From the NCBI RefSeq assembly GCF_001187865.1, contig NZ_LGIT01000012.1, positions 1 through 64,000 on the forward strand: a DNA stretch of 64,000 nt, given 5' to 3'. The position numbers and the translations under genes are program-made. The stretch comes from Klebsiella sp. RIT-PI-d (GTDB taxonomy: Bacteria > Pseudomonadota > Gammaproteobacteria > Enterobacterales > Enterobacteriaceae). The notes beneath the pieces are model-generated. The model was given only the letters and a program-made list of their open reading frames with translations, ran no database searches and was not told where the DNA came from. Below are positions 1 to 64,000 of the stretch, one piece after another (position 1 is the first letter of the stretch; each line of letters opens with the position of its first letter).

Positions 1-2366
1 AGAAGCAGGTTGCGCTGGCCAACCGGGTAGCGCTGCTGCAACAGCAGTTTGTTGCCCCGGTCTGTGCGCTGGTGCTGGATGACCCGGTGGGCGTGGTGCA
101 GGAGCTTAACCATGCCCGGCTGGATGTTATCACGGCACTCTCCACGTATACGGGTAAGGCGGAAAACATCCACCAGAAGATGATTTCCGATGCCATTGTG
201 CAGATACGTACCTTCACGGCCCGGCAGATTGAAAATGACCCGACGATAAAGGATTCTGGTACTCCGGGAACATCATATGCCGCCACCCGTGAAAGCCAGG
301 TTGCAATAAAAATCCGTCAGGCGCTGAATCGTATGGAGGAGTATTACGACGAACCCGCACGGGAGAGGTTTGCCGACACCTGGCAGGGAAATGTGGCGTA
401 TTACACGCAACAACAATCTGCCATCTGGCAGGATCTTAACCGCGCTCATGCGTCAGCGCTCTGGCTGGCGGTTCTGAATAACGACTACTCCCCGGAAACC
501 AGCGTGCTCAGCTGGGCCTGCCAGCTGCGCACCCTTGCCGCCTGTCTGCAGGGAGGGCTGGCTGGATATGATACCGGGCAATCTGAAAAGGGTGATGAAC
601 TGCCCCAATGGGCAACCTGGCTGTCTGACCCGTGCAGTCCGCCGCTGATGGCGCTACTGCGCAATAAACGCGATTTTTCCGAAGCCGTCTTTAACGGCAC
701 CCTGACCTATCCGAACCTGAAAGCAGTGCTTAACAGCAAGGAAGCGAGCAACTTCGTTAACAGCAAATATTACCAGCAACGGATGGTCAGCCTGATCAGC
801 GCCATTGGCGGGGCATTCAGCACGCTGGAAAGTACGCTGTCAGAACAGGCAAAACTGGGCGTGACGAGAATATTGCAGGGCGTGGCGTGGGTGGCAGATG
901 GCGGTCCGGCAGTCACCGTATTTTCCGGGGAACTGACGGTGGGGGAGTATCAGCGGTTGCTGAATCACCAGTTGAATGTACATGGAAAACCGGTGCTGAG
1001 CGGCACGGTGAAAGAAAGCGGTCGTACCGTGAACACCTCCCGCACCGGGCGCTGGGTGCAGATTACAGACCCGGTACAGCTTGCCCGCAGAATTCAGGTA
1101 CGGCTGACAGCGCCGCTGAACAATCCGGGGAGACTGTCAGGTATCAGCGGCCTGACGTCCGATGTGGTTGACAGCTCTCTGACTCACGGCGAGATTGCGC
1201 TGAGCGGGGAGGATATGCGCCGTGCTGCGCGCTTTGTGCCGGAGATATCCACCGATCTTCAAAGCGGTGTACTGGGCATAGTGCTGGCGGTGCTACTGGC
1301 GCGGAACACCTTCAGCAATCTTAACGCGCTGAATGCCGCGATGCCGGGAGATGTGTCTGCGGAAATGTCAGTGACGTCCGGGTCACTGATCGTGTTATCA
1401 ACCGGTGTGGAAATTATCGGCCAGAGTGCAGCGGTGCTGAACCTGTTTAACCGGGGCGACCTGTTGATAAGAGGGGCCGGAGTGCTCGGCGGGCTGGCCG
1501 GGATTGTGGACGGGGTGGCGCTGTGGATGAGATTTAAAGATCTAAAACATCAAGGAGATACGGTCGCTGCTAGATTTTATGGACTTGCGTCTACAGTAAC
1601 AATAGCTTCAGGTCTTATAGGTACAGGATTCAGCGCCGCCGGCAATTTTGCCCTGTTCAGCAGTGGCACATTTTTGCTTGGCCCCGTCGGCTGGTGCATT
1701 GCGTTAGGTGTTCTGGCGGTCACATTAATTGCTATCGGTGACCGTTACGTCCGCTCACCGCTGGAGCGCTGGCTGACTCATACCTGCTTCGGCAACATAG
1801 ACGAACGGGATGACGACAAGATCTGCTGGCATAAGGAGAGCCTCACGGAGATGCAGGAGGCCATGACGGCGCTGCATGTTATCTCCAGTGGAATGTCGGC
1901 ACAGCTGCGCGGCGACTGGCTGACAGAGCTGACAAATAACACGGCACTGCTGGGAAACCGGATGGTGGCGGCCAGGGTCCTGCTGGGCGACTGCAGCCCC
2001 ACGGGATCGGACTGGCTGGCGGAACTGATGGCAGTCGGCCGCGGCGGGCGGCAGGTGCTGGCCCGCAGCGGCTCGGCGGCGAAGCTGGCAGGGCTGACGG
2101 CGCCTGAGCCGCAGACGTATGAAAAATCCCCCCTGAAAATCGGCCGTGGCGAGCTGACGCCGGCGGTCATAACCACCGCTGTTTCTGCGACCACTCTGAC
2201 GGAGCGCTGGTCGGGAACGGCAGACACACCGCGCGGCCTGCAGCTGGACGGCGAGTTTCCGCTGAATACGTCACGCTATACAAGGGCAGAGCTGACGGTC
2301 ACCTACTGGCCGGATAAAACCCGGCCCGATGACAGCCTGCAGCTCACCACAACACTGGACAGCTGA
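1..2366 (+). CDS. VasX-like T6SS effector (BTH_I2691 family), 5' end outside window
   Basis: The reading frame is open from the first bases of the window, so the N-terminus is missing; at least 787 residues are present. The opening stretch (ALVLDDPVGVVQELN at about 66-110) is the motif typical of the VasX / BTH_I2691 T6SS effector family. The middle is helical and soluble. From about 1267 to 1740 there are several hydrophobic segments rich in Gly/Ala (about 1267-1305, 1378-1450, 1474-1530, 1579-1740), consistent with a colicin-like pore-forming domain. A soluble tail follows. By family knowledge such proteins are delivered by the type VI apparatus and depolarise target membranes. Two immunity-type genes follow 21 bp downstream, which supports an effector-immunity module. 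A short AT-rich patch (about 1535-1640) with different codon use lies inside the membrane region. Family assignment is by motif and context; pore formation is inference. Confidence 0.78.
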   Translation, partial: KQVALANRVALLQQQFVAPVCALVLDDPVGVVQELNHARLDVITALSTYTGKAENIHQKMISDAIVQIRTFTARQIENDPTIKDSGTPGTSYAATRESQVAIKIRQALNRMEEYYDEPARERFADTWQGNVAYYTQQQSAIWQDLNRAHASALWLAVLNNDYSPETSVLSWACQLRTLAACLQGGLAGYDTGQSEKGDELPQWATWLSDPCSPPLMALLRNKRDFSEAVFNGTLTYPNLKAVLNSKEASNFVNSKYYQQRMVSLISAIGGAFSTLESTLSEQAKLGVTRILQGVAWVADGGPAVTVFSGELTVGEYQRLLNHQLNVHGKPVLSGTVKESGRTVNTSRTGRWVQITDPVQLARRIQVRLTAPLNNPGRLSGISGLTSDVVDSSLTHGEIALSGEDMRRAARFVPEISTDLQSGVLGIVLAVLLARNTFSNLNALNAAMPGDVSAEMSVTSGSLIVLSTGVEIIGQSAAVLNLFNRGDLLIRGAGVLGGLAGIVDGVALWMRFKDLKHQGDTVAARFYGLASTVTIASGLIGTGFSAAGNFALFSSGTFLLGPVGWCIALGVLAVTLIAIGDRYVRSPLERWLTHTCFGNIDERDDDKICWHKESLTEMQEAMTALHVISSGMSAQLRGDWLTELTNNTALLGNRMVAARVLLGDCSPTGSDWLAELMAVGRGGRQVLARSGSAAKLAGLTAPEPQTYEKSPLKIGRGELTPAVITTAVSATTLTERWSGTADTPRGLQLDGEFPLNTSRYTRAELTVTYWPDKTRPDDSLQLTTTLDS

Positions 2367-2387
2367 TCTTATAAGGACATTGCTGAT

Positions 2388-3209
2388 ATGACTTTATTTT
2401 CTTTTGATGAGCCTCAGCCGAAGCTGAACCCGCCGGTCACCTGCTGGCGGGAAGACATGCCCGAGAGCCATGAACCGCAGCTGGTGCCGCCGCAGCTGCG
2501 CTGGCTGACAACGCAGAATGACATTTATCTGGAGGTGCCGCGTTACGGTACGGAGGTTATATGGGGGTGGGTGCTTGCGTGGTCAATTTTTATAGTGGTT
2601 TTTTCCATTGGTTTTGTTATTTCTGGCTTTTCAATGCAGGGGGGAGATGGAGGCTATGACATGATATCTATAACATTGGGCAGCTCATTGATTTTTTTAT
2701 TGATGGCACTTTGGGGCTTCAAAGTTTATTTTGTCGCCCCCTGCAACCAGCCCATCCGCCTGAACCGTAAACGGCAGAGAATCTATCTCTTCGACTACAA
2801 CCGCTCACGTCTGCCGTGGCTGACGTGGCCGGTGACCATCACCTCTTACCGCTGGGCCGATGTGTACGCTGAAATCAGCTTTTCCGGCACGCCGGGGGAC
2901 CGGGGCTACCGCCTGTACGGCGCGGTCTGCACGCCGGGGACGTACAACGTGGAGGCACGCTTTCTGCTGGCCAGAGAGTGGGAAGAACGGCAGCAGCTGA
3001 ACCAAATCTGGAGCTATCTGTGCATCTATATGAAGCACGACTCACACCTGCCCCCGCCGAGACATGCGGTTCCGCCGGACTTCTGGTGCCCGCGTAAGGC
3101 CGACAAATGGCCGGACGAGATGGAGCGGGAGTCCACCACCGCGCCGGAAGCAGAAAACAGGGATGCGGGCATAACGGATATATGGAAGGCCTTACGCGCA
3201 CGCCGCTGA
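2388..3209 (+). CDS. DUF6708-type membrane protein, putative effector immunity, copy 1
   Basis: 273 residues. A soluble N-terminal part (1-60) is followed by two hydrophobic segments (about 62-82 and 95-112), then a conserved basic patch (IRLNRKRQRIYLFDY at about 125) and a soluble C-terminal domain of about 150 residues. Proteins of this build commonly follow VasX-like effectors, and the gene starts 21 bp after the effector stop with AAGGA upstream of the ATG. A role as immunity protein in the inner membrane against the pore-forming effector is inference from position and topology. It is about 80% identical to the next gene except in the membrane segments, which look unrelated. That suggests that specificity lies in the transmembrane part. 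Confidence 0.72.
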   Translation: MTLFSFDEPQPKLNPPVTCWREDMPESHEPQLVPPQLRWLTTQNDIYLEVPRYGTEVIWGWVLAWSIFIVVFSIGFVISGFSMQGGDGGYDMISITLGSSLIFLLMALWGFKVYFVAPCNQPIRLNRKRQRIYLFDYNRSRLPWLTWPVTITSYRWADVYAEISFSGTPGDRGYRLYGAVCTPGTYNVEARFLLAREWEERQQLNQIWSYLCIYMKHDSHLPPPRHAVPPDFWCPRKADKWPDEMERESTTAPEAENRDAGITDIWKALRARR

Positions 3210-3283
3210 GCCTGTTTTTCGTGTTATTTCCGGGAGGATGTCGGTCTGCCCAAACGCCATGACCTTATAAGGACATTGCTGAT

Positions 3284-4090
3284 ATGACTTTATTTTCTTT
3301 TGATGAGCCTCAGCCGAAGCTGAACCCGCCGGTCACCTGCTGGCGGGAAGACATGCCCGAGAGTCATGAACCGCAGCTGGTACCGCCGCAGCTGCGCTGG
3401 CTGACAACGCAGAATGACATTTATCTGGAGGTGCCGCGTTATGGTACGGAGGTTATATGGGGGTGGATGCTTTTTACAGCTATTTTAATGTTTGGAGTTA
3501 TGGTTTTCTTTGTATCATCCTGTTTTGAAATGGGTTTTTATGCTCTTGCCTTTATTAGTGTAATAGCATTTTCATCATTAATGTTAATGGCGCTAAAAAT
3601 GTATTTTATCGCTCCCCGCAACCATCCCATCCGCCTCAACCGTAAACGGCAGAGAATCTATCTCTTCGACTACAACCGCTCACGTCTGCCGTGGCTGACG
3701 TGGCCGGTGACCATCACCTCTTACCGCTGGGCCGATGTGTATGCTGAAATCAGCTTTTCCGGCACGCCGGGAGACCGGGGCTACCGCCTGTACGGTGCGG
3801 TCTGCACGCCGGGAACGTACAACGTGGAGGCACGCTTTCTGCTGGCCAGAGAGTGGGAAGAACGGGAGCAGCTGAACCAAATCTGGAGCTATCTGTGCAT
3901 CTATATGAAACATGACTCACATCTGCCCCCGCCGAGACATGCGGTTCCGCCAAACTTCTGGTGCCCGCGTAAGGCCGATAAATGGCCGGACGAGATGGAG
4001 CGGGAGTCCACCACCGCGCCGGAAGCAGAAAAGATGGATGCGGGCATAATGGACATATGGAAGGCACTGCGTCTGAACCCACCCACATAA
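3284..4090 (+). CDS. DUF6708-type membrane protein, putative effector immunity, copy 2
   Basis: 268 residues, paralogue of the preceding gene. Residues 1-62 are identical and residues from about 109 to near the end are nearly so (CNQP versus RNHP at the start of the shared block). The hydrophobic segments between them (about 63-108) share no obvious similarity and are AT-rich with codons unlike the flanks. The C-terminal seven residues also diverge (RLNPPT instead of ARR). The gene has its own copied ribosome binding region. It could be an orphan immunity gene against a non-self effector variant or a second immunity for the same toxin; the sequence cannot decide. Confidence 0.72.
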   Translation: MTLFSFDEPQPKLNPPVTCWREDMPESHEPQLVPPQLRWLTTQNDIYLEVPRYGTEVIWGWMLFTAILMFGVMVFFVSSCFEMGFYALAFISVIAFSSLMLMALKMYFIAPRNHPIRLNRKRQRIYLFDYNRSRLPWLTWPVTITSYRWADVYAEISFSGTPGDRGYRLYGAVCTPGTYNVEARFLLAREWEEREQLNQIWSYLCIYMKHDSHLPPPRHAVPPNFWCPRKADKWPDEMERESTTAPEAEKMDAGIMDIWKALRLNPPT

Positions 4091-4143
4091 TACAGGTACA
4101 GGCCAGGTTGTCAGCGCTGCGCCTGTGCGCAGCGCCAGACCGG

Positions 4144-4915
<772 letters not shown>

Positions 4916-5053
4916 ATGGTCCAGTGTCTGCGACATAACGTCTTAGCGCGCCTGAAACAGGGTGCGGGCCTGCCGTTTTCCTTTCCGTTGCCCTCTCTAT
5001 TCTCGAAGCCCCTCATTGTAGGGGCTTTTTTTTGCCCAGGCGTCAGGAGATAA
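4916..5053 (+). CDS. pyrL: PyrL, pyrBI operon leader peptide
   Basis: 45 codons starting MVQCLRH and ending CPGVRR, matching the E. coli PyrL leader at both ends. An AGG AGA Arg-Arg pair precedes the TAA, which sits 2 bp before the pyrB ATG. The transcript carries pyrimidine-rich stretches and the leader overlaps the attenuator hairpin. By established E. coli knowledge, at low UTP the polymerase stalls in the U-rich tracts, the ribosome catches up on pyrL and prevents terminator formation. At high UTP, transcription stops before pyrB. The peptide itself has no known function. Confidence 0.95.
5006..5033 (+). terminator. pyrBI attenuator
   Basis: Stem AAGCCCC (5006-5012) / GGGGCTT (5021-5027) with an 8-base loop and a run of eight T, located inside the pyrL reading frame. 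Confidence 0.95.
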
Positions 5054-5055
5054 AA

Positions 5056-5991
5056 ATGGCTAATCCGTTATTTCAAAGACATATCATTTCCATAAACGAT
5101 CTCAGCCGTGAAGAGCTGGAACTGGTACTGGTCACGGCTGCAAAATTAAAAGCAAATCCACAGCCGGAACTGTTAAAGCATAAGGTGATTGCCAGCTGTT
5201 TCTTTGAAGCGTCAACGCGGACTCGCCTGTCATTTGAGACGGCGATGCATCGCCTGGGCGCCAGCGTGGTCGGTTTCTCCGACAGCGCCAATACGTCGCT
5301 GGGCAAAAAAGGCGAAACGCTGGCGGATACGATCTCTGTAATTAGCACCTATGTTGACGCCATCGTCATGCGTCATCCGCAGGAAGGCGCGGCCCGTCTG
5401 GCAACCGAATTCTCTGGTACGGTGCCCATACTGAATGCGGGTGACGGTGCCAATCAGCATCCGACGCAAACGCTGCTGGACCTGTTTACCATCCAGGAAA
5501 CGCAGGGACGGCTGGAAAATCTGACCATCGCGATGGTGGGGGATTTGAAATACGGCCGCACAGTACATTCACTGGCGCAGGCGCTGGCCAAGTTCAGCGG
5601 CAACCGGTTCTGTTTTATCGCTCCGGATGCGCTGGCAATGCCGCAGTACATCCTCGATATGCTTGATGAAAAAGGGATCGCCTGGAGCGTGCACCACGCG
5701 ATCGACGAGGTAGTGACCGATGTCGATATTCTGTATATGACGCGGGTACAAAAAGAGCGTCTTGATCCCTCAGAGTATGCCAACGTGAAAGCACAGTTTG
5801 TGCTGCGCGCCAGCGACCTTCACGGCGCACGCGACAATATGAAAGTGCTGCATCCGCTGCCGCGTATTGATGAGATCGCCACAGACGTCGACAAAACGCC
5901 GCACGCCTGGTATTTCCAGCAGGCGGGCAACGGTATTTATGCCCGTCAGGCACTGCTGGCTCTGGTTTTGAATCACGATTTCGCACTGTAA
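5056..5991 (+). CDS. pyrB: aspartate carbamoyltransferase catalytic subunit
   Basis: 311 residues, the standard length. It makes carbamoyl-aspartate from carbamoyl phosphate and aspartate, the committed step of pyrimidine synthesis, in a dodecameric complex with PyrI. The carbamoyl-phosphate loop ([10 protein letters not shown] at about residues 51-60), HPTQTLLDL and the C-terminal HPLPR motif are present. The start is set at ATG 5056 (MANPLFQRH), two bases after the pyrL stop and preceded by AGGAGA; an upstream TTG in the same frame lies inside the attenuator and is not credible. It is cotranscribed with pyrI, 10 bp downstream, and regulated by UTP-sensitive attenuation. Confidence 0.98.
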
Positions 5992-6001
5992 GGGGAAGGC
6001 C

Positions 6002-6463
6002 ATGACACACGATAATAAATTGCAGGTTGAAGCCATTAAACGCGGTACCGTCATCGATCATATTCCTGCTCAGGTCGGCTTCCGGCTGTTGACGCTGTTT
6101 AAACTGACTGAGACTGAACAGCGGGTTACGGTGGGTCTGAATCTGCCGTCCGGTGCGATGGGCCGCAAAGATATTATTAAAATCGAAAACACCTTTTTGA
6201 CCGATGAACAGGTTGATCAGCTGGCGCTTTACGCCCCGCTGGCGACGGTTAATCGTATTGATGATTATGAAGTGGTAGGAAAATCACACCCGAAGTTACC
6301 TGAACGAATTGATGCCGTATTGATTTGCCCTAACAGCAACTGCATTAGTCACGCGGAACCGGTCAACTCCAGCTTTAGCGTCAAAAAACGTCCCGGCGAT
6401 ATTGCACTAAAATGTAAATATTGTGAGAAAGAATTCTCCCACCAGGTTGTACTGGCAAATTGA
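6002..6463 (+). CDS. pyrI: aspartate carbamoyltransferase regulatory subunit
   Basis: 153 residues, as in E. coli. The N-terminal half is the allosteric nucleotide-binding domain (CTP/UTP inhibition, ATP activation). The C-terminal part holds the four zinc cysteines in ICPNSNC and KCKYC, which bridge to PyrB. It lies 10 bp after pyrB with AAGGGGAAGG upstream as ribosome binding site. Confidence 0.98.
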
Positions 6464-6539
6464 TATTGTTGTTAACAGCAGTCATGCCGGGAAATGGCGT
6501 GGGCTATTGTTAATAAATAATCTATTTTTCAGTCAGATA

Positions 6540-6566
6540 AAGGATCGTCTAATAGCGATCCTTTTT
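6540..6566 (+). terminator. rho-independent terminator after pyrI
   Basis: AAGGATCG (6540-6547) / CGATCCTT (6556-6563) with an 8-base loop, followed by five T. Confidence 0.88.
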
Positions 6567-6608
6567 GTATTTTGCGTACAAGAAATGCCAAATCGGCGCA
6601 CAAACTTG

Positions 6609-6614
6609 TATACT
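6609..6614 (+). promoter_or_regulatory. probable -10 element of the ridA promoter
   Basis: TATACT about 40 bp before the ridA start codon and downstream of the pyrI terminator, so ridA is probably transcribed on its own. No convincing -35 is seen. Confidence 0.5.
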
Positions 6615-6655
6615 GGCACTCCCTAGTTGGCCTTTAAATCACGTCAGGAGAAAGT

Positions 6656-7042
6656 ATGTCTAAAACAATTGCGACGGAAAATGCACCAGCCGCTATCGGC
6701 CCGTATGTTCAGGGCGTCGACCTGGGCAGCATGATCATTACCTCCGGTCAGATCCCGGTTGATCCTAAAACCGGTAGCGTACCGGATGATGTCTCTGCTC
6801 AGGCACGTCAGTCGCTGGAAAATGTACAGGCTATCGTTGAAGCGGCGGGCCTGAAGGTGGGCGATATTGTTAAAACCACCGTTTTCGTCAAAGATCTGAA
6901 CGATTTCGCGACCGTCAACGCAACGTATGAAGCGTTTTTCACCGAGCATAATGCAACGTTTCCGGCACGCTCCTGCGTGGAAGTGGCTCGCCTGCCGAAA
7001 GATGTAAAAATTGAGATCGAAGCTATCGCCGTACGCCGTTAA
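6656..7042 (+). CDS. ridA: 2-iminobutanoate/2-iminopropanoate deaminase RidA
   Basis: 128 residues, YjgF/YER057c/UK114 fold. It hydrolyses reactive enamine/imine intermediates released by PLP dehydratases such as IlvA, protecting PLP enzymes from 2-aminoacrylate. The conserved block FPARSCVEVARLPKD (about 101-115) contains the substrate-binding Arg105, and the GPY and SGQIPVDP motifs are present. AGGAGAAAGT precedes the ATG. Neighbours pyrBI upstream and mgtA downstream match the E. coli order, with one extra gene inserted after ridA. Confidence 0.97.
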   Translation: MSKTIATENAPAAIGPYVQGVDLGSMIITSGQIPVDPKTGSVPDDVSAQARQSLENVQAIVEAAGLKVGDIVKTTVFVKDLNDFATVNATYEAFFTEHNATFPARSCVEVARLPKDVKIEIEAIAVRR

Positions 7043-7052
7043 GTGTCTGCTG

Positions 7053-7079
7053 CGCCGGGTAAGAGACGTTTGCCCGGCG
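7053..7079 (+). terminator. GC-rich hairpin after ridA
   Basis: CGCCGGG (7053-7059) / CCCGGCG (7073-7079) with a 13-base loop. There is no T run, so it may be a REP-like element or a weak terminator. Confidence 0.5.
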
Positions 7080-7107
7080 TGATCAGCCAGAGGGAAAAGG
7101 AGAGATA

Positions 7108-7557
7108 ATGGCAAAGTTACGTTTTAGCGAAGCCGAAATTGCCGACATTCTCCAGCAGTGTAAAAGCGGCATTCCCAATAAAGAAGTGTGTGAAAAATAT
7201 GGTTTCAGCCCCAGCACGCTTCGCCGCTGGCAAGAATTACATGCTGAAGAGATACGCAGCCAGTTAAAAAAAATGGAATCCACGGCTGCGCTGGTTTATC
7301 TCTGTTGTTTTATTATTGCTGCCGTTGTGGGCAGTGTGTTCTCCAAAGCGGCGGCGCTCGTGGTTGCCGTGCCGTTTATTCTCTACTGTCTGTACTATAT
7401 CTGGCGTTTTCGCCAGGTCTCCGCCCGCCATATCGATCGCGGACTCACTTCCGTCGCCCGCTATGGCATGGGGGCCAAAAATGCCTTTTATCAGTTTTGC
7501 TGGCTCCTGATGATCTTCGTGGTCTTCTTCATGGGTTATCTTATTGTCCATCTTTGA
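7108..7557 (+). CDS. HTH-domain membrane protein of unknown function
   Basis: 149 residues with a good ribosome binding site (AAGGAGAG, 5 bp from ATG). Residues 4-48 read as a transposase-type helix-turn-helix of the IS3/IS911 kind (EIADILQQC ... EVCEKYGFSPSTLRRWQ). The rest of a transposase is absent. Instead a short charged linker leads into three hydrophobic segments at about 57-75, 77-97 and 126-148. I do not recognise the protein. The layout resembles membrane-tethered one-component regulators, or a domesticated transposase HTH fused to a membrane anchor. It sits between ridA and the convergent mgtA, where E. coli has no gene. Confidence 0.75.
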   Translation: MAKLRFSEAEIADILQQCKSGIPNKEVCEKYGFSPSTLRRWQELHAEEIRSQLKKMESTAALVYLCCFIIAAVVGSVFSKAAALVVAVPFILYCLYYIWRFRQVSARHIDRGLTSVARYGMGAKNAFYQFCWLLMIFVVFFMGYLIVHL

Positions 7558-7562
7558 CAGCG

Positions 7563-7598
7563 CTATCGGCCCGATCGTCAGTCATATCAGGCCGATAG
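7563..7598. terminator. hairpin between convergent genes
   Basis: CTATCGGCC (7563-7571) / GGCCGATAG (7590-7598), a perfect 9 bp stem between the HTH-membrane gene and the mgtA stop. No strong T run is present; it probably serves both directions. Confidence 0.55.
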
Positions 7599-7612
7599 AG
7601 AACAATCAGAAA

Positions 7613-10321
7613 TTATTGCCAGCCGTACCGGCGGCTATAAAACCCTTTCACCAGCTGCGTCAATGTCATGTATCCCGCCAGAATGGCGATCAGCCATGGG
7701 AAATAGCTAAGCGGCAAAGCCTGTAGCTGGAAATAGCCTGCCAGCGGTGAGAACGGCAGGGCAATACCGATAACCATTATCAGCAGCGTCATCACCATGA
7801 GCGGCCATGCAGCACGACTTTGAATAAACGGCAGACGACGGGTGCGGATCATATGCACAATCAGCGTTTGCGACAGTAATCCCACGACAAACCATCCGGA
7901 CTGGAACAGCGTCTGCGTTTCCGGCGTATTGGCATGAAACACCCACCACATCAGACAAAATGTCAGGATATCGAAAATCGAACTGATGGGGCCGAAAAAG
8001 ATCATAAAGCGGCCCAGATCGGTTGGATCCCAGCGTTGCGGCTTCTGGATCTGCTCGTCATCAACGTTATCAAACGGTATCGCCGTCTGGGACACATCGT
8101 ACAGCAGGTTCTGGATCAACAGGTGCAACGGCAGCATCGGCAGGAACGGCAGGAAGGCGCTGGCGACCAGCACGCTAAAGACGTTACCGAAGTTCGAACT
8201 GGCGGTTATTTTGATGTATTTCAGCATGTTGGCAAAAGTGCGTCGTCCTTCAATGACCCCCTCCTCCAGCACCATCAGGCTTTTTTCCAGCAGGATAATG
8301 TCCGCCGCTTCACGGGCAATATCTACCGCGCCGTCCACGGAAATGCCAATATCTGCCGCCCGCAGCGCAGGCGCATCGTTAATGCCGTCACCCATAAAGC
8401 CGACAACGTGCCCTTCTCGCTTGAGCAGAGTGACAATGCGTTCTTTATGCAGCGGCGTCAGACGGGCAAACAGCGTGGTGCGCCGGGCCAGCCCCGCCAG
8501 TTCATCGTCGCTCAGCGTTTCGATATCGCTGCCGGTTACCACCACCCCTGCGTCCAGCCCCACATCGTGACAGACTTTGGCCGCCACCAGTTCACTGTCG
8601 CCGGTGAGGATCTTGACGGTGATACCACTGGCTTTCAGGGCGTGTAATGCTGGCGCAGTACTTTCTTTTGGCGGATCGAGAAACGCGATATAGCCTTCGA
8701 GGATCAGATCCGATTCATCTATCCGCTGATAGTCCCCTTCCCGCGCCGGAAGATACTGGGTTGCTACCGCCACGATGCGTAATCCCTGACGGTTAAGCGT
8801 GTCGGTCACCTGCTTCACCTCGCGCAGCATCTCGTCACTCAGCGGAACAATAGCGCCGTTATGACGAACGTGCGCGCAGACGTTAAGCACTTCCTGTAGT
8901 GCGCCTTTGCAAATCAACAGATGCACATTCGGCTGCTCTGTAACCACTACGGACATACGACGACGCTCAAAATCAAACGGGATTTCATCCACTTTTTGCC
9001 AGCGTTCTGACAGCCCGCGTGCGGTCTCTTCATCAACGCCTTCGAGCACTGCCTTATCCAGCAGATTCTTCAGCCCGGTCTGATAATGGCTATTAAGCCA
9101 TGCCGAATGAAGCACCCGATCGCTGGTTTTGCCGGAGATATCGGTATGCGTTTCCAGCGCGATTTTATCCTGCGTCAGGGTGCCGGTTTTATCGGTACAC
9201 AGGATGTCCATTGCGCCAAAGTTCTGGATCGCATCCAGATGTTTGACGATCACTTTTTGCTTCGACAGTTTTACCGCGCCGCGCGCCAGTGTGGAAGTGA
9301 CGATCATTGGCAGCATTTCCGGCGTCAAGCCGACCGCCACGGAAAGCGCGAACAGCGCCGCTTCCCACCAGTCACCTTTGGTATAACCGTTGATGAGGAG
9401 CACCAGCGGCGTCATTACCATCATAAAGCGGATCAGCAGCATACTGACGCGACCAATGCCTTTCTGGAACGCATTTGGCTCACTGGCCTGCTCGCTCACT
9501 CGTCCTGCCAGTTGACCAAACCAGGTGTTGCCGCCGGTGGCAATGACCAATGCCTGTGCCGTGCCACTCACCACGTTGGTCCCCATAAAGCACAGCGTAT
9601 CGCACTCCAGCGCATGGGTTTGCTGCGACTGACGGCTATGAGCCACTTTCTCCACCGGCAAGGATTCGCCGGTCAGTGAAGCCTGCGCCACGAACAGATC
9701 GCGCGCCTGAAGCACGCGCAGGTCCGCCGGGATCATGTCGCCTGCCGCCAGTTTAACTATATCGCCCGGCACCAGGCGGTCAATGGGCAGCTCCGTCCAG
9801 CCGTTTTCGCCCTTCTCATTAACTACCCGCAGTACCGTGGCGGTGTTGCTGACCATCGCTTTCAGGGCGTCAGCGGCTTTGGTGGAGCGCGCTTCCTGAA
9901 TAAAATTAAGCAGCGTCGAAATCGCGACCATCAGGCCAATGACCGACGCCGCGAAGAGATCCTCCGTGGCATACGACACAATCCCCAATACGGTCAGCAG
10001 CAAATTAAATGGATTACGGTAGCAGGTCCATAAATGTACCCACCATGGCGCAGGCTGTTCAGCAGGGAGCTTGTTTTCACCGTAACGGGCGCGGGCGGTC
10101 TGTACCTCCGCCGGATTTAGCCCTTCCGGATGACTGTTAAACGCGTGCCACAATTCGCGCTCGTCCATTTTCGCGGCCTTCAGGCACTGTTCACTCAGCG
10201 AAGACGGAATGGCCGCGCCAGTCAGATTTTTAGCATCAGGTAACTGCTCGCGCTGCACCAGACGACGCGGTAAATGGCGATGAAGACGGACAAAAAACTG
10301 CCAGGTCTTGTTTTTTAGCAT
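7613..10321 (-). CDS. mgtA: P-type Mg2+-importing ATPase MgtA
   Basis: 902 residues, matching Salmonella MgtA. Inner-membrane P3B-type ATPase importing Mg2+. Visible motifs are TGES (actuator loop), CTDKTGTLT (phosphorylated Asp, about residue 377), KGALQE (nucleotide binding), GDGINDAPAL (hinge), and about ten transmembrane helices ending in YSRRYGWQ. The frame is open further upstream, but the start is put at the ATG giving MLKNKTWQFF, because it aligns with the Salmonella start, is preceded by GGAGG at 8 bp, and the upstream codons fall in the known regulatory leader. Expression is expected to be PhoP-activated and controlled by the Mg2+/proline-sensing leader described separately. Confidence 0.97.
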   Translation of the reverse strand: MLKNKTWQFFVRLHRHLPRRLVQREQLPDAKNLTGAAIPSSLSEQCLKAAKMDERELWHAFNSHPEGLNPAEVQTARARYGENKLPAEQPAPWWVHLWTCYRNPFNLLLTVLGIVSYATEDLFAASVIGLMVAISTLLNFIQEARSTKAADALKAMVSNTATVLRVVNEKGENGWTELPIDRLVPGDIVKLAAGDMIPADLRVLQARDLFVAQASLTGESLPVEKVAHSRQSQQTHALECDTLCFMGTNVVSGTAQALVIATGGNTWFGQLAGRVSEQASEPNAFQKGIGRVSMLLIRFMMVMTPLVLLINGYTKGDWWEAALFALSVAVGLTPEMLPMIVTSTLARGAVKLSKQKVIVKHLDAIQNFGAMDILCTDKTGTLTQDKIALETHTDISGKTSDRVLHSAWLNSHYQTGLKNLLDKAVLEGVDEETARGLSERWQKVDEIPFDFERRRMSVVVTEQPNVHLLICKGALQEVLNVCAHVRHNGAIVPLSDEMLREVKQVTDTLNRQGLRIVAVATQYLPAREGDYQRIDESDLILEGYIAFLDPPKESTAPALHALKASGITVKILTGDSELVAAKVCHDVGLDAGVVVTGSDIETLSDDELAGLARRTTLFARLTPLHKERIVTLLKREGHVVGFMGDGINDAPALRAADIGISVDGAVDIAREAADIILLEKSLMVLEEGVIEGRRTFANMLKYIKITASSNFGNVFSVLVASAFLPFLPMLPLHLLIQNLLYDVSQTAIPFDNVDDEQIQKPQRWDPTDLGRFMIFFGPISSIFDILTFCLMWWVFHANTPETQTLFQSGWFVVGLLSQTLIVHMIRTRRLPFIQSRAAWPLMVMTLLIMVIGIALPFSPLAGYFQLQALPLSYFPWLIAILAGYMTLTQLVKGFYSRRYGWQ

Positions 10322-10605
10322 GATAAGTCCCTCCGCGCCCCGCAGATGGGGACGCAGATAATCTGTCAGGCGTGACAAGTCCTTACCTGACAGGCAATTC
10401 ATTAATAACAGGGACGTAAAAGACGTCACTGCCTTACAGATCCGCTAAGGCAGTGAAAAAACTGGCTTACCGGATGGTTATTGCTCTCCGTCGCGGGAGA
10501 GGTGTGGGATCAGGGTCCATACAGCCTCCGGTAAGTTAAAGGGGGGATACTCAAACGCCATCAAGGGTATCGTCTTATCAATACCATCAATATCATTGTG
10601 GCAAT
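10322..10605 (-). ncRNA. mgtA 5' leader (Mg2+/proline-responsive)
   Basis: A long leader of about 280 nt lies between the PhoP-type promoter and the mgtA start, and contains the mgtL leader ORF. In Salmonella and E. coli this leader switches between readthrough and Rho-dependent termination according to cytosolic Mg2+ and to MgtL translation. Homology is inferred from mgtL, position and length; I did not fold it. Confidence 0.8.
10467..10520 (-). CDS. mgtL: MgtL leader peptide
   Basis: 17-codon ORF MDPDPTPLPRRRAITIR inside the mgtA leader. The first 12 residues match E. coli MgtL (MEPDPTPLPRRR) apart from E2D, while the last five differ (AITIR). The Asp-Pro/Pro codons are those at which ribosomes stall or destabilise at low proline or low Mg2+, allowing transcription into mgtA. 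The divergent tail suggests only the N-terminal Pro/Asp part is under selection. Confidence 0.93.
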   Translation of the reverse strand: MDPDPTPLPRRRAITIR

Positions 10606-10640
10606 ATCATACCGTTATGTAACTAAACCAATCCTAAACC
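10606..10640 (-). promoter_or_regulatory. PhoP box and -10 of mgtA
   Basis: On the minus strand, GGTTTA-N5-GGTTTA (10640-10624) is a direct-repeat PhoP box. Twelve bases further is TATGAT (10611-10606) as -10. This is the geometry of PhoP-activated promoters in which the box replaces the -35. Confidence 0.88.
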
Positions 10641-10716
10641 AAACTTTGCCCATTGAAGTTAAGCCGGGTAAAGTTAAGCTCTTTTGTTACGTTGTTTCAC
10701 TCCACAGGACGACAGG

Positions 10717-11664
10717 ATGCAAAACCGGCTGACGATCAAAGACATTGCACGCTTAAGCGGCGTGGGAAAATCCACGGTTTCCCGCGTATTAAACAATGAA
10801 AGCGGCGTCAGTGAGCGTACTCGCGAGCGCGTTGAAGCGGTTATGCAGCAGCACGGTTTCTCTCCCTCCCGCTCGGCGCGTGCCATGCGTGGGCAAAGCG
10901 ACAAAGTCGTGGCCATTATCGTTACCCGTCTGGACTCACTGTCGGAAAATCTGGCGGTGCAGACTATGCTGCCGGTGTTTTATGAGCAGGGTTACGATCC
11001 GATCATGATCGAAAGCCAGTTTTCGGCCACCATGGTCGCGGAGCATTTGGGCATGTTGCGGCGTCGCAACATTGACGGCGTAGTGCTGTTTGGTTTTACC
11101 GGCATTGATGCCCCGATGCTGGCAAGCTGGCAGTCGTCCCTGGTATTGCTGGCTCGTGAGGCCCCCGGTTTCGCCTCTGTTTGTTATGACGATGAGGTCG
11201 CGATCCGTATCCTGATGCAGCAGCTTTACGATCGCGGGCACCGGCACATTAGCTATCTTGGGGTACCCCATCACGATGTCACCACCGGGCTGCGTCGCCA
11301 TCAGGCCTGGTTAACCTTCTGCGAGAAACACAACCTGCCCACTCTCTCCGCGCTGCCGGGCCTGACCATGAAGCAGGGTTACGAGCGCGTGGCTGAGGTG
11401 TTGACGCCAGAGACGACCGCGCTGGTGTGCGCGACTGATACCCTGGCGCTGGGGGCCAGCAAATATTTACAGGAACAGCGTATTGAAACCGTGCAGCTCG
11501 CCAGCGTCGGCAATACGCCGCTGATCAAATTTTTGCATCCGGAAATCGTCACCGTCGATCCTGGCTATGCCGAGGCCGGAAAGCAGGCAGCGTGCCAGCT
11601 GATCGCACAGATAAACGGCCACAGCGAACCAAAACAAATCGTTATTCCCTCCACCCTCTCCTGA
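10717..11664 (+). CDS. treR: trehalose operon repressor TreR
   Basis: 315 residues, LacI/GalR family, the same length as E. coli TreR. N-terminal HTH with hinge (TIKDIARLSGVGKSTVSRVLNNESGVS, residues 5-31 in part), then a periplasmic-binding-protein-like effector domain that binds trehalose 6-phosphate. The start is placed at ATG 10717 (MQNRLTIKD) after CAGGACGACAGG, not at the upstream codon in the same frame. It acts on treBC immediately downstream. Confidence 0.97.
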   Translation: MQNRLTIKDIARLSGVGKSTVSRVLNNESGVSERTRERVEAVMQQHGFSPSRSARAMRGQSDKVVAIIVTRLDSLSENLAVQTMLPVFYEQGYDPIMIESQFSATMVAEHLGMLRRRNIDGVVLFGFTGIDAPMLASWQSSLVLLAREAPGFASVCYDDEVAIRILMQQLYDRGHRHISYLGVPHHDVTTGLRRHQAWLTFCEKHNLPTLSALPGLTMKQGYERVAEVLTPETTALVCATDTLALGASKYLQEQRIETVQLASVGNTPLIKFLHPEIVTVDPGYAEAGKQAACQLIAQINGHSEPKQIVIPSTLS

Positions 11665-11701
11665 TCTGAAAAAGACGATTTATGTGATCGTCGCGACGTT
11701 T

Positions 11702-11715
11702 CGGGAACGTTCCCG
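11702..11715 (+). promoter_or_regulatory. TreR operator of treBC
   Basis: Perfect 14 bp palindrome CGGGAACGTTCCCG, 71 bp before the treB start, of LacI-family operator type and matching the E. coli tre operator. A possible CRP half-site (ATGTGATCG) lies at about 11682-11690. Confidence 0.88.
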
Positions 11716-11785
11716 TTTTCACTTTTTCGACGACGATATATTCTCTGCGCCACTTCCCCTTCTTTTATCTGCCACGAGATTTGCG

Positions 11786-13204
11786 ATGAGTAAAGTTAAC
11801 CAACAGGATATCGATCGTCTGGTCGAGCTGGTGGGTGGCCGCGAGAATATCGCCACCGTCAGCCACTGCATTACCCGCCTGCGCTTCGTACTCAATGAAC
11901 CTGCGAAGGCCGATCCCAAAGCCATTGAAGAATTACCGATGGTGAAAGGCTGTTTTACCAATGCCGGCCAGTTTCAGGTGGTGATTGGCACGGAGGTCGG
12001 CGACTATTATCAGGTCCTGCTGACCACTACCGGCCAGGCGCGCGCCGATAAAGAGCAGGCCAAAAAAGCGGCGCGGCAGAATATGAAGTGGTACGAGCAG
12101 CTCATCTCCCACTTTGCGGAGATCTTTTTCCCGCTGTTACCCGCGCTGATAAGCGGCGGCCTGATCCTCGGCTTTCGTAACGTGATTGGCGATCTGCCGA
12201 TGAGCAATGGTCAGACGCTGGCACAAATGCATCCGACGCTACAGACGATCAACGATTTCTTATGGCTGATAGGCGAAGCGATCTTCTTCTACCTGCCGGT
12301 AGGCATCTGCTGGTCGGCGGTGCGCAAAATGGGCGGCACACCGATCCTTGGGATCGTTCTTGGCGTTACGCTGGTTTCTCCGCAGTTAATGAACGCTTAC
12401 TTACTTGGGCAGCAGGCACCTGAAGTGTGGAACTTTGGCCTGTTCAGCATCGCTAAAGTCGGCTATCAGGCGCAGGTGATCCCGGCGCTGCTTGCCGGTC
12501 TGGCACTTGGCGTGATTGAAAATAATCTGAAGCGCATTGTGCCGAGCTACCTGTATCTGGTGGTGGTGCCAGTGTGCTCTTTGCTGCTGGCGGTTTTCCT
12601 CGCCCACGCGCTGATTGGTCCGTTTGGCCGCATGATTGGCGATGGCGTGGCCTTTGCGGTGCGTCACCTGATGACCGGCAGTTTTGCCCCGGTCGGGGCG
12701 GCGCTGTTTGGATTCCTGTATGCACCGCTGGTGATCACCGGCGTGCATCAGACGACGCTGGCGATTGATATGCAGATGGTCCAGAACCTCGGCGGCACGC
12801 CGGTATGGCCGCTGATCGCGCTGTCAAACATCGCTCAGGCGTCCGCGGTTCTCGGCATTATTATTATCAGCCGCAAACATAATGAGCGGGAAATCACCGT
12901 TCCGGCGGCGATTTCCGCCTTCCTTGGCGTTACCGAACCGGCGATGTACGGCGTCAATCTTAAATACCGTTTTCCCATGCTCTGCGGGATGATCGGCTCC
13001 GGGATGGCGGGACTGCTCTGCGGTTTGTACGGCGTGATGGCTAACGGCATTGGCGTCGGCGGCCTGCCGGGTATTTTGTCTATCCAGACGCGCTACTGGG
13101 AGGTCTTCGGCCTGGCGATGGTTATTGCCATTGTGATCCCGGTCGTTCTCACCATCATGATGTATCAGCGTAAGCAGCGTCAGGGCACGTTACAGATTGT
13201 ATAA
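11786..13204 (+). CDS. treB: PTS trehalose-specific EIIBC component
   Basis: 472 residues. The EIIB domain (1-85) has the phosphocysteine Cys28 in ATVSHCITRLRF. The EIIC membrane domain (about 110-465) has around ten helices. It imports trehalose as trehalose 6-phosphate and uses EIIA-Glc (Crr), since no EIIA domain is present. The start at ATG 11786 (MSKVNQQD) matches E. coli; the upstream extension would run through the operator. First gene of treBC. Confidence 0.97.
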   Translation: MSKVNQQDIDRLVELVGGRENIATVSHCITRLRFVLNEPAKADPKAIEELPMVKGCFTNAGQFQVVIGTEVGDYYQVLLTTTGQARADKEQAKKAARQNMKWYEQLISHFAEIFFPLLPALISGGLILGFRNVIGDLPMSNGQTLAQMHPTLQTINDFLWLIGEAIFFYLPVGICWSAVRKMGGTPILGIVLGVTLVSPQLMNAYLLGQQAPEVWNFGLFSIAKVGYQAQVIPALLAGLALGVIENNLKRIVPSYLYLVVVPVCSLLLAVFLAHALIGPFGRMIGDGVAFAVRHLMTGSFAPVGAALFGFLYAPLVITGVHQTTLAIDMQMVQNLGGTPVWPLIALSNIAQASAVLGIIIISRKHNEREITVPAAISAFLGVTEPAMYGVNLKYRFPMLCGMIGSGMAGLLCGLYGVMANGIGVGGLPGILSIQTRYWEVFGLAMVIAIVIPVVLTIMMYQRKQRQGTLQIV

Positions 13205-13210
13205 CTCTTC

Positions 13211-13228
13211 AGGGCGCAATTGCGCCCT
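13211..13228 (+). repeat. intercistronic hairpin treB-treC
   Basis: Perfect 18 bp inverted repeat AGGGCGCAATTGCGCCCT followed by TTCG. It lies within the operon, so it could attenuate or stabilise the transcript ends rather than end transcription. Confidence 0.7.
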
Positions 13229-13250
13229 TTCGTTTTATCAGGAAATAATC

Positions 13251-14912
13251 ATGAATACCCTTCCCCACTGGTGGCAAAACGGCGTTATCTATCAAATTTA
13301 TCCGAAGAGCTTTCAGGACACCACCGGCAGCGGCACCGGCGATTTACGCGGCGTTACGCAGCATCTGGATTACCTGAAAACGCTGGGCGTTGATGCGCTC
13401 TGGCTGACACCGTTTTATATCTCTCCCCAGGTCGATAACGGCTACGATGTGGCAAATTATACCGCTATCGATCCCGCTTACGGCTCGCTGGATGATTTCG
13501 ACGCGCTGGTGGCGGCGGCAAAAGCGCGCGGCCTCCGCATTATTCTCGACATGGTGTTTAACCATACCTCTACCCAGCATCCGTGGTTTCGCGAGGCGCT
13601 GGATAAAACCAGTCCGTATCGTGAGTTTTACTTCTGGCGCGAGGGGACACCCGACGTGGCCCCCAATAACTGGCGTTCAAAATTCGGCGGCAGCGCGTGG
13701 CGCTGGCAGGCAGACAGTGAGCAATATTATCTGCACCTGTTTGCTCCGGAGCAGGCGGATTTGAACTGGGAGAATCCGGCGGTCCGCGCTGAACTAAAGC
13801 AGGTCTGTGCTTTCTGGGCCGATCGCGGCGTTGACGGGCTGCGGCTGGACGTCATCAATCTGATTTCCAAAGATCTGACCTTCCCGGACGATTTACTGGG
13901 CGATGGACGACGTTTCTATACCGACGGTCCGCATGCGCACGCGTTTTTACAGGAAATGAGCCGCGAGGTGTTCACGCCGCGCGGGTTAATGACGGTGGGT
14001 GAGATGTCCTCGACGTCGCTGGCACACTGTCAACAGTATGCCGCACTGGACGGTAGCGAGCTGTCGATGACCTTCAACTTTCATCACCTGAAAGTGGATT
14101 ATCCCAACGGCGAAAAGTGGACTCAGGCTCAGCCGGATTTTGTCGCGCTGAAGGCGCTGTTCCGCCACTGGCAGCAGGGAATGCATCAGCGGGCGTGGAA
14201 TGCGCTGTTCTGGTGTAACCACGATCAGCCGCGCATCGTGTCGCGCTTCGGCGATGAAGGCCAGTACCGGGTACCCGCCGCCAAAATGCTGGCAATGGTG
14301 CTGCACGGTATGCAGGGCACCCCTTATATCTACCAGGGGGAAGAGATTGGCATGACCAATCCGCACTTCACGCGCATCACCGATTATCACGATGTTGAAA
14401 GCCATAACATGTTCGCTGAACAGCGGGTCAACGGACGCGATGCGCAGGAGCTGCTGGATATTCTGGCGGTGCGTTCGCGGGATAACAGCCGCACACCGAT
14501 GCAGTGGAATGACGGTCCGAACGCGGGCTTTACCACCGGCGAGCCGTGGATCGGCGTCAACGCTAACGCGCGTGAGATCAACGTTGCTGCCGCCTTAAAC
14601 GATCCGCAGTCGGTGTTTTACACCTATCAGACGCTGATTGCGCTGCGAAAAACGCAGCCGGTGCTGACCTGGGGCGACTACGAGGATTTGCTGCCCGACC
14701 ATCCGCATATTTGGTGCTACCGGCGTCAGTGGCAGGGACAAACGCTGTTGACCATCGCCAACCTGAGCGGTGAGTGCCAGAACTGGCAGCCGGAAACCAG
14801 ACACGGCGCGTGGGAGGTGCTTCTCAGCAACTACGATGAAACCGCCGCGCAGCCCGGGGCCATGACATTGCGGCCCTTTGAAGCGATCTGGTGGCTACAG
14901 CAAACCCCCTAA
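13251..14912 (+). CDS. treC: trehalose-6-phosphate hydrolase
   Basis: 553 residues, GH13 alpha-amylase family. It cleaves trehalose 6-phosphate into glucose and glucose 6-phosphate in the cytoplasm. GH13 signatures are present: DMVFNHTS, GLRLDVINL (nucleophile Asp), MTVGEMSS (acid/base Glu) and CNHDQPR. The start at ATG 13251 follows AGGAAATAATC. It is cotranscribed with treB. Confidence 0.97.
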   Translation: MNTLPHWWQNGVIYQIYPKSFQDTTGSGTGDLRGVTQHLDYLKTLGVDALWLTPFYISPQVDNGYDVANYTAIDPAYGSLDDFDALVAAAKARGLRIILDMVFNHTSTQHPWFREALDKTSPYREFYFWREGTPDVAPNNWRSKFGGSAWRWQADSEQYYLHLFAPEQADLNWENPAVRAELKQVCAFWADRGVDGLRLDVINLISKDLTFPDDLLGDGRRFYTDGPHAHAFLQEMSREVFTPRGLMTVGEMSSTSLAHCQQYAALDGSELSMTFNFHHLKVDYPNGEKWTQAQPDFVALKALFRHWQQGMHQRAWNALFWCNHDQPRIVSRFGDEGQYRVPAAKMLAMVLHGMQGTPYIYQGEEIGMTNPHFTRITDYHDVESHNMFAEQRVNGRDAQELLDILAVRSRDNSRTPMQWNDGPNAGFTTGEPWIGVNANAREINVAAALNDPQSVFYTYQTLIALRKTQPVLTWGDYEDLLPDHPHIWCYRRQWQGQTLLTIANLSGECQNWQPETRHGAWEVLLSNYDETAAQPGAMTLRPFEAIWWLQQTP

Positions 14913-14937
14913 ACGAGTGGGAAAAACAGGCCATATC

Positions 14938-14969
14938 GACTGCCCGGGTTAACCGGGCAGTCTGCTTTT
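14938..14969 (+). terminator. terminator after treC
   Basis: GACTGCCCGG (14938-14947) / CCGGGCAGTC (14953-14962), loop GTTAA, followed by TGCTTTTA. Confidence 0.88.
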
Positions 14970-15090
14970 ATCACTCATTCACCTAATAAATAAGTATGAA
15001 AATATCCTCTTCGCTGTAGCGCCCGTCCTGCGCGCTGTCTCCTTTTTACTTTGTTCTGCATCAATAAAAATGCAAACATCTTTGGTGAAA

Positions 15091-15137
15091 GCACTACATA
15101 TAGGCATTAGAATGCCGCCCGGCCCTATATATGGTAT
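15091..15137 (+). promoter_or_regulatory. paired NrdR boxes
   Basis: GCACTACATATAGGCA (15091-15106) and GCCCTATATATGGTAT (15122-15137) both fit the ACACwATATATwGwGT consensus in the core and are 31 bp apart centre to centre, three helical turns. This is the standard arrangement of NrdR repressor sites before nrd operons. Confidence 0.8.
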
Positions 15138-15175
15138 TTTTCGGCTATTATTGCACCATACCCCTGTTCATGGGT

Positions 15176-15184
15176 TGTGGATAA
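15176..15184 (-). promoter_or_regulatory. DnaA box 1 upstream of nrdD
   Basis: TGTGGATAA on the plus strand is the complement of TTATCCACA, the strongest DnaA-box sequence. Confidence 0.7.
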
Positions 15185-15253
15185 AAAGGGCCAAGTCTGA
15201 CGGAAGTCTCTGGATACCAACACGATTAAAATCGTCCGGCGCTTCCTTTCTCT

Positions 15254-15262
15254 TGTGGATAA
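15254..15262 (-). promoter_or_regulatory. DnaA box 2 upstream of nrdD
   Basis: A second perfect TGTGGATAA, 78 bp from the first and 26 bp before the nrdD start codon, in the same orientation. Confidence 0.7.
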
Positions 15263-15288
15263 CCTGTTCTTTTTACTATGGAGTGATC

Positions 15289-17427
15289 ATGACACCGCAT
15301 GTGATGAAACGAGATGGCTGTAAAGCGCCATTCAAATCAGAGCGCATCCAGGAAGCTATTCTGCGTGCAGCTAAAGCAGCGGGAGTCGATGACGCAGACT
15401 ATTGCGCCACCGTCGCAGACATCATTAGTCAGCAAATGCAGGACCGTGCGCAGGTCGATATCAACGAGATCCAGACGGCGGTTGAAAACCAGTTAATGTC
15501 CGGTCCTTACAAGCAGCTGGCTCGTGCCTATATTGAATATCGCCATGACCGCGATATCGAACGTGAAAAGCGCGGTCGCCTGAACCAGGAAATTCGCGGT
15601 CTGGTCGAGCAGACGAACTCTGCGCTGCTGAACGAGAATGCCAACAAAGACAGTAAAGTGATCCCGACCCAGCGCGATCTGCTGGCGGGTATTGTCGCCA
15701 AGCACTACGCCCGTCAGCATCTGCTGCCGCGTGATGTGGTGCAGGCGCACGAGCGCGGCGATATTCACTATCACGATCTCGACTATTCGCCGTTCTTCCC
15801 GATGTTCAACTGTATGCTGATCGACCTGAAAGGCATGTTGACCCAGGGCTTTAAAATGGGCAATGCCGAGATTGAACCGCCTAAATCCATCTCTACCGCC
15901 ACGGCCGTCACCGCGCAGATCATCGCCCAGGTGGCCAGCCATATCTATGGCGGCACGACCATTAACCGCATTGATGAAGTGCTGGCCCCGTTTGTCACCG
16001 AAAGCTTTAATAAACATCGCAAAACAGCGGAAGAGTGGCAAATCCCGGATGCCAATGGCTACGCGCATTCGCGCACCGAGAAAGAGTGTTACGACGCGTT
16101 CCAGTCGCTTGAATATGAAGTGAACACCCTGCATACCGCCAACGGGCAAACGCCGTTTGTCACCTTTGGCTTTGGCCTCGGAACGAGTTGGGAATCGCGC
16201 CTGATCCAGCAGTCGATTCTGCGTAACCGCATTGCCGGTCTGGGTAAAAACCGTAAAACCGCGGTGTTTCCGAAGCTGGTTTTCGCCATCCGCGACGGCC
16301 TGAATCATAAACCGGGCGATGCCAACTATGACATCAAACAGCTGGCGCTGGAGTGCGCAAGCAAACGGATGTATCCCGATATTCTTAACTACGATCAGGT
16401 GGTAAAAGTCACCGGCTCGTTTAAAACGCCGATGGGCTGCCGCAGCTTTCTTGGCGTATGGGAAAACGAGAACGGCGAGCAGATCCACGATGGCCGTAAT
16501 AACCTCGGCGTGATCAGCCTCAATCTGCCGCGTATTGCGCTGGAAGCGAAAGGCAACGAGGCCGCATTCTGGAAGCTGCTGGATCAGCGTCTGGTTCTGG
16601 CACGCAAAGCGCTGATGACCCGTATCGCCCGCCTGGAAGGCGTCAAAGCACGGGTAGCACCGATCCTCTATATGGAAGGTGCCTGCGGCGTACGGTTAAA
16701 AGCCGATGATGACGTTTCTGAAATTTTCAAAAACGGCCGCGCGTCGATTTCGCTGGGGTATATCGGTATTCATGAAACCATTAATGCGCTGTTTGGCGAT
16801 AAGCATCTGTACGACAGCGATGCGCTGCGGGCGAAAGGTATTGCGATTGTTGAGCGCCTGCGCGACGCGGTGGAAGCGTGGAAAGACGAAACCGGCTACG
16901 GGTTTAGCCTGTACAGCACGCCGAGTGAGAATCTGTGCGACCGCTTCTGTCGTCTGGATACCGCCGAATTCGGCGTAGTCGCGGGCGTGACTGATAAAGG
17001 CTATTACACCAACAGCTTCCACCTCGACGTGGAAAAAAAGGTGAATCCGTACGATAAAATCGATTTCGAAGCGCCGTATCCGCCGCTGGCCAACGGCGGC
17101 TTCATTTGCTACGGCGAATATCCGAATATTCAGCATAACCTGAAAGCGCTGGAAGATGTCTGGGATTACAGCTATCAGCACGTGCCGTATTACGGCACCA
17201 ATACGCCAATTGATGAGTGCTACGAGTGCGGTTTTACCGGCGAGTTTGAATGTACCAGCAAAGGGTTTACCTGCCCGAAATGCGGGAATCACGATGCGGC
17301 ACGCGTGTCGGTAACGCGGCGCGTATGCGGATATTTAGGCAGTCCGGACGCCCGGCCTTTTAACGCCGGCAAGCAGGAAGAAGTGAAGCGCCGCGTTAAG
17401 CATCTGGGCAACGGACAAATTGGTTAA
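15289..17427 (+). CDS. nrdD: anaerobic ribonucleoside-triphosphate reductase
   Basis: 712 residues, as in E. coli. Glycyl-radical enzyme reducing NTPs to dNTPs without oxygen. An ATP-cone domain (about 1-95) gives allosteric control. The C-terminal zinc site has four cysteines (CYEC at about 644 and CPKC at about 662), and the radical glycine is Gly681 in RRVCGYLG. The long open frame upstream (73 extra codons) covers the NrdR/DnaA boxes, so the start is taken at ATG 15289 behind TATGGAGTGATC. Its activase nrdG is 110 bp downstream. Confidence 0.97.
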   Translation: MTPHVMKRDGCKAPFKSERIQEAILRAAKAAGVDDADYCATVADIISQQMQDRAQVDINEIQTAVENQLMSGPYKQLARAYIEYRHDRDIEREKRGRLNQEIRGLVEQTNSALLNENANKDSKVIPTQRDLLAGIVAKHYARQHLLPRDVVQAHERGDIHYHDLDYSPFFPMFNCMLIDLKGMLTQGFKMGNAEIEPPKSISTATAVTAQIIAQVASHIYGGTTINRIDEVLAPFVTESFNKHRKTAEEWQIPDANGYAHSRTEKECYDAFQSLEYEVNTLHTANGQTPFVTFGFGLGTSWESRLIQQSILRNRIAGLGKNRKTAVFPKLVFAIRDGLNHKPGDANYDIKQLALECASKRMYPDILNYDQVVKVTGSFKTPMGCRSFLGVWENENGEQIHDGRNNLGVISLNLPRIALEAKGNEAAFWKLLDQRLVLARKALMTRIARLEGVKARVAPILYMEGACGVRLKADDDVSEIFKNGRASISLGYIGIHETINALFGDKHLYDSDALRAKGIAIVERLRDAVEAWKDETGYGFSLYSTPSENLCDRFCRLDTAEFGVVAGVTDKGYYTNSFHLDVEKKVNPYDKIDFEAPYPPLANGGFICYGEYPNIQHNLKALEDVWDYSYQHVPYYGTNTPIDECYECGFTGEFECTSKGFTCPKCGNHDAARVSVTRRVCGYLGSPDARPFNAGKQEEVKRRVKHLGNGQIG

Positions 17428-17482
17428 GTTCGGGCCCAGGTGGATGAGGGCAACAACGCGTACACGGTAAAACCATACCCAT

Positions 17483-17519
17483 TGTAGGCCGGGTAAGCAT
17501 CGCGCCACCCGGCATTACA
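17483..17519 (+). repeat. REP element between nrdD and nrdG
   Basis: GTAGGCCGGGTAAGC ... GCCACCCGGCATTAC is a typical enterobacterial REP palindrome (GCCGGGT / ACCCGGC) in the operon's intergenic gap. Confidence 0.8.
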
Positions 17520-17536
17520 GCGCCCAGGAAATAAAA

Positions 17537-18001
17537 ATGAATTACCACCAGTATTATCCTGTTGATATCGTTAACGGCCCCGGCACGCGCTGCACGCTGT
17601 TTGTCTCCGGATGCGTCCACGAATGCCCCGGCTGCTACAACAAAAGCACCTGGCGGCTTAATTCCGGGCAGCCGTTTACCGATGCAATGGCCGATCACAT
17701 CATTCGCGATCTCAACGATACGCGGATCAAACGTCAGGGGATCACTCTCTCCGGCGGCGATCCCCTGCATCCGCAAAACGTCCCGGCGATCCTCGCGCTG
17801 GTGCAGCGGATCCGCGCGGAGTGTCCCGGCAAAGATATCTGGATGTGGACCGGCTACAAACTTGATGAACTGGATGACGCACAAAAGCAGATCGTGGATC
17901 TGATCAACGTGCTGGTGGACGGTAAATTTGTGCAGGCGCTAAAAGATCCGGCGCTGATCTGGCGCGGAAGCAGCAATCAGGTCGTGCATCATTTGCGTTA
18001 A
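17537..18001 (+). CDS. nrdG: anaerobic ribonucleotide reductase activating protein
   Basis: 154 residues, radical SAM. Cys26, Cys30 and Cys33 (CVHECPGC) hold the 4Fe-4S cluster that cleaves S-adenosylmethionine to create the Gly681 radical on NrdD. LSGGDPLHP is the usual GGDP motif. Its length equals that of E. coli NrdG. AGGAAATAAAA precedes the ATG. Confidence 0.97.
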   Translation: MNYHQYYPVDIVNGPGTRCTLFVSGCVHECPGCYNKSTWRLNSGQPFTDAMADHIIRDLNDTRIKRQGITLSGGDPLHPQNVPAILALVQRIRAECPGKDIWMWTGYKLDELDDAQKQIVDLINVLVDGKFVQALKDPALIWRGSSNQVVHHLR

Positions 18002-18040
18002 ACAGGGTAAACGGAGTCGCCGCTCACCCTTTCCTGACGA

Positions 18041-19951
18041 TCAAAACCGGCTGACGCACTCCATCGCTACCGCTTTAAACTCGCTAAAATCCTTACAGGC
18101 GCAAAGCCGCGCCATGGCGCGTTCGCGCAGGAACGTGACAAAAATATCGTAGATCGCCATCGCCTCTTCATATTCACTTTTACTGATCGCCAGTAAAAAG
18201 ATCACATGCGCTGTTTCATCGCCCCAGCCGATCCCCTGGGGGGCAATCACCGTATAGACCACGGTTTTCCTCGCCAGCAGGCCCAGGGCGTGCGGCAATG
18301 CAATGCCATCACCCAGCATGGTGCTGACAATCGCCTCTCGCTCGGTGACCGACCCGAGAAATTCAGCATCGACAAAGCCTTCATCCTGTAATTGATTGCA
18401 CAATCGTTTAAACAGCGTTTGTTGATCGACCGGTTCATCGATAAGAAGAAAATGCGCGGCGTCGAAATATTTATTGAGCATCCACGGGCGGGTGCGGTCA
18501 ACCAGCACCAGCTTGCCGATCTGCTCCAGCTGATAGTCGGTCGGAAACGGCGAGATTATCGCCACCGGCTTGTCTTTCTCACTGACCCGCGCGGTAGCAA
18601 TCACAAAATCTTCCCCGATGTTTTCGCATTGTTCATAATCACGCAGGGTCAGCGTGCGCGTAACGTCAATTTGCGGATATTTACGTGCCAGCACCGCTTC
18701 AATCATCCGTGCCATCGCGTTACCGGCATCGCACACCAGCAGCACCCGCGGCTGTCGTTGATAACCGATATTATAATGGCGCTCCAGACCGACGCCGATA
18801 TGCAGCACCAGAAAGCCGATTTCGTTTTCACTGATGGTATACGGCGTGTATTTTCCCCAGCCGGAAACGGCGGCAAGCGTCATATCCCACGCCATCGGAT
18901 AGTGCTGCTTAATATTCTCCAGCAGCGGATTGGGGATCATTATTTGATAACGCACGCGGGTGATCATGGTTTTAATATGGGTCAATAGATCGGCATGAAG
19001 CTGCGTATCGTTAAGCAGGTTGTAATTATAGTGGGTATTGATGTAGTGCAGGATGTAGTTTGCCAGCGCTTCATCATCGTCGGCGTTGATGGCGCTGGGT
19101 GCGATGTCCTGAATCTGACGGGCAGCAATATGAACCCGCAGCCAGTTTTCCTCCGGCGCGCAAAGGGGTTTACCGGCAAGTGTTGCCAGCACTGCAGTAA
19201 GATCGCGTGCGGCCTCGCGCACGTTATCGTCTACCTCTTCAACAGCAAAGTCAGGCAGCGGGTAGCCTTCACTAATGCGGCGCACCGCTACCGCACAATA
19301 CAGGCGTATAAACAGCTCCCCTTCGTCAGTCAGACGAATATGGTGCCGGGTAAAACAGGCGTCCAGCAATGTCGCCAGCTGTTCCGGGACGCCAGCGTTA
19401 AGTGCCACTTCGGTGACCAGCGGGTTAAGGTTATCCTGCTGGGCCAGTTTCCACAGCAGATCCGTCAGACAGGCGCGGATCGCCATTTCGCTGCCGAATA
19501 ATTTCATTCCGTGGCGCGGACGTGTTTCGAGCGTCAGTTGATAGCGCTGGAGCCATTCGCGTACGTCAGCCATGTCGTTTTGTAGCGTAGCACGGCTGAT
19601 AAACCACTCATCGGCCAAGTCTTCCAGCTTGAGTGAAAAAGCCGAGGTAAGGAAACGTACTACCAGATAATACACCCGCTCCTGTCCGCTTCGCGGTATG
19701 CGCAGCGCACGCGGCTGCGTAGTTTTCAGCGTGTGGTAGCGGCCAGGATCGTCAATTTTGAGCTGATAACCGCTGCCGCGACTGAGGATAAACTGCGCGC
19801 CGTGCTGAGCCAGCAGGGCGTTAAGTGCAGTGATATCGGCCCGAACGGTGCGCGTGGACACGGCCAGCCGCTGCGCCAGCTCGTCCTGCGGTAGCGGCTC
19901 GTTTTGCAGCATATCAAACAGCTGCGCTAAACGTTGGTTCGGGAATCGCAC
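18041..19951 (-). CDS. BglG/MtlR-type transcriptional activator (HTH-HTH-PRD-PRD-EIIB-EIIA)
   Basis: 636 residues. An HTH_11 domain (5-60; LAQRLAVSTRTVRADI) is followed by an Mga-like HTH (about 90-165), two PTS regulation domains (about 175-285 and 290-400, with the conserved His in VLHIGVGLERH), an EIIB-like domain with Cys in LLVCDAGNAM (about 410), and an EIIA-like domain with the phosphorylatable His in GIALPHALG (about 558). This is the MtlR/LicR/ManR architecture, whose DNA-binding activity is set by PTS phosphorylation. It is the last gene of the cassette that starts at 25543, on the same strand and 88 bp after the aldolase gene, so it probably controls that cassette. Confidence 0.88.
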   Translation of the reverse strand: MRFPNQRLAQLFDMLQNEPLPQDELAQRLAVSTRTVRADITALNALLAQHGAQFILSRGSGYQLKIDDPGRYHTLKTTQPRALRIPRSGQERVYYLVVRFLTSAFSLKLEDLADEWFISRATLQNDMADVREWLQRYQLTLETRPRHGMKLFGSEMAIRACLTDLLWKLAQQDNLNPLVTEVALNAGVPEQLATLLDACFTRHHIRLTDEGELFIRLYCAVAVRRISEGYPLPDFAVEEVDDNVREAARDLTAVLATLAGKPLCAPEENWLRVHIAARQIQDIAPSAINADDDEALANYILHYINTHYNYNLLNDTQLHADLLTHIKTMITRVRYQIMIPNPLLENIKQHYPMAWDMTLAAVSGWGKYTPYTISENEIGFLVLHIGVGLERHYNIGYQRQPRVLLVCDAGNAMARMIEAVLARKYPQIDVTRTLTLRDYEQCENIGEDFVIATARVSEKDKPVAIISPFPTDYQLEQIGKLVLVDRTRPWMLNKYFDAAHFLLIDEPVDQQTLFKRLCNQLQDEGFVDAEFLGSVTEREAIVSTMLGDGIALPHALGLLARKTVVYTVIAPQGIGWGDETAHVIFLLAISKSEYEEAMAIYDIFVTFLRERAMARLCACKDFSEFKAVAMECVSRF

Positions 19952-20039
19952 GTTGGTGTCCTCTTATATCGCGGTTTGGTTCCGTTTCGTCTGAAAGCCA
20001 GAAGACCAGGAGCTTATGACTGCGGCGGATAAGGGTGAA

Positions 20040-20780
20040 TTACCCCACCAGTTGCTTCGTCATGGCCAGCAGCTGACGCACATCGTCAGGACGGGTATCG
20101 CCACTCACCTTATCAATAATTGAACTGTAAATGTGAGGAATGATTTTGCTTACGCCGGCATCCAGCGCAATCTGCAAAATCTCAGCAAAATTATCCAGAT
20201 CGATTCCCCCGGTCGGCTCCAGCCAGAAATCGTGACGGGCACAGGCTTCCGCTACCGCCTGATATTCGTCACGGCACTGCAGGCCGCCCATCGGGAAATA
20301 TTTTATGGAGCTGCCGCCCAGGTCCTTGAGCAGGGCAATCGCGGTTTCTACCGGTACGATGCCGTCAGGTGCCCGGCTGCTGAGTGGGCCAGTGGAGATT
20401 TTAACCTGCCCCGGCGTGCCGGTTGGTGATACCAGCCCGTTGACCACCGTCTCATTCTGCCCAAGCAGCGCGCGGCTGGCGGCTACGCCAGTAAAAACCT
20501 GATTAACGTGCTGCGGCTGGACGTCGCGGGAAATGGCGCTGACCATCGCCGACTGATTCGGATCGCCCGCGCCCAGCCCTACCGACAGTGCATTATTAAT
20601 AAGCGCAGCATACTCACGCATATCGGCAACCGCACTTGCCACGTCAGGATAGTTTTTGGAGAGCACGCCCACCAGCACATGGCCTTCTGCCGCTTCATAA
20701 ATGGCGCTGGCATTGGCTTTTGAACCTGCCAGCACGTTCAGACAAACGCGGTCACGGTAAAAGTGAGGGGTGAGTTTCAT
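20040..20780 (-). CDS. DgaF-like 2-dehydro-3-deoxy-6-phosphogluconate (KDGP) aldolase family protein
   Basis: 246 residues. It resembles the EF_0839/AHA_3917 family and Salmonella DgaF, a TIM-barrel aldolase cleaving KDGP into pyruvate and glyceraldehyde 3-phosphate. Lys160 in SSIKYFPMGG is the likely Schiff-base lysine (inference), and EPTGGIDLDN forms the phosphate-binding loop. The ATG overlaps the stop of the preceding PLP lyase gene (ATGA), showing translational coupling. Family assignment is firm, but the exact substrate is inferred from Dga homology. Confidence 0.85.
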   Translation of the reverse strand: MKLTPHFYRDRVCLNVLAGSKANASAIYEAAEGHVLVGVLSKNYPDVASAVADMREYAALINNALSVGLGAGDPNQSAMVSAISRDVQPQHVNQVFTGVAASRALLGQNETVVNGLVSPTGTPGQVKISTGPLSSRAPDGIVPVETAIALLKDLGGSSIKYFPMGGLQCRDEYQAVAEACARHDFWLEPTGGIDLDNFAEILQIALDAGVSKIIPHIYSSIIDKVSGDTRPDDVRQLLAMTKQLVG

Positions 20781-21895
20781 GCCATTTTCTCCTGATTAAC
20801 CACTTCGGCAATTCGCCGGGCAACAATATCCAGCTGTGCCGCGTTTACGCTGCGCACATCGGCTTCAATAATGCCTTCATTGGCTTTATAGCCACGAAAG
20901 TAAATGGCGTAGTCGCCCTGTTTCAGCGCGGCGACCAGATCGCCCGTTGCCACGCCGGTTACCGCTTCGTCAAACTTTATTTCGGCGCGGGCAATATCAC
21001 GCCCGGCGCTGTCCCACACCACCCGCGCGGTAATACCATCAAGGGCATTTAGCGCGTTAATAAACGGCGTCATTTTGTTAACCATTTCCGCCCCGCTCTC
21101 TTTTTCAGCGGAGAGATAATGCTCGATGGCGCAGGTCAGGCCAAGAATGCCTTCTTTACCCACTTTCATCGCCCGGCCAATACCCGCAGTCTGCCGCTTC
21201 ACCCACTCAACATACTGCGTTTTACCAATCACCAGCCCGCTGGTCGGCCCTTCAATCGCTTTTGCACCGCTGTAAATCACCAGATCGGCACCGGAACGGT
21301 AGTAGATGTGGAGATCTTCTTCTGCGGCGGCATCAACAATCAGCGGCAGATTGTGCTTACGGGCAACGACCGCCGCCTGCTCCACGCTGAGCATACTTTT
21401 CTGCACGCAGTGGTGAGATTTGATGTACATAATGGCCGCCGTACGCGGCGTGATCGCGGCGGCAAGCTGGTCGGCCGAGCATTCGTTAGCGTAACCCGCC
21501 TCGACAATTTTACCGCCGCCCAGTGCCACCATCGTACCGACCGGCGCGCCGAAGTTAACGTTGTGACCTTTTGGCAGCACGATTTCATTATTTTCAATCG
21601 GGGTGATGTGCAGATTTTCCAGCAGCCAGTCGCTGTCTTTTACCAGTACGGCAGCCACCGACTGGGCCACGCCTGCGGAGGCGCAGGACACCACGGTTGC
21701 ACCCTCGACATCCAGCAGCCGCGCAATATACTCGCCGGTTTTATTAACCAGATCTTTCATTTCGAAATAGTGATTCATGCCGTCCATCGCCGCCTGCACC
21801 ACTTCCGGACGCGGCGTGGAAACCCCCAGCGCCGTCATGCGCCCGGAGGTGTTAATCACCTGTTTTAAACCGTACTTCTCATAGATTGAAGGCAT
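20777..21895 (-). CDS. DgaE-like PLP-dependent ammonia lyase (SelA-related)
   Basis: 372 residues from ATG 21895 (GGGAG 8 bp before); a GTG three codons upstream is possible but lies in the amidohydrolase coding sequence. Fold-type I PLP enzyme of the SelA-like group: Asp188 in LIVDAAAEED binds the pyridine nitrogen and Lys212 in VIYSGAKAIEGP is the expected PLP lysine. Salmonella DgaE eliminates ammonia from D-glucosaminate 6-phosphate to give KDGP, so the same or a similar reaction is inferred. The gene overlaps the amidohydrolase by 17 bp and the aldolase by 4 bp, so all three are coupled. Confidence 0.86.
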   Translation of the reverse strand: MPSIYEKYGLKQVINTSGRMTALGVSTPRPEVVQAAMDGMNHYFEMKDLVNKTGEYIARLLDVEGATVVSCASAGVAQSVAAVLVKDSDWLLENLHITPIENNEIVLPKGHNVNFGAPVGTMVALGGGKIVEAGYANECSADQLAAAITPRTAAIMYIKSHHCVQKSMLSVEQAAVVARKHNLPLIVDAAAEEDLHIYYRSGADLVIYSGAKAIEGPTSGLVIGKTQYVEWVKRQTAGIGRAMKVGKEGILGLTCAIEHYLSAEKESGAEMVNKMTPFINALNALDGITARVVWDSAGRDIARAEIKFDEAVTGVATGDLVAALKQGDYAIYFRGYKANEGIIEADVRSVNAAQLDIVARRIAEVVNQEKMA

Positions 21896-23012
21896 CTTCC
21901 GCACTCCCTTGTTCGGTCGGATAAAGCGTGCCCGCGCGCACGGCGGCGAGCGGGATCAGTAATGTGTCAGCCGCTAAGCTATCGTTCTCAGCATCGACCA
22001 GCAGTGTCGACTGGCGTTTAAGCGTAAAAATGGTCAGATCCGCGTCATATCCCACGGCCAGTCGCCCCTTGTGGGTAAGCCGTAACCCTTCTGCCGCGCT
22101 GGCGGTAACGCACTCAATGACCTGCGGCAGGGACATACCAATGGCGAGGAATTTCGACATCACGTTGGCCAGAGAATACACCGGGCCGTTGATACGATTG
22201 CGGCAGTAAATATCTGAACTGATGGTATGCGGCAGGATGCCCATGCTGATGGCTTTCCGCGCCACCGCAAAGCTGAGGCTGGCGGTTCCGTGCCCGACAT
22301 CCAGCCGCACGCCGCGTTGAATAGCCCGGGTGACAGAGGCCCGCAGCTCCCCGCCCGGCGTAAGGATGCGGTTGGGTTTGCCGTTATAGCAGTGGGTGAT
22401 GATATCGCCGCGGGTCAGGCGTTCGGCAATATCATCAAGATCCGGCGGACTGTTACCAATATGCACCATCAACGGCAAATCACCGTTTTCCTGCTGCATT
22501 ACTTTGGCCTGCTCCAGCGGCGTAATGCCATTATCCCCAACCACGCTACTGCTCATTCGCGCCTTCAGACCGACGATGAAATCGGGATAGCGTTTAACCG
22601 CCTCACGCACCGCATCGCGATCGATATTGGCCATATTCGCCAGTTCGTTCTGGGCAATCAGTCCAACGCGGGAGATGTTCAGTAGCGCATACACCTCCGT
22701 TGTCGCCTGGCGGGTAAGGGTATAAAAATCATCGATATCATCGGCACCGGTACTGCCTGCATCAACGACGGTAGTGACTCCGGTTGCAATGCCAATACTG
22801 TCAGGTTGATCGTGGTAAATCGGGGAGTTGGGGTAGCAGTGGACGTGAGAGTCAATCCAGCCCGCGCTGACATAATATTGACCCTGTAGATCAATATCTA
22901 CCGGAGCCGGGCCGTTAATCTCGCCCAGCGCCGCAATTTTGCCGTCCCGCAGCGCAATATCAGTGACGGTATCGTCGACCAGACGCGCGCGGCGCAGGAG
23001 TACATCAAACAT
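21879..23012 (-). CDS. amidohydrolase / deacetylase family metallohydrolase (EF_0837 type)
   Basis: 377 residues from ATG 23012 behind AGGAGAAAGCT. Amidohydrolase superfamily with a full binuclear set: His56 and His58 in DSHVHCYP, Lys150 (bridging carbamate, IVGLKAR), His184 (VHIGN), His207 (THCYNG) and Asp267 (SSDIY). It falls in the EF_0837/AHA_3915 group, called deacetylase or dihydroorotase-like. With a DgaE-like lyase next in line, removal of an N-acyl or similar group from an amino-sugar acid (or its phosphate) is the likely job; this is inference. All six metal residues are intact, so the enzyme should be active. Confidence 0.85.
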   Translation of the reverse strand: MFDVLLRRARLVDDTVTDIALRDGKIAALGEINGPAPVDIDLQGQYYVSAGWIDSHVHCYPNSPIYHDQPDSIGIATGVTTVVDAGSTGADDIDDFYTLTRQATTEVYALLNISRVGLIAQNELANMANIDRDAVREAVKRYPDFIVGLKARMSSSVVGDNGITPLEQAKVMQQENGDLPLMVHIGNSPPDLDDIAERLTRGDIITHCYNGKPNRILTPGGELRASVTRAIQRGVRLDVGHGTASLSFAVARKAISMGILPHTISSDIYCRNRINGPVYSLANVMSKFLAIGMSLPQVIECVTASAAEGLRLTHKGRLAVGYDADLTIFTLKRQSTLLVDAENDSLAADTLLIPLAAVRAGTLYPTEQGSAEDAFNL

Positions 23013-23074
23013 AGCTTTCTCCTGATAGTGCGGGCGCATGACGCGCCCGCTGGAAGTTACACCTTCTCAGGCAC

Positions 23075-23719
23075 TTAGCTAATCGCAATCGGAAACAGCG
23101 AGCCGAGGATCATCGCGCCGAGGATCGCCCCGCCGGTTATCGGCTTCTGCCAGATGTAAAACAGCAGCGCACCCACCAGCGAGCCAATGCCGATAGGGAT
23201 CGAGGCGGCCATGGCACTGAGGATAATCAATGGCCCGAGAAAACGTCCGGACGCGTTACCCGCCCCCATCATCACATCCGCGCCGTAAGTGGAGTTGCTC
23301 TGGTTGATGGTAAACTTACGCGCCAGAATGATCAGATAGCCAATCGCCAGACCAATCACTAATCCGGTGAAAAGCGACGCGATGAAGTTCTCAACCGGAA
23401 AAACAAATCCGGCTCCCAGCAGCAGCGCCGGAACGCCAAGACCCACACCGGTCTGGATCGCGCCGCCGATGTCCAGAATACCAACCAGCGAACCTTCGAT
23501 AATACGGGCGAAAAGAAAGCTGGCACCAAAGGCTGCCACCGCGCCGTAAACCCCGGTATCCATACCGGCTTTCAGCATCGCCACAAACGCCACTTCGTTA
23601 AACGCACCAATACCGTAGAGGTAATACATGTGTGTCCCGGCAAATACGCCGGAGGAGAGCAGACCAACGAAGATCGGGAACGACCAGTCGGCATACCAAA
23701 ACCCTTTATTCTGTTCCAT
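23075..23719 (-). CDS. DUF4310 family membrane protein
   Basis: 214 residues, around six hydrophobic segments with many Gly/Ala. Recurrent motifs include GLGVPALLLGAGFVFP and PIAIS at the C-terminus. It belongs to one of the EF_0830-0833 / AHA_391x families that always travel with the SFCGS and PRD proteins. With DUF4311 just upstream it is probably half of a membrane permease. A PTS EIIC/EIID-like role is inference from the soluble partners and the PRD regulators. Inner membrane. Confidence 0.82.
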   Translation of the reverse strand: MEQNKGFWYADWSFPIFVGLLSSGVFAGTHMYYLYGIGAFNEVAFVAMLKAGMDTGVYGAVAAFGASFLFARIIEGSLVGILDIGGAIQTGVGLGVPALLLGAGFVFPVENFIASLFTGLVIGLAIGYLIILARKFTINQSNSTYGADVMMGAGNASGRFLGPLIILSAMAASIPIGIGSLVGALLFYIWQKPITGGAILGAMILGSLFPIAIS

Positions 23720-23730
23720 TGCCGTCTCCG

Positions 23731-24507
23731 TTATTTGCCGCTGAGCGAGTTGTGGATCAGATCGAGCCAGTTCGGCACGGTCAGATTAAAGGATTCGATC
23801 ATTTTCATGTCGAAGCCGCGGAAGAAGGCACTCAGAACAAACAGCGTAATAATCGCGCCCATCATCACTTTGGTGACCCGGTGCCAGCCGCTCTCTTCCA
23901 CGCCCTTACCAATCAGGATCCCCAGTACCAGGCCCGGAACGGCGTTGCCCATGATCAGCTGCGCTGCGCCGCCAAAAATAGTGGCCCAAAAGCCCGATTT
24001 CTTGCCCGCATCAATTGCTGCCAGCCAGAAAATCACCGGCATGATGATGTTAACCAGCAGGTTAGCCGCAGGGACCAGCACCTTCACCGCCGTGACCTGT
24101 AAAGATTCAGGCACCGATGAGGCGGTCAGGTTGAGAAAGGTCACGACGAAGGTGCCAATGATCCCGCAGGCGATGGCCATTTTTTTCGGGTCGTGCATTG
24201 TTTCGCCGACGTTGCGATTTTTGATCATCAGCGCTGCCGCGCCCCAGTTAGGGATAATGCGATGATCAACATCCTGAGTGAATGAACCGGCAGCCACCGA
24301 AGATGCCCAGGCGTTAAAGAAAAAGCCTAAACCAAATGAGAAGTGTGACGCAGGATCGCCTTCACAGGAATTCAGCTCACCTAACGTACGAAATGCCCCC
24401 ATCCCCTGCGTGGTAGGCGCGTGAAACATGCGTGCCGCTCCGGCGCCCACACCCACCCCGACCAGGCCGCCGATGATTAGCGATTTTATTAATATTATCA
24501 GGAACAT
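23731..24507 (-). CDS. DUF4311 family membrane protein
   Basis: 258 residues. An N-terminal helix (2-26) is followed by a conserved segment with CEGDPASHFSFGLGFFFNAW (about 48-67), then about five more helices and an amphipathic C-terminus. It is 11 bp upstream of the DUF4310 gene on the same strand. It is a member of the EF_083x cassette families. The likely role is the second permease subunit; no known transporter signature is visible. The acidic/aromatic CEGDPASHF stretch is a candidate substrate site. Confidence 0.82.
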   Translation of the reverse strand: MFLIILIKSLIIGGLVGVGVGAGAARMFHAPTTQGMGAFRTLGELNSCEGDPASHFSFGLGFFFNAWASSVAAGSFTQDVDHRIIPNWGAAALMIKNRNVGETMHDPKKMAIACGIIGTFVVTFLNLTASSVPESLQVTAVKVLVPAANLLVNIIMPVIFWLAAIDAGKKSGFWATIFGGAAQLIMGNAVPGLVLGILIGKGVEESGWHRVTKVMMGAIITLFVLSAFFRGFDMKMIESFNLTVPNWLDLIHNSLSGK

Positions 24508-24529
24508 GGTTCCGCCCTATTATTGAGGA

Positions 24530-24829
24530 TCAGCGTTGCGTGACAAAATCGACCTTATCAAGATCGATGGCCGTCACGTTGACGGTAACGTCCAGCTCCA
24601 CACTGAACGTCCGTCTTTCCCGGCGCAAAAAGAAGAACAAAAAGGCTTCTTTACGCACCGTTTCATGCGCGTGAACAACCTGCACATCCTGTGGCTCAAT
24701 ACGCAGTAAAATATGCGGCGAGGCTTTCATCACTGCCGCCTGAACGTGGTTGAGGGCATCGGCAAAGGCGCGCGATTTGCCCTCGCCTTTACCCTTGACT
24801 CTCACCGTGGTGGTGAATTGCTCTTTCAT
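24530..24829 (-). CDS. DUF4312 family protein
   Basis: 99 residues, soluble alpha/beta (MKEQFTTTVRVKGKGEGKSR...). The start is taken at ATG 24829, two bases after the SFCGS stop; an in-frame extension would overlap that gene. The ribosome binding site is poor, which suggests translational coupling. Function unknown. It occurs only in this cassette type and may be a small cytoplasmic component of the transporter. Confidence 0.8.
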   Translation of the reverse strand: MKEQFTTTVRVKGKGEGKSRAFADALNHVQAAVMKASPHILLRIEPQDVQVVHAHETVRKEAFLFFFLRRERRTFSVELDVTVNVTAIDLDKVDFVTQR

Positions 24830-24831
24830 GC

Positions 24832-25194
24832 TTATGCGCCGTGCTTCTTCTGCCACGCCTGTACCAGACGTTCGCCCAGCTCTTCTTTATCCATAAAGCC
24901 AAACCCCAGCACGTTGCAGCCTTCGTTGATGGCGGTCACGCCTTCATCAACCGAGCGCATACCGTATTTCGCTTTATAGCCATATTTGGTCTGGGCAGTA
25001 ATCGCTCCGGCCCCGCCGCTGCCGCAGAATGAGATGCCGAAGGTGGCATTTTCAGCTTTCATCATGTCGCCCAGCTTCATGTCTGCCGCCATACCCGGCA
25101 CCACCACGGCACGTCCGCCCGCTTTTTCGACGCCAGCGGCAACTTTCTGGCCTTTCCCTAAACGGTCGCCAATCACTACGGTAATCTGTTCCAT
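24832..25194 (-). CDS. glycine-rich SFCGS family protein, candidate EIIB-like
   Basis: 120 residues from ATG 25194 behind AAGGAGCACAAG; the longer frame upstream is non-coding overlap. It begins with a beta strand and loop (ITVVIGDRLGKGQKV) and carries the family hallmark ISFCGSGGAGAIT with Cys57. A single Cys in a Gly/Ser loop after a beta strand is how PTS EIIB phosphocysteine loops look, so a phosphoryl-transfer role is plausible. This is inference; the fold is not proven here. Confidence 0.83.
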   Translation of the reverse strand: MEQITVVIGDRLGKGQKVAAGVEKAGGRAVVVPGMAADMKLGDMMKAENATFGISFCGSGGAGAITAQTKYGYKAKYGMRSVDEGVTAINEGCNVLGFGFMDKEELGERLVQAWQKKHGA

Positions 25195-25204
25195 CTTGTG
25201 CTCC

Positions 25205-25543
25205 TTAAAGGTTTTCTTTTGCGACTTCGAAGTGAACTGACAGTAGCCAGGCTTCTTCTTCGGGAAGGTTGCCGAATGCTGCGACCACGTCGCGAGCAAG
25301 GGCCATTGAGTCTGGTGAAATTTCGTCGAACAGGCTGGCCTCGACTTCGGGTAATGGCTCGCCGGTGATCGCTCGAAAGGCCATTGCCCGCACGTGGGAG
25401 GTCAGCATCTGCTCCTGTACGGCATTAGGAATAATGTGGTGACGGCCCAGCAGCGCATATACCTGCGGCAACATGCGATCGGCAAGCTCGCCAATCTGCT
25501 CCGTTTGTTCTCCAGCGTCGTTAATGACAGCTCCGTTATTCAC
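25205..25543 (-). CDS. small PRD-domain protein (EF_0829 family)
   Basis: 112 residues from a GTG start. It has a stand-alone PTS regulation domain fold with His in GRHHIIPN (about 35) and in LSVHFEVAKE (about 105), positions fitting PRD histidines. It has no DNA- or RNA-binding domain. It is the first gene of the cassette, 10 bp before the SFCGS gene. It could act as a phosphoryl sink or modulator of the large PRD activator at the other end of the operon; this is inference. Confidence 0.8.
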   Translation of the reverse strand: MNNGAVINDAGEQTEQIGELADRMLPQVYALLGRHHIIPNAVQEQMLTSHVRAMAFRAITGEPLPEVEASLFDEISPDSMALARDVVAAFGNLPEEEAWLLSVHFEVAKENL

Positions 25544-25611
25544 TCGTTGTACCCCGTTTTTGGCTCTGGGATAAAACTACCGTCGGACGTTAATAGTTTG
25601 TAGCGAGTTGT

Positions 25612-25631
25612 TTTCCACTTCGAAGTGGAAA
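25612..25631. promoter_or_regulatory. perfect palindrome, candidate operator of the cassette
   Basis: TTTCCACTTCGAAGTGGAAA, a perfect 20 bp inverted repeat, 68 bp before the first gene. It has no T run and is placed as expected for an operator of the MtlR-like activator or as a 5'-UTR hairpin. Confidence 0.7.
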
Positions 25632-25694
25632 GGCGAGTGGCAAGAGTGATCTGTGCCGCATAAATGGGCTGAATAACGATTATTCACTGGGATA

Positions 25695-25712
25695 TCGTGA
25701 CAAACGTCACAT
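25695..25712. promoter_or_regulatory. CRP-like site
   Basis: CGTGACAAACGTCACAT matches TGTGA-N6-TCACA in nine of ten positions. A class II position would place transcription start near 25662, just before the palindrome, with TTATTC (25676-25671, minus) as possible -10. Confidence 0.65.
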
Positions 25713-25952
25713 AAAAACGTGGAAATCAGCGGCAGTTAACGGGCAAACGCGTCGTCTACTGGTCTGGAAAAATGTGAGGTTAATAAGGTTTACTTATGAG
25801 AAAAGGGGTACATGCGCCGCGTCTGACATCATCCGGTGCAATGAAAGGTGTGCAATAATGCCCGACACGGGTTTGTCAAAAGCCCTGATGTACCGCTGGC
25901 ATAACTGGTAATACGCTCATGGTTTAACATGAGCGCATTTTGCGTTTAGTGA

Positions 25953-26342
25953 TTAACGATACTTCTTATGATAGGTATTGCGCGTGGTTTTAAACTCTTC
26001 TGCCGCGGCCTGCGCTTCTTTCACTTTACCTTCATTGGCGAGCTTAATTGCGCCATCAATTTGCGCGACCAGGATATCGAAGCCGTGGCGATAATCTTTC
26101 ATTTCCGGGCTGTCGGCGGCTTTATCTTCCAGTTTTGGCGGGGTGGCTTTTTGCGCGTCCAGAGCGGCCGTACGCATATCGGTGAGTGCGGCTTTCATTT
26201 CAGCAGCGTTGTCCGTAGTCTGGACCACCTTCAGATTAGTATTAAGGGTGTCCATATCATCTTCAAGATCGGCAGCCATAACATGGGCTGAACTCAGCAC
26301 AAGCGTGGATACTGCCAGCATCGTCAATAACGTTTTACGCAT
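25953..26342 (-). CDS. cybC: cytochrome b562
   Basis: 129 residues: a 23-residue Sec signal (ending HVMA) and a 106-residue mature four-helix bundle beginning ADLEDDM. The heme ligands Met7 and His102 of the mature protein are both present (ADLEDDM and RNTYHKKYR). Periplasmic soluble electron carrier. Unlike some E. coli K-12 annotations, the gene is intact with its signal peptide. Confidence 0.96.
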
Positions 26343-26393
26343 CGCTCACTTCCTTTTTTATTATTAAAAAGGGCGGCCAGTGCCGCCCTGAGT

Positions 26394-27746
26394 TTACTGT
26401 CCGGCGATTTTCATCTCCGGAAGCAGTACTGAACCACACTGAATATTACTGCGCGTTTCGATATCATTACCGATGGTCACCATATTGCGCCACATGTCTT
26501 TCAGATTGCCCGCAATGGTGATTTCGCTTACCGGATACTGGATCTCACCGTTTTCAACCCAGAAGCCCGCTGCACCGCGTGAATAATCGCCGGTGATGCC
26601 GCTGACGCCCTGTCCCATAAGTTCGGTGACCACCAGCCCGGTGCCCATCTCTTTCAACAGCCCGGCAAAATCCAGACCCTGTCCGGCAATGCGCCAGTTG
26701 TGAATGCCGCCGGCGTGGCCGGTACTTTTCAGGCCCAGCTTACGCGCAGAATAATTAGTTAAAAGCCACTGGGTTAATACCCCATCTTTAATGATGTCGC
26801 GGCGTTCTGTGCGCACGCCTTCGCCGTCAAACGGTGTAGATGCCAGCCCTTTGAGCAGGTGCGGATGTTCCTCAATGGTCAGCCATTCCGGCAGGATTTG
26901 CTGGCCCAGTGAATCCAGCAGGAAGGTTGATTTACGGTATACGGCGCCGCCCGCAATGGCGCCTACCAGATGACCAAACAGGCCGGTAGCCACTTCGTTA
27001 GCGAAGATAACCGGCGCTTTCATGGTAGAGAGTTTACGCGGTGACAGGCGCGATAAGGTGCGACGCGCGCACTCTTCGCCGACCCATTCCGGGCTTTGCA
27101 AATCGCCCAGCGCGCGGCCGATGGTATAGGCGTAGTCGCGTTCCATCTCGCCATTCACTTCAGCAATCACACAGCTGGAGAGCGAGTGGCGCGTTGAGCA
27201 ATAGCTCTGCAACATCCCGTGGCTGTTGCCAAAGACTTTGATCCCGTAATGGCTGTTAAAACTGCCGCCTTCGGTATTGGTAATACGTTTATCAGCGTTA
27301 AGGGATGCCTGCTCCGCGCGTGCTGCCAGTTCGATGGCTTCGTCAGGAGAGACTTCAGCCGGATGGAACAGGTCAAGATCCGGCGCGTCAAAGGCCAGAA
27401 GATCTTTGTCTGCCACGCCCGCGCACGGGTCCGGAGAGGTATAACGGGCAATATCCAGCGCGGCCTGCACGGTGCGGGCGATGGCATCCGGGCTGAGGTC
27501 AGTGGATGAGGCACTTCCTTTGCGATTCTGGTGATAAACGGTGATACCCAACGCGCCGTCACTGTTAAATTCAACATTTTCCACCTCACCGTAGCGGGTG
27601 CTGACGCCAATCCCGGTGGTCTTGCTGACCGCCACTTCCGCGCCGTCGGATTTGCCGGAAGCCAGCGCCAGTGCGGTTGATACGGCTTCTTCCAGGACTT
27701 TACGCTGCTCTGCAACTTGTGTGATTACTTTCATTACTGATGCCAT
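26394..27746 (-). CDS. pmbA: PmbA/TldE, metalloprotease subunit
   Basis: 450 residues, the E. coli length. It forms a heterodimer with TldD, the metal-bearing partner, and degrades unfolded peptides, matures microcin B17 and processes the CcdA antitoxin. It has the U62 fold with conserved [14 protein letters not shown] and GNLKDMWRN blocks, and lacks the TldD HExxxH motif as expected for TldE. Its partner tldD begins at the right edge of this window. Confidence 0.97.
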
Positions 27747-27840
27747 AATGTAAGGTGAAGTTTATTGAAGTCTAACAGAGAACCCATTCTCAGTGTGCGC
27801 TCACAGTGTTAGTATTAGCCTCTTTTTTGAGGAGCCAAAT

Positions 27841-28392
27841 ATGACTAAGCAGCCCGAAGACTGGCTCGACGATGTTCCCGGTGATGATATTGAAGACGAA
27901 GATGATGAAATCATCTGGGTCAGCAAAAGTGAAATTAAACGTGATGCCGAAGAATTAAAGCAGCTCGGAGCGGAAATGGTCGCGCTGGGCAAGAACGCAC
28001 TGGACAAGATCCCTCTTGACCAGGACTTGCGTGCTGCTATCGAACTGGCGCAGCGCATCAAGATGGAAGGTCGTCGTCGTCAGTTACAGCTGATCGGCAA
28101 AATGCTGCGTCAGCGCGACGTTGAACCCATTCGCCAGGCGCTGGATAAGCTGAAAAACCGGCATAACCAGCAGGTAGCGATGTTCCACAAGCTGGAGCAG
28201 ATCCGCGATCGTCTGATTGCTGAAGGTGATGACGCGGTGCCGGAAGTGCTGCGACTGTGGCCGCAGGCAGATCGTCAGCAGCTGCGTTCGCTTATCCGTA
28301 ACGCGAAGAAAGAACAAGAAACCAATAAACCGCCAAAATCGGCTCGGCAGATCTTCCAGTATCTGCGCGAACTGGCAGAAAGCGATCTGTAA
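27841..28392 (+). CDS. darP: DarP/YjgA, 50S ribosomal subunit assembly factor
   Basis: 183 residues from ATG 27841 ([11 protein letters not shown]) behind TTGAGGAGCCAAAT. Highly charged, with an acidic N-terminus and a long helical, basic C-terminal part ([16 protein letters not shown]). It binds the late pre-50S particle near the peptidyl transferase centre. Divergent from pmbA, as in E. coli. Confidence 0.96.
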
Positions 28393-28689
28393 TATCTCCG
28401 GCTGGCGCGGAACGTCCGCGTTAGCCCTTTTCCCTCTTTTTTCCTGCCCTTTTACTCGCGCCACTTTCTAAGGCACAACAAGCTGAATCGTTAAAGCTAT
28501 TGACGATCAACATCACTTAAATCTATGTAACAGCCATTCAGTTGCGCACATTTTTACAGTAGCGATCATATTTCACACGGCAAATTTGGCTGTTTACTCA
28601 CCAGGTGAGGCAGGTCACATTTTCATAACGCTGATATCACTAAATTTCATCATGAAAAACATAATCGATTCAGCAAAAAGGATGATTTT
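28393..28689. other. 297 bp intergenic region after darP
   Basis: A short hairpin CGCGGA-ACG-TCCGCG (28406-28420) followed by TTAGCCCTTTT is a likely darP terminator. The rest is AT-rich with GTGAGGCAGGTCACATTTT (about 28604-28622), which resembles a poor CRP site before the next gene. Confidence 0.5.
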
Positions 28690-29898
28690 ATGAAAAAGGC
28701 ACTGACACTGACTACGCTGGCCCTGCTAATTTCGGCCCCTGCCCTGGCGCAAACATGGGTGCTGACGGGTGCTGAAAACAGTACCGAAAAAGGGAACTGG
28801 CAGATCAGCAGCGATAAGCTGAACATCAAAGACAGCCATTTCAGCATTGAGCAAAAAGTGTTGCACGGCGGCAAACAGGAAGGCAGTAAAGTCTTGACCA
28901 TTACCAGTAAAGACGGCCTCACTATTGCGCTCAGCCCAACGCGCGGTATGAATATACTGCATGTTGAGGGATTTGGCGTACGCATGGGCTGGGACTCGCC
29001 GGTTAAAGAGGTGGTCAATCCGGCATTTATTAATCTGGAAAGCCGTAATGGTCTGGGCTGGCTGGAAGGATTCAACGAAATGATGGTTCGCTGCGGCTAT
29101 GAATGGACCGGGCATCCGGTGACGGCTGACGGTCAGATTTATACCCTGCATGGCAAAGCGGGTAATACGCCGGCCTCGCAGGTAGAAGTCGAGGTAAGCG
29201 ACTCCGCCCCCTATGAGATCCGTATTCGCGGTTTGCTGAAAGAGAGCACCTTCAAAAAAGCCGATCTGCAAACCATGACTGAATTGCGCTATGTGCCCGG
29301 CAGCAACAGCTTTAGTCTGCACGACGTGTTAACCAACCATGCTGACTACCCGCATGATTATCAGATTATTTATCACAGTAACTTTGGTAAACCGATCCTT
29401 GAAGAGGGTGCACGTTTTCTTGCGGCCATGGAAAGTATCAGCCCCTTCAACGATTATGCGAAGGACGGTCTGAAAACGTGGCAAACGTATCTGGGTCCAA
29501 CCAAAGGTTTTGATGAAATGGTTTTTAACATCAAACCGTTATCAGACAGCAATCATCACACCCTGGCGGCAGTCGTCAATAAGGCGGGAGATAAAGGTGC
29601 CGCTATTCAGTTCGATACTCGCCAGCTGCCCGTTCTGACCCTGTGGAAAAATACCGATACCGGGAAGCAAGGCTATGTGACCGGTATTGAGCCGGGTACA
29701 AATTATGCCTATCCGGTGACAATTGAACGCGAGCAAAAACGCGTGAAGCAACTTCAGCCTGGTGAAAGTACTCAGTTCGATCTGACTTATACCTTATTAC
29801 ACAGCAGCAGCCAGGTCAGCGAGGTAGAAAAAACCATTAACGATATTCAGGGCACCACGACGCTAAAAATCGATGAAACCCCGATAGCGAAAGAATAA
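28690..29898 (+). CDS. secreted DUF4432 (aldose-1-epimerase-like) protein
   Basis: 402 residues. A clean Sec signal peptide (residues 1-20, ending APALA) is followed by a galactose-mutarotase-like beta-sandwich of the DUF4432 family (SPTRGMNILHVEG, GWLEGFNEMMVRCGYEWTG, LHGKAGNTPAS, YHSNFGKP). The conserved His and Glu of the sugar-binding groove are present (LHGKAG, IYHSNFG, TGIEPGTNYAYP). Most relatives I know are cytoplasmic, so the signal peptide implies a periplasmic role on an unknown sugar. AAAAAGGATGATTTT precedes the ATG. It has no operon partners and is absent from this location in E. coli. Confidence 0.8.
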   Translation: MKKALTLTTLALLISAPALAQTWVLTGAENSTEKGNWQISSDKLNIKDSHFSIEQKVLHGGKQEGSKVLTITSKDGLTIALSPTRGMNILHVEGFGVRMGWDSPVKEVVNPAFINLESRNGLGWLEGFNEMMVRCGYEWTGHPVTADGQIYTLHGKAGNTPASQVEVEVSDSAPYEIRIRGLLKESTFKKADLQTMTELRYVPGSNSFSLHDVLTNHADYPHDYQIIYHSNFGKPILEEGARFLAAMESISPFNDYAKDGLKTWQTYLGPTKGFDEMVFNIKPLSDSNHHTLAAVVNKAGDKGAAIQFDTRQLPVLTLWKNTDTGKQGYVTGIEPGTNYAYPVTIEREQKRVKQLQPGESTQFDLTYTLLHSSSQVSEVEKTINDIQGTTTLKIDETPIAKE

Positions 29899-30079
29899 TT
29901 CCCGCAGGGCCTGTCCGGTTATATTGGGCAGGCCATTCTCATTATTAATAAATATTGTCAAATAGTCTTTAATTTCCCCACCTGATTTGGGAGGCGGTAG
30001 CTGACCTGCTAATTTGAATAGTCTATCCTTGCTCGGGCAACCAGCATATCTGGTATTCTCTGGGGAAAGGAAAAAACAT

Positions 30080-30523
30080 ATGACACAAAAAACATATAGC
30101 GAGAAATGGAAAGATCGCTTCGACTTCTTTGAGCGTAATGGCCTGCCGGGCTCGCCGGGTTATCGTGATGCCGTTAAGAAATTAAAATTTTTACAGCGCC
30201 CGCGCTACATGTATAACTTTTATGCTTTTTTCTTTGGCTTTATCTACTTCTGTATTCTGGGTTTATGGAAAAAAGGCCTGACGCTTTTTGTCGGTATTGC
30301 CGTTATCAACCTGCTGATAGGGGTGGTTGAAGTGATGGGCGATCTGAATCTCGACGGCGTGGTAAGAGGGGTAAACCTGGCCTATGCTGCTTTCTGCGCG
30401 ATGTCAGTGAATAGCGCTTATTATCTGCATACGATTAAAGGTGTCGATAGCTGGAATCCCTTCCAGGGCATGAGCCGCAAGAGTTCAGCTGAACTTGAAA
30501 AAGTGCCGTCACGTCAGTATTAA
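30080..30523 (+). CDS. DUF2628-type small membrane protein
   Basis: 147 residues from ATG 30080 (MTQKTYSEKWKDRF) with GGAAAGGAAAAAAC upstream; the longer frame has no ribosome binding site. A soluble helical N-terminus (1-45; YSEKWKDRFDFFERNGLPG) is followed by hydrophobic segments at about 48-70, 73-92 and 105-122. It resembles E. coli YigF/DUF2628 proteins. Function unknown. Confidence 0.72.
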   Translation: MTQKTYSEKWKDRFDFFERNGLPGSPGYRDAVKKLKFLQRPRYMYNFYAFFFGFIYFCILGLWKKGLTLFVGIAVINLLIGVVEVMGDLNLDGVVRGVNLAYAAFCAMSVNSAYYLHTIKGVDSWNPFQGMSRKSSAELEKVPSRQY

Positions 30524-30530
30524 TGCTGTC

Positions 30531-30551
30531 AGGGAGTACCCGTTACTCCCT
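30531..30551. terminator. hairpin between convergent small membrane genes
   Basis: AGGGAGTA (30531-30538) / TACTCCCT (30544-30551), overlapping the stop codon of the minus-strand gene. There is no T run. Confidence 0.5.
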
Positions 30552-30885
30552 ACATTGAATCTGCCAGCAAAAGACTCCCCACTAATAACGTCAACGTAAT
30601 ACTGGAAATAAAGAAAGCCAGAAACGCTTTTAATCGCCGCGTTGAAGCCACCATACCCGCGATACTCATGGGGAAACTGACCGTTATTAATAGCAGGACC
30701 ACACACCATCCGGCCATTACTGCCAGGTCGAGAACCTCAACCCACTCATCGCTATAATTTGTAAATACCGCAAAAAGGACCATTAACGCAAAGAGTACCA
30801 GCGAGGCAATACTTACGCTCAGCGCAACACTGACCATCTTTACGTTCTTTTCAACCGGTGTGGCCACCTCGGGTAATATTGTCAT
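30550..30885 (-). CDS. small integral membrane protein, unknown
   Basis: 111 residues from ATG 30885. Three hydrophobic segments at about 17-39, 48-70 and 82-106, with little soluble part. Not recognised. It is convergent with the DUF2628-type gene and upstream of mpl on the same strand, with mpl separated by its own terminator side. A TTG two codons earlier is an alternative start. Confidence 0.6.
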   Translation of the reverse strand: MTILPEVATPVEKNVKMVSVALSVSIASLVLFALMVLFAVFTNYSDEWVEVLDLAVMAGWCVVLLLITVSFPMSIAGMVASTRRLKAFLAFFISSITLTLLVGSLLLADSM

Positions 30886-30962
30886 GATCAATTGCCTGTT
30901 TCAGGGTTGGCTATTTAAACCCTGAAATAATAGGCGAACCGTATCAACGTTGTAAACCCGCA

Positions 30963-30992
30963 TAAAAAAGGGGCCTGACAATGGTCGGCCCC
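30963..30992 (-). terminator. terminator of mpl
   Basis: On the minus strand GGGGCC (30992-30987) / GGCCCC (30975-30970), followed by six T (30969-30964). Confidence 0.9.
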
Positions 30993-31017
30993 GGTATAAC
31001 AACATTACGTATGGCGA

Positions 31018-32394
31018 TTAATATTGTGTGGCTTCAGCCTTTTTCGCCAGTTTATCCAGCAGCTTCTGATGAATACCGCCAAAACCCCCGTTGCTCATGA
31101 CCAGAATATGATCGCCCGGCTGCGCGGTTTTCACCACCATATCAGCAAGCGTATCAACATCGGCATGCCAGTGGGCAGGCTGAACACAGGCATCAGCCAC
31201 CTCTGTCACCTGCCAGGGAATATGCTGCGGCTGGAGAAGAAAGACTTCATCCGCACGTCCCAGGGACGGCGCAAGATCGTCTTTACAGATGCCCATCTTC
31301 ATGGTGTTAGAGCGTGGTTCAAGCACGGCAAGAATACGCGCGGTGCCACCAACTTTGCCACGTAGCGCAGCAAGCGTGGCCAGAATAGCGGTCGGATGAT
31401 GCGCAAAATCGTCATATACCGTTACGCCGTTAGCCTCACCGCGCAGCTCAAGGCGGCGACGGGCATTGATAAATGACCCCAGCGCGTTTGCCGCATCCGC
31501 TGGCGTGACGCCCACATGACGTGCGGCGGCGATGGCCATCAATCCATTGTGCATATTATGCTCACCCACCAGCGCCCACTGCACTTCTCCGACTTTCTCG
31601 CCGTCCAGCAGTACTTCCCACCGGGAGGCATCGGTAGTCAGTTTTTTCGCCTGCCAGTGTCCCTGCTCACCGACCAGCTCCTGTTCACTCCAGCAGCCCA
31701 TTGCCATCGTCTGTTTCAGATTGATGTCGTTCTCTGGCAGGATGATTTTTCCGCGCCCCGGGACGATGCGAACCAGATGATGGAACTGTTTCTGAATCGC
31801 TTTCAGATCGTCAAAAATATCCGCGTGATCGAACTCAAGGTTGTTCAGTACCAGCGTACGCGGGCAATAGTGGACAAACTTAGAACGTTTATCGAAAAAC
31901 GCACAGTCATATTCGTCGGCTTCAATCACAAAGAACGGGCTGTTGCCCAGACGCGCTGAAACCTCAAAGTTACCCGGTACGCCGCCGATGACAAATCCGG
32001 GCTGATAGCCGCAGGCTTCGAGGATCCAGGTGGCCATTCCCGCCGTGGTGGTTTTACCATGAGTGCCTGCAATAGCAATCACCCAGCGGTCGCGCAGCAC
32101 AAAGTCATGTAGCCACTGTGGACCGGACATGAAGGGAATATTGCGCTCCAGTACCGCTTCGACACAGGGATTGCCGCGCGTCATCGCGTTGCCAATGATC
32201 ACCAGATCCGGCTGGGGATCAAGCTGAGCGACATCGTAACCCTGAATCAGGGTAATACCCTGGTTCTCAAGCAGCGTGCTCATTGGCGGATAGACATTGT
32301 TATCCGATCCTGTTACCTCGTGGCCCAGGGAGCGGGCCAGCATGGTCAGGCCACCCATAAACGTGCCACAAATTCCTAAAATATGAATGCGCAT
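31018..32394 (-). CDS. mpl: UDP-N-acetylmuramate:L-alanyl-gamma-D-glutamyl-meso-diaminopimelate ligase
   Basis: 458 residues. Mur ligase family. It reattaches recycled tripeptide to UDP-MurNAc in peptidoglycan recycling. N-terminal Rossmann motif (HILGICGTFMGG), ATP-binding AGTHGKTTTAGM (about 110), central VIEADEYDCAFFDKR and C-terminal YDDFAHHPTA, all diagnostic of Mpl. Divergent from fbp, as in E. coli. Confidence 0.97.
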   Translation of the reverse strand: MRIHILGICGTFMGGLTMLARSLGHEVTGSDNNVYPPMSTLLENQGITLIQGYDVAQLDPQPDLVIIGNAMTRGNPCVEAVLERNIPFMSGPQWLHDFVLRDRWVIAIAGTHGKTTTAGMATWILEACGYQPGFVIGGVPGNFEVSARLGNSPFFVIEADEYDCAFFDKRSKFVHYCPRTLVLNNLEFDHADIFDDLKAIQKQFHHLVRIVPGRGKIILPENDINLKQTMAMGCWSEQELVGEQGHWQAKKLTTDASRWEVLLDGEKVGEVQWALVGEHNMHNGLMAIAAARHVGVTPADAANALGSFINARRRLELRGEANGVTVYDDFAHHPTAILATLAALRGKVGGTARILAVLEPRSNTMKMGICKDDLAPSLGRADEVFLLQPQHIPWQVTEVADACVQPAHWHADVDTLADMVVKTAQPGDHILVMSNGGFGGIHQKLLDKLAKKAEATQY

Positions 32395-32567
32395 GTATGA
32401 CTTCCTTCTTTTCTATTGCCACATTTTACCCACATGTTCGCCGGTGCGGAAATGCATTTCAGGATTTTCCTTGCGTTGCTGGCGCGATTCACCTGTGCGC
32501 GTTCTTTTGAAACTTTGTTAAGATTGTTGCAACAACATTAATCCACATACAATGCAGGGAAAGTGTT

Positions 32568-33566
32568 ATGAAAACGTTAGGTGAATTTATTGTCGAAAAG
32601 CAGCATGAGTTTTCACATGCTACCGGTGAGCTCACTGCTTTATTATCGGCAATAAAGCTGGGAGCGAAGATCATCCACCGCGATATCAACAAAGCCGGGC
32701 TGGTCGATATTCTCGGTGCCAGCGGTGCTGAAAATATCCAGGGCGAAGTTCAGCAGAAACTTGACCTGTTTGCCAACGAAAAACTGAAGGCGGCCCTGCG
32801 CGCCCGCGATATCGTGGCCGGTATCGCGTCAGAAGAAGAAGATGAGATTGTTGTTTTTGAAGGCTGCGAGCACGCCAAATATGTGGTGCTGATGGATCCG
32901 CTGGACGGCTCTTCCAATATCGATGTTAACGTTTCTGTCGGCACCATTTTCTCTATTTATCGTCGCGTGACCCCGGTCGGGACGCCGGTCACCGAAGAGG
33001 ATTTTCTGCAGCCGGGGAACAAGCAGGTGGCAGCAGGTTATGTGGTGTATGGCTCATCGACGATGCTGGTTTATACCACCGGCTGCGGCGTACACGCGTT
33101 TACCTACGATCCGTCGCTGGGCGTATTTTGTCTCAGTCAGGAACGTATGCGCTTCCCGGAAAAAGGCAATACGTACTCCATTAACGAAGGGAACTATATT
33201 AAATTCCCTGCTGGCGTGAAGAAATACCTGAAGTTTTGCCAGGAAGAAGACAAGTTGACCCAGCGTCCTTATACCTCACGTTATATTGGTTCGCTGGTCG
33301 CTGACTTTCACCGTAATCTGCTGAAAGGCGGGATTTATCTCTATCCAAGCACCGCCAGCCATCCGGAAGGTAAGCTGCGTTTACTGTATGAATGCAACCC
33401 GATGGCGTTCCTCGCTGAACAGGCGGGTGGCAAGGCGAGCGATGGTAAGGATCGTATTCTGGATATCATGCCGGAGACCCTGCACCAGCGCCGTCCGTTC
33501 TTTGTCGGTACCGACCATATGGTCGACGATGTAGAACGTTTTATTCGCGAATTCCCGGACGCCTGA
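32568..33566 (+). CDS. fbp: class I fructose-1,6-bisphosphatase
   Basis: 332 residues, the standard length. Hydrolyses fructose 1,6-bisphosphate in gluconeogenesis, Mg2+-dependent and AMP-inhibited. The metal/phosphate motif [12 protein letters not shown] (about 110) and the C-terminal [19 protein letters not shown] block are intact. AGGGAAAGTGTT precedes the ATG. Confidence 0.98.
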
Positions 33567-33575
33567 TGGCATATT

Positions 33576-33600
33576 TACCCTCTCCCGCCGGGAGAGGGTA
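33576..33600. terminator. hairpin between fbp and yjfF
   Basis: TACCCTCTCCC (33576-33586) / GGGAGAGGGTA (33590-33600), a perfect 11 bp stem with a 3-base loop between convergent genes. Confidence 0.75.
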
Positions 33601-33603
33601 TTG

Positions 33604-34608
33604 TCAGCTTTTCGTGGCCGAGGCAACATTTACCCGCGTAACCGGCGAGCTTTGACGATTTTCCCACAGCACCGTCAGACCGCGCTGCAGGGCGATAAAA
33701 ATAAATAATAAGATGCCGATGGCAATTTTGGTCCACCAGCTGCTTAACGTGCCGTCGAAATTAATATAGGTCTGAATGAGTCCCTGAATTGCCACGCCAA
33801 ATAAGGTGCCTAATACCGTACCGACCCCACCGCTTAACAGCGTTCCGCCAATAACTACCGACGCAATGGCATCCAGTTCAACGCCGACGCCCGCCAGGGC
33901 GTAGCCAGCCTGGGTATAAAGGGAGAAGACAATCCCCGCAAGCGTCGCAAGGCCAGTTGACAGCATATAAATACGGATAGTGGTGCTGCGCGTAGAGATG
34001 CCCATCAAATTGGCAGAGGTAGCGTTGCCGCCAATGGCATAGACTTCGTTGCCAAAGCGCGTGCGGCGGGCGAGGAAAATGCCGATCACGACCACCCCGA
34101 GCATGAGCAGGCCCATCGCACTCAACCGTCCACCGCCGGGAATTTTCCACGCCAGGCTGGACAGCGTGTCGTATATCGGGTGATTAATCGGGATCGACTC
34201 TTCCGAAACCAGGTAGCTTACGCCACGCAGAAAGAACATCCCTGCCAGCGTAATAATAAACGCCGGGATTTTTAGCGCATCAATCAGTAATCCCATAAAG
34301 GCGCCGAACGCGCAGCCCATCGCCAGCACCAGCGGGAAAGCCACCAGCGGCGACAGGCCCCAGAAGCCGATCGCTTTGGCAAGAAACACGCCGGTGAAGG
34401 CGATAACGGAGCCAACCGACAGATCGATGCCGCCGGAGAGGATCACAAAGGTCATGCCAACGGCGATAATCCCCAGAAAAGCGTTATCGGTCAGGATATT
34501 GCAGATGACCCGCGTTGACGCGAAGCCAGGGAACTGGGTCAGGCAATAAAGATAGCCCAACACAAATACGCCGAGTGTGATCATCAGCGGCAGGTTACGT
34601 TTTATCAT
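33604..34608 (-). CDS. yjfF: galactofuranose ABC transporter permease YjfF
   Basis: 334 residues from ATG 34608, overlapping the ytfT end by 14 bp. AraH/RbsC-type permease (BPD_transp_2) with 9-10 helices. The signature GGIDLSVGSVIAF (about 58) and GGTLLSGGVGTVLG near the C-terminus are typical. It works with YtfT as the membrane pair of the YtfQRT-YjfF importer. Confidence 0.96.
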   Translation of the reverse strand: MIKRNLPLMITLGVFVLGYLYCLTQFPGFASTRVICNILTDNAFLGIIAVGMTFVILSGGIDLSVGSVIAFTGVFLAKAIGFWGLSPLVAFPLVLAMGCAFGAFMGLLIDALKIPAFIITLAGMFFLRGVSYLVSEESIPINHPIYDTLSSLAWKIPGGGRLSAMGLLMLGVVVIGIFLARRTRFGNEVYAIGGNATSANLMGISTRSTTIRIYMLSTGLATLAGIVFSLYTQAGYALAGVGVELDAIASVVIGGTLLSGGVGTVLGTLFGVAIQGLIQTYINFDGTLSSWWTKIAIGILLFIFIALQRGLTVLWENRQSSPVTRVNVASATKS

Positions 34609-35617
34609 GACCACCTCTTCTTTTTAGCATCTGGATAAAGAGCGGTGCCTGAACAATCAGCACGCACATCACCACTACGGCTTTCACCACCTGATTCAGT
34701 TCCGGCGGAAAGCCGGAGAGCAAAATGCCGGTGTTCATCCCCTGAATAATCAGCGCGCCGACTACCGACAGAAACAGATTAAAGCGTCCGCCCATCAGCG
34801 ATCCTCCGCCAATAACCACGGCCAGGATCGCATCCAGTTCCAGCCATAATCCGGCGTTATTGGCATCTGCCCCGCGAATATCCGCGGCGACGATAATCCC
34901 GGCAATTGCCGCGCACACGCCGCTCAGAACGTATGCCAGCATCACCACCAGTCGGGTATTAACGCCGGCGTTTTTCGCCGCCCGAATATTAATCCCGACG
35001 GCTTCAATAAACATGCCGAGCGCCGTTTTGCGGGTAAAAAGCCAGAACAACAGCAGCGTCACAAGGGCGATAATTACCGGCGTCGGGAAGAAAAACAGCG
35101 ATCCGCTGCCAATCCATGCCAGATGCGGTGAGTTAAACGTAACGATTTGCCCGGAAGTAATAAGCTGCGCCACTCCCCGCCCGGCCACCATCAGGATCAG
35201 CGTGGCGACGAAAGGCTGGATCTTGAGAATGGCTACCAGAATGCCATTCCACAGCCCGGCCAGCGCGCCCGCGCCCAGCGATGCCAGCAGCACGACGGTC
35301 AGTGAATGCCCGGCTACGGTCATTGAGGCGGCGGTAGCGCCGGCAATGGCCATCACTGCGCCAACGGAAAGATCGATACCGCCAGTCGCAATCACCAGCG
35401 TCATACCGATCGCCAGCAGGGCAACAGGGGCCGCCCGATTCAGGATATCAATCGGGCTACCAAACAGCCGCCCGTCCTGTAACACTATCTGGAAAAAGTG
35501 CGGGGCAACCAGGCTATCAACCACCAGCACCAGTGCCAGCGCAATCAGCTGCGGCATGCCCGGAGGCCAGTGAAAGCGCCGTTTTGGCGGCGTGGTTTGC
35601 GGAAGAGATCGGGACAT
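34595..35617 (-). CDS. ytfT: galactofuranose ABC transporter permease YtfT
   Basis: 340 residues from ATG 35617 (MSRSLPQTT). RbsC-type permease with GGIDLSVGAVMAIAG (about 78) and GGGSLMGGRFNL (about 275). The start 13 bp after ytfR follows GGAGAATCTTGTG. It is paired with YjfF. Confidence 0.96.
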   Translation of the reverse strand: MSRSLPQTTPPKRRFHWPPGMPQLIALALVLVVDSLVAPHFFQIVLQDGRLFGSPIDILNRAAPVALLAIGMTLVIATGGIDLSVGAVMAIAGATAASMTVAGHSLTVVLLASLGAGALAGLWNGILVAILKIQPFVATLILMVAGRGVAQLITSGQIVTFNSPHLAWIGSGSLFFFPTPVIIALVTLLLFWLFTRKTALGMFIEAVGINIRAAKNAGVNTRLVVMLAYVLSGVCAAIAGIIVAADIRGADANNAGLWLELDAILAVVIGGGSLMGGRFNLFLSVVGALIIQGMNTGILLSGFPPELNQVVKAVVVMCVLIVQAPLFIQMLKRRGGHDKT

Positions 35618-35630
35618 CACAAGATTCTCC

Positions 35631-37127
35631 TTATGCCGCAATGGCATTCATGATCGCCGGAACGGAGAGCTGATCCAGCGGGATCTCCGCCACCTGTTTG
35701 CGATCGCGCATAATAATGACCCGATCGGCGTAACCCACCAATTCTTCCAGTTCAGAGGAGATCACCAGCAGCGCCAGCCCATCGGCACACAGCGTTTCGA
35801 TCAGGCGAATAATTTCGGCGTGTGCGCCGACGTCAATACCGCGGGTTGGCTCGTCAAGGATCAGGAATTGCGGGCGGGTCAACAGCCAGCGCGACAGCAG
35901 CACTTTTTGCTGATTGCCGCCGGAGAGAAACTCAATCGGCTGTTCAGCGCTGGGCGTGCGGATACCTAACTGGCGAATAAAGCGCTCAGCAATCGCGTTT
36001 TGTTCACGACGAGGAATGGGGCGCAGCCAGCCGCGCTGGGCCTGAAGCGCCAGAATAATATTCTCACGCACCGAGGCGGCGGCGATAATACCGTCAGTTT
36101 TACGATCCTCCGGGCAAAAGCCGATGCCAAGACATGACGCCTGGTGCGGTGAACGCAATGTTTGCGGCTTGCCTTTGATCATCGCGCTGCCGCTGTCAGC
36201 CGGTTTGATACCGAAAATAACTTCTGCCGTTTCCGTGCGCCCCGATCCGAGAAGACCGGCCAGTCCGACGATCTCGCCCGGCCTTACTTCCAGGTTGAAT
36301 GGATGGATCACCCCTTTTTTGCCAAAATCATTGAAGGCGGCCACCGGTTTCTCACTCAGTAGCGTACGTCCTGCCCGCTGGAGCGCATTATTATCCAGGT
36401 CGCGGCCGAGCATCATTTTTACCAGTTCGATCTGTGGAAGCTCTCGCGTCTCACGGCAGCCGACAAAGCCGCCGTTGCGCAGAACAGTAATGCGATCGCT
36501 CACCTCATAGACCTGATCGAGAAAGTGAGTAACAAACACCAGACTTACGCCCCGATCCCGTAGCTGGCGCATCAGGGTGAAAAGCATCTCTACTTCCTGC
36601 GTATCCAGACTGGCAGTCGGTTCGTCGAGGATTAGCACTTTTGCTGAGAGATCGATAGCGCGGCAGATCGCCACGATCTGCTGCATGGCGACCGAGAAAC
36701 GATTAAGCGGTTCGCGTACGTCCAGTGAAAAACCGTATGACGCCATTAATGCCGTCGCCCGGCGTTCCATCTCTTTACGGCGCAAAAAACCGAAACGTCT
36801 GGGTTCGCGGCCAATAAACAGGTTATCTGCCACCGACATATTGGGCAGCAGATTAACTTCCTGATAGACCGTGCCAATACCCACTTGCTGAGCATCGGCG
36901 GTATTTTTGGGCGAAATGACGTTACCATCCAGCCAGATAGTGCCGCGATCGGGATGATAAACGCCGGTCAGCGCCTTAATCAGCGTCGATTTGCCGGCAC
37001 CGTTTTCGCCGAGCAGAGCCATAATTTCGCCGCGACGCAGGCTAAAATCGACATTGTCGAGCGCTTTGACACCGGGGAAGAATTTACTCAGTCCTTCAGT
37101 GCGCAGGATGTCCTGATGTGTATGCAT
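35631..37127 (-). CDS. ytfR: galactofuranose ABC transporter ATP-binding protein YtfR
   Basis: 498 residues, two fused ABC domains. The first has GENGAGKST (Walker A) and VLILDEPTASLD (Walker B). The second has the degenerate Walker A GLLGSGRTE, the signature LSGGNQQKV and FLILDEPTRGID. This asymmetry is usual for AraG/RbsA-type proteins. It energises uptake of galactofuranose bound by YtfQ. Confidence 0.97.
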   Translation of the reverse strand: MHTHQDILRTEGLSKFFPGVKALDNVDFSLRRGEIMALLGENGAGKSTLIKALTGVYHPDRGTIWLDGNVISPKNTADAQQVGIGTVYQEVNLLPNMSVADNLFIGREPRRFGFLRRKEMERRATALMASYGFSLDVREPLNRFSVAMQQIVAICRAIDLSAKVLILDEPTASLDTQEVEMLFTLMRQLRDRGVSLVFVTHFLDQVYEVSDRITVLRNGGFVGCRETRELPQIELVKMMLGRDLDNNALQRAGRTLLSEKPVAAFNDFGKKGVIHPFNLEVRPGEIVGLAGLLGSGRTETAEVIFGIKPADSGSAMIKGKPQTLRSPHQASCLGIGFCPEDRKTDGIIAAASVRENIILALQAQRGWLRPIPRREQNAIAERFIRQLGIRTPSAEQPIEFLSGGNQQKVLLSRWLLTRPQFLILDEPTRGIDVGAHAEIIRLIETLCADGLALLVISSELEELVGYADRVIIMRDRKQVAEIPLDQLSVPAIMNAIAA

Positions 37128-37139
37128 ATTTTATCCTCT

Positions 37140-37368
37140 ACCCATTCCCCTCACCTTCTTCCACAGGAAGAAGGTACGGTGTGGTGCGCGATGCGATGCC
37201 CGGCGTCGAATATAGCGTTGCCACCGGGGACAGGCATTACAGGGCGCGGCCTCGTGTTGCGAGAAACTTTCTGGCGTTCGATATCACAGCCTGAAAAGCC
37301 CAGGCAAGGTGTCAAATGTGGCCGGATGTGCTCCCTCTCCCTCAGGGAGAGGGCCGGGATGAGGGTGG
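37140..37368. repeat. repeat-rich gap inside the ytfQ-ytfR interval
   Basis: The 242 bp gap between ytfQ and ytfR holds inverted repeats: CCTTCTTCC-ACA-GGAAGAAGG (about 37149-37169), a REP-like stretch around 37195-37240, and CCCTCTCCCT-CA-GGGAGAGGG (about 37332-37353). They are probably BIME-type elements that lower downstream expression relative to the binding protein. Confidence 0.65.
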
Positions 37369-37369
37369 T

Positions 37370-38326
37370 TTAGTACCCCATATTTTTCTTCTTCTCTAAC
37401 TCTTCTTTCGCCGTATCCGGCAGATAGAGCGTCGACTTAGTGATCGTTAATTTCTCAGGCTGCGTGCCGTCTTTCTTGAATTTTTCCAGCGCGTCAAATG
37501 CCGGACCCGCCATATTCGGCGTCAGTTCAACACTGGCATTCGCTTCACCGTCAATCATCGCTTTATAAATGTCCGGAACGCCGTCAATCGAACCGGTAAG
37601 AATATCGCTACCCGATTTCAGGCCGGCTTCTTTAATGGCCTGGATGGCACCGATCGCCATATCGTCGTTATGGGCGTAAACCATGCAGATGTTTTTGCCG
37701 TTGTTTTCCGCTTTGATAAAGCTCTCCATAACTTCTTTACCCTTACTGCGGGTAAAGTCGCCGGACTGAGAGCGGATAATCTTAATATTTGAGGCTTTAG
37801 AAATGGCCTCTGCGAAGCCTTTCTTACGATCGATAGCCACGCTGGCACCGACGGTCCCCTGCAATTCGACAACATTGCACGGTTTACCTGCGACGGTTTT
37901 CACCAGCCAGTCACCAATCAGGCGGCCTTCCAGTACGTTATCGGCGGTGACGGTGGTCATGTAGAGCGATTTATCTTTCACATCAATGGAGCGGTCGAGA
38001 AGGATCACCGGGATTTCCGCATCTTTCGCCTCTTTCAGTACCGGCTCCCAGCCCGTCGCCACCACTGGTGCAATGAAGATCGCGTCAACGCCCTGAGCGA
38101 TAAAAGATCGCACCGCTTTGATTTGGTTTTCCTGTTTTTGCTGGCCATCAGCAATCTTCAGGGTGATGCCGCGTTTTTGAGCTTCGCTTTTGGCGACGCT
38201 GGTTTCTGCCGCGCGCCAGCCAGATTCAGAACCGACCTGGGAAAAACCGACGGTCAACGGGGCGGCCATCGCCATAGACGACATGGCTGCCGAAACTGCT
38301 GTGACTAAAAGTAAGCGCTTCCACAT
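37370..38326 (-). CDS. ytfQ: galactofuranose-binding periplasmic protein YtfQ
   Basis: 318 residues. Signal peptide 1-21 (MWKRLLLVTAVSAAMSSMAMA), then a ribose/galactose-binding type I fold (VGFSQVGSESGWRAAE ... VYAHNDDMAIGAIQAI ... GSIDGVPDI). It delivers furanose galactose to YtfR-YtfT-YjfF. First gene of the operon. Its upstream region has a GalR-type operator and a second inverted repeat. Confidence 0.96.
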   Translation of the reverse strand: MWKRLLLVTAVSAAMSSMAMAAPLTVGFSQVGSESGWRAAETSVAKSEAQKRGITLKIADGQQKQENQIKAVRSFIAQGVDAIFIAPVVATGWEPVLKEAKDAEIPVILLDRSIDVKDKSLYMTTVTADNVLEGRLIGDWLVKTVAGKPCNVVELQGTVGASVAIDRKKGFAEAISKASNIKIIRSQSGDFTRSKGKEVMESFIKAENNGKNICMVYAHNDDMAIGAIQAIKEAGLKSGSDILTGSIDGVPDIYKAMIDGEANASVELTPNMAGPAFDALEKFKKDGTQPEKLTITKSTLYLPDTAKEELEKKKNMGY

Positions 38327-38391
38327 AAGAGCGTCCTCGTAGGGTTATTGTGAGTAAAAAGTCACCTGCGCTTGAACTATAGACAAACCGG

Positions 38392-38414
38392 GATGTAACA
38401 AAATGAGTTACATC
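38392..38414. promoter_or_regulatory. inverted repeat over the ytfQ -35 region
   Basis: GATGTAAC (38392-38399), 7 bp, GTTACATC (38407-38414). The half-site TGTAAC equals that of the operator at 38550 but with wider spacing. Confidence 0.6.
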
Positions 38415-38549
38415 ACACTTCAGAAAAAAGAACACTTCATTAACAAGGGCCTTGGGCGCGAAGGGCGATGCCGCGGGGGATAGCGGGAAAGCGAAAGCCT
38501 GATAAAAATGAATAATTTTCAGCCAGTTATTCGCTTTGTCAGGCCACTT

Positions 38550-38563
38550 TGTAACCGGTTACA
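38550..38563. promoter_or_regulatory. GalR/GalS-type operator
   Basis: Perfect palindrome TGTAACCGGTTACA, fitting the GTGKAANCGNTTNCAC pattern of LacI/GalR operators. E. coli ytfQ is reported to belong to the GalR/GalS regulon. Confidence 0.78.
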
Positions 38564-38682
38564 CAAATTTATACAGTAAGTAGCTGACTTTATGGATATT
38601 CCTGTCACCAGAGAGGCGATTAAGACCGATCCTGAAAAAGCGCGGGAAGAAAAACAGGTCAAGACATTCTGCGGCAGTTGGC

Positions 38683-38688
38683 TATAAT
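38683..38688 (+). promoter_or_regulatory. ppa promoter -10
   Basis: Perfect TATAAT 41 bp before the ppa start; the -35 is not clear. Confidence 0.7.
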
Positions 38689-38728
38689 ACCGGGCACTTG
38701 TTTGCCATACATTTTAAAGGAAACAGAC

Positions 38729-39256
38729 ATGAGCTTACTCAACGTCCCGGCCGGTAAAGATCTGCCGGAAGATATTTACGTTGTTATCGAGATCCCGGCG
38801 AACGCGGACCCGATCAAATACGAAGTCGACAAAGAAAGCGGCGCGCTGTTCGTTGACCGTTTCATGTCCACTGCGATGTTCTATCCGTGCAACTACGGCT
38901 ACATCAACCACACCCTTTCGCTGGACGGTGACCCGGTAGACGTTCTGGTCCCGACGCCGTATCCGCTGGAGCCGGGTTCAGTGATCCGCTGCCGTCCGGT
39001 TGGCGTGCTGAAAATGACCGACGAGTCTGGCGAAGATGCCAAACTGGTTGCGGTTCCGCACACCAAACTGAGCAAAGAATACGATCACATTAAAGATGTG
39101 AACGACCTGCCGGATCTGCTGAAAGCGCAGATCACCCACTTCTTCGAGCATTATAAAGATCTCGAAGCGGGCAAATGGGTCAAAGTTGACGGCTGGGATA
39201 ATGCAGAAGCAGCGAAAGCAGAGATCGTGGCCTCTTTCGAGCGCGCGAAAAAGTAA
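38729..39256 (+). CDS. ppa: inorganic pyrophosphatase
   Basis: 175 residues from ATG 38729 (MSLLNVPAG) behind AAAGGAAACAGAC; E. coli Ppa has 176. Family I Mg2+-dependent pyrophosphatase with the signature DGDPVDVLV (about 66-74) and the active-site Lys/Glu/Tyr residues ([23 protein letters not shown]). In E. coli ytfP-tamBA follow; here an unrelated block begins after its terminator. Confidence 0.98.
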
Positions 39257-39278
39257 GAACGTTTCTTTGTGTGAATGA

Positions 39279-39307
39279 AAGCCTGGCCATCGCGCCGGGC
39301 TTTTTTA
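39279..39307 (+). terminator. terminator after ppa
   Basis: AAGCCTGG / CCGGGCTT stem followed by TTTTTT. It marks the left side of the synteny junction. Confidence 0.85.
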
Positions 39308-39359
39308 TTAGCTGCGATACGCTTAATGCCTGATGGCGCTGTGCTTATCAGTCCTGTGT

Positions 39360-40286
39360 CTACGACTGGATCTGCCACGGACGTCCCAGCGCGCTGCCCT
39401 GCACCCCGTGTTCATTGAGATACTTATCCAGTTCAACCATTCCGGTCCAGCGGTTTTCACACCATAGTGGCGCTAACAGCGTTGGCCGCCGGGCGCTGGC
39501 GGAAATACGATGAAAAATAATCTCCGGCGGCGTGTGGCGGATCATCTCCCCGGCAGTGACGGTATAGTCGTCCAGTTCAATGCCGTTTAACCTGCCCGCC
39601 TCCCATGCTTTCGCCATAATGCTGCCTTTCACAATATGCAGAGGATGAAGCTTGATGCCGTCCACGCCGGTATCAACCACCTGCTCCAGGGTGTGCAGAC
39701 AGTCGTCCTGCCCTTCGCCCGGCAGACCAACGATAAGATGCGCACAGACGTTCAGCCCGCGCTCGCGTGCCAGCCGGGTAGTTTTTTGGTAGCAGGCAAA
39801 ATCATGCCCACGGTTGATACGGTGCAGCGTTTTATCCTGCGCGCTTTGCAGCCCCAGCTCCAGCCAGATTTCATAACCCCGATCGTGATACTCGCTAAGG
39901 AGATCAAGCACCGCTTCCGGGACGCAGTCCGGACGGGTACCGACGCAAAGCCCCACGATATTCGCCTGGCTTACGGCCTGTTGATACATGGCGCGCAGTA
40001 CCTGGACTTCAGCAAACGTACTGGTATACGCCTGAAAGTAGGCCAGATAGCGCGTAGCACGATTAACCCGCGTAGCCTGATGCGCCAGCTGTTCAGAGAT
40101 GGATCGATACTGCTGGGCTTCGTCGGCAAACGAGGCGACGTTACAAAAGGTGCAGCCGCCACGCCCAATGGTGCCGTCGCGATTCGGACAGCTAAAACCG
40201 CCGTGCAGCGTGAGCTTATGAACTTTTTGTCCGTGGCGACGCGCCAGATCCCCACCAAACATATTGACTAATTTTTGTAACTGCAT
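39360..40286 (-). CDS. yhcC: YhcC, TIGR01212 family radical SAM protein
   Basis: 308 residues. Cys33, Cys45 and Cys48 (SCPNRDGTIGRGGCTFC) are the radical SAM cluster ligands in the spacing characteristic of this family. The (beta/alpha) barrel follows, with GLQSAQDKTLHRINRGH. The molecular role is not established. In E. coli it lies divergent from gltB, as here, but ppa is about a megabase away there. Confidence 0.95.
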   Translation of the reverse strand: MQLQKLVNMFGGDLARRHGQKVHKLTLHGGFSCPNRDGTIGRGGCTFCNVASFADEAQQYRSISEQLAHQATRVNRATRYLAYFQAYTSTFAEVQVLRAMYQQAVSQANIVGLCVGTRPDCVPEAVLDLLSEYHDRGYEIWLELGLQSAQDKTLHRINRGHDFACYQKTTRLARERGLNVCAHLIVGLPGEGQDDCLHTLEQVVDTGVDGIKLHPLHIVKGSIMAKAWEAGRLNGIELDDYTVTAGEMIRHTPPEIIFHRISASARRPTLLAPLWCENRWTGMVELDKYLNEHGVQGSALGRPWQIQS

Positions 40287-40958
40287 AATCTAATAAACCG
40301 CCCTGATGAAGGGGCATAAGCCTGCCACTTTTAGCCGCCGTCGGCGATGACCTGGATCAATCGCCCGGAACGGCGCTTACCTATTGAATAAACAGTCACA
40401 ATTACCGATATTTCATGCATGTGTCAGATGATGACTTTTACTTATAGTCAGCAAAAATATTTCGTTTATTACATCAGCGATTGAAAACAGTTTAATACGG
40501 CATGGTAATATCTTTATTGCAGTATAAAATGCTAATCTAACGCTTAAAACAAGCACTATAGACGGGTGGCGCGCTTCTCTTATAGTGAGACAGATCACAC
40601 TCTTATGCCCGTCAATTCTGCATTCAGCACCAGTCTATAAACTTTATAAGTAAGTTAATTCAGTGAGTTATGTGCTATTTAGCACATTTTTGCATAAATA
40701 AGAATGTCATTTGACCTGGGTATCAATTCCCGATAACTTGGAAATCCGCTGGAAGCTTTCTGGATGAGCCGCTGGCTCATCATATTTATGCAGTAATTAA
40801 GATTCCCTCTTAAGCAAGTTCTCAACACTTGTGTGACCTGTGCGAATGGATAGTAAAGAGGGCGAATGCGAGGCAGGTTAGCCCCGTCGCCATGCTCTTG
40901 CTGTGCCCGTGCGCCGCGTCAAGAGGGTCTCCCGTAGAGCCTGGGGAGGTTCACTGAT
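40287..40958 (+). other. gltB upstream region (672 bp)
   Basis: AT-rich, no gene. It contains a CRP-like site AGTGA-GACAGA-TCACA (40584-40599), an 18 bp palindrome ATGTGCTA-TT-TAGCACAT (40670-40687), a promoter candidate TTGACC-17 bp-TAACTT (40711-40739), and a hairpin GATGAGCC-GCT-GGCTCATC (40763-40781). Lrp and IHF sites are known in E. coli gltBDF but I cannot place them with confidence. A 61-codon minus-strand frame here lacks a ribosome binding site and is not called. Confidence 0.65.
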
Positions 40959-43900
40959 ATGTTGTACGATAAATCCCTTGAGAAGGATAACTGTGGTTTC
41001 GGCCTGATCGCCCACATAGAAGGCGAACCTAGCCACAAGGTAGTGCGCACAGCCATACACGCACTGGCCCGTATGCAGCACCGTGGCGCCATCCTCGCCG
41101 ACGGTAAAACCGGTGATGGCTGTGGCCTGCTGCTGCAAAAACCCGATCGCTTTTTTCGCATTGTTGCCGAAGAGCGCGGATGGCGTTTAGCTAAAAACTA
41201 TGCCGTTGGGATGCTATTCCTGAATAAAGATCCTGAACGGGCCAAAGCCGCGCGCGCGATTGTTGAAGAAGAACTTCAGCAGGAGACGCTGTCGATTGTG
41301 GGCTGGCGCGAGGTGCCGACCAATGACGGCGTTCTCGGTGAAATCGCCCTCTCCTCTATGCCCCGCATCGAGCAGATTTTCGTTAATGCTCCGGCAGGAT
41401 GGCGTCCGCGTGATATGGAACGCCGCTTGTTTATCGCCCGCCGCCGCATTGAAAAGCGTCTACAGGAAGATAAAGACTTCTACGTTTGTAGTCTGTCAAA
41501 CCTGGTGAACATCTATAAAGGTCTGTGTATGCCGGCGGATCTGCCGCGCTTCTACCTGGATCTGGCCGATCTGCGTCTGGAATCGGCCATCTGCCTGTTC
41601 CACCAGCGCTTTTCGACCAACACCGTGCCACGCTGGCCGCTGGCACAGCCGTTCCGCTACCTGGCACATAATGGTGAGATTAATACCATCACCGGCAACC
41701 GTCAGTGGGCGCGCGCGCGTACCTATAAATTCAAAACGCCGCTGATCCCGGATTTACATGATGCCGCGCCGTTTGTTAACGAAACCGGTTCTGACTCCAG
41801 CTCCATGGATAACATGCTTGAACTGCTGCTGGCCGGCGGAATGGATATTGTGCGTGCCATGCGTCTGCTGGTGCCGCCCGCCTGGCAAAATAACCCGGAT
41901 ATGGACCCGGAGCTGCGGGCGTTTTTCGACTTTAACTCCATGCATATGGAGCCATGGGACGGTCCGGCAGGCATCGTGATGTCCGACGGTCGCTTTGCCG
42001 CCTGTAACCTTGACCGTAACGGTCTGCGCCCGGCACGTTATGTCATAACCAAAGATAAGCTCATCACCTGCGCGTCTGAAGTCGGGATTTGGGATTATCA
42101 GCCGGATGAGGTCGTTGAAAAAGGCCGCGTCGGTCCGGGCGAATTGATGGTTATCGATACCCGGGGCGGACGCATTTTGCATTCGGCCGAAACCGATGAC
42201 GATCTGAAAAGCCGCCATCCTTATAAAGAGTGGATGGAGAAGAACGTGCGCCGTCTGGTGCCGTTTGAAGACTTGTCTGACGATCAGGTTGGGCAGCGCG
42301 AGATGGACGACGATCTGCTCGCCAGCTATCAGAAACAGTTTAACTACAGCGCCGAAGAGCTGGATTCTGTGATCCGCGTGCTGGGCGAAAATGGCCAGGA
42401 GGCGGTCGGTTCAATGGGTGACGATACCCCGTTTGCCGTACTCTCCAGCCAGCCGCGCATCATTTACGACTATTTCCGCCAGCAGTTTGCCCAGGTCACG
42501 AATCCGCCAATCGATCCCCTGCGTGAAGCGCATGTTATGTCGCTGGCCACCAGCATCGGTCGCGAGATGAATGTCTTCTGTGAAGCAGAGGGCCAGGCGC
42601 ACCGCCTGACCTTCAAATCACCGATCCTGCTGTACTCCGATTTCAAACAGCTGACCACCATGACCGAGCATCACTACCGTGCGGACGTGCTGGATATTAC
42701 CTTTGATGTGACGGAAACCAGCCTTGAAGACACAGTGAACGCACTGTGCGATAAAGCCGAGCAGATGGTGCGCGACGGCACGGTGTTACTGGTGCTTTCC
42801 GACCGCAATATTGCCAAAAATCGCCTGCCGGTGCCGGCACCAATGGCGGTAGGTGCGATCCAGACGCGTCTGGTCGATAAGAGCCTGCGCTGCGATGCCA
42901 ATATTATTGTCGAGACCGCAAGCGTGCGCGATCCGCATCACTTCGCCGTGCTGCTGGGCTTTGGCGCGACGGCGATCTATCCGTATCTGGCCTACGAAAC
43001 GCTGGCGAAGCTGGTTGACAGTAAAGCGATTGAAAAAGCGTACCGCACCGTGATGCTCAACTACCGTAACGGCATCAATAAAGGTCTGTACAAGATCATG
43101 TCCAAGATGGGCATCTCAACCGTTGCGTCTTACCGCTGCTCTAAACTGTTTGAAGCCGTTGGATTACATAAAGACGTTTCCAGCCTCTGCTTCCAGGGCG
43201 CGATCAGCCGGATCGGCGGTGCAGGCTTTAGCGATTTCCAGCAGGATCTGCTGAACCTGTCAAAACGCGCATGGCTGGCACGTAAGCCGCTGGATCAGGG
43301 CGGATTGCTGAAATATGTCCACGGCGGCGAATATCATGCCTATAACCCGGATGTCGTGCGCACGCTGCAACAGGCCGTCCAAAGCGGCGAGTACAGCGAT
43401 TATCAACAGTATGCGAAGCTGGTTAATGAGCGTCCGGCGGCAGCGTTACGCGATTTGCTGGCGATCAATCCGGGTGCCGATGCGGTCAATATTGACGATG
43501 TAGAACCGGCGACCGAGCTGTTTAAACGCTTCGATACGGCGGCAATGTCTATCGGGGCGCTGAGTCCCGAAGCCCACGAAGCGCTGGCGGAAGCCATGAA
43601 CAGCATTGGCGGTAACTCGAACTCTGGTGAAGGCGGCGAAGATCCGGCGCGCTACGGCACCAATAAGGTGTCGCGCATTAAGCAGGTCGCTTCAGGGCGC
43701 TTTGGCGTGACGCCGGCCTACCTGGTGAATGCCGACGTGATTCAGATTAAAGTCGCTCAGGGTGCGAAGCCGGGTGAAGGCGGTCAGCTGCCGGGCGATA
43801 AAGTCACCCCGTATATCGCCAAACTGCGCTACTCGGTGCCGGGCGTGACGCTGATCTCCCCGCCGCCGCATCATGATATCTACTCTATCGAGGATCTGGC

Positions 43901-45419
43901 GCAGCTGATTTTTGACCTGAAACAGGTTAATCCAAAAGCTATGATCTCAGTGAAGCTGGTCTCAGAGCCGGGCGTTGGCACCATTGCCACCGGGGTGGCA
44001 AAAGCCTATGCCGATCTGATTACTATTGCCGGTTACGACGGCGGTACCGGCGCCAGTCCGCTCTCCTCGGTGAAATATGCCGGTTGTCCGTGGGAGCTGG
44101 GGCTGGTTGAAACGCAGCAGGCGCTGGTGTCGAACGGGTTGCGTCACAAAATTCGGTTGCAGATCGACGGCGGTCTGAAAACCGGGCAGGACATTATTAA
44201 AGCCGCTATTTTGGGCGCAGAAAGCTTCGGTTTTGGTACCGGACCGATGGTTGCGCTGGGCTGTAAATATCTGCGTATTTGTCATCTGAACAACTGCGCG
44301 ACCGGCGTGGCAACTCAGGATGAAAAACTGCGTAAAAACCATTATCACGGCCTGCCGTTCAAAGTGACCAACTACTTTGAATTTATTGCCCGGGAAACGC
44401 GTGAACTGATGGCGCAGCTTGGCGTGAAACGTCTGGTGGATCTGATTGGCCGCACCGATCTGCTTAAAGAGCTGGAAGGGTTTACCGCTAAACAGCAGAA
44501 ACTTGATTTAGGCAAACTGCTGGAAACCGCTGAGCCGCATCCGGGTAAAGCGCTTTATTGTACCGAGCACAATCCGCCTTTTGATAACGGCGTGCTCAAT
44601 GCGCAACTGCTGGCGAATGCGAAACCGTTTGTCGATGAACGTCAGAGCAAAACGTTCTGGTTTGATATTCGTAATACCGATCGTTCGGTGGGCGCGTTGC
44701 TCTCGGGGTATATCGCACAAACCCACGGCGATCAGGGGCTGGCTGCCGATCCGATCAAAGCGTACTTCAGCGGCACAGCAGGCCAGAGCTTTGGCGTGTG
44801 GAACGCGGGCGGTGTCGAACTGTATTTGACCGGCGATGCTAACGACTATGTGGGTAAAGGCATGGCAGGCGGGCTGTTGGCCGTTCGCCCACCGGTAGGG
44901 TCCTCTTTCCGCAGCCACGAAGCCACCATCATCGGTAATACCTGCTTGTACGGTGCAACCGGCGGTCGTCTGTATGCAGCAGGTCGTGCGGGCGAGCGTT
45001 TCGGCGTACGTAACTCTGGTGCGATTACCGTAGTTGAAGGTATCGGTGATAACGGCTGTGAATATATGACCGGCGGTATTGTCTGTATTCTCGGCAAAAC
45101 GGGCGTTAACTTCGGCGCGGGCATGACGGGCGGTTTCGCCTATGTGCTGGATGAAAACGGCGAGTTCCGCAAGCGCGTAAACCCGGAGCTGGTGGAAGTA
45201 TTGAGCGTTGACGATCTCGCTATTCACGAGGAGCACCTCCGCGGCTTAATCACTGAACATGTTCAGCATACCGGTTCACAACGTGGCGAAGAGATCCTGG
45301 CGCACTGGTCCACCTTCTCGACGAAATTTGCGCTGGTTAAACCGAAGTCCAGCGATGTTAAAGCACTGTTGGGTCACCGTAGTCGTAGCGCAGCAGAGCT
45401 GCGTGTGCAGGCGCAGTAA
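40959..45419 (+). CDS. gltB: glutamate synthase (NADPH) large subunit
   Basis: 1486 residues. Transfers the glutamine amide nitrogen to 2-oxoglutarate to give two glutamates. After an 11-residue propeptide ([11 protein letters not shown]) comes the N-terminal nucleophile Cys12 (CGFGLIAH) of the glutaminase domain (12-430). The central domain, FMN synthase domain (about 830-1200) and 3Fe-4S cysteines Cys1102, Cys1108 and Cys1113 ([12 protein letters not shown]) follow, then the beta-helix GXGXG domain. The start is ATG 40959 with GGGGAGG upstream; a stop codon (TAG at 40935) in frame rules out the longer propeptide once annotated in E. coli. Operon with gltD, 9 bp away. Confidence 0.98.
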
Positions 45420-46847
<1,428 letters not shown>

Positions 46848-46856
46848 AACGCTCTG

Positions 46857-46893
46857 GCTCCCCTCTGTAGCATCACGCTGCCAGAGGGGGAGC
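46857..46893 (+). terminator. hairpin after gltD
   Basis: GGCTCCCCTCTG / CAGAGGGGGAGCC with a 14-base loop, 10 bp after the stop. There is little T run. Confidence 0.7.
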
Positions 46894-47050
46894 CAACATT
46901 CTGCTTTTGTCGATTATTCTCTGAAAGCAGCTCGCAAACTCTGCTGCAACTCAATGTAATACCTACAACTCGTATTGACTGCCCGGGGCCCTGAGCGCAT
47001 TGATGTCGGCATATTTTTATGCCGGTAACGATCAAGACAGGGACGAAACA

Positions 47051-48136
47051 ATGGCACTTACCTCCACTCAACATGCTGATGATTATCAGCAAATCCATGA
47101 CGATATTATTCAGCTGCTCGACACTGCCCGTACGGAGACCGTTCGCACAATTAATGCGCTGATGACGGCCACCTACTGGGAGATTGGTCGGCGGATCGTG
47201 GAGTTCGAACAGGGCGGCGAAGCGCGGGCAGCGTACGGCACGCAACTTATTGAACGGCTATCTGTTGATTTGAGTCAGCGTTATAAACGCGGCTTTTCTA
47301 CCAGAAACCTATGGCAGTTTCGCAATTTTTATCTTTACTTTCAAAATATTGGAATTCTGCAGACAGTGTCTGCGGAATCATCAAACATTATTCAACTCGC
47401 TAAAGCTTTCCCGCTTCCCTGGTCAGCTTACGTACGTCTTCTTGCGGTTAAAAACGCTGAGGCGCGCACTTTTTATGAAAAAGAGACGTTACGTAACGGC
47501 TGGTCGGTACGGCAGCTCGACAGACAAATCACCACTCAGTTTTACGAACGAACGTTGATCTCCCACGACAAAACAGCGATGTTGCAGCAGGCTGCACCTA
47601 TCGTGGCTACCATGACGCCTGAGCAAGCCATACGCGATCCTTTTATTCTCGAATTTCTCGATCTGAAAGATGAGTATTCAGAGTCCGATCTTGAAGATGC
47701 GCTGGTGAACCACCTGATGGATTTTATGCTGGAACTTGGTGACGATTTTGCTTTTGTAGGTCGCCAGCATCGATTACGCATTGACGATAACTGGTTTCGC
47801 ATCGACCTGCTGTTTTTTCATCGCCGTTTACGCTGTTTGCTGGTGGTGGATCTGAAGGTCGGCAAGTTCAGCTACGCTGATGCCGGGCAAATGAATATGT
47901 ACCTGAACTATGCCAAAGAGCACTGGACAATGCCGGGAGAGAATCCGCCGGTGGGGTTGATCCTTTGCGCAGAAAAAGGTACAGGTGAGGCCCACTATGC
48001 GCTTAGCGGTTTGCCTCATACCGTTCTGACAAGCGAGTACAAAATGCAGTTACCTGACGAGAAATTACTGGCTGACGAACTTGCCCGTTCACAAAAGTTG
48101 CTTGAAGAGAAAAAAGCCCATTCGCCAGACGCATAG
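47051..48136 (+). CDS. yhcG: YhcG-like PDDEXK nuclease, DUF1016
   Basis: 361 residues from ATG 47051 (MALTSTQHADD). N-terminal DUF1016_N helical region (about 10-150; SQRYKRGFSTRNLWQFRNFY). C-terminal PD-(D/E)XK nuclease fold with catalytic FRIDLLFFH ... LLVVDLKVGKF (Asp and DLK at about 265-285), all key residues intact. Orthologues of YhcG are found alone or beside restriction systems; the cellular role is not established, with defence or DNA maintenance proposed. In E. coli yhcG also lies between gltD and sspB, but with nan and other genes that are missing here. Confidence 0.88.
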   Translation: MALTSTQHADDYQQIHDDIIQLLDTARTETVRTINALMTATYWEIGRRIVEFEQGGEARAAYGTQLIERLSVDLSQRYKRGFSTRNLWQFRNFYLYFQNIGILQTVSAESSNIIQLAKAFPLPWSAYVRLLAVKNAEARTFYEKETLRNGWSVRQLDRQITTQFYERTLISHDKTAMLQQAAPIVATMTPEQAIRDPFILEFLDLKDEYSESDLEDALVNHLMDFMLELGDDFAFVGRQHRLRIDDNWFRIDLLFFHRRLRCLLVVDLKVGKFSYADAGQMNMYLNYAKEHWTMPGENPPVGLILCAEKGTGEAHYALSGLPHTVLTSEYKMQLPDEKLLADELARSQKLLEEKKAHSPDA

Positions 48137-48163
48137 CGTTTTACGGCGCACATCTTCAGATAA

Positions 48164-48187
48164 CAAAACAGGCCCTGTTGGGCCTGT
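48164..48187 (-). terminator. terminator of sspAB
   Basis: Minus strand CAGGCCC (48186-48180) - AACA - GGGCCTG (48175-48169), then TTTTG. It also faces the end of yhcG. Confidence 0.85.
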
Positions 48188-48192
48188 TAGAA

Positions 48193-48690
48193 TTACTTCA
48201 CGACGCGTAACGCCGGACGACCTCCGCGCGGCGGCGGCGGATCGTTATCAGGATCGTTGTCATCCTGATGATCGGGCTTATCGCCGTCGATGACCGACAT
48301 CACCGTTTCGTTTTCACCTTCAGCCTCGCTGTCGTCATTCTGGCTGACAACGTTTTCATCGTAAGCGGCTTCCGGTTCGAACATGGTGCCCGCACCGTTT
48401 TCACGAGCGTAGACCGCCAGCACGGCAGCCAGCGGAACGGACACCTGGCGTGGCACGCCGCCAAAGCGCGCGTTGAAGCGTACTTCGTCGTTAGCCAGTT
48501 CGAGGTTACCTACTGCACGCGGTGCAATATTCAGTACAATTTGCCCGTCGCGTGCATATTCCATCGGGACATGCACGTCGGGCAGTGTCACATCCACTAC
48601 CAGGTGCGGCGTGAGCTGGTTGTCCAGCAGCCATTCATAGAATGCGCGCAGCAGATACGGACGGCGTGGTGTTAATTGTGACAAATCCAT
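48193..48690 (-). CDS. sspB: ClpXP protease specificity-enhancing factor SspB
   Basis: 165 residues. A folded domain (1-110) binds ssrA tags and RseA. A long acidic, disordered linker follows and ends in the ClpX-binding XB motif (RPALRVVK). It delivers tagged substrates to ClpXP. It is 5 bp after sspA in one operon. Confidence 0.97.
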   Translation of the reverse strand: MDLSQLTPRRPYLLRAFYEWLLDNQLTPHLVVDVTLPDVHVPMEYARDGQIVLNIAPRAVGNLELANDEVRFNARFGGVPRQVSVPLAAVLAVYARENGAGTMFEPEAAYDENVVSQNDDSEAEGENETVMSVIDGDKPDHQDDNDPDNDPPPPRGGRPALRVVK

Positions 48691-48695
48691 ACTAA

Positions 48696-49334
48696 TCAGC
48701 CCCGACCAAGACGTATTTCACGCTCGGCTTCCGTCAGAGAGGCAAGGAACGAGTCGCGTTCAAATACGCGAGTCATATACCCTTTCAACTCTTTGGCACC
48801 TGCGCCGCTGAATTCAATGCCGAGCAGCGGCAAACGCCACAGCAGCGGTGCGAGGTAGCAGTCTACCAGGCTAAATTCATCGCTCAGGAAGTAAGGTTTC
48901 TGGCCGAATACTGGCGCAATCGCCTGCAGTTCTTCACGCAGTTGCTTGCGGGCATTGTCAGCTTCGGAAGAGGAACCGTTTACGATGATGTTCATCAGCG
49001 TATACCAGTCTTTCTCGACGCGATGCATGTAAAGGCGGCTTTCACCACGAGCAACCGGGTAAACCGGCATCAGTGGCGGATGAGGAAAACGCTCATCCAG
49101 ATACTCCATAATGATGCGAGATTCCCATAGGGTCAGCTCACGATCTACCAGTGTCGGGACGCTCTGATTAGGGTTAAGGTCAATCAGATCCTGAGGAGGA
49201 TTGTCCTTTTCCACATGCTCGATCTCAAAACTCACACCTTTTTCAGCCAGCACAATGCGGACCTGATGGCTATAGATGTCAGTAGGACCAGAAAACAGCG
49301 TCATTACCGAACGTTTGTTGGCAGCGACAGCCAT
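48696..49334 (-). CDS. sspA: stringent starvation protein A
   Basis: 212 residues with a glutathione S-transferase-like fold (N-terminal thioredoxin part MTLFSGPTDIYSHQVR, helical C-terminal part) but no GST activity. It binds the sigma70 RNA polymerase holoenzyme, lowers H-NS levels and supports stationary-phase acid tolerance. AGGTTTTC lies before the ATG. Confidence 0.97.
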   Translation of the reverse strand: MAVAANKRSVMTLFSGPTDIYSHQVRIVLAEKGVSFEIEHVEKDNPPQDLIDLNPNQSVPTLVDRELTLWESRIIMEYLDERFPHPPLMPVYPVARGESRLYMHRVEKDWYTLMNIIVNGSSSEADNARKQLREELQAIAPVFGQKPYFLSDEFSLVDCYLAPLLWRLPLLGIEFSGAGAKELKGYMTRVFERDSFLASLTEAEREIRLGRG

Positions 49335-49640
49335 GAAAACCTCCAGGTATATTCAGAATTTACTGCTGTCAGTCACACAGTGCGACTGACCAGATGTTTA
49401 CGCCTCAATTCCGTTGAACGACATTCCTGTTCAGTTAGTAAACAAAAAATGAACAATCCCCGGTATTTGGGCAGAAAATTGGATGATAGTTTACCAGATT
49501 TTGGCACCTTTGTGGTGAGGGTATTCTGGAAATGTAGAAAAAGAAGCAGGGATTACGACATAAAGACGATAATGTCGCGGGAGGTTGCGCATAAAAAAAC
49601 CCGCCGAAGCGGGTTTTTTGCGCATCGATATAAATATCGA
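49335..49640. other. gap between rpsI and sspA
   Basis: 306 bp with the sspA promoter region (minus strand) and the rpsI terminator. No gene is seen. Confidence 0.7.
49593..49620 (-). terminator. terminator of rplM-rpsI
   Basis: AACCCGC-CGAA-GCGGGTT with T/A runs on both sides, so it can work in both directions. Confidence 0.9.
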
Positions 49641-50036
<396 letters not shown>

Positions 50037-50048
50037 CTATAATCCCGA

Positions 50049-50647
<599 letters not shown>

Positions 50648-50717
50648 GAGAAGTCAGGGTCAAAGATCGACCCCTATTTGTGATTTAAACCGGGGTTTTT
50701 TAACGTTCGCGCACCGC

Positions 50718-51842
50718 TTAGGGCATGTGCTCGAGACACAGATACTCTTCGCTTTGCATCTCCTGCAACCGCGACAGGCAGCGACGAAACTCAAATTGCA
50801 GCGCGGTCCCCTGATAAATCGTCTCCAGCGGGCATTCAGCGCTGACCACAAGCTTTACGTGGCGTTCGTAAAACTCATCCACCAGGGCGATAAACCGGCG
50901 CGCCTCACTCTCCATTAGCGGCGTCATCACCGGCACATCAAACAATAATACCGTGTGAAATAAGCGCGAGAGCGCAATATAGTCGTGCTGACTACGCGCA
51001 TCTACGCATAAGGTGGTAAATGAGACCGCCAGCGTCTGGTTTTCGACCCCCAACGTAGCAAAGGGTCGGTGATTAATTTCAAGCTCTGGCGCATGGGTGC
51101 GTTTAGCGCCAGCCAGCGCTAGCCACAGGTTATCCATTTGCTGCTGAGTGTCGGCATCCAGCGGCGATAGCCACAGATGGGCCTGAGTCAGCGTACGCAG
51201 ACGATAATCGATACCGGCATCGACATTCATGATATCGCAATGGGTTTTAATGGCGTCAATAGCCGGTAAAAAGCGCGCCCGCTGTAAACCGTTACGATAC
51301 AGCTCATCCGGTGGAATGTTCGAGGTCGCCACCAGCGTGATACCGCGGGCGAATAAGGCGTTCATTAATCCCCCCAGCAACATGGCATCGGTAATATCGG
51401 AGACGAAAAACTCATCAAAGCACAGGACATCGGTTTCTGCTTTAAACCGGTCGGCAACCCTTTCCAGCGGATCGCTTTCACCCTGCAATGCCGCCAGCTC
51501 CTCATGAACACGCAACATAAAGCGATGAAAGTGCAGGCGCTGCTTACGCGCGCCGGGAAGGCTATGATAGAAAAGATCCATCAGCCAGGTTTTACCGCGC
51601 CCGACGCCGCCCCACATATAGAGTCCGCGTGCAGGGGGCGCTAACTGCTCATCGCTTCGGGTAAGTAGCTTGCTCATTTTCGCCAGCAGCCCTTTTTTTG
51701 GCGAGGCAGGTGCAGAACGCGTTGTCAGTTCCTGCCAGAGGATATCCAGACGATCCACTGCCTTTTGCTGTACGTCGTCGGGTTGGTGAGTGCCTTCACG
51801 CAGGGCCTGTTGATAACGCGATGTCGGTGAAATGCTTTGCAT
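50718..51842 (-). CDS. zapE: cell division ATPase ZapE
   Basis: 374 residues, AFG1-like AAA ATPase. Walker A MWGGVGRGKTWLMD (about 77-90) and Walker B LCFDEFFVSD. It binds FtsZ and destabilises the Z-ring at constriction under anaerobic or stress conditions. Divergent from zapG. Confidence 0.97.
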   Translation of the reverse strand: MQSISPTSRYQQALREGTHQPDDVQQKAVDRLDILWQELTTRSAPASPKKGLLAKMSKLLTRSDEQLAPPARGLYMWGGVGRGKTWLMDLFYHSLPGARKQRLHFHRFMLRVHEELAALQGESDPLERVADRFKAETDVLCFDEFFVSDITDAMLLGGLMNALFARGITLVATSNIPPDELYRNGLQRARFLPAIDAIKTHCDIMNVDAGIDYRLRTLTQAHLWLSPLDADTQQQMDNLWLALAGAKRTHAPELEINHRPFATLGVENQTLAVSFTTLCVDARSQHDYIALSRLFHTVLLFDVPVMTPLMESEARRFIALVDEFYERHVKLVVSAECPLETIYQGTALQFEFRRCLSRLQEMQSEEYLCLEHMP

Positions 51843-52033
51843 GGCTTATTATTATTCCTTGTCGATCGGTGTGCCATTGTTCACGATTGGCGAAAAAAAG
51901 GCCGTTCTACCCTACGCGATGTGCGGCCGGGATTCCACTTCTGAGGATTTAACGGTTATAGTGGCATAATTGGGCGCAGGCATGGAGCCTCGCAGCAAAC
52001 ACCCTAAGGAATCACACACAACGGGAGATGTAC

Positions 52034-52435
52034 ATGACCTGGGAATACGCGCTAATTGGTTTAGTTGTCGGCATCATTATCGGTGCTGTTGCCATGCGTT
52101 TTGGTAATCGTAAATTACGTCAACAGCAGGCTTTGCAGTACGAACTGGAAAAGAACAAAGCAGAGCTGGAAGAGTATCGTGACGAACTGGTCAGCCACTT
52201 TGCCCAGAGCGCTGAATTGCTGGATAACATGGCGCATGATTATCGCCAGCTGTATCAACACATGGCGAAAAGCTCCAGCGCACTTCTGCCGGATATTATG
52301 GCAGCGGAAAATAATCCTTTCCGTAATCGTCTGGCTGAATCAGAAGCAAGTAACGATCAGGCGCCGGTACAAATGCCGCGTGACTATTCGGAAGGTGCTT
52401 CAGGCTTATTGCGTAAAGGTGCCAAACGCGATTAA
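52034..52435 (+). CDS. zapG: Z-ring/divisome-associated protein ZapG (YhcB)
   Basis: 133 residues from ATG 52034 (MTWEYALIG), GGGAG 7 bp before; the in-frame ATG two codons upstream lies inside the spacer. One N-terminal transmembrane helix (6-25), then a coiled coil (about 30-90) and the conserved tail ASNDQAPVQMPRDYSEGASG. It links division and envelope synthesis. Confidence 0.96.
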   Translation: MTWEYALIGLVVGIIIGAVAMRFGNRKLRQQQALQYELEKNKAELEEYRDELVSHFAQSAELLDNMAHDYRQLYQHMAKSSSALLPDIMAAENNPFRNRLAESEASNDQAPVQMPRDYSEGASGLLRKGAKRD

Positions 52436-52601
52436 CTGGCTTTTTTCTTTCTTTATCGGGCGCACGTGTTGCGCCCGCTCCAGCATTGCCTTTCCCAGCT
52501 ATTATTTAATCATTATCGCATTGTGACCCGGCCACATTTTCAATAACATCAAACTGTTTTGGGATGGTCTTCTTTCACTCCAGGTATGAGAGCCAGCATC
52601 A

Positions 52602-53969
52602 ATGAAGAAACAAACCCTGTTGTTGAGTGCTTTAGCGTTAAGTGTCGGGTTATCTCTTTCGGCACCGTTTACGGCTGTTGCGGCACTGCCGTCACAGATC
52701 CCTGGTCAGGCGGCGCTGCCAAGCCTGGCTCCCATGCTGGAAAAAGTACTGCCTGCGGTGGTCAGCGTTCAGGTTGAAGGCACCGCAGTACAGGGTGCAA
52801 AAGTGCCGGAAGAGTTGAAGAAATTTTTCGGCGATGCCGCCCCGAATCAACAGCCGCAGCCTTTTGAAGGGCTTGGCTCCGGCGTGATTATTGATGCTGC
52901 CAAAGGCTATATTCTGACGAATAATCACGTTATTAATCAGGCGCAGAAGATTAACATCCAGCTAAATGATGGTCGCGAGTTTGAAGCCAAATTAATTGGC
53001 AGCGACGATCAGAGCGATATCGCCCTGCTGCAAATTCAGAATGCCACTAACCTGACCCAGATTGCGATTGCTGATTCTGACAAACTGCGCGTCGGTGATT
53101 TTGCGGTGGCGGTGGGTAATCCTTTTGGACTGGGGCAAACCGCAACCTCCGGGATCGTCTCCGCGCTGGGGCGCAGCGGCCTGAATCTGGAAGGACTGGA
53201 AAACTTCATTCAAACCGATGCCTCGATTAATCGCGGTAACTCAGGCGGCGCGTTGCTTAATCTTAACGGCGAGCTGATCGGCATCAATACCGCCATCCTT
53301 GCGCCGAGCGGCGGCAGCGTGGGTATCGGCTTTGCAATCCCCAGTAATATGGCGCGCACGCTGGCTCAACAGCTGATCCAGTTTGGCGAAATTAAACGCG
53401 GTTTACTGGGCATTAAAGGTATGGAGATGTCTTCGGACATTGCTAAAGCCTTCAATCTGAACGTCACACGCGGCGCATTTGTCAGCGAAGTCTTACGCAA
53501 TTCCGGCTCGGCAAAGGCGGGAATAAAATCGGGTGATGTGATCGTCAGCCTTAATGATAAACCGTTAAACAGCTTTGCCGAATTACGTTCGCGCATCGCA
53601 ACCACCGCGCCGGGCAGCAAAGTGAAGCTTGGACTGCTACGCGACGGCAAGCCGCTGGACGTGGAGGTTACGCTTGATAAGAGCACGTCCTCGTCTGCCA
53701 GCGCCGAGATGATTGCGCCTGCCTTGCAGGGGGCGAAGCTGAGCGACGGTCAGTTAAAAGACGGCACTAAGGGCATCACGGTGGATGAGGTTGAAAAAGA
53801 CAGTGCGGCAGCTCAGGTCGGACTGCATAAAGGCGATGTGATCACCGGTCTAAACCGGCAGCGTATCCAGTCTATCGCTGAAATGCGCAAAGCACTGGAA
53901 ACGAAACCACCGGTGATTGCGCTGAATATTGTGCGCGGAAATGAGAGCATCTATCTGCTTCTGCGTTAA
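52602..53969 (+). CDS. degQ: periplasmic serine endoprotease DegQ
   Basis: 455 residues. Signal peptide 1-27, HtrA protease domain with the catalytic His in TNNHVIN, Asp in QSDIALLQ and Ser in RGNSGGALL, and two PDZ domains (about 255-350 and 360-455). It degrades unfolded periplasmic proteins. Followed 90 bp on by degS. Confidence 0.98.
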   Translation: MKKQTLLLSALALSVGLSLSAPFTAVAALPSQIPGQAALPSLAPMLEKVLPAVVSVQVEGTAVQGAKVPEELKKFFGDAAPNQQPQPFEGLGSGVIIDAAKGYILTNNHVINQAQKINIQLNDGREFEAKLIGSDDQSDIALLQIQNATNLTQIAIADSDKLRVGDFAVAVGNPFGLGQTATSGIVSALGRSGLNLEGLENFIQTDASINRGNSGGALLNLNGELIGINTAILAPSGGSVGIGFAIPSNMARTLAQQLIQFGEIKRGLLGIKGMEMSSDIAKAFNLNVTRGAFVSEVLRNSGSAKAGIKSGDVIVSLNDKPLNSFAELRSRIATTAPGSKVKLGLLRDGKPLDVEVTLDKSTSSSASAEMIAPALQGAKLSDGQLKDGTKGITVDEVEKDSAAAQVGLHKGDVITGLNRQRIQSIAEMRKALETKPPVIALNIVRGNESIYLLLR

Positions 53970-54059
53970 CGGTTGGCACCTGCGGACATCGCCCGGCATG
54001 GGATGTCCGCATAAGTCGTGCTATGCTGCGACGGTTTACTTATCAATGATATCCGCATC

Positions 54060-55127
54060 ATGCTTGTGAAGCTTTTACGCTCGGTGGCTATTGGTTTAAT
54101 TGTCGGCGGTCTTTTACTGGCGGCTATGCCTTCTTTACGCCAGTGGAACGTCCACTCTACGCCCAAATATGACAGCACTGATGAATCACCTGTCAGCTAC
54201 AATCAGGCCGTGCGCCGCGCCGCGCCTGCGGTGGTGAACGTTTATAATCGCGGCATGAACACCTCCAGTCATAATCAACTCGAAATCCGTACGCTCGGAT
54301 CCGGCGTGATTATGGATGAGCGTGGCTACATTGTTACCAATAAACACGTCATTAATGATGCGGACCAGATCATCGTTGCGCTCCAGGACGGACGCGTTTT
54401 TGAAGCATTGCTGGTAGGCTCAGACAGCCTGACCGATCTGGCCGTGCTCAAAATTACCGCCAGCGCAGGTCTGCCGGTGATCCCAATTAACCGTAAGCGA
54501 ACACCGCACATCGGTGACGTCGTTCTGGCGATTGGCAATCCTTATAACCTTGGGCAGACCATCACCCAGGGGATCATCAGCGCGACGGGACGTATCGGCC
54601 TTAATCCATCGGGTCGGCAGAACTTCCTGCAAACTGACGCCTCTATCAACCACGGTAACTCCGGTGGCGCACTCATTAACTCGCTTGGCGAGCTGATGGG
54701 CATCAATACCCTCTCTTTTGATAAAAGTAATGACGGCGAAACGCCTGAGGGGATTGGTTTTGCCATCCCCTTCCAGCTGGCAACTAAAATTATGGATAAG
54801 CTGATCCGCGATGGCCGCGTGATCCGCGGTTATATCGGTATTGGTGGCCGTGAGATTGCCCCGCTTCACGCCCAGGGAGCCGGAATCGATCAGATTCAGG
54901 GGATTGTAGTCAATGAAGTTTCGCCTGGCGGCCCGGCAGCAGAAGCCGGCATTCAGGTTAACGATGTCATTGTCTCGGTAAATACCAAACCGGCAGTTTC
55001 TGCGCTGGAAACAATGGATCAGGTGGCGGAGATCCGTCCAGGTTCAGTGATCCCGGTGGAAGTGATGCGTGAAGATAAAAAGCTGGAGCTGAATGTCACG
55101 ATTCAGGAATACCCGGCAACCGAGTAG
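54060..55127 (+). CDS. degS: inner membrane-anchored protease DegS
   Basis: 355 residues from ATG 54060, the E. coli length. One N-terminal transmembrane anchor (5-25), protease domain with His (VTNKHVIN), Asp (SLTDLAVL) and Ser (HGNSGGALI), and one PDZ domain. It cleaves RseA when unfolded porin C-termini bind the PDZ, starting the sigmaE response. SspB in this same window binds the resulting RseA fragment. Confidence 0.98.
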   Translation: MLVKLLRSVAIGLIVGGLLLAAMPSLRQWNVHSTPKYDSTDESPVSYNQAVRRAAPAVVNVYNRGMNTSSHNQLEIRTLGSGVIMDERGYIVTNKHVINDADQIIVALQDGRVFEALLVGSDSLTDLAVLKITASAGLPVIPINRKRTPHIGDVVLAIGNPYNLGQTITQGIISATGRIGLNPSGRQNFLQTDASINHGNSGGALINSLGELMGINTLSFDKSNDGETPEGIGFAIPFQLATKIMDKLIRDGRVIRGYIGIGGREIAPLHAQGAGIDQIQGIVVNEVSPGGPAAEAGIQVNDVIVSVNTKPAVSALETMDQVAEIRPGSVIPVEVMREDKKLELNVTIQEYPATE

Positions 55128-55187
55128 GCATAGCAGAGCCGACTTACCAGACCTGTAAAAAAATTTACCGGCAACGCGTTTTACATC

Positions 55188-55224
55188 GGATGCAGGCCCG
55201 GTAAGCAGGACGCTACCGGGCTAT
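55188..55224. repeat. REP element between degS and mdh
   Basis: GCAGGCCCGGTAAGC ... GCTACCGGGC, a REP-type palindrome with CCCGGTA/TACCGGG arms between convergent genes. Confidence 0.78.
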
Positions 55225-55242
55225 CTATTGCGAAGGGCGATC

Positions 55243-57072
<1,830 letters not shown>

Positions 57073-57450
57073 CCCACCCTTCCCTTCAGGGCATTCTGGA
57101 GGGGAATCTGCTGTTCTCGTCTGAAAACCTCATAATCACCTGCTTTTAATTTAACACTTAGTGCGATATACGGCCTCAAAACATTCACGCAGTGAATAAT
57201 TCTTGTGGAAAAAGCACAAAAAAACAAATTCCATCAAGTCGTTGATAAGCAATACTTTATTGTCAATTCACTGCCTAAAAAGCCGGCTTTTTATTCCATT
57301 CAGTTATAGGTCCAAACATTCTTAAAACTTATTAACTAATGTTATAGTTAGTCTGGTATTAATTTTCCGCGTTATTAGTGTATACTTGATTTTGTGATGG
57401 GGGTCACGAAATAAGACCCTTACGAAAAAATTCGAGACGAGGTTAATACC
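57073..57450. other. gap between argR and yhcN
   Basis: 378 bp, AT-rich, with no gene seen. GCCTAAAAAGCCGGCTTTTTATTCC (about 57272-57296) holds a short AAAAAGCC/GGCTTTTT hairpin with a T run that may end argR transcription. The yhcN promoter lies in the last 150 bp. Confidence 0.55.
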
Positions 57451-57714
57451 ATGAAAATTAAAACAACTGTTGCAACACTGAGCCTGCTTTCCGTTCTCTC
57501 TTTTGGTGCATTTGCCGCAGATTCTCTCTCCAGCGATCAGGCACTGAACCGCGAAGCTATCGGCACGGTATCGGTCGGAGCCATCGGTACCGCGCCAATG
57601 GATATGCGTGAAATGCTGGACCAGAAAGCTGCTGAGCAAGGCGCATCTGCCTACCGCATTATCGAAGCGCGTACCGGTGACCACTGGCACGCCACCGCAG
57701 AACTTTATAAGTAA
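57451..57714 (+). CDS. yhcN: YhcN, DUF1471 (YdgH/BhsA/McbA-like) periplasmic stress protein
   Basis: 87 residues. Signal peptide 1-22 (ending GAFA), then the small DUF1471 alpha/beta fold with REAIGTVSV and the C-terminal HATAELYK characteristic of the family. In E. coli it is linked to acid and peroxide stress responses. A GC-rich hairpin with T run (GCCCCCGCTCGCCGGGGGCTTTTTT at about 57741-57766) follows as terminator. Confidence 0.93.
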   Translation: MKIKTTVATLSLLSVLSFGAFAADSLSSDQALNREAIGTVSVGAIGTAPMDMREMLDQKAAEQGASAYRIIEARTGDHWHATAELYK

Positions 57715-57740
57715 ACCCTCGTCGTCGAGACTGACGACTT

Positions 57741-57767
57741 GCCCCCGCTCGCCGGGGGCTTTTTTAT
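57741..57767 (+). terminator. terminator after yhcN
   Basis: GCCCCCG / CGGGGGC stem with a short loop and TTTTTT; it also faces the end of yhcO. Confidence 0.88.
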
Positions 57768-58040
57768 TTACTGGCGTACATTAAAGCGTAACTGTCCTTC
57801 CAGCTCCTCTTCTGCCTCATCAAATAACAAAATCAGCGCGCCGTAACGTCGACGTCTTGCCTCATTAAGGTGGATGAAATTGATTTCCAGCGGTAGCGGC
57901 AATACATTGCCCATAACCCATTCCCACAGTGAATCCAGATCGTCCACTTGTCCCTCATTGAGAGCAAATACGCGCGTAAATTCACGGTAGAAGTCGTTTT
58001 GATTTTTTATTGTCGTAAAGTCAAAAGTATACGTTTTCAT
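57768..58040 (-). CDS. yhcO: YhcO, barstar-family ribonuclease inhibitor-like protein
   Basis: 90 residues with the barstar pattern (N-terminal [27 protein letters not shown] at about 36-45, and alpha/beta alternation). No cognate barnase-like RNase gene is in the window. Function in enterobacteria is unproven. Confidence 0.92.
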
Positions 58041-58083
58041 TGCCCGGTCCAGACCTGATGGGCGGTGTCACCCGCCCGGCTGC

Positions 58084-59538
58084 TTACAATCCGCCAATAT
58101 GCAGAGTTTTTACTTCCAGAAACTCGTCCAGCCCCAGTACCGATCCTTCGCGCCCCAGTCCGGACTCTTTTACGCCGCCAAAAGGCGCGACTTCAGTCGA
58201 AACAGCACATTCGTTGATGCCAATCATGCCGCTCTCCAGCGCCTGGGAAACCCGGAAGACGCGCTGCAAATTTTGCGTATAAAAGTAGGCAGCAAGACCA
58301 AACGGCGTATTGTTGGCTCGCTGAATCACTTCTTCTTCGGAGGTAAAGCGAAAACAGGCAGCCAGCGGCCCAAACGTTTCTTCCTGTGCCAGTTTCATCC
58401 CATCGTTGCAGTCGCCAAGTACAGTAGGCTGCCAGAAGTTTCCTCCTGATGCGTGTGCCTGACCGCCGGTGAGCACTTTTGCGCCTTTATTAACGGCATC
58501 GTCAATATGCTCACGTACCTTCTCAACAGCAGAGGGTTCAATCAGGGGGCCGACAATAACGCCCTCTTCCATCCCGTTTCCGACTTTCAGCGCGCTAACA
58601 GCATCGCTAAGCTTGTGTACAAAGCTGTCGTAGATATTTTCCTGCACATAAAAACGGTTAACGCTGACGCACACCTGCCCGGCGTTACGGAACTTATTGG
58701 CCACCGCCCCCTGCACCGCCGCATCAATGTCTGCATCGTCGAAAACGATGTAAGGCGCATTGCCACCCAGTTCCATAGAGATTTTTTTCATCGTATCAGC
58801 GGAGTTACGTACCAGCGTTTTCCCGACTGCAGTCGAGCCGGTAAAGGTGATTTTACGTACCTCAGGGCTGGCCATAATGGCGTCGCTGATTTCAGACGTA
58901 CTCCCGGCAACCGCATTCAGAACGCCATCCGGCACGCCGGCTTTTTTCGCCAGTTGCAGCAGTGCAAAAGCGCTCAGCGGCGTATTATTTGCAGGCTTAA
59001 TGACGCCGGTACAACCTGCGGCCAGCGCCGGACCAAGTTTGCGGGTGAGCATGGCCATCGGGAAGTTCCACGGCGTGATCGCGGCAATCACGCCTACCGG
59101 TTCACGCGTTGCCAGAATACGTGAGCCAGGCTTCGCGGGCGGAATGATCTCTCCGTTAGCGCGTTTGGCCTGCTCAGCAAACCACTGAATGAAGCTGGCG
59201 GCATACTCTACTTCGCCTTCAGCTTCTTTGAGCGGTTTTCCCTGTTCGGTGGTCATCAGTTGTGCCAGCCAGCGTTTATTCTCAATAATCAGCTGGTACC
59301 AGCGATAGAGGATTTCTGAACGTTGTTTAGCCGTTTGTGCACGCCAGCCAGGGAAAGCTCTGCTGGCCGCAGCAATAGCATCTTCGGTCTCTTTTTTACC
59401 GGCTTTTGCCACACGGGCAATGGTTTCTCCGGTGGCCGGGTTGACGACATCAAAAGTGGCGTCAAGCGTTTTCCAGACTCCATCTACCAGATACCCTGTT
59501 TGAAAGAGTTCGTGTTCCTGAAGTGTCTGTGCTGCCAT
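58084..59538 (-). CDS. NAD(P)-dependent succinate-semialdehyde dehydrogenase-type aldehyde dehydrogenase
   Basis: 484 residues. ALDH superfamily, closest in pattern to GabD/SSADH: TPWNFPMAMLTRK (about 150), FTGSTAVGKTL, catalytic Glu in ELGGNAPYIVF (about 255) and Cys in NAGQVCVSVNR (about 290), and the C-terminal PFGGVKESGLGREGS. It oxidises a semialdehyde, probably succinate semialdehyde, to the acid. It lies between yhcO and aaeB, which are adjacent in E. coli, so it is an insertion here or a loss there. It has its own terminator-flanked unit and no regulator next to it. The substrate is not provable from sequence. Confidence 0.85.
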   Translation of the reverse strand: MAAQTLQEHELFQTGYLVDGVWKTLDATFDVVNPATGETIARVAKAGKKETEDAIAAASRAFPGWRAQTAKQRSEILYRWYQLIIENKRWLAQLMTTEQGKPLKEAEGEVEYAASFIQWFAEQAKRANGEIIPPAKPGSRILATREPVGVIAAITPWNFPMAMLTRKLGPALAAGCTGVIKPANNTPLSAFALLQLAKKAGVPDGVLNAVAGSTSEISDAIMASPEVRKITFTGSTAVGKTLVRNSADTMKKISMELGGNAPYIVFDDADIDAAVQGAVANKFRNAGQVCVSVNRFYVQENIYDSFVHKLSDAVSALKVGNGMEEGVIVGPLIEPSAVEKVREHIDDAVNKGAKVLTGGQAHASGGNFWQPTVLGDCNDGMKLAQEETFGPLAACFRFTSEEEVIQRANNTPFGLAAYFYTQNLQRVFRVSQALESGMIGINECAVSTEVAPFGGVKESGLGREGSVLGLDEFLEVKTLHIGGL

Positions 59539-59586
59539 GGTCCCTCCCGATGTATTTCTTATAGAGCGTTAAGTATAGCCATAAAA

Positions 59587-59613
59587 AAACCGACGCTTCT
59601 GGCGTCGGTTTTT
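59587..59613 (-). terminator. terminator of aaeXAB
   Basis: AAACCGACGC (59587-59596) / GCGTCGGTTT (59602-59611) with A and T runs on both sides; works for the minus strand. Confidence 0.9.
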
Positions 59614-59631
59614 CCATTTTGTGCCACAAAC

Positions 59632-61599
59632 TTAACGGCTGGTCAGGGCGTGTTGGTATTTATGCAGCATGGTAACCAGTCGATATACCGGTTCAGTGAC
59701 CTGCGGCGACGCCTGCCAGTAGCGGAGTTTTTCCTGATAAACGTCAAGCTCCTGCAAAAGCTCAGCAAAGCGGGCGCAGCGTTTATCATCATTGCCGGCA
59801 GAAATTACCCGATCGGCAGTCTGTCTTAACTGGCGGTGAAAGGCTGAGAGATCGTCGTTAACCGGCACTGGCGCATCGCGCAGGCGCTGATGCGCGATAA
59901 TCAACGTGAGCGCCAGACGAAACTTTGCCACGTCGCCAGGAAATTTGTTCAGCAGCAGAAAAAGTTGTTGGTACAGGGCTGGCAGATGGTTTTCTTTGCG
60001 CCGGGCCATATTGGTTGTCATCGCCGAAACAGCAGCAGACACAAACTGATTTAAAAGCACGCGCCCGGTTCGGGCCCGGGAGTTGTCCCGAACCAGCAGG
60101 ATCACCATTAATGCCAGCGAGCAACCCACTATCTGTCCCAGCGCGTTATCAAGAAACTGGTTGAAGTGAAAGGTCATTGGGTTATCCAGCACAATAACGT
60201 TGATGGTACTTGCCAGCGCTCCCAGCGATCCGATCTGCCTTTTTTGTACTTCAATCCCGGCAAAAAACGCCAGTACCGCCAGACTGATGCACAGCAGTAA
60301 CATACTTTGCTGAGTGGAAGGGATGATGACCAGAAAAAACAGTGCCCCCAGCGGGAGTGCCACCAGCGTGCCATAGAAAAAATCGATTGCCACCATGCGC
60401 GGGTTCGGCATTCTCATGGCCAGCGAGGTCACAACCGCAATCATCACCATCGCGCCGCTGCCGGATGTCCAGCCGGTCCACAGCCAGAATAGCGTGCCGA
60501 GAATACAGGATAGCGTGGTGCGCCAGAAGTTGACCATCGCATGATGACGCTCGGCAGAATCTGCCCGGACCACCACTTCCCCCTGCAGGATCTCCTCTTC
60601 TACCGCGCTAATTTTAGTATTGCTCACCACGCCTCGTTTCAGCAGCTGATAGCGCGTGGCGGCGGCAACCCAGCTATAAACGGTCACCGGCGTTTCGCGC
60701 TCGCCGGTCCAGACCAGCAAACGGCGAATACGCTTCAGTTGCCGGCGCACATCCTGCGCATCCGCGACCGGGGTGGAAAAGATGTCACGCCAGGTATCCG
60801 TGACCATTTCAGGCCGGGTACTTTGCATAATATAGCTTTCACACGCCTGCGTAATAAGGGTGAGCGAAACGGTATTCAGCGCTTTCAGGCGACGACTTGC
60901 GCGCGACCAGCGGGAAGACTCCATCTGCAGATTACTGCGCATCCCGTCCAGCGCTGCCGTACGGCGCAGCAGTGCACCCCATGCCCGGTCTACCTCTTCG
61001 CCATCACCGTACTGAATGCAAAGCTGCATCAGGCGATATTGCTCAACCAGCAGGTTATCCAGTTCAATGTCGATCACCTGCTTGATCGAGCGGGGTGAGA
61101 ACAGGAGATCGGCAACAATCGCGCAGACAATACCAATAACAATTTCGCTACAGCGTTCGACGGCAAATTGAGGGGTGAGTAGCGGTGCCGTCTGGATCGT
61201 AATCACAATGATCAGCGCCGTATAGCCAGCCAGTCCCAGCGCATAGGAGTTTTCAACCCGCACCAGCGATGAAAGCCAGGTACAAAATCCGGCCCACACG
61301 CAGCACACCAGAACCATCAGTAGCGGTGCGCGGATCATCAGGATAATAATGGTCAGGGCAGCAATACAGCCGATAAAGGTGCCAATAATACGCAGCATCC
61401 CGCGATAGCGGATGGCTCCCGACCACGGTTCGCCGCCCGCAGCGAATGCCGGACCTGCCGCCACTATCGCCGCCGTCAAAACAGCCCAGCGCGGCGTTTC
61501 AAGCTGAAAATGAAAGCCGACAAACAGCGCCAGTACAATGGCGCAGGCCAGCTTAACGGCAAAGCGCAGATGTTGAGTGGCAATGGAAAAAATACCCAT
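59632..61599 (-). CDS. aaeB: p-hydroxybenzoic acid efflux pump subunit AaeB
   Basis: 655 residues from ATG 61599 (MGIFSIATQ), the E. coli length; the TTG four codons upstream lies in the aaeA stop region. FUSC/PET family inner membrane protein with two bundles of hydrophobic helices separated by cytoplasmic domains. It exports aromatic carboxylic acids with AaeA. It starts 4 bp after aaeA. Confidence 0.96.
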
Positions 61600-61603
61600 C
61601 TGG

Positions 61604-62536
61604 TTAGCCAAACTCGCGCAGACGCAGCGCCAGTTTCTGGAAGAATGTCATCTGCCCGACATCGCGATCCTGTTCGCCGGTGATGACCACGGTTGCGGTT
61701 GTTCCGGCCGGCCACAGGTTTTTACTCTGGCTATCGAGGCGAATGCGTACCGGCACGCGCTGTGCCAGGCGAACCCATTCCAGATTTGAGTCAATCGTCG
61801 CCATGCCTTTGGCATCGTTACTGCTGCTGGCATTGGTCACGCCAGCTGCGATGCTGTCGACAGTACCCTTGATCACGCGATTGCTGCCGAGCGGGGTAAT
61901 TTCTGCCCGGTAGCCCGGGCGAACACCTTCCAGCTTGGTCTCTTCCATATAGGCCTGAATATAGAAGCTGTTTTTCTTCACCAGCGCCACGGCCGTAGAG
62001 CCGCGGGTAATAAATTCACCGCTGTAGACGTTCAGGTTAGTCACCCAACCGTCGGCAGGGGCACGAATAACGGTACGCTCCAGATCCAGTTTTGCCAGAT
62101 CGCGCGTCGCCTCTGCCTTCGCCAACTGATGCAGCACGGTTTGCAGAATGTTATTGGCCTGGTCAATTTCTTCCCGCGACATGGCCTGGACACCTAACTG
62201 ATTGCGTCGTCCGGCCTCGCGCCGTTTTTCAGCCGCCAGAGCGTTATAATAGGCAACGTCGGCTTCAGCTTCTTCGACCGCTTTTTGATAGCGAGGACGA
62301 TCGATAGTGAACAATACCTGATCCTTGTTGACCAGTTGGTTATCTTTTACCTCGACCTGGGTGATAAGCCCGGCGACGTCCGGGGCAATCGCAACGACAT
62401 CAGCGCTGAAACGCGCATCACGCGTCCACGGCGATTCCGTATAGTAGCGCCATGCGTGGAAGATGGCAGTAAAGGCCAGCAGAACCAGTATTACGGTAAT
62501 CGCAATACGGGAAAATTTTCTTATTTGTGTTTTCAC
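61604..62536 (-). CDS. aaeA: p-hydroxybenzoic acid efflux pump subunit AaeA
   Basis: 310 residues from a GTG start at 62536 (MKTQIRKF), which gives the E. coli length and has GAGG 5 bp before; the GTG two codons upstream is less likely. Membrane-fusion (HlyD-like) protein: one transmembrane helix (about 10-30), biotinyl-lipoyl-like halves ([16 protein letters not shown] and [16 protein letters not shown]), and a helical hairpin between them. Confidence 0.95.
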
Positions 62537-62543
62537 ATCCACC

Positions 62544-62747
62544 TCAGACGAACAAACGCGATATCAAATACACCAGGCAGCAATACAACGCGGTATTAAA
62601 GAGTGCGGGATGCCAGACAAAATCGTAAATCCCGGTGGGGACCAGCACGCGATGTACCAGCCAAAAAAGGGGCAGAGACAATAGCAATTCAAAGAAGATC
62701 GGCGGAAAGGACAAGCCGAAAATCACAATGACAGGAAACAGACTCAT
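62544..62747 (-). CDS. aaeX: AaeX, small membrane protein of the aae operon
   Basis: 67 residues, two hydrophobic segments (about 4-30 and 47-65). Cotranscribed with aaeA (7 bp apart). Role unknown but conserved in the pump operon (DUF1656 family). Confidence 0.94.
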
Positions 62748-62876
62748 GTTGACCTTGATTAGCGAGAATGCAGGAGAGTGCGATAAAATAGTTATGTGGC
62801 TAACAATATATTAGCGTAATCGTTCTGTGGTGATCTATATTATGTGATCTAAATCACTTTTAAGCCAGAGTGAACA
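62748..62876. promoter_or_regulatory. aaeX-aaeR divergent promoter region with CRP-like site
   Basis: 129 bp. TGTGA-TCTAAA-TCACT at 62843-62858 is a near-consensus CRP site. LysR-type AaeR sites are expected between the two genes but cannot be pinned down by eye. Confidence 0.65.
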
Positions 62877-63803
62877 ATGGAACGTCTCAAACGCATGTCA
62901 GTTTTTGCCAAAGTCGTCGAACACGGCTCATTTACTGCTGCCGCACGCCAGCTGCAAATGAGCGTATCATCGCTCAGCCAGACGGTATCAAAGCTTGAGG
63001 ATGAATTGCAGGTCAAACTGCTAAACCGCAGTACACGAAGTCTTGCGCTTACCGAAGCGGGTAAAATTTACTATCAGGGCTGCCGTCGAATGATGCATGA
63101 AGTGCAGGATGTTCATGAGCATCTATATGCGTTTAATAACACGCCCATTGGTACGTTACGCATTGGCTGTTCTTCAACTATGGCACAAAATGTCCTCGCT
63201 AAAATCACCGCAGAGATGCTGAAAAAGTATCCCGGACTGGCGGTAAACCTGGTGACCGGCATTCCGGCCCCGGATTTGATCGCCGACGGTCTGGATGTGG
63301 CTATTCGCGTTGGCGCATTGCAGGATTCGAGTCTGTTTTCCCGTCGACTGGGGGCGATGCCAATGGTGGTCTGTGCGGCACAATGTTATCTCCGGCAGGC
63401 CGGAATACCGGAAAAGCCCGCCGAGCTTGCCAGTCACTCATGGCTCCAGTACAGCGTGCGTCCGGATAATGAATTCGAGCTGATTGCCCCGGAGGGGATC
63501 TCAACGCGTCTGATCCCGGAGGGAAGATTCGTGACCAACGATCCAATGACTCTTACCCGATGGCTGGTCGCCGGAGCCGGGATCGCTTATGTCCCGTTAA
63601 TGTGGGTGATCGATGAGATTAACCGTGGCGAACTGGAGATTGTGCTGCCGCGTTATCAGGCCGATCCGCGCCCGGTTTATGCGCTATATACGGAAAAAGA
63701 TAAGCTGCCGCTGAAGGTGCAGGTCTGTATTAATGCGCTTACCGAGTATTTCGTAGAGGTCGCCCGCGTATATCAGGAAATGCGCGAACGCGGCAAAAAA
63801 TAG
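62877..63803 (+). CDS. aaeR: LysR-type regulator AaeR
   Basis: 308 residues. Winged HTH (1-60; GSFTAAARQLQMSVSSLSQTVSKLEDEL) and LysR substrate-binding domain. It activates aaeXAB in response to p-hydroxybenzoate and related acids. Divergent from aaeX, followed by tldD on the other strand, as in E. coli. Confidence 0.96.
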   Translation: MERLKRMSVFAKVVEHGSFTAAARQLQMSVSSLSQTVSKLEDELQVKLLNRSTRSLALTEAGKIYYQGCRRMMHEVQDVHEHLYAFNNTPIGTLRIGCSSTMAQNVLAKITAEMLKKYPGLAVNLVTGIPAPDLIADGLDVAIRVGALQDSSLFSRRLGAMPMVVCAAQCYLRQAGIPEKPAELASHSWLQYSVRPDNEFELIAPEGISTRLIPEGRFVTNDPMTLTRWLVAGAGIAYVPLMWVIDEINRGELEIVLPRYQADPRPVYALYTEKDKLPLKVQVCINALTEYFVEVARVYQEMRERGKK

Positions 63804-63832
63804 CCTTAGCGATGTGCGACCTGCCCGTTGTC

Positions 63833-63856
63833 GCTGCGCTTACCGGGCAGGCTTAG
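63833..63856. repeat. REP-like hairpin between aaeR and tldD
   Basis: CCTGCCCGTTGTCGC ... GCTTACCGGGCAGG (about 63821-63854) forms a CCTGCCCG/CGGGCAGG hairpin between convergent genes. Confidence 0.6.
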
Positions 63857-63908
63857 CTAATAGATGCAGATAAGACCAGGCTAATACCCGGTAAATCATG
63901 TCAGAACG

Positions 63909-64000
63909 TTATGCGGTTCCGCCAACGGTCAGATTGTCAACTTTCAGCGTCGGCTGACCTACTCCGACAGGCAGACTTTGTCCCTCTTTACCACATACGC
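63909..64000 (-). CDS. tldD: metalloprotease subunit TldD, C-terminal end only
   Basis: The minus-strand frame enters from the right edge and ends at TAA 63911-63909. The last 29 residues (ending PVGVGQPTLKVDNLTVGGTA) match the TldD C-terminus, including the conserved Cys-Gly-Lys before it. Partner of PmbA/TldE, encoded at 26394-27746 here. Confidence 0.9.
   Translation of the reverse strand, partial: VCGKEGQSLPVGVGQPTLKVDNLTVGGTA

What the first reader, a model, noticed from the sequence alone, without database searches (positions are those of the whole stretch)
18041..25711. Nine-gene PTS-like cassette (PRD, SFCGS, DUF4312, DUF4311, DUF4310, amidohydrolase, DgaE-like, DgaF-like, PRD activator): candidate undescribed uptake and catabolic system
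All nine genes are on one strand with small gaps or overlaps. Two soluble unknowns (one with a Cys in a Gly loop), two membrane unknowns and two PRD proteins frame a three-enzyme pathway. Established: DgaE/DgaF turn glucosaminate 6-phosphate into pyruvate and glyceraldehyde 3-phosphate, and PRD/EIIA/EIIB regulators read PTS phosphorylation. Inference: DUF4310 and DUF4311 with SFCGS and DUF4312 form a new kind of phosphotransferase-type permease. The amidohydrolase then strips an N-acyl or related group before lyase and aldolase steps. No canonical EIIA/EIIB/EIIC is present, which makes the transport chemistry the novel part.
Basis: partly seen in the sequence, partly recalled or inferred. Interest (0 to 1): 0.78.

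Follow-up and report, generated by a model that had tools for sequence, protein, structure and literature searches.

The report
Uncharacterised amino-sugar-acid uptake and breakdown operon
This is a real, widely shared but experimentally unexplained bacterial operon that probably imports an acetylated sugar acid derived from glucosamine, adds a phosphate on the way in, and breaks it down for carbon and nitrogen; the importer resembles no known one clearly and is the part worth testing.

Summary
The nine genes are confirmed on the minus strand (18041-25543) in the reported order. The cluster is catalogued: NCBIfam lists seven of its proteins as 'hypothetical equivalogs'. My paper searches found remarks on EF0839 but no functional study of the cluster. 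The catabolic half is well supported: COG3964-type deacetylase, DgaE-type lyase, KDPG-type aldolase. The three arginines that hold the 6-phosphate in Salmonella DgaE (docking) are kept in 80 of 80 loci, Enterococcus and Bartonella. In 51 of 80 loci a lactonase lies in the operon; its N-terminus looks like a signal peptide, so the external substrate is probably a free aldonate. The window and annotated Klebsiella operons hold no kinase. Phosphorylation during uptake is the simplest reading; two Bartonella plasmids carry an HPr-EI fusion directly downstream. The transporter fold is unresolved: the DUF4311 model failed (pLDDT 49), and SFCGS weakly resembles RpiB, not EIIB. 'No canonical EIIA' is wrong: the activator ends in one. 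I add a conserved 20-bp palindrome (25612-25631). Best guess for the substrate: N-acetyl-D-glucosaminate.

The parts
25205..25543 (-). stand-alone PRD protein (TIGR03582), first gene of the operon; candidate phosphoryl carrier or regulator
   Evidence: NCBIfam E 7.5e-40; H50 and H104 invariant in 80 of 80 loci plus Enterococcus and Bartonella
24832..25194 (-). SFCGS glycine-rich protein (PF14272, TIGR03577); Cys57 in a Gly loop; candidate EIIB-like phosphocarrier or RpiB-like binding protein
   Evidence: Pfam 4.7e-60, weak LacAB_rpiB 0.0058; AF2 mean pLDDT 64.5, residues 59-97 under 50; Cys invariant in 39 of 39 and 5 of 5 diverse aligned sequences
24530..24826 (-). DUF4312 soluble protein (TIGR03578), function unknown
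   Evidence: NCBIfam 7.9e-41; no hydrophobic segment over the threshold used
23731..24507 (-). DUF4311 membrane protein (TIGR03580), candidate permease half
   Evidence: NCBIfam 9e-156; 5 hydrophobic segments; AF2 model failed, pLDDT 49.1
23075..23719 (-). DUF4310 membrane protein (TIGR03579), candidate permease half
   Evidence: NCBIfam 1.7e-119; 5 hydrophobic segments here, 6 in the Enterococcus copy
21879..23012 (-). COG3964-type amidohydrolase TIGR03583, proposed N-acetyl-aminoaldonate(-6-P) deacetylase (start inferred from homology; longer frame begins at 23039)
   Evidence: NCBIfam 2.7e-174; PDB relatives 8wzy, 2ics, 2ogj; H65, H67, K159, H193, H216, D276 invariant and shared with 2ogj, R282 invariant and absent from 2ogj
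20777..21904 (-). DgaE-family PLP ammonia lyase
   Evidence: TIGR01437 3.1e-181; PDB 7lc0/7lce relative; R306, R337, R351 and H164, H165 match the Salmonella residues
20040..20780 (-). DgaF-type KDPG aldolase
   Evidence: TIGR03581 2.2e-122; NF047796 4e-116, over its cut-off; PDB 3m0z etc.
18041..19951 (-). HTH-Mga-PRD-EIIA transcriptional activator with a Cys-loop motif before the EIIA domain
   Evidence: Pfam HTH_11, Mga, PRD, PTS_EIIA_2; GIALPH and VCDAGNA motifs
25612..25631 (.). 20-bp palindrome TTTCCACTTCGAAGTGGAAA upstream of the operon, candidate operator
   Evidence: exact (two central bases free) in 78 of 80 relatives; 1 mismatch in L064, 2 in L009 and in Aeromonas L006; the only site in the 4.25-Mb genome at up to 2 mismatches, though the reversed control pattern also has one site; no match in 100 window shuffles
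25696..25711 (-). CRP-like site TGTGACGTTTGTCACG
   Evidence: pattern match, one of 2 in the window, 0.25 expected, 5 of 100 shuffles reach 2; in 14 aligned upstream regions TCAC is kept in 13, the full TGTGA-N6-TCAC in 6

Best explanation
The operon takes up an N-acylated amino-aldonic acid, most likely N-acetyl-D-glucosaminate (GlcNAc1A), and makes pyruvate, glyceraldehyde 3-phosphate, ammonia and acetate from it. In many relatives a secreted lactonase first opens the lactone outside the inner membrane. DUF4311 and DUF4310 form the inner-membrane permease. Phosphate from EI/HPr is passed to the incoming sugar acid, probably through the stand-alone PRD protein and/or the Cys57 loop of SFCGS, with DUF4312 as a partner. 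Inside the cell the amidohydrolase removes the acetyl group from the 6-phosphate, the DgaE-type lyase removes ammonia to give KDPG, and the DgaF-type aldolase splits KDPG. The PRD/EIIA activator probably switches the operon on through the 20-bp palindrome, with CRP input. Shown here: the genes, their families, active-site conservation, the palindrome and the conserved context. Inferred: the substrate, the order of deacetylation and phosphorylation, secretion of the lactonase, which protein binds the palindrome, and every phosphotransfer step of uptake.
For: DgaE phosphate-cluster arginines (R301, R332, R346 of the Salmonella enzyme, assigned there by manual docking, PMC9529869, passages) are conserved in the window, in 80 of 80 loci, in Klebsiella, Enterococcus and Bartonella; E. 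coli YhfS, a distant relative, has Q, L, R. The aldolase passes the KDPG-aldolase equivalog cut-off. The amidohydrolase aligns with 2ogj and shares its His/Lys/His/His/Asp set; R282 is invariant in 73 of 73 aligned members and absent from 2ogj. A lactonase gene is inside the operon in 51 of 80 loci and the 13 N-termini printed look like Sec signals by eye, so the substrate outside is probably a lactone or aldonate without phosphate, yet DgaE expects 6-phosphate. No kinase is in the window operon or the annotated Klebsiella operon; the Enterococcus PfkB used as query matched none of 80 loci. Two Bartonella plasmids carry an HPr-EI fusion right after the activator (domains of one). The transport genes sit before dgaE/F-type genes as in Salmonella dgaABCDEF, whose DgaABCD is a PTS (passages). 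The enzyme logic matches the unphosphorylated Ong pathway for GlcNAc1A (PMC9537276, passages).
Against: No PTS fold was shown: DUF4310, DUF4311, DUF4312 and SFCGS gave no convincing profile match to ManX, ManY, ManZ, UlaA, UlaB or UlaC (best of these SFCGS-UlaC P 0.0054 over 21 columns), and DUF4311 failed to model. SFCGS looks more like RpiB, an isomerase fold, than EIIB. The Enterococcus cluster contains a classical EIIC and a PfkB kinase downstream, and its activator shows no EIIA domain. AA10 LPMO genes, a source of GlcNAc1A, do not co-occur with the cluster (21 of 36 LPMO genomes vs 95 of 198 overall, Fisher p 0.20; none in the window's own genome). HPr-EI could serve the PRD regulators only. 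The strict glucosaminate-6-P lyase cut-off is not met (380.6 vs 600). Bartonella DgaE has Ala at the H162 position.
Confidence: 0.5

Rival explanations
1. DUF4310/DUF4311 is a new secondary transporter of the free sugar acid, and phosphate is added inside by a kinase encoded elsewhere. PRD, EIIA and HPr-EI are only regulatory, and SFCGS is a binding or accessory protein.
For: No PTS fold detected. PRD activators can control systems through PTS signals (recalled). The Enterococcus copy has a PfkB kinase downstream. The Ong pathway uses an SSS symporter and a KDG kinase (passages).
Against: The conserved DgaE phosphate pocket implies phosphate before deamination, whereas KdgK acts after it in Ong; the Enterococcus kinase has no homologue at E 1e-10 near any of 80 loci (other kinase families were not searched).
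Confidence: 0.3
2. SFCGS is an RpiB-like isomerase or epimerase acting on the sugar acid, so the operon is a catabolic pathway with an extra isomerisation step, and only DUF4310/DUF4311 (with DUF4312) move the substrate.
For: Pfam LacAB_rpiB E 0.0058; hhalign P 1.5e-4 to E. coli RpiB, the best of 42 comparisons, P 9.4e-4 to an RpiB profile over 75 columns; RpiB is the top PDB hit, E 0.43.
Against: An EIIB-RpiB control gives P 4.6e-4 from the Cys loop alone, 18 columns. Below Pfam's gathering score (17.0 vs 24.7). In the alignments SFCGS has no His at the QHN position of RpiB and stops before RpiB's C-terminal Arg/His stretch (residue roles recalled).
Confidence: 0.2
3. The catabolic scheme is right but the substrate is another N- or O-acylated 2-amino-aldonate (for example N-acetylmannosaminate, or a peptidoglycan-derived acid).
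For: A MupG-like hydrolase and an EIIC sit inside the Enterococcus cluster. COG3964 relatives act on several N/O-acetyl (R)-acids (recalled). NF047797, the strict glucosaminate-6-P lyase model, scores 380.6, below its cut-off of 600.
Against: Catalytic His and phosphate Arg positions of DgaE are kept; R226 near the alpha-carboxylate is Lys in 75 of 80 loci, a conservative change.
Confidence: 0.35

Closest known systems
Salmonella dgaABCDEF D-glucosaminate system
   Same: PTS-linked regulation, a DgaE-type lyase and a DgaF-type aldolase in one operon with transport genes
   Different: DgaABCD is a PTS, mannose family by the title of the original paper (PMC9529869 and PMC4987338, passages); LevR-like sigma-54 activator; no deacetylase named there. 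Here five PRD/DUF proteins stand in that place and the lyase is below the glucosaminate equivalog cut-off.
Ong pathway for GlcNAc1A (Pseudoalteromonas prydzensis)
   Same: Deacetylate, deaminate, then on to KDPG
   Different: [quoted passage not shown] Ong proteins were not aligned here.
E. coli yhfS-yhfZ cluster
   Same: Stand-alone PRD (YhfY), small Cys/Gly-loop protein (YhfU, DUF2620), membrane protein (YhfT), SelA/DgaE-like PLP enzyme (YhfS) and a putative hydrolase (php) together; PRD-YhfY P 2.3e-4, SFCGS-YhfU P 0.003
   Different: No sequence homology detected between YhfT and DUF4310/DUF4311; YhfS lacks two of the three phosphate arginines.
NCBIfam TIGR03577-TIGR03583 genome cluster (EF_0829-EF_0839 / AHA_3910-AHA_3917)
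   Same: The very same set; seven window proteins score above these cut-offs
   Different: Those entries are hypothetical equivalogs without assigned function; lactonase, palindrome, HPr-EI and phosphate-pocket evidence are added here.

Membership tests
PTS sugar permease (EII complex) | EIIC/EIID-type membrane domain | tested here: inconclusive
   No profile match to ManY, ManZ or UlaA, but profiles were shallow (Neff about 1.4) and the DUF4311 model failed
PTS sugar permease (EII complex) | EIIB with phosphorylatable Cys or His | tested here: inconclusive
   SFCGS has an invariant Cys in a Gly loop, but no match to a small EIIB profile (P 0.19), and the Cys follows strand 3 in a low-confidence model
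PTS sugar permease (EII complex) | EIIA encoded with the system | tested here: inconclusive
   EIIA-2 domain with the PH motif inside the activator here, in Klebsiella and in Bartonella; none found in the Enterococcus activator
PTS sugar permease (EII complex) | EI/HPr-dependent phosphorylation coupled to uptake | not testable with these tools
   Needs a phosphotransfer or uptake assay; HPr-EI next to Bartonella copies is circumstantial
[quoted passage not shown]
   K213, H162, H163, R301, R332, R346 of the 7lc0 chain all matched in the window; the paper calls the PLP lysine 217, the chain row shows K213, so that one is placed by the alignment
[quoted passage not shown]
   380.6 bits: a relative of the lyase, not the named equivalog; 'DgaE family' TIGR01437 is met (602 vs 385)
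DgaF / KDPG aldolase | NF047796 equivalog cut-off 300 bits | tested here: met
   386.8 bits
COG3964-type amidohydrolase (TIGR03583) | family cut-off and candidate metal-ligand set | tested here: met
   579.5 bits vs 432; H65, H67, K159, H193, H216, D276 match 2ogj (ligand roles recalled)
COG3964-type amidohydrolase (TIGR03583) | deacetylase activity | not testable with these tools
   Needs enzyme assay
RpiB / LacAB isomerase | Pfam gathering score | tested here: not met
   17.0 bits vs 24.7; weak profile similarity only
Ong GlcNAc1A pathway | SSS transporter and kinase gene in the cluster | tested here: not met
   None among the nine window genes by profile, against the description in PMC9537276
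Ong GlcNAc1A pathway | OngB/OngC homologues | not tested
   Ong sequences were not fetched or aligned

The most novel reading that the evidence does not exclude
The four DUF proteins plus the stand-alone PRD form a new kind of phosphotransferase permease for acyl-amino sugar acids, in which an RpiB-like Cys-loop protein takes the place of EIIB and a PRD, so far known as a regulatory domain, passes phosphate from HPr. E. coli YhfTUY would be a second example built by the same plan.
Probability: 0.25. Interest if true: 0.85.

Novelty: new variant of a known kind. Interest (0 to 1): 0.55.

Why it matters
DUF4310 occurs in about half of the sampled genomes of the window's family (95 of 198) and the set is also in Enterococcus, yet my searches found no functional study. 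It could supply a phosphorylated route for N-acetylglucosaminate, a chitin oxidation product; a recent Aeromonas study looked for Ong genes, found only distant or no OngB/OngC matches, and left other deacetylases and deaminases open (PMC11653859, passages). If the permease is shown to phosphorylate its substrate, it adds a transport class to the PTS and gives a template for the E. coli yhf cluster.

Tried and rejected
LPMO link: tested by co-occurrence, no association; the window genome has no AA10 LPMO match, so supply by its own LPMO is rejected here. DUF4310 or DUF4311 as halves of YhfT: suspected by eye, not supported by hhalign. SFCGS structure: pLDDT 64.5; Foldseek best E 0.075 with unrelated rows, VIA-align best Z 7.2, RpiB 6fxl at 5.9 among tied Rossmann-like rows; neither decides RpiB against EIIB. 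In Foldseek EIIB 3nbm had probability 0.25 and RpiB 3s5p 0.77, both with E about 0.5. The EIIB comparison profile was UlaB plus seven sequences chosen by a Cys-loop motif, so it is small. Viral contigs: two scans, no relative. E. coli complete genomes: no near match. Second DgaE homologue in the own genome: only one SelA-level match below cut-off. YhfT in the class sample: 0 of 274. Papers searched: DUF4310/4311/4312/SFCGS, EF_0830-0833 and EF_0839, DgaE/DgaF, COG3964 terms, yhf genes, GlcNAc1A, glucosaminate with phosphotransferase and Salmonella, DUF2620/KDGP aldolase/DgaE family/SFCGS family. Nearest found: PMC7701990 (EF0839 and EF2975 as eda-like, perhaps amino sugar metabolism, possible fitness role; passages), PMC2912369 (promoter of ef_0839 or ef_2975 active in urine; passages), PMC7396535 (dgaEF duplicated in E. 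faecalis; passages). Firmicutes genomes could not be sampled broadly.
Full report
WHAT IS THERE. The window carries nine consecutive minus-strand genes between an nrdG-type and a cytochrome b562-type gene (neighbours named by comparison with the annotated Klebsiella locus). Profile searches confirm each family. Seven of the proteins match NCBIfam hypothetical equivalogs named after Enterococcus EF_08xx and Aeromonas AHA_39xx loci, so curators had already noticed the cluster; its function is blank there.

HOW CONSERVED. In 80 of 80, tblastn finds PRD-SFCGS-DUF4312-DUF4311-DUF4310-amidohydrolase-DgaE-DgaF-activator in this order; 51 of 80 also match a lactonase gene between the aldolase and the activator. 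The window lacks it. DUF4310 is in 95 of 198 sampled genomes of the same family (two of them with fragmented or interrupted matches) and, in a sample of 398 from the phylum, in 12, all of the same family. Outside, annotated copies were read in an Enterococcus record with the activator first, inserted EIIC, a 99-aa hypothetical and MupG genes, and a PfkB kinase downstream, and on two Bartonella plasmids, where an HPr-EI fusion follows the activator (domains of the HY406 copy).

CATABOLISM. The Salmonella DgaE work places the substrate phosphate near R301, R332 and R346 by manual docking (PMC9529869, passages). These three are conserved in the window (R306, R337, R351), in 80 of 80 loci and in the Klebsiella, Enterococcus and Bartonella copies; YhfS, a distant relative, keeps one of three. 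R226, near the carboxylate, is Lys in the window and in 75 of 80 loci. The strict glucosaminate-6-phosphate lyase model is not met (380.6 vs 600 bits), so the exact substrate may differ. The aldolase meets its equivalog cut-off. The amidohydrolase shares the candidate metal-ligand set of 2ogj (activity of that enzyme, Atu3266, on N-acetyl-D-amino acids and acetyl-(R)-mandelate is recalled; the paper was not held). In 73 aligned members (69 of 80 loci passed the length and stop filter, plus window, Klebsiella, Enterococcus and Bartonella) R282 is invariant and missing from 2ogj, a candidate phosphate contact (inference).

WHY PHOSPHORYLATION DURING UPTAKE IS THE SIMPLEST READING. The lactonase N-termini printed (12 loci of 51, plus Klebsiella) look like Sec signals by eye; no predictor was run. 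So the compound outside is most likely a free lactone or aldonate, while the lyase appears to expect a 6-phosphate. No kinase is in the window operon or in the annotated Klebsiella operon, and the Enterococcus PfkB used as query matched none of the 80 loci; other kinase families were not searched. In Bartonella HPr-EI follows the activator, before a hypothetical and type VI secretion genes. In Salmonella the related enzymes are encoded with a PTS permease (PMC4987338 and PMC9529869, passages). All this is circumstantial.

WHAT THE TRANSPORT PROTEINS LOOK LIKE. DUF4311 and DUF4310 have five or six hydrophobic segments each. No profile link to ManY, ManZ, UlaA or YhfT was found, but the profiles are shallow. 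The DUF4311 model is unusable. SFCGS is modelled as a beta-alpha-beta-alpha-beta half with Cys57 just after the third strand and an unconfident second half. Its best sequence resemblance is RpiB: Pfam 0.0058, hhalign P 1.5e-4 (best of 42 comparisons) and 9.4e-4, PDB top hit E 0.43. A control pair, EIIB against RpiB, reaches P 4.6e-4 through the Cys loop alone, so the resemblance is suggestive only. The stand-alone PRD keeps H50 and H104 in 80 of 80 loci, Enterococcus and Bartonella.

REGULATION. Upstream of the first gene lies a perfect 20-bp palindrome, TTTCCACTTCGAAGTGGAAA (25612-25631). It is exact, the two central bases free, in 78 of 80 relatives, with one mismatch in L064 and two in L009 and in Aeromonas L006; none with up to 3 mismatches was found in the Enterococcus and Bartonella loci L002 and L003. 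It is the only site in the genome at up to two mismatches, but a reversed control pattern also finds one site at that looseness, so the weight lies on the exact match and its conservation. A CRP-like site lies at 25696-25711; in 14 aligned upstream regions its TCAC half is kept in 13 and the full TGTGA-N6-TCAC in 6. That the linked activator binds the palindrome is inference. The activator has HTH, Mga, PRD and EIIA-2 domains with GIALPH and a VCDAGNA loop; the motif search found no such loop in the Klebsiella activator, one in Bartonella and a different one in Enterococcus. The Enterococcus activator showed no EIIA domain.

PRIOR MENTIONS. PMC7701990, PMC2912369 and PMC7396535 (passages) mention EF0839 or dgaEF of Enterococcus as eda-like, perhaps amino-sugar related, urine-induced or duplicated; none assigns the cluster a function in the passages seen.

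NEGATIVE RESULTS. LPMO genes do not track the cluster (21 of 36 vs 95 of 198; Fisher p 0.20; the sample includes reduced genomes, which inflates association). YhfT does (21 of 25, p 1.6e-4), but with the same inflation. The own genome has one DgaE-family gene over cut-off, the window's.

VERDICT. A real, conserved, catalogued but unexplained catabolic operon. The catabolic reading is likely (about 0.75), N-acetyl-D-glucosaminate as substrate about even, PTS-type phosphorylating uptake about even, and a truly new phosphotransfer chain about one in four.

Noticed in passing
L003 and L004 (Bartonella HY406/HY761 plasmids): A plasmid of about 55 kb in bat-faeces Bartonella carries the whole cluster with an adjacent HPr-EI fusion gene, near type VI secretion genes.
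   Followed up: partly
L006 10410-11042: Aeromonas caviae KAM479 copy has no match to the amidohydrolase or DgaE: the start of DUF4310 runs in one open frame into the end of the aldolase.
   Followed up: no
L011: A record titled Chryseobacterium holds an enteric-type locus with PmbA, cytochrome b562 and nrdG neighbours; probably contamination or mislabelling.
   Followed up: no
L098 and L100, L109, L114, L115, L118: E. coli yhf cluster is built from similar kinds of parts, and YhfT has a second subfamily 31-35% identical in other enterics.
   Followed up: partly
L002 14382-17117: Enterococcus copy holds a classical EIIC, a 99-aa protein with no Pfam hit and a MupG-like hydrolase inside the cluster, suggesting a disaccharide-phosphate feeding the same pathway.
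   Followed up: no
L005 17439-17955: A RelB/RelE-type toxin-antitoxin pair is annotated between the activator and nrdG in the Klebsiella locus.
   Followed up: no
G679 and G805: Two enteric genomes hold fragmented or stop-interrupted DUF4310 matches; decay or assembly error.
   Followed up: no
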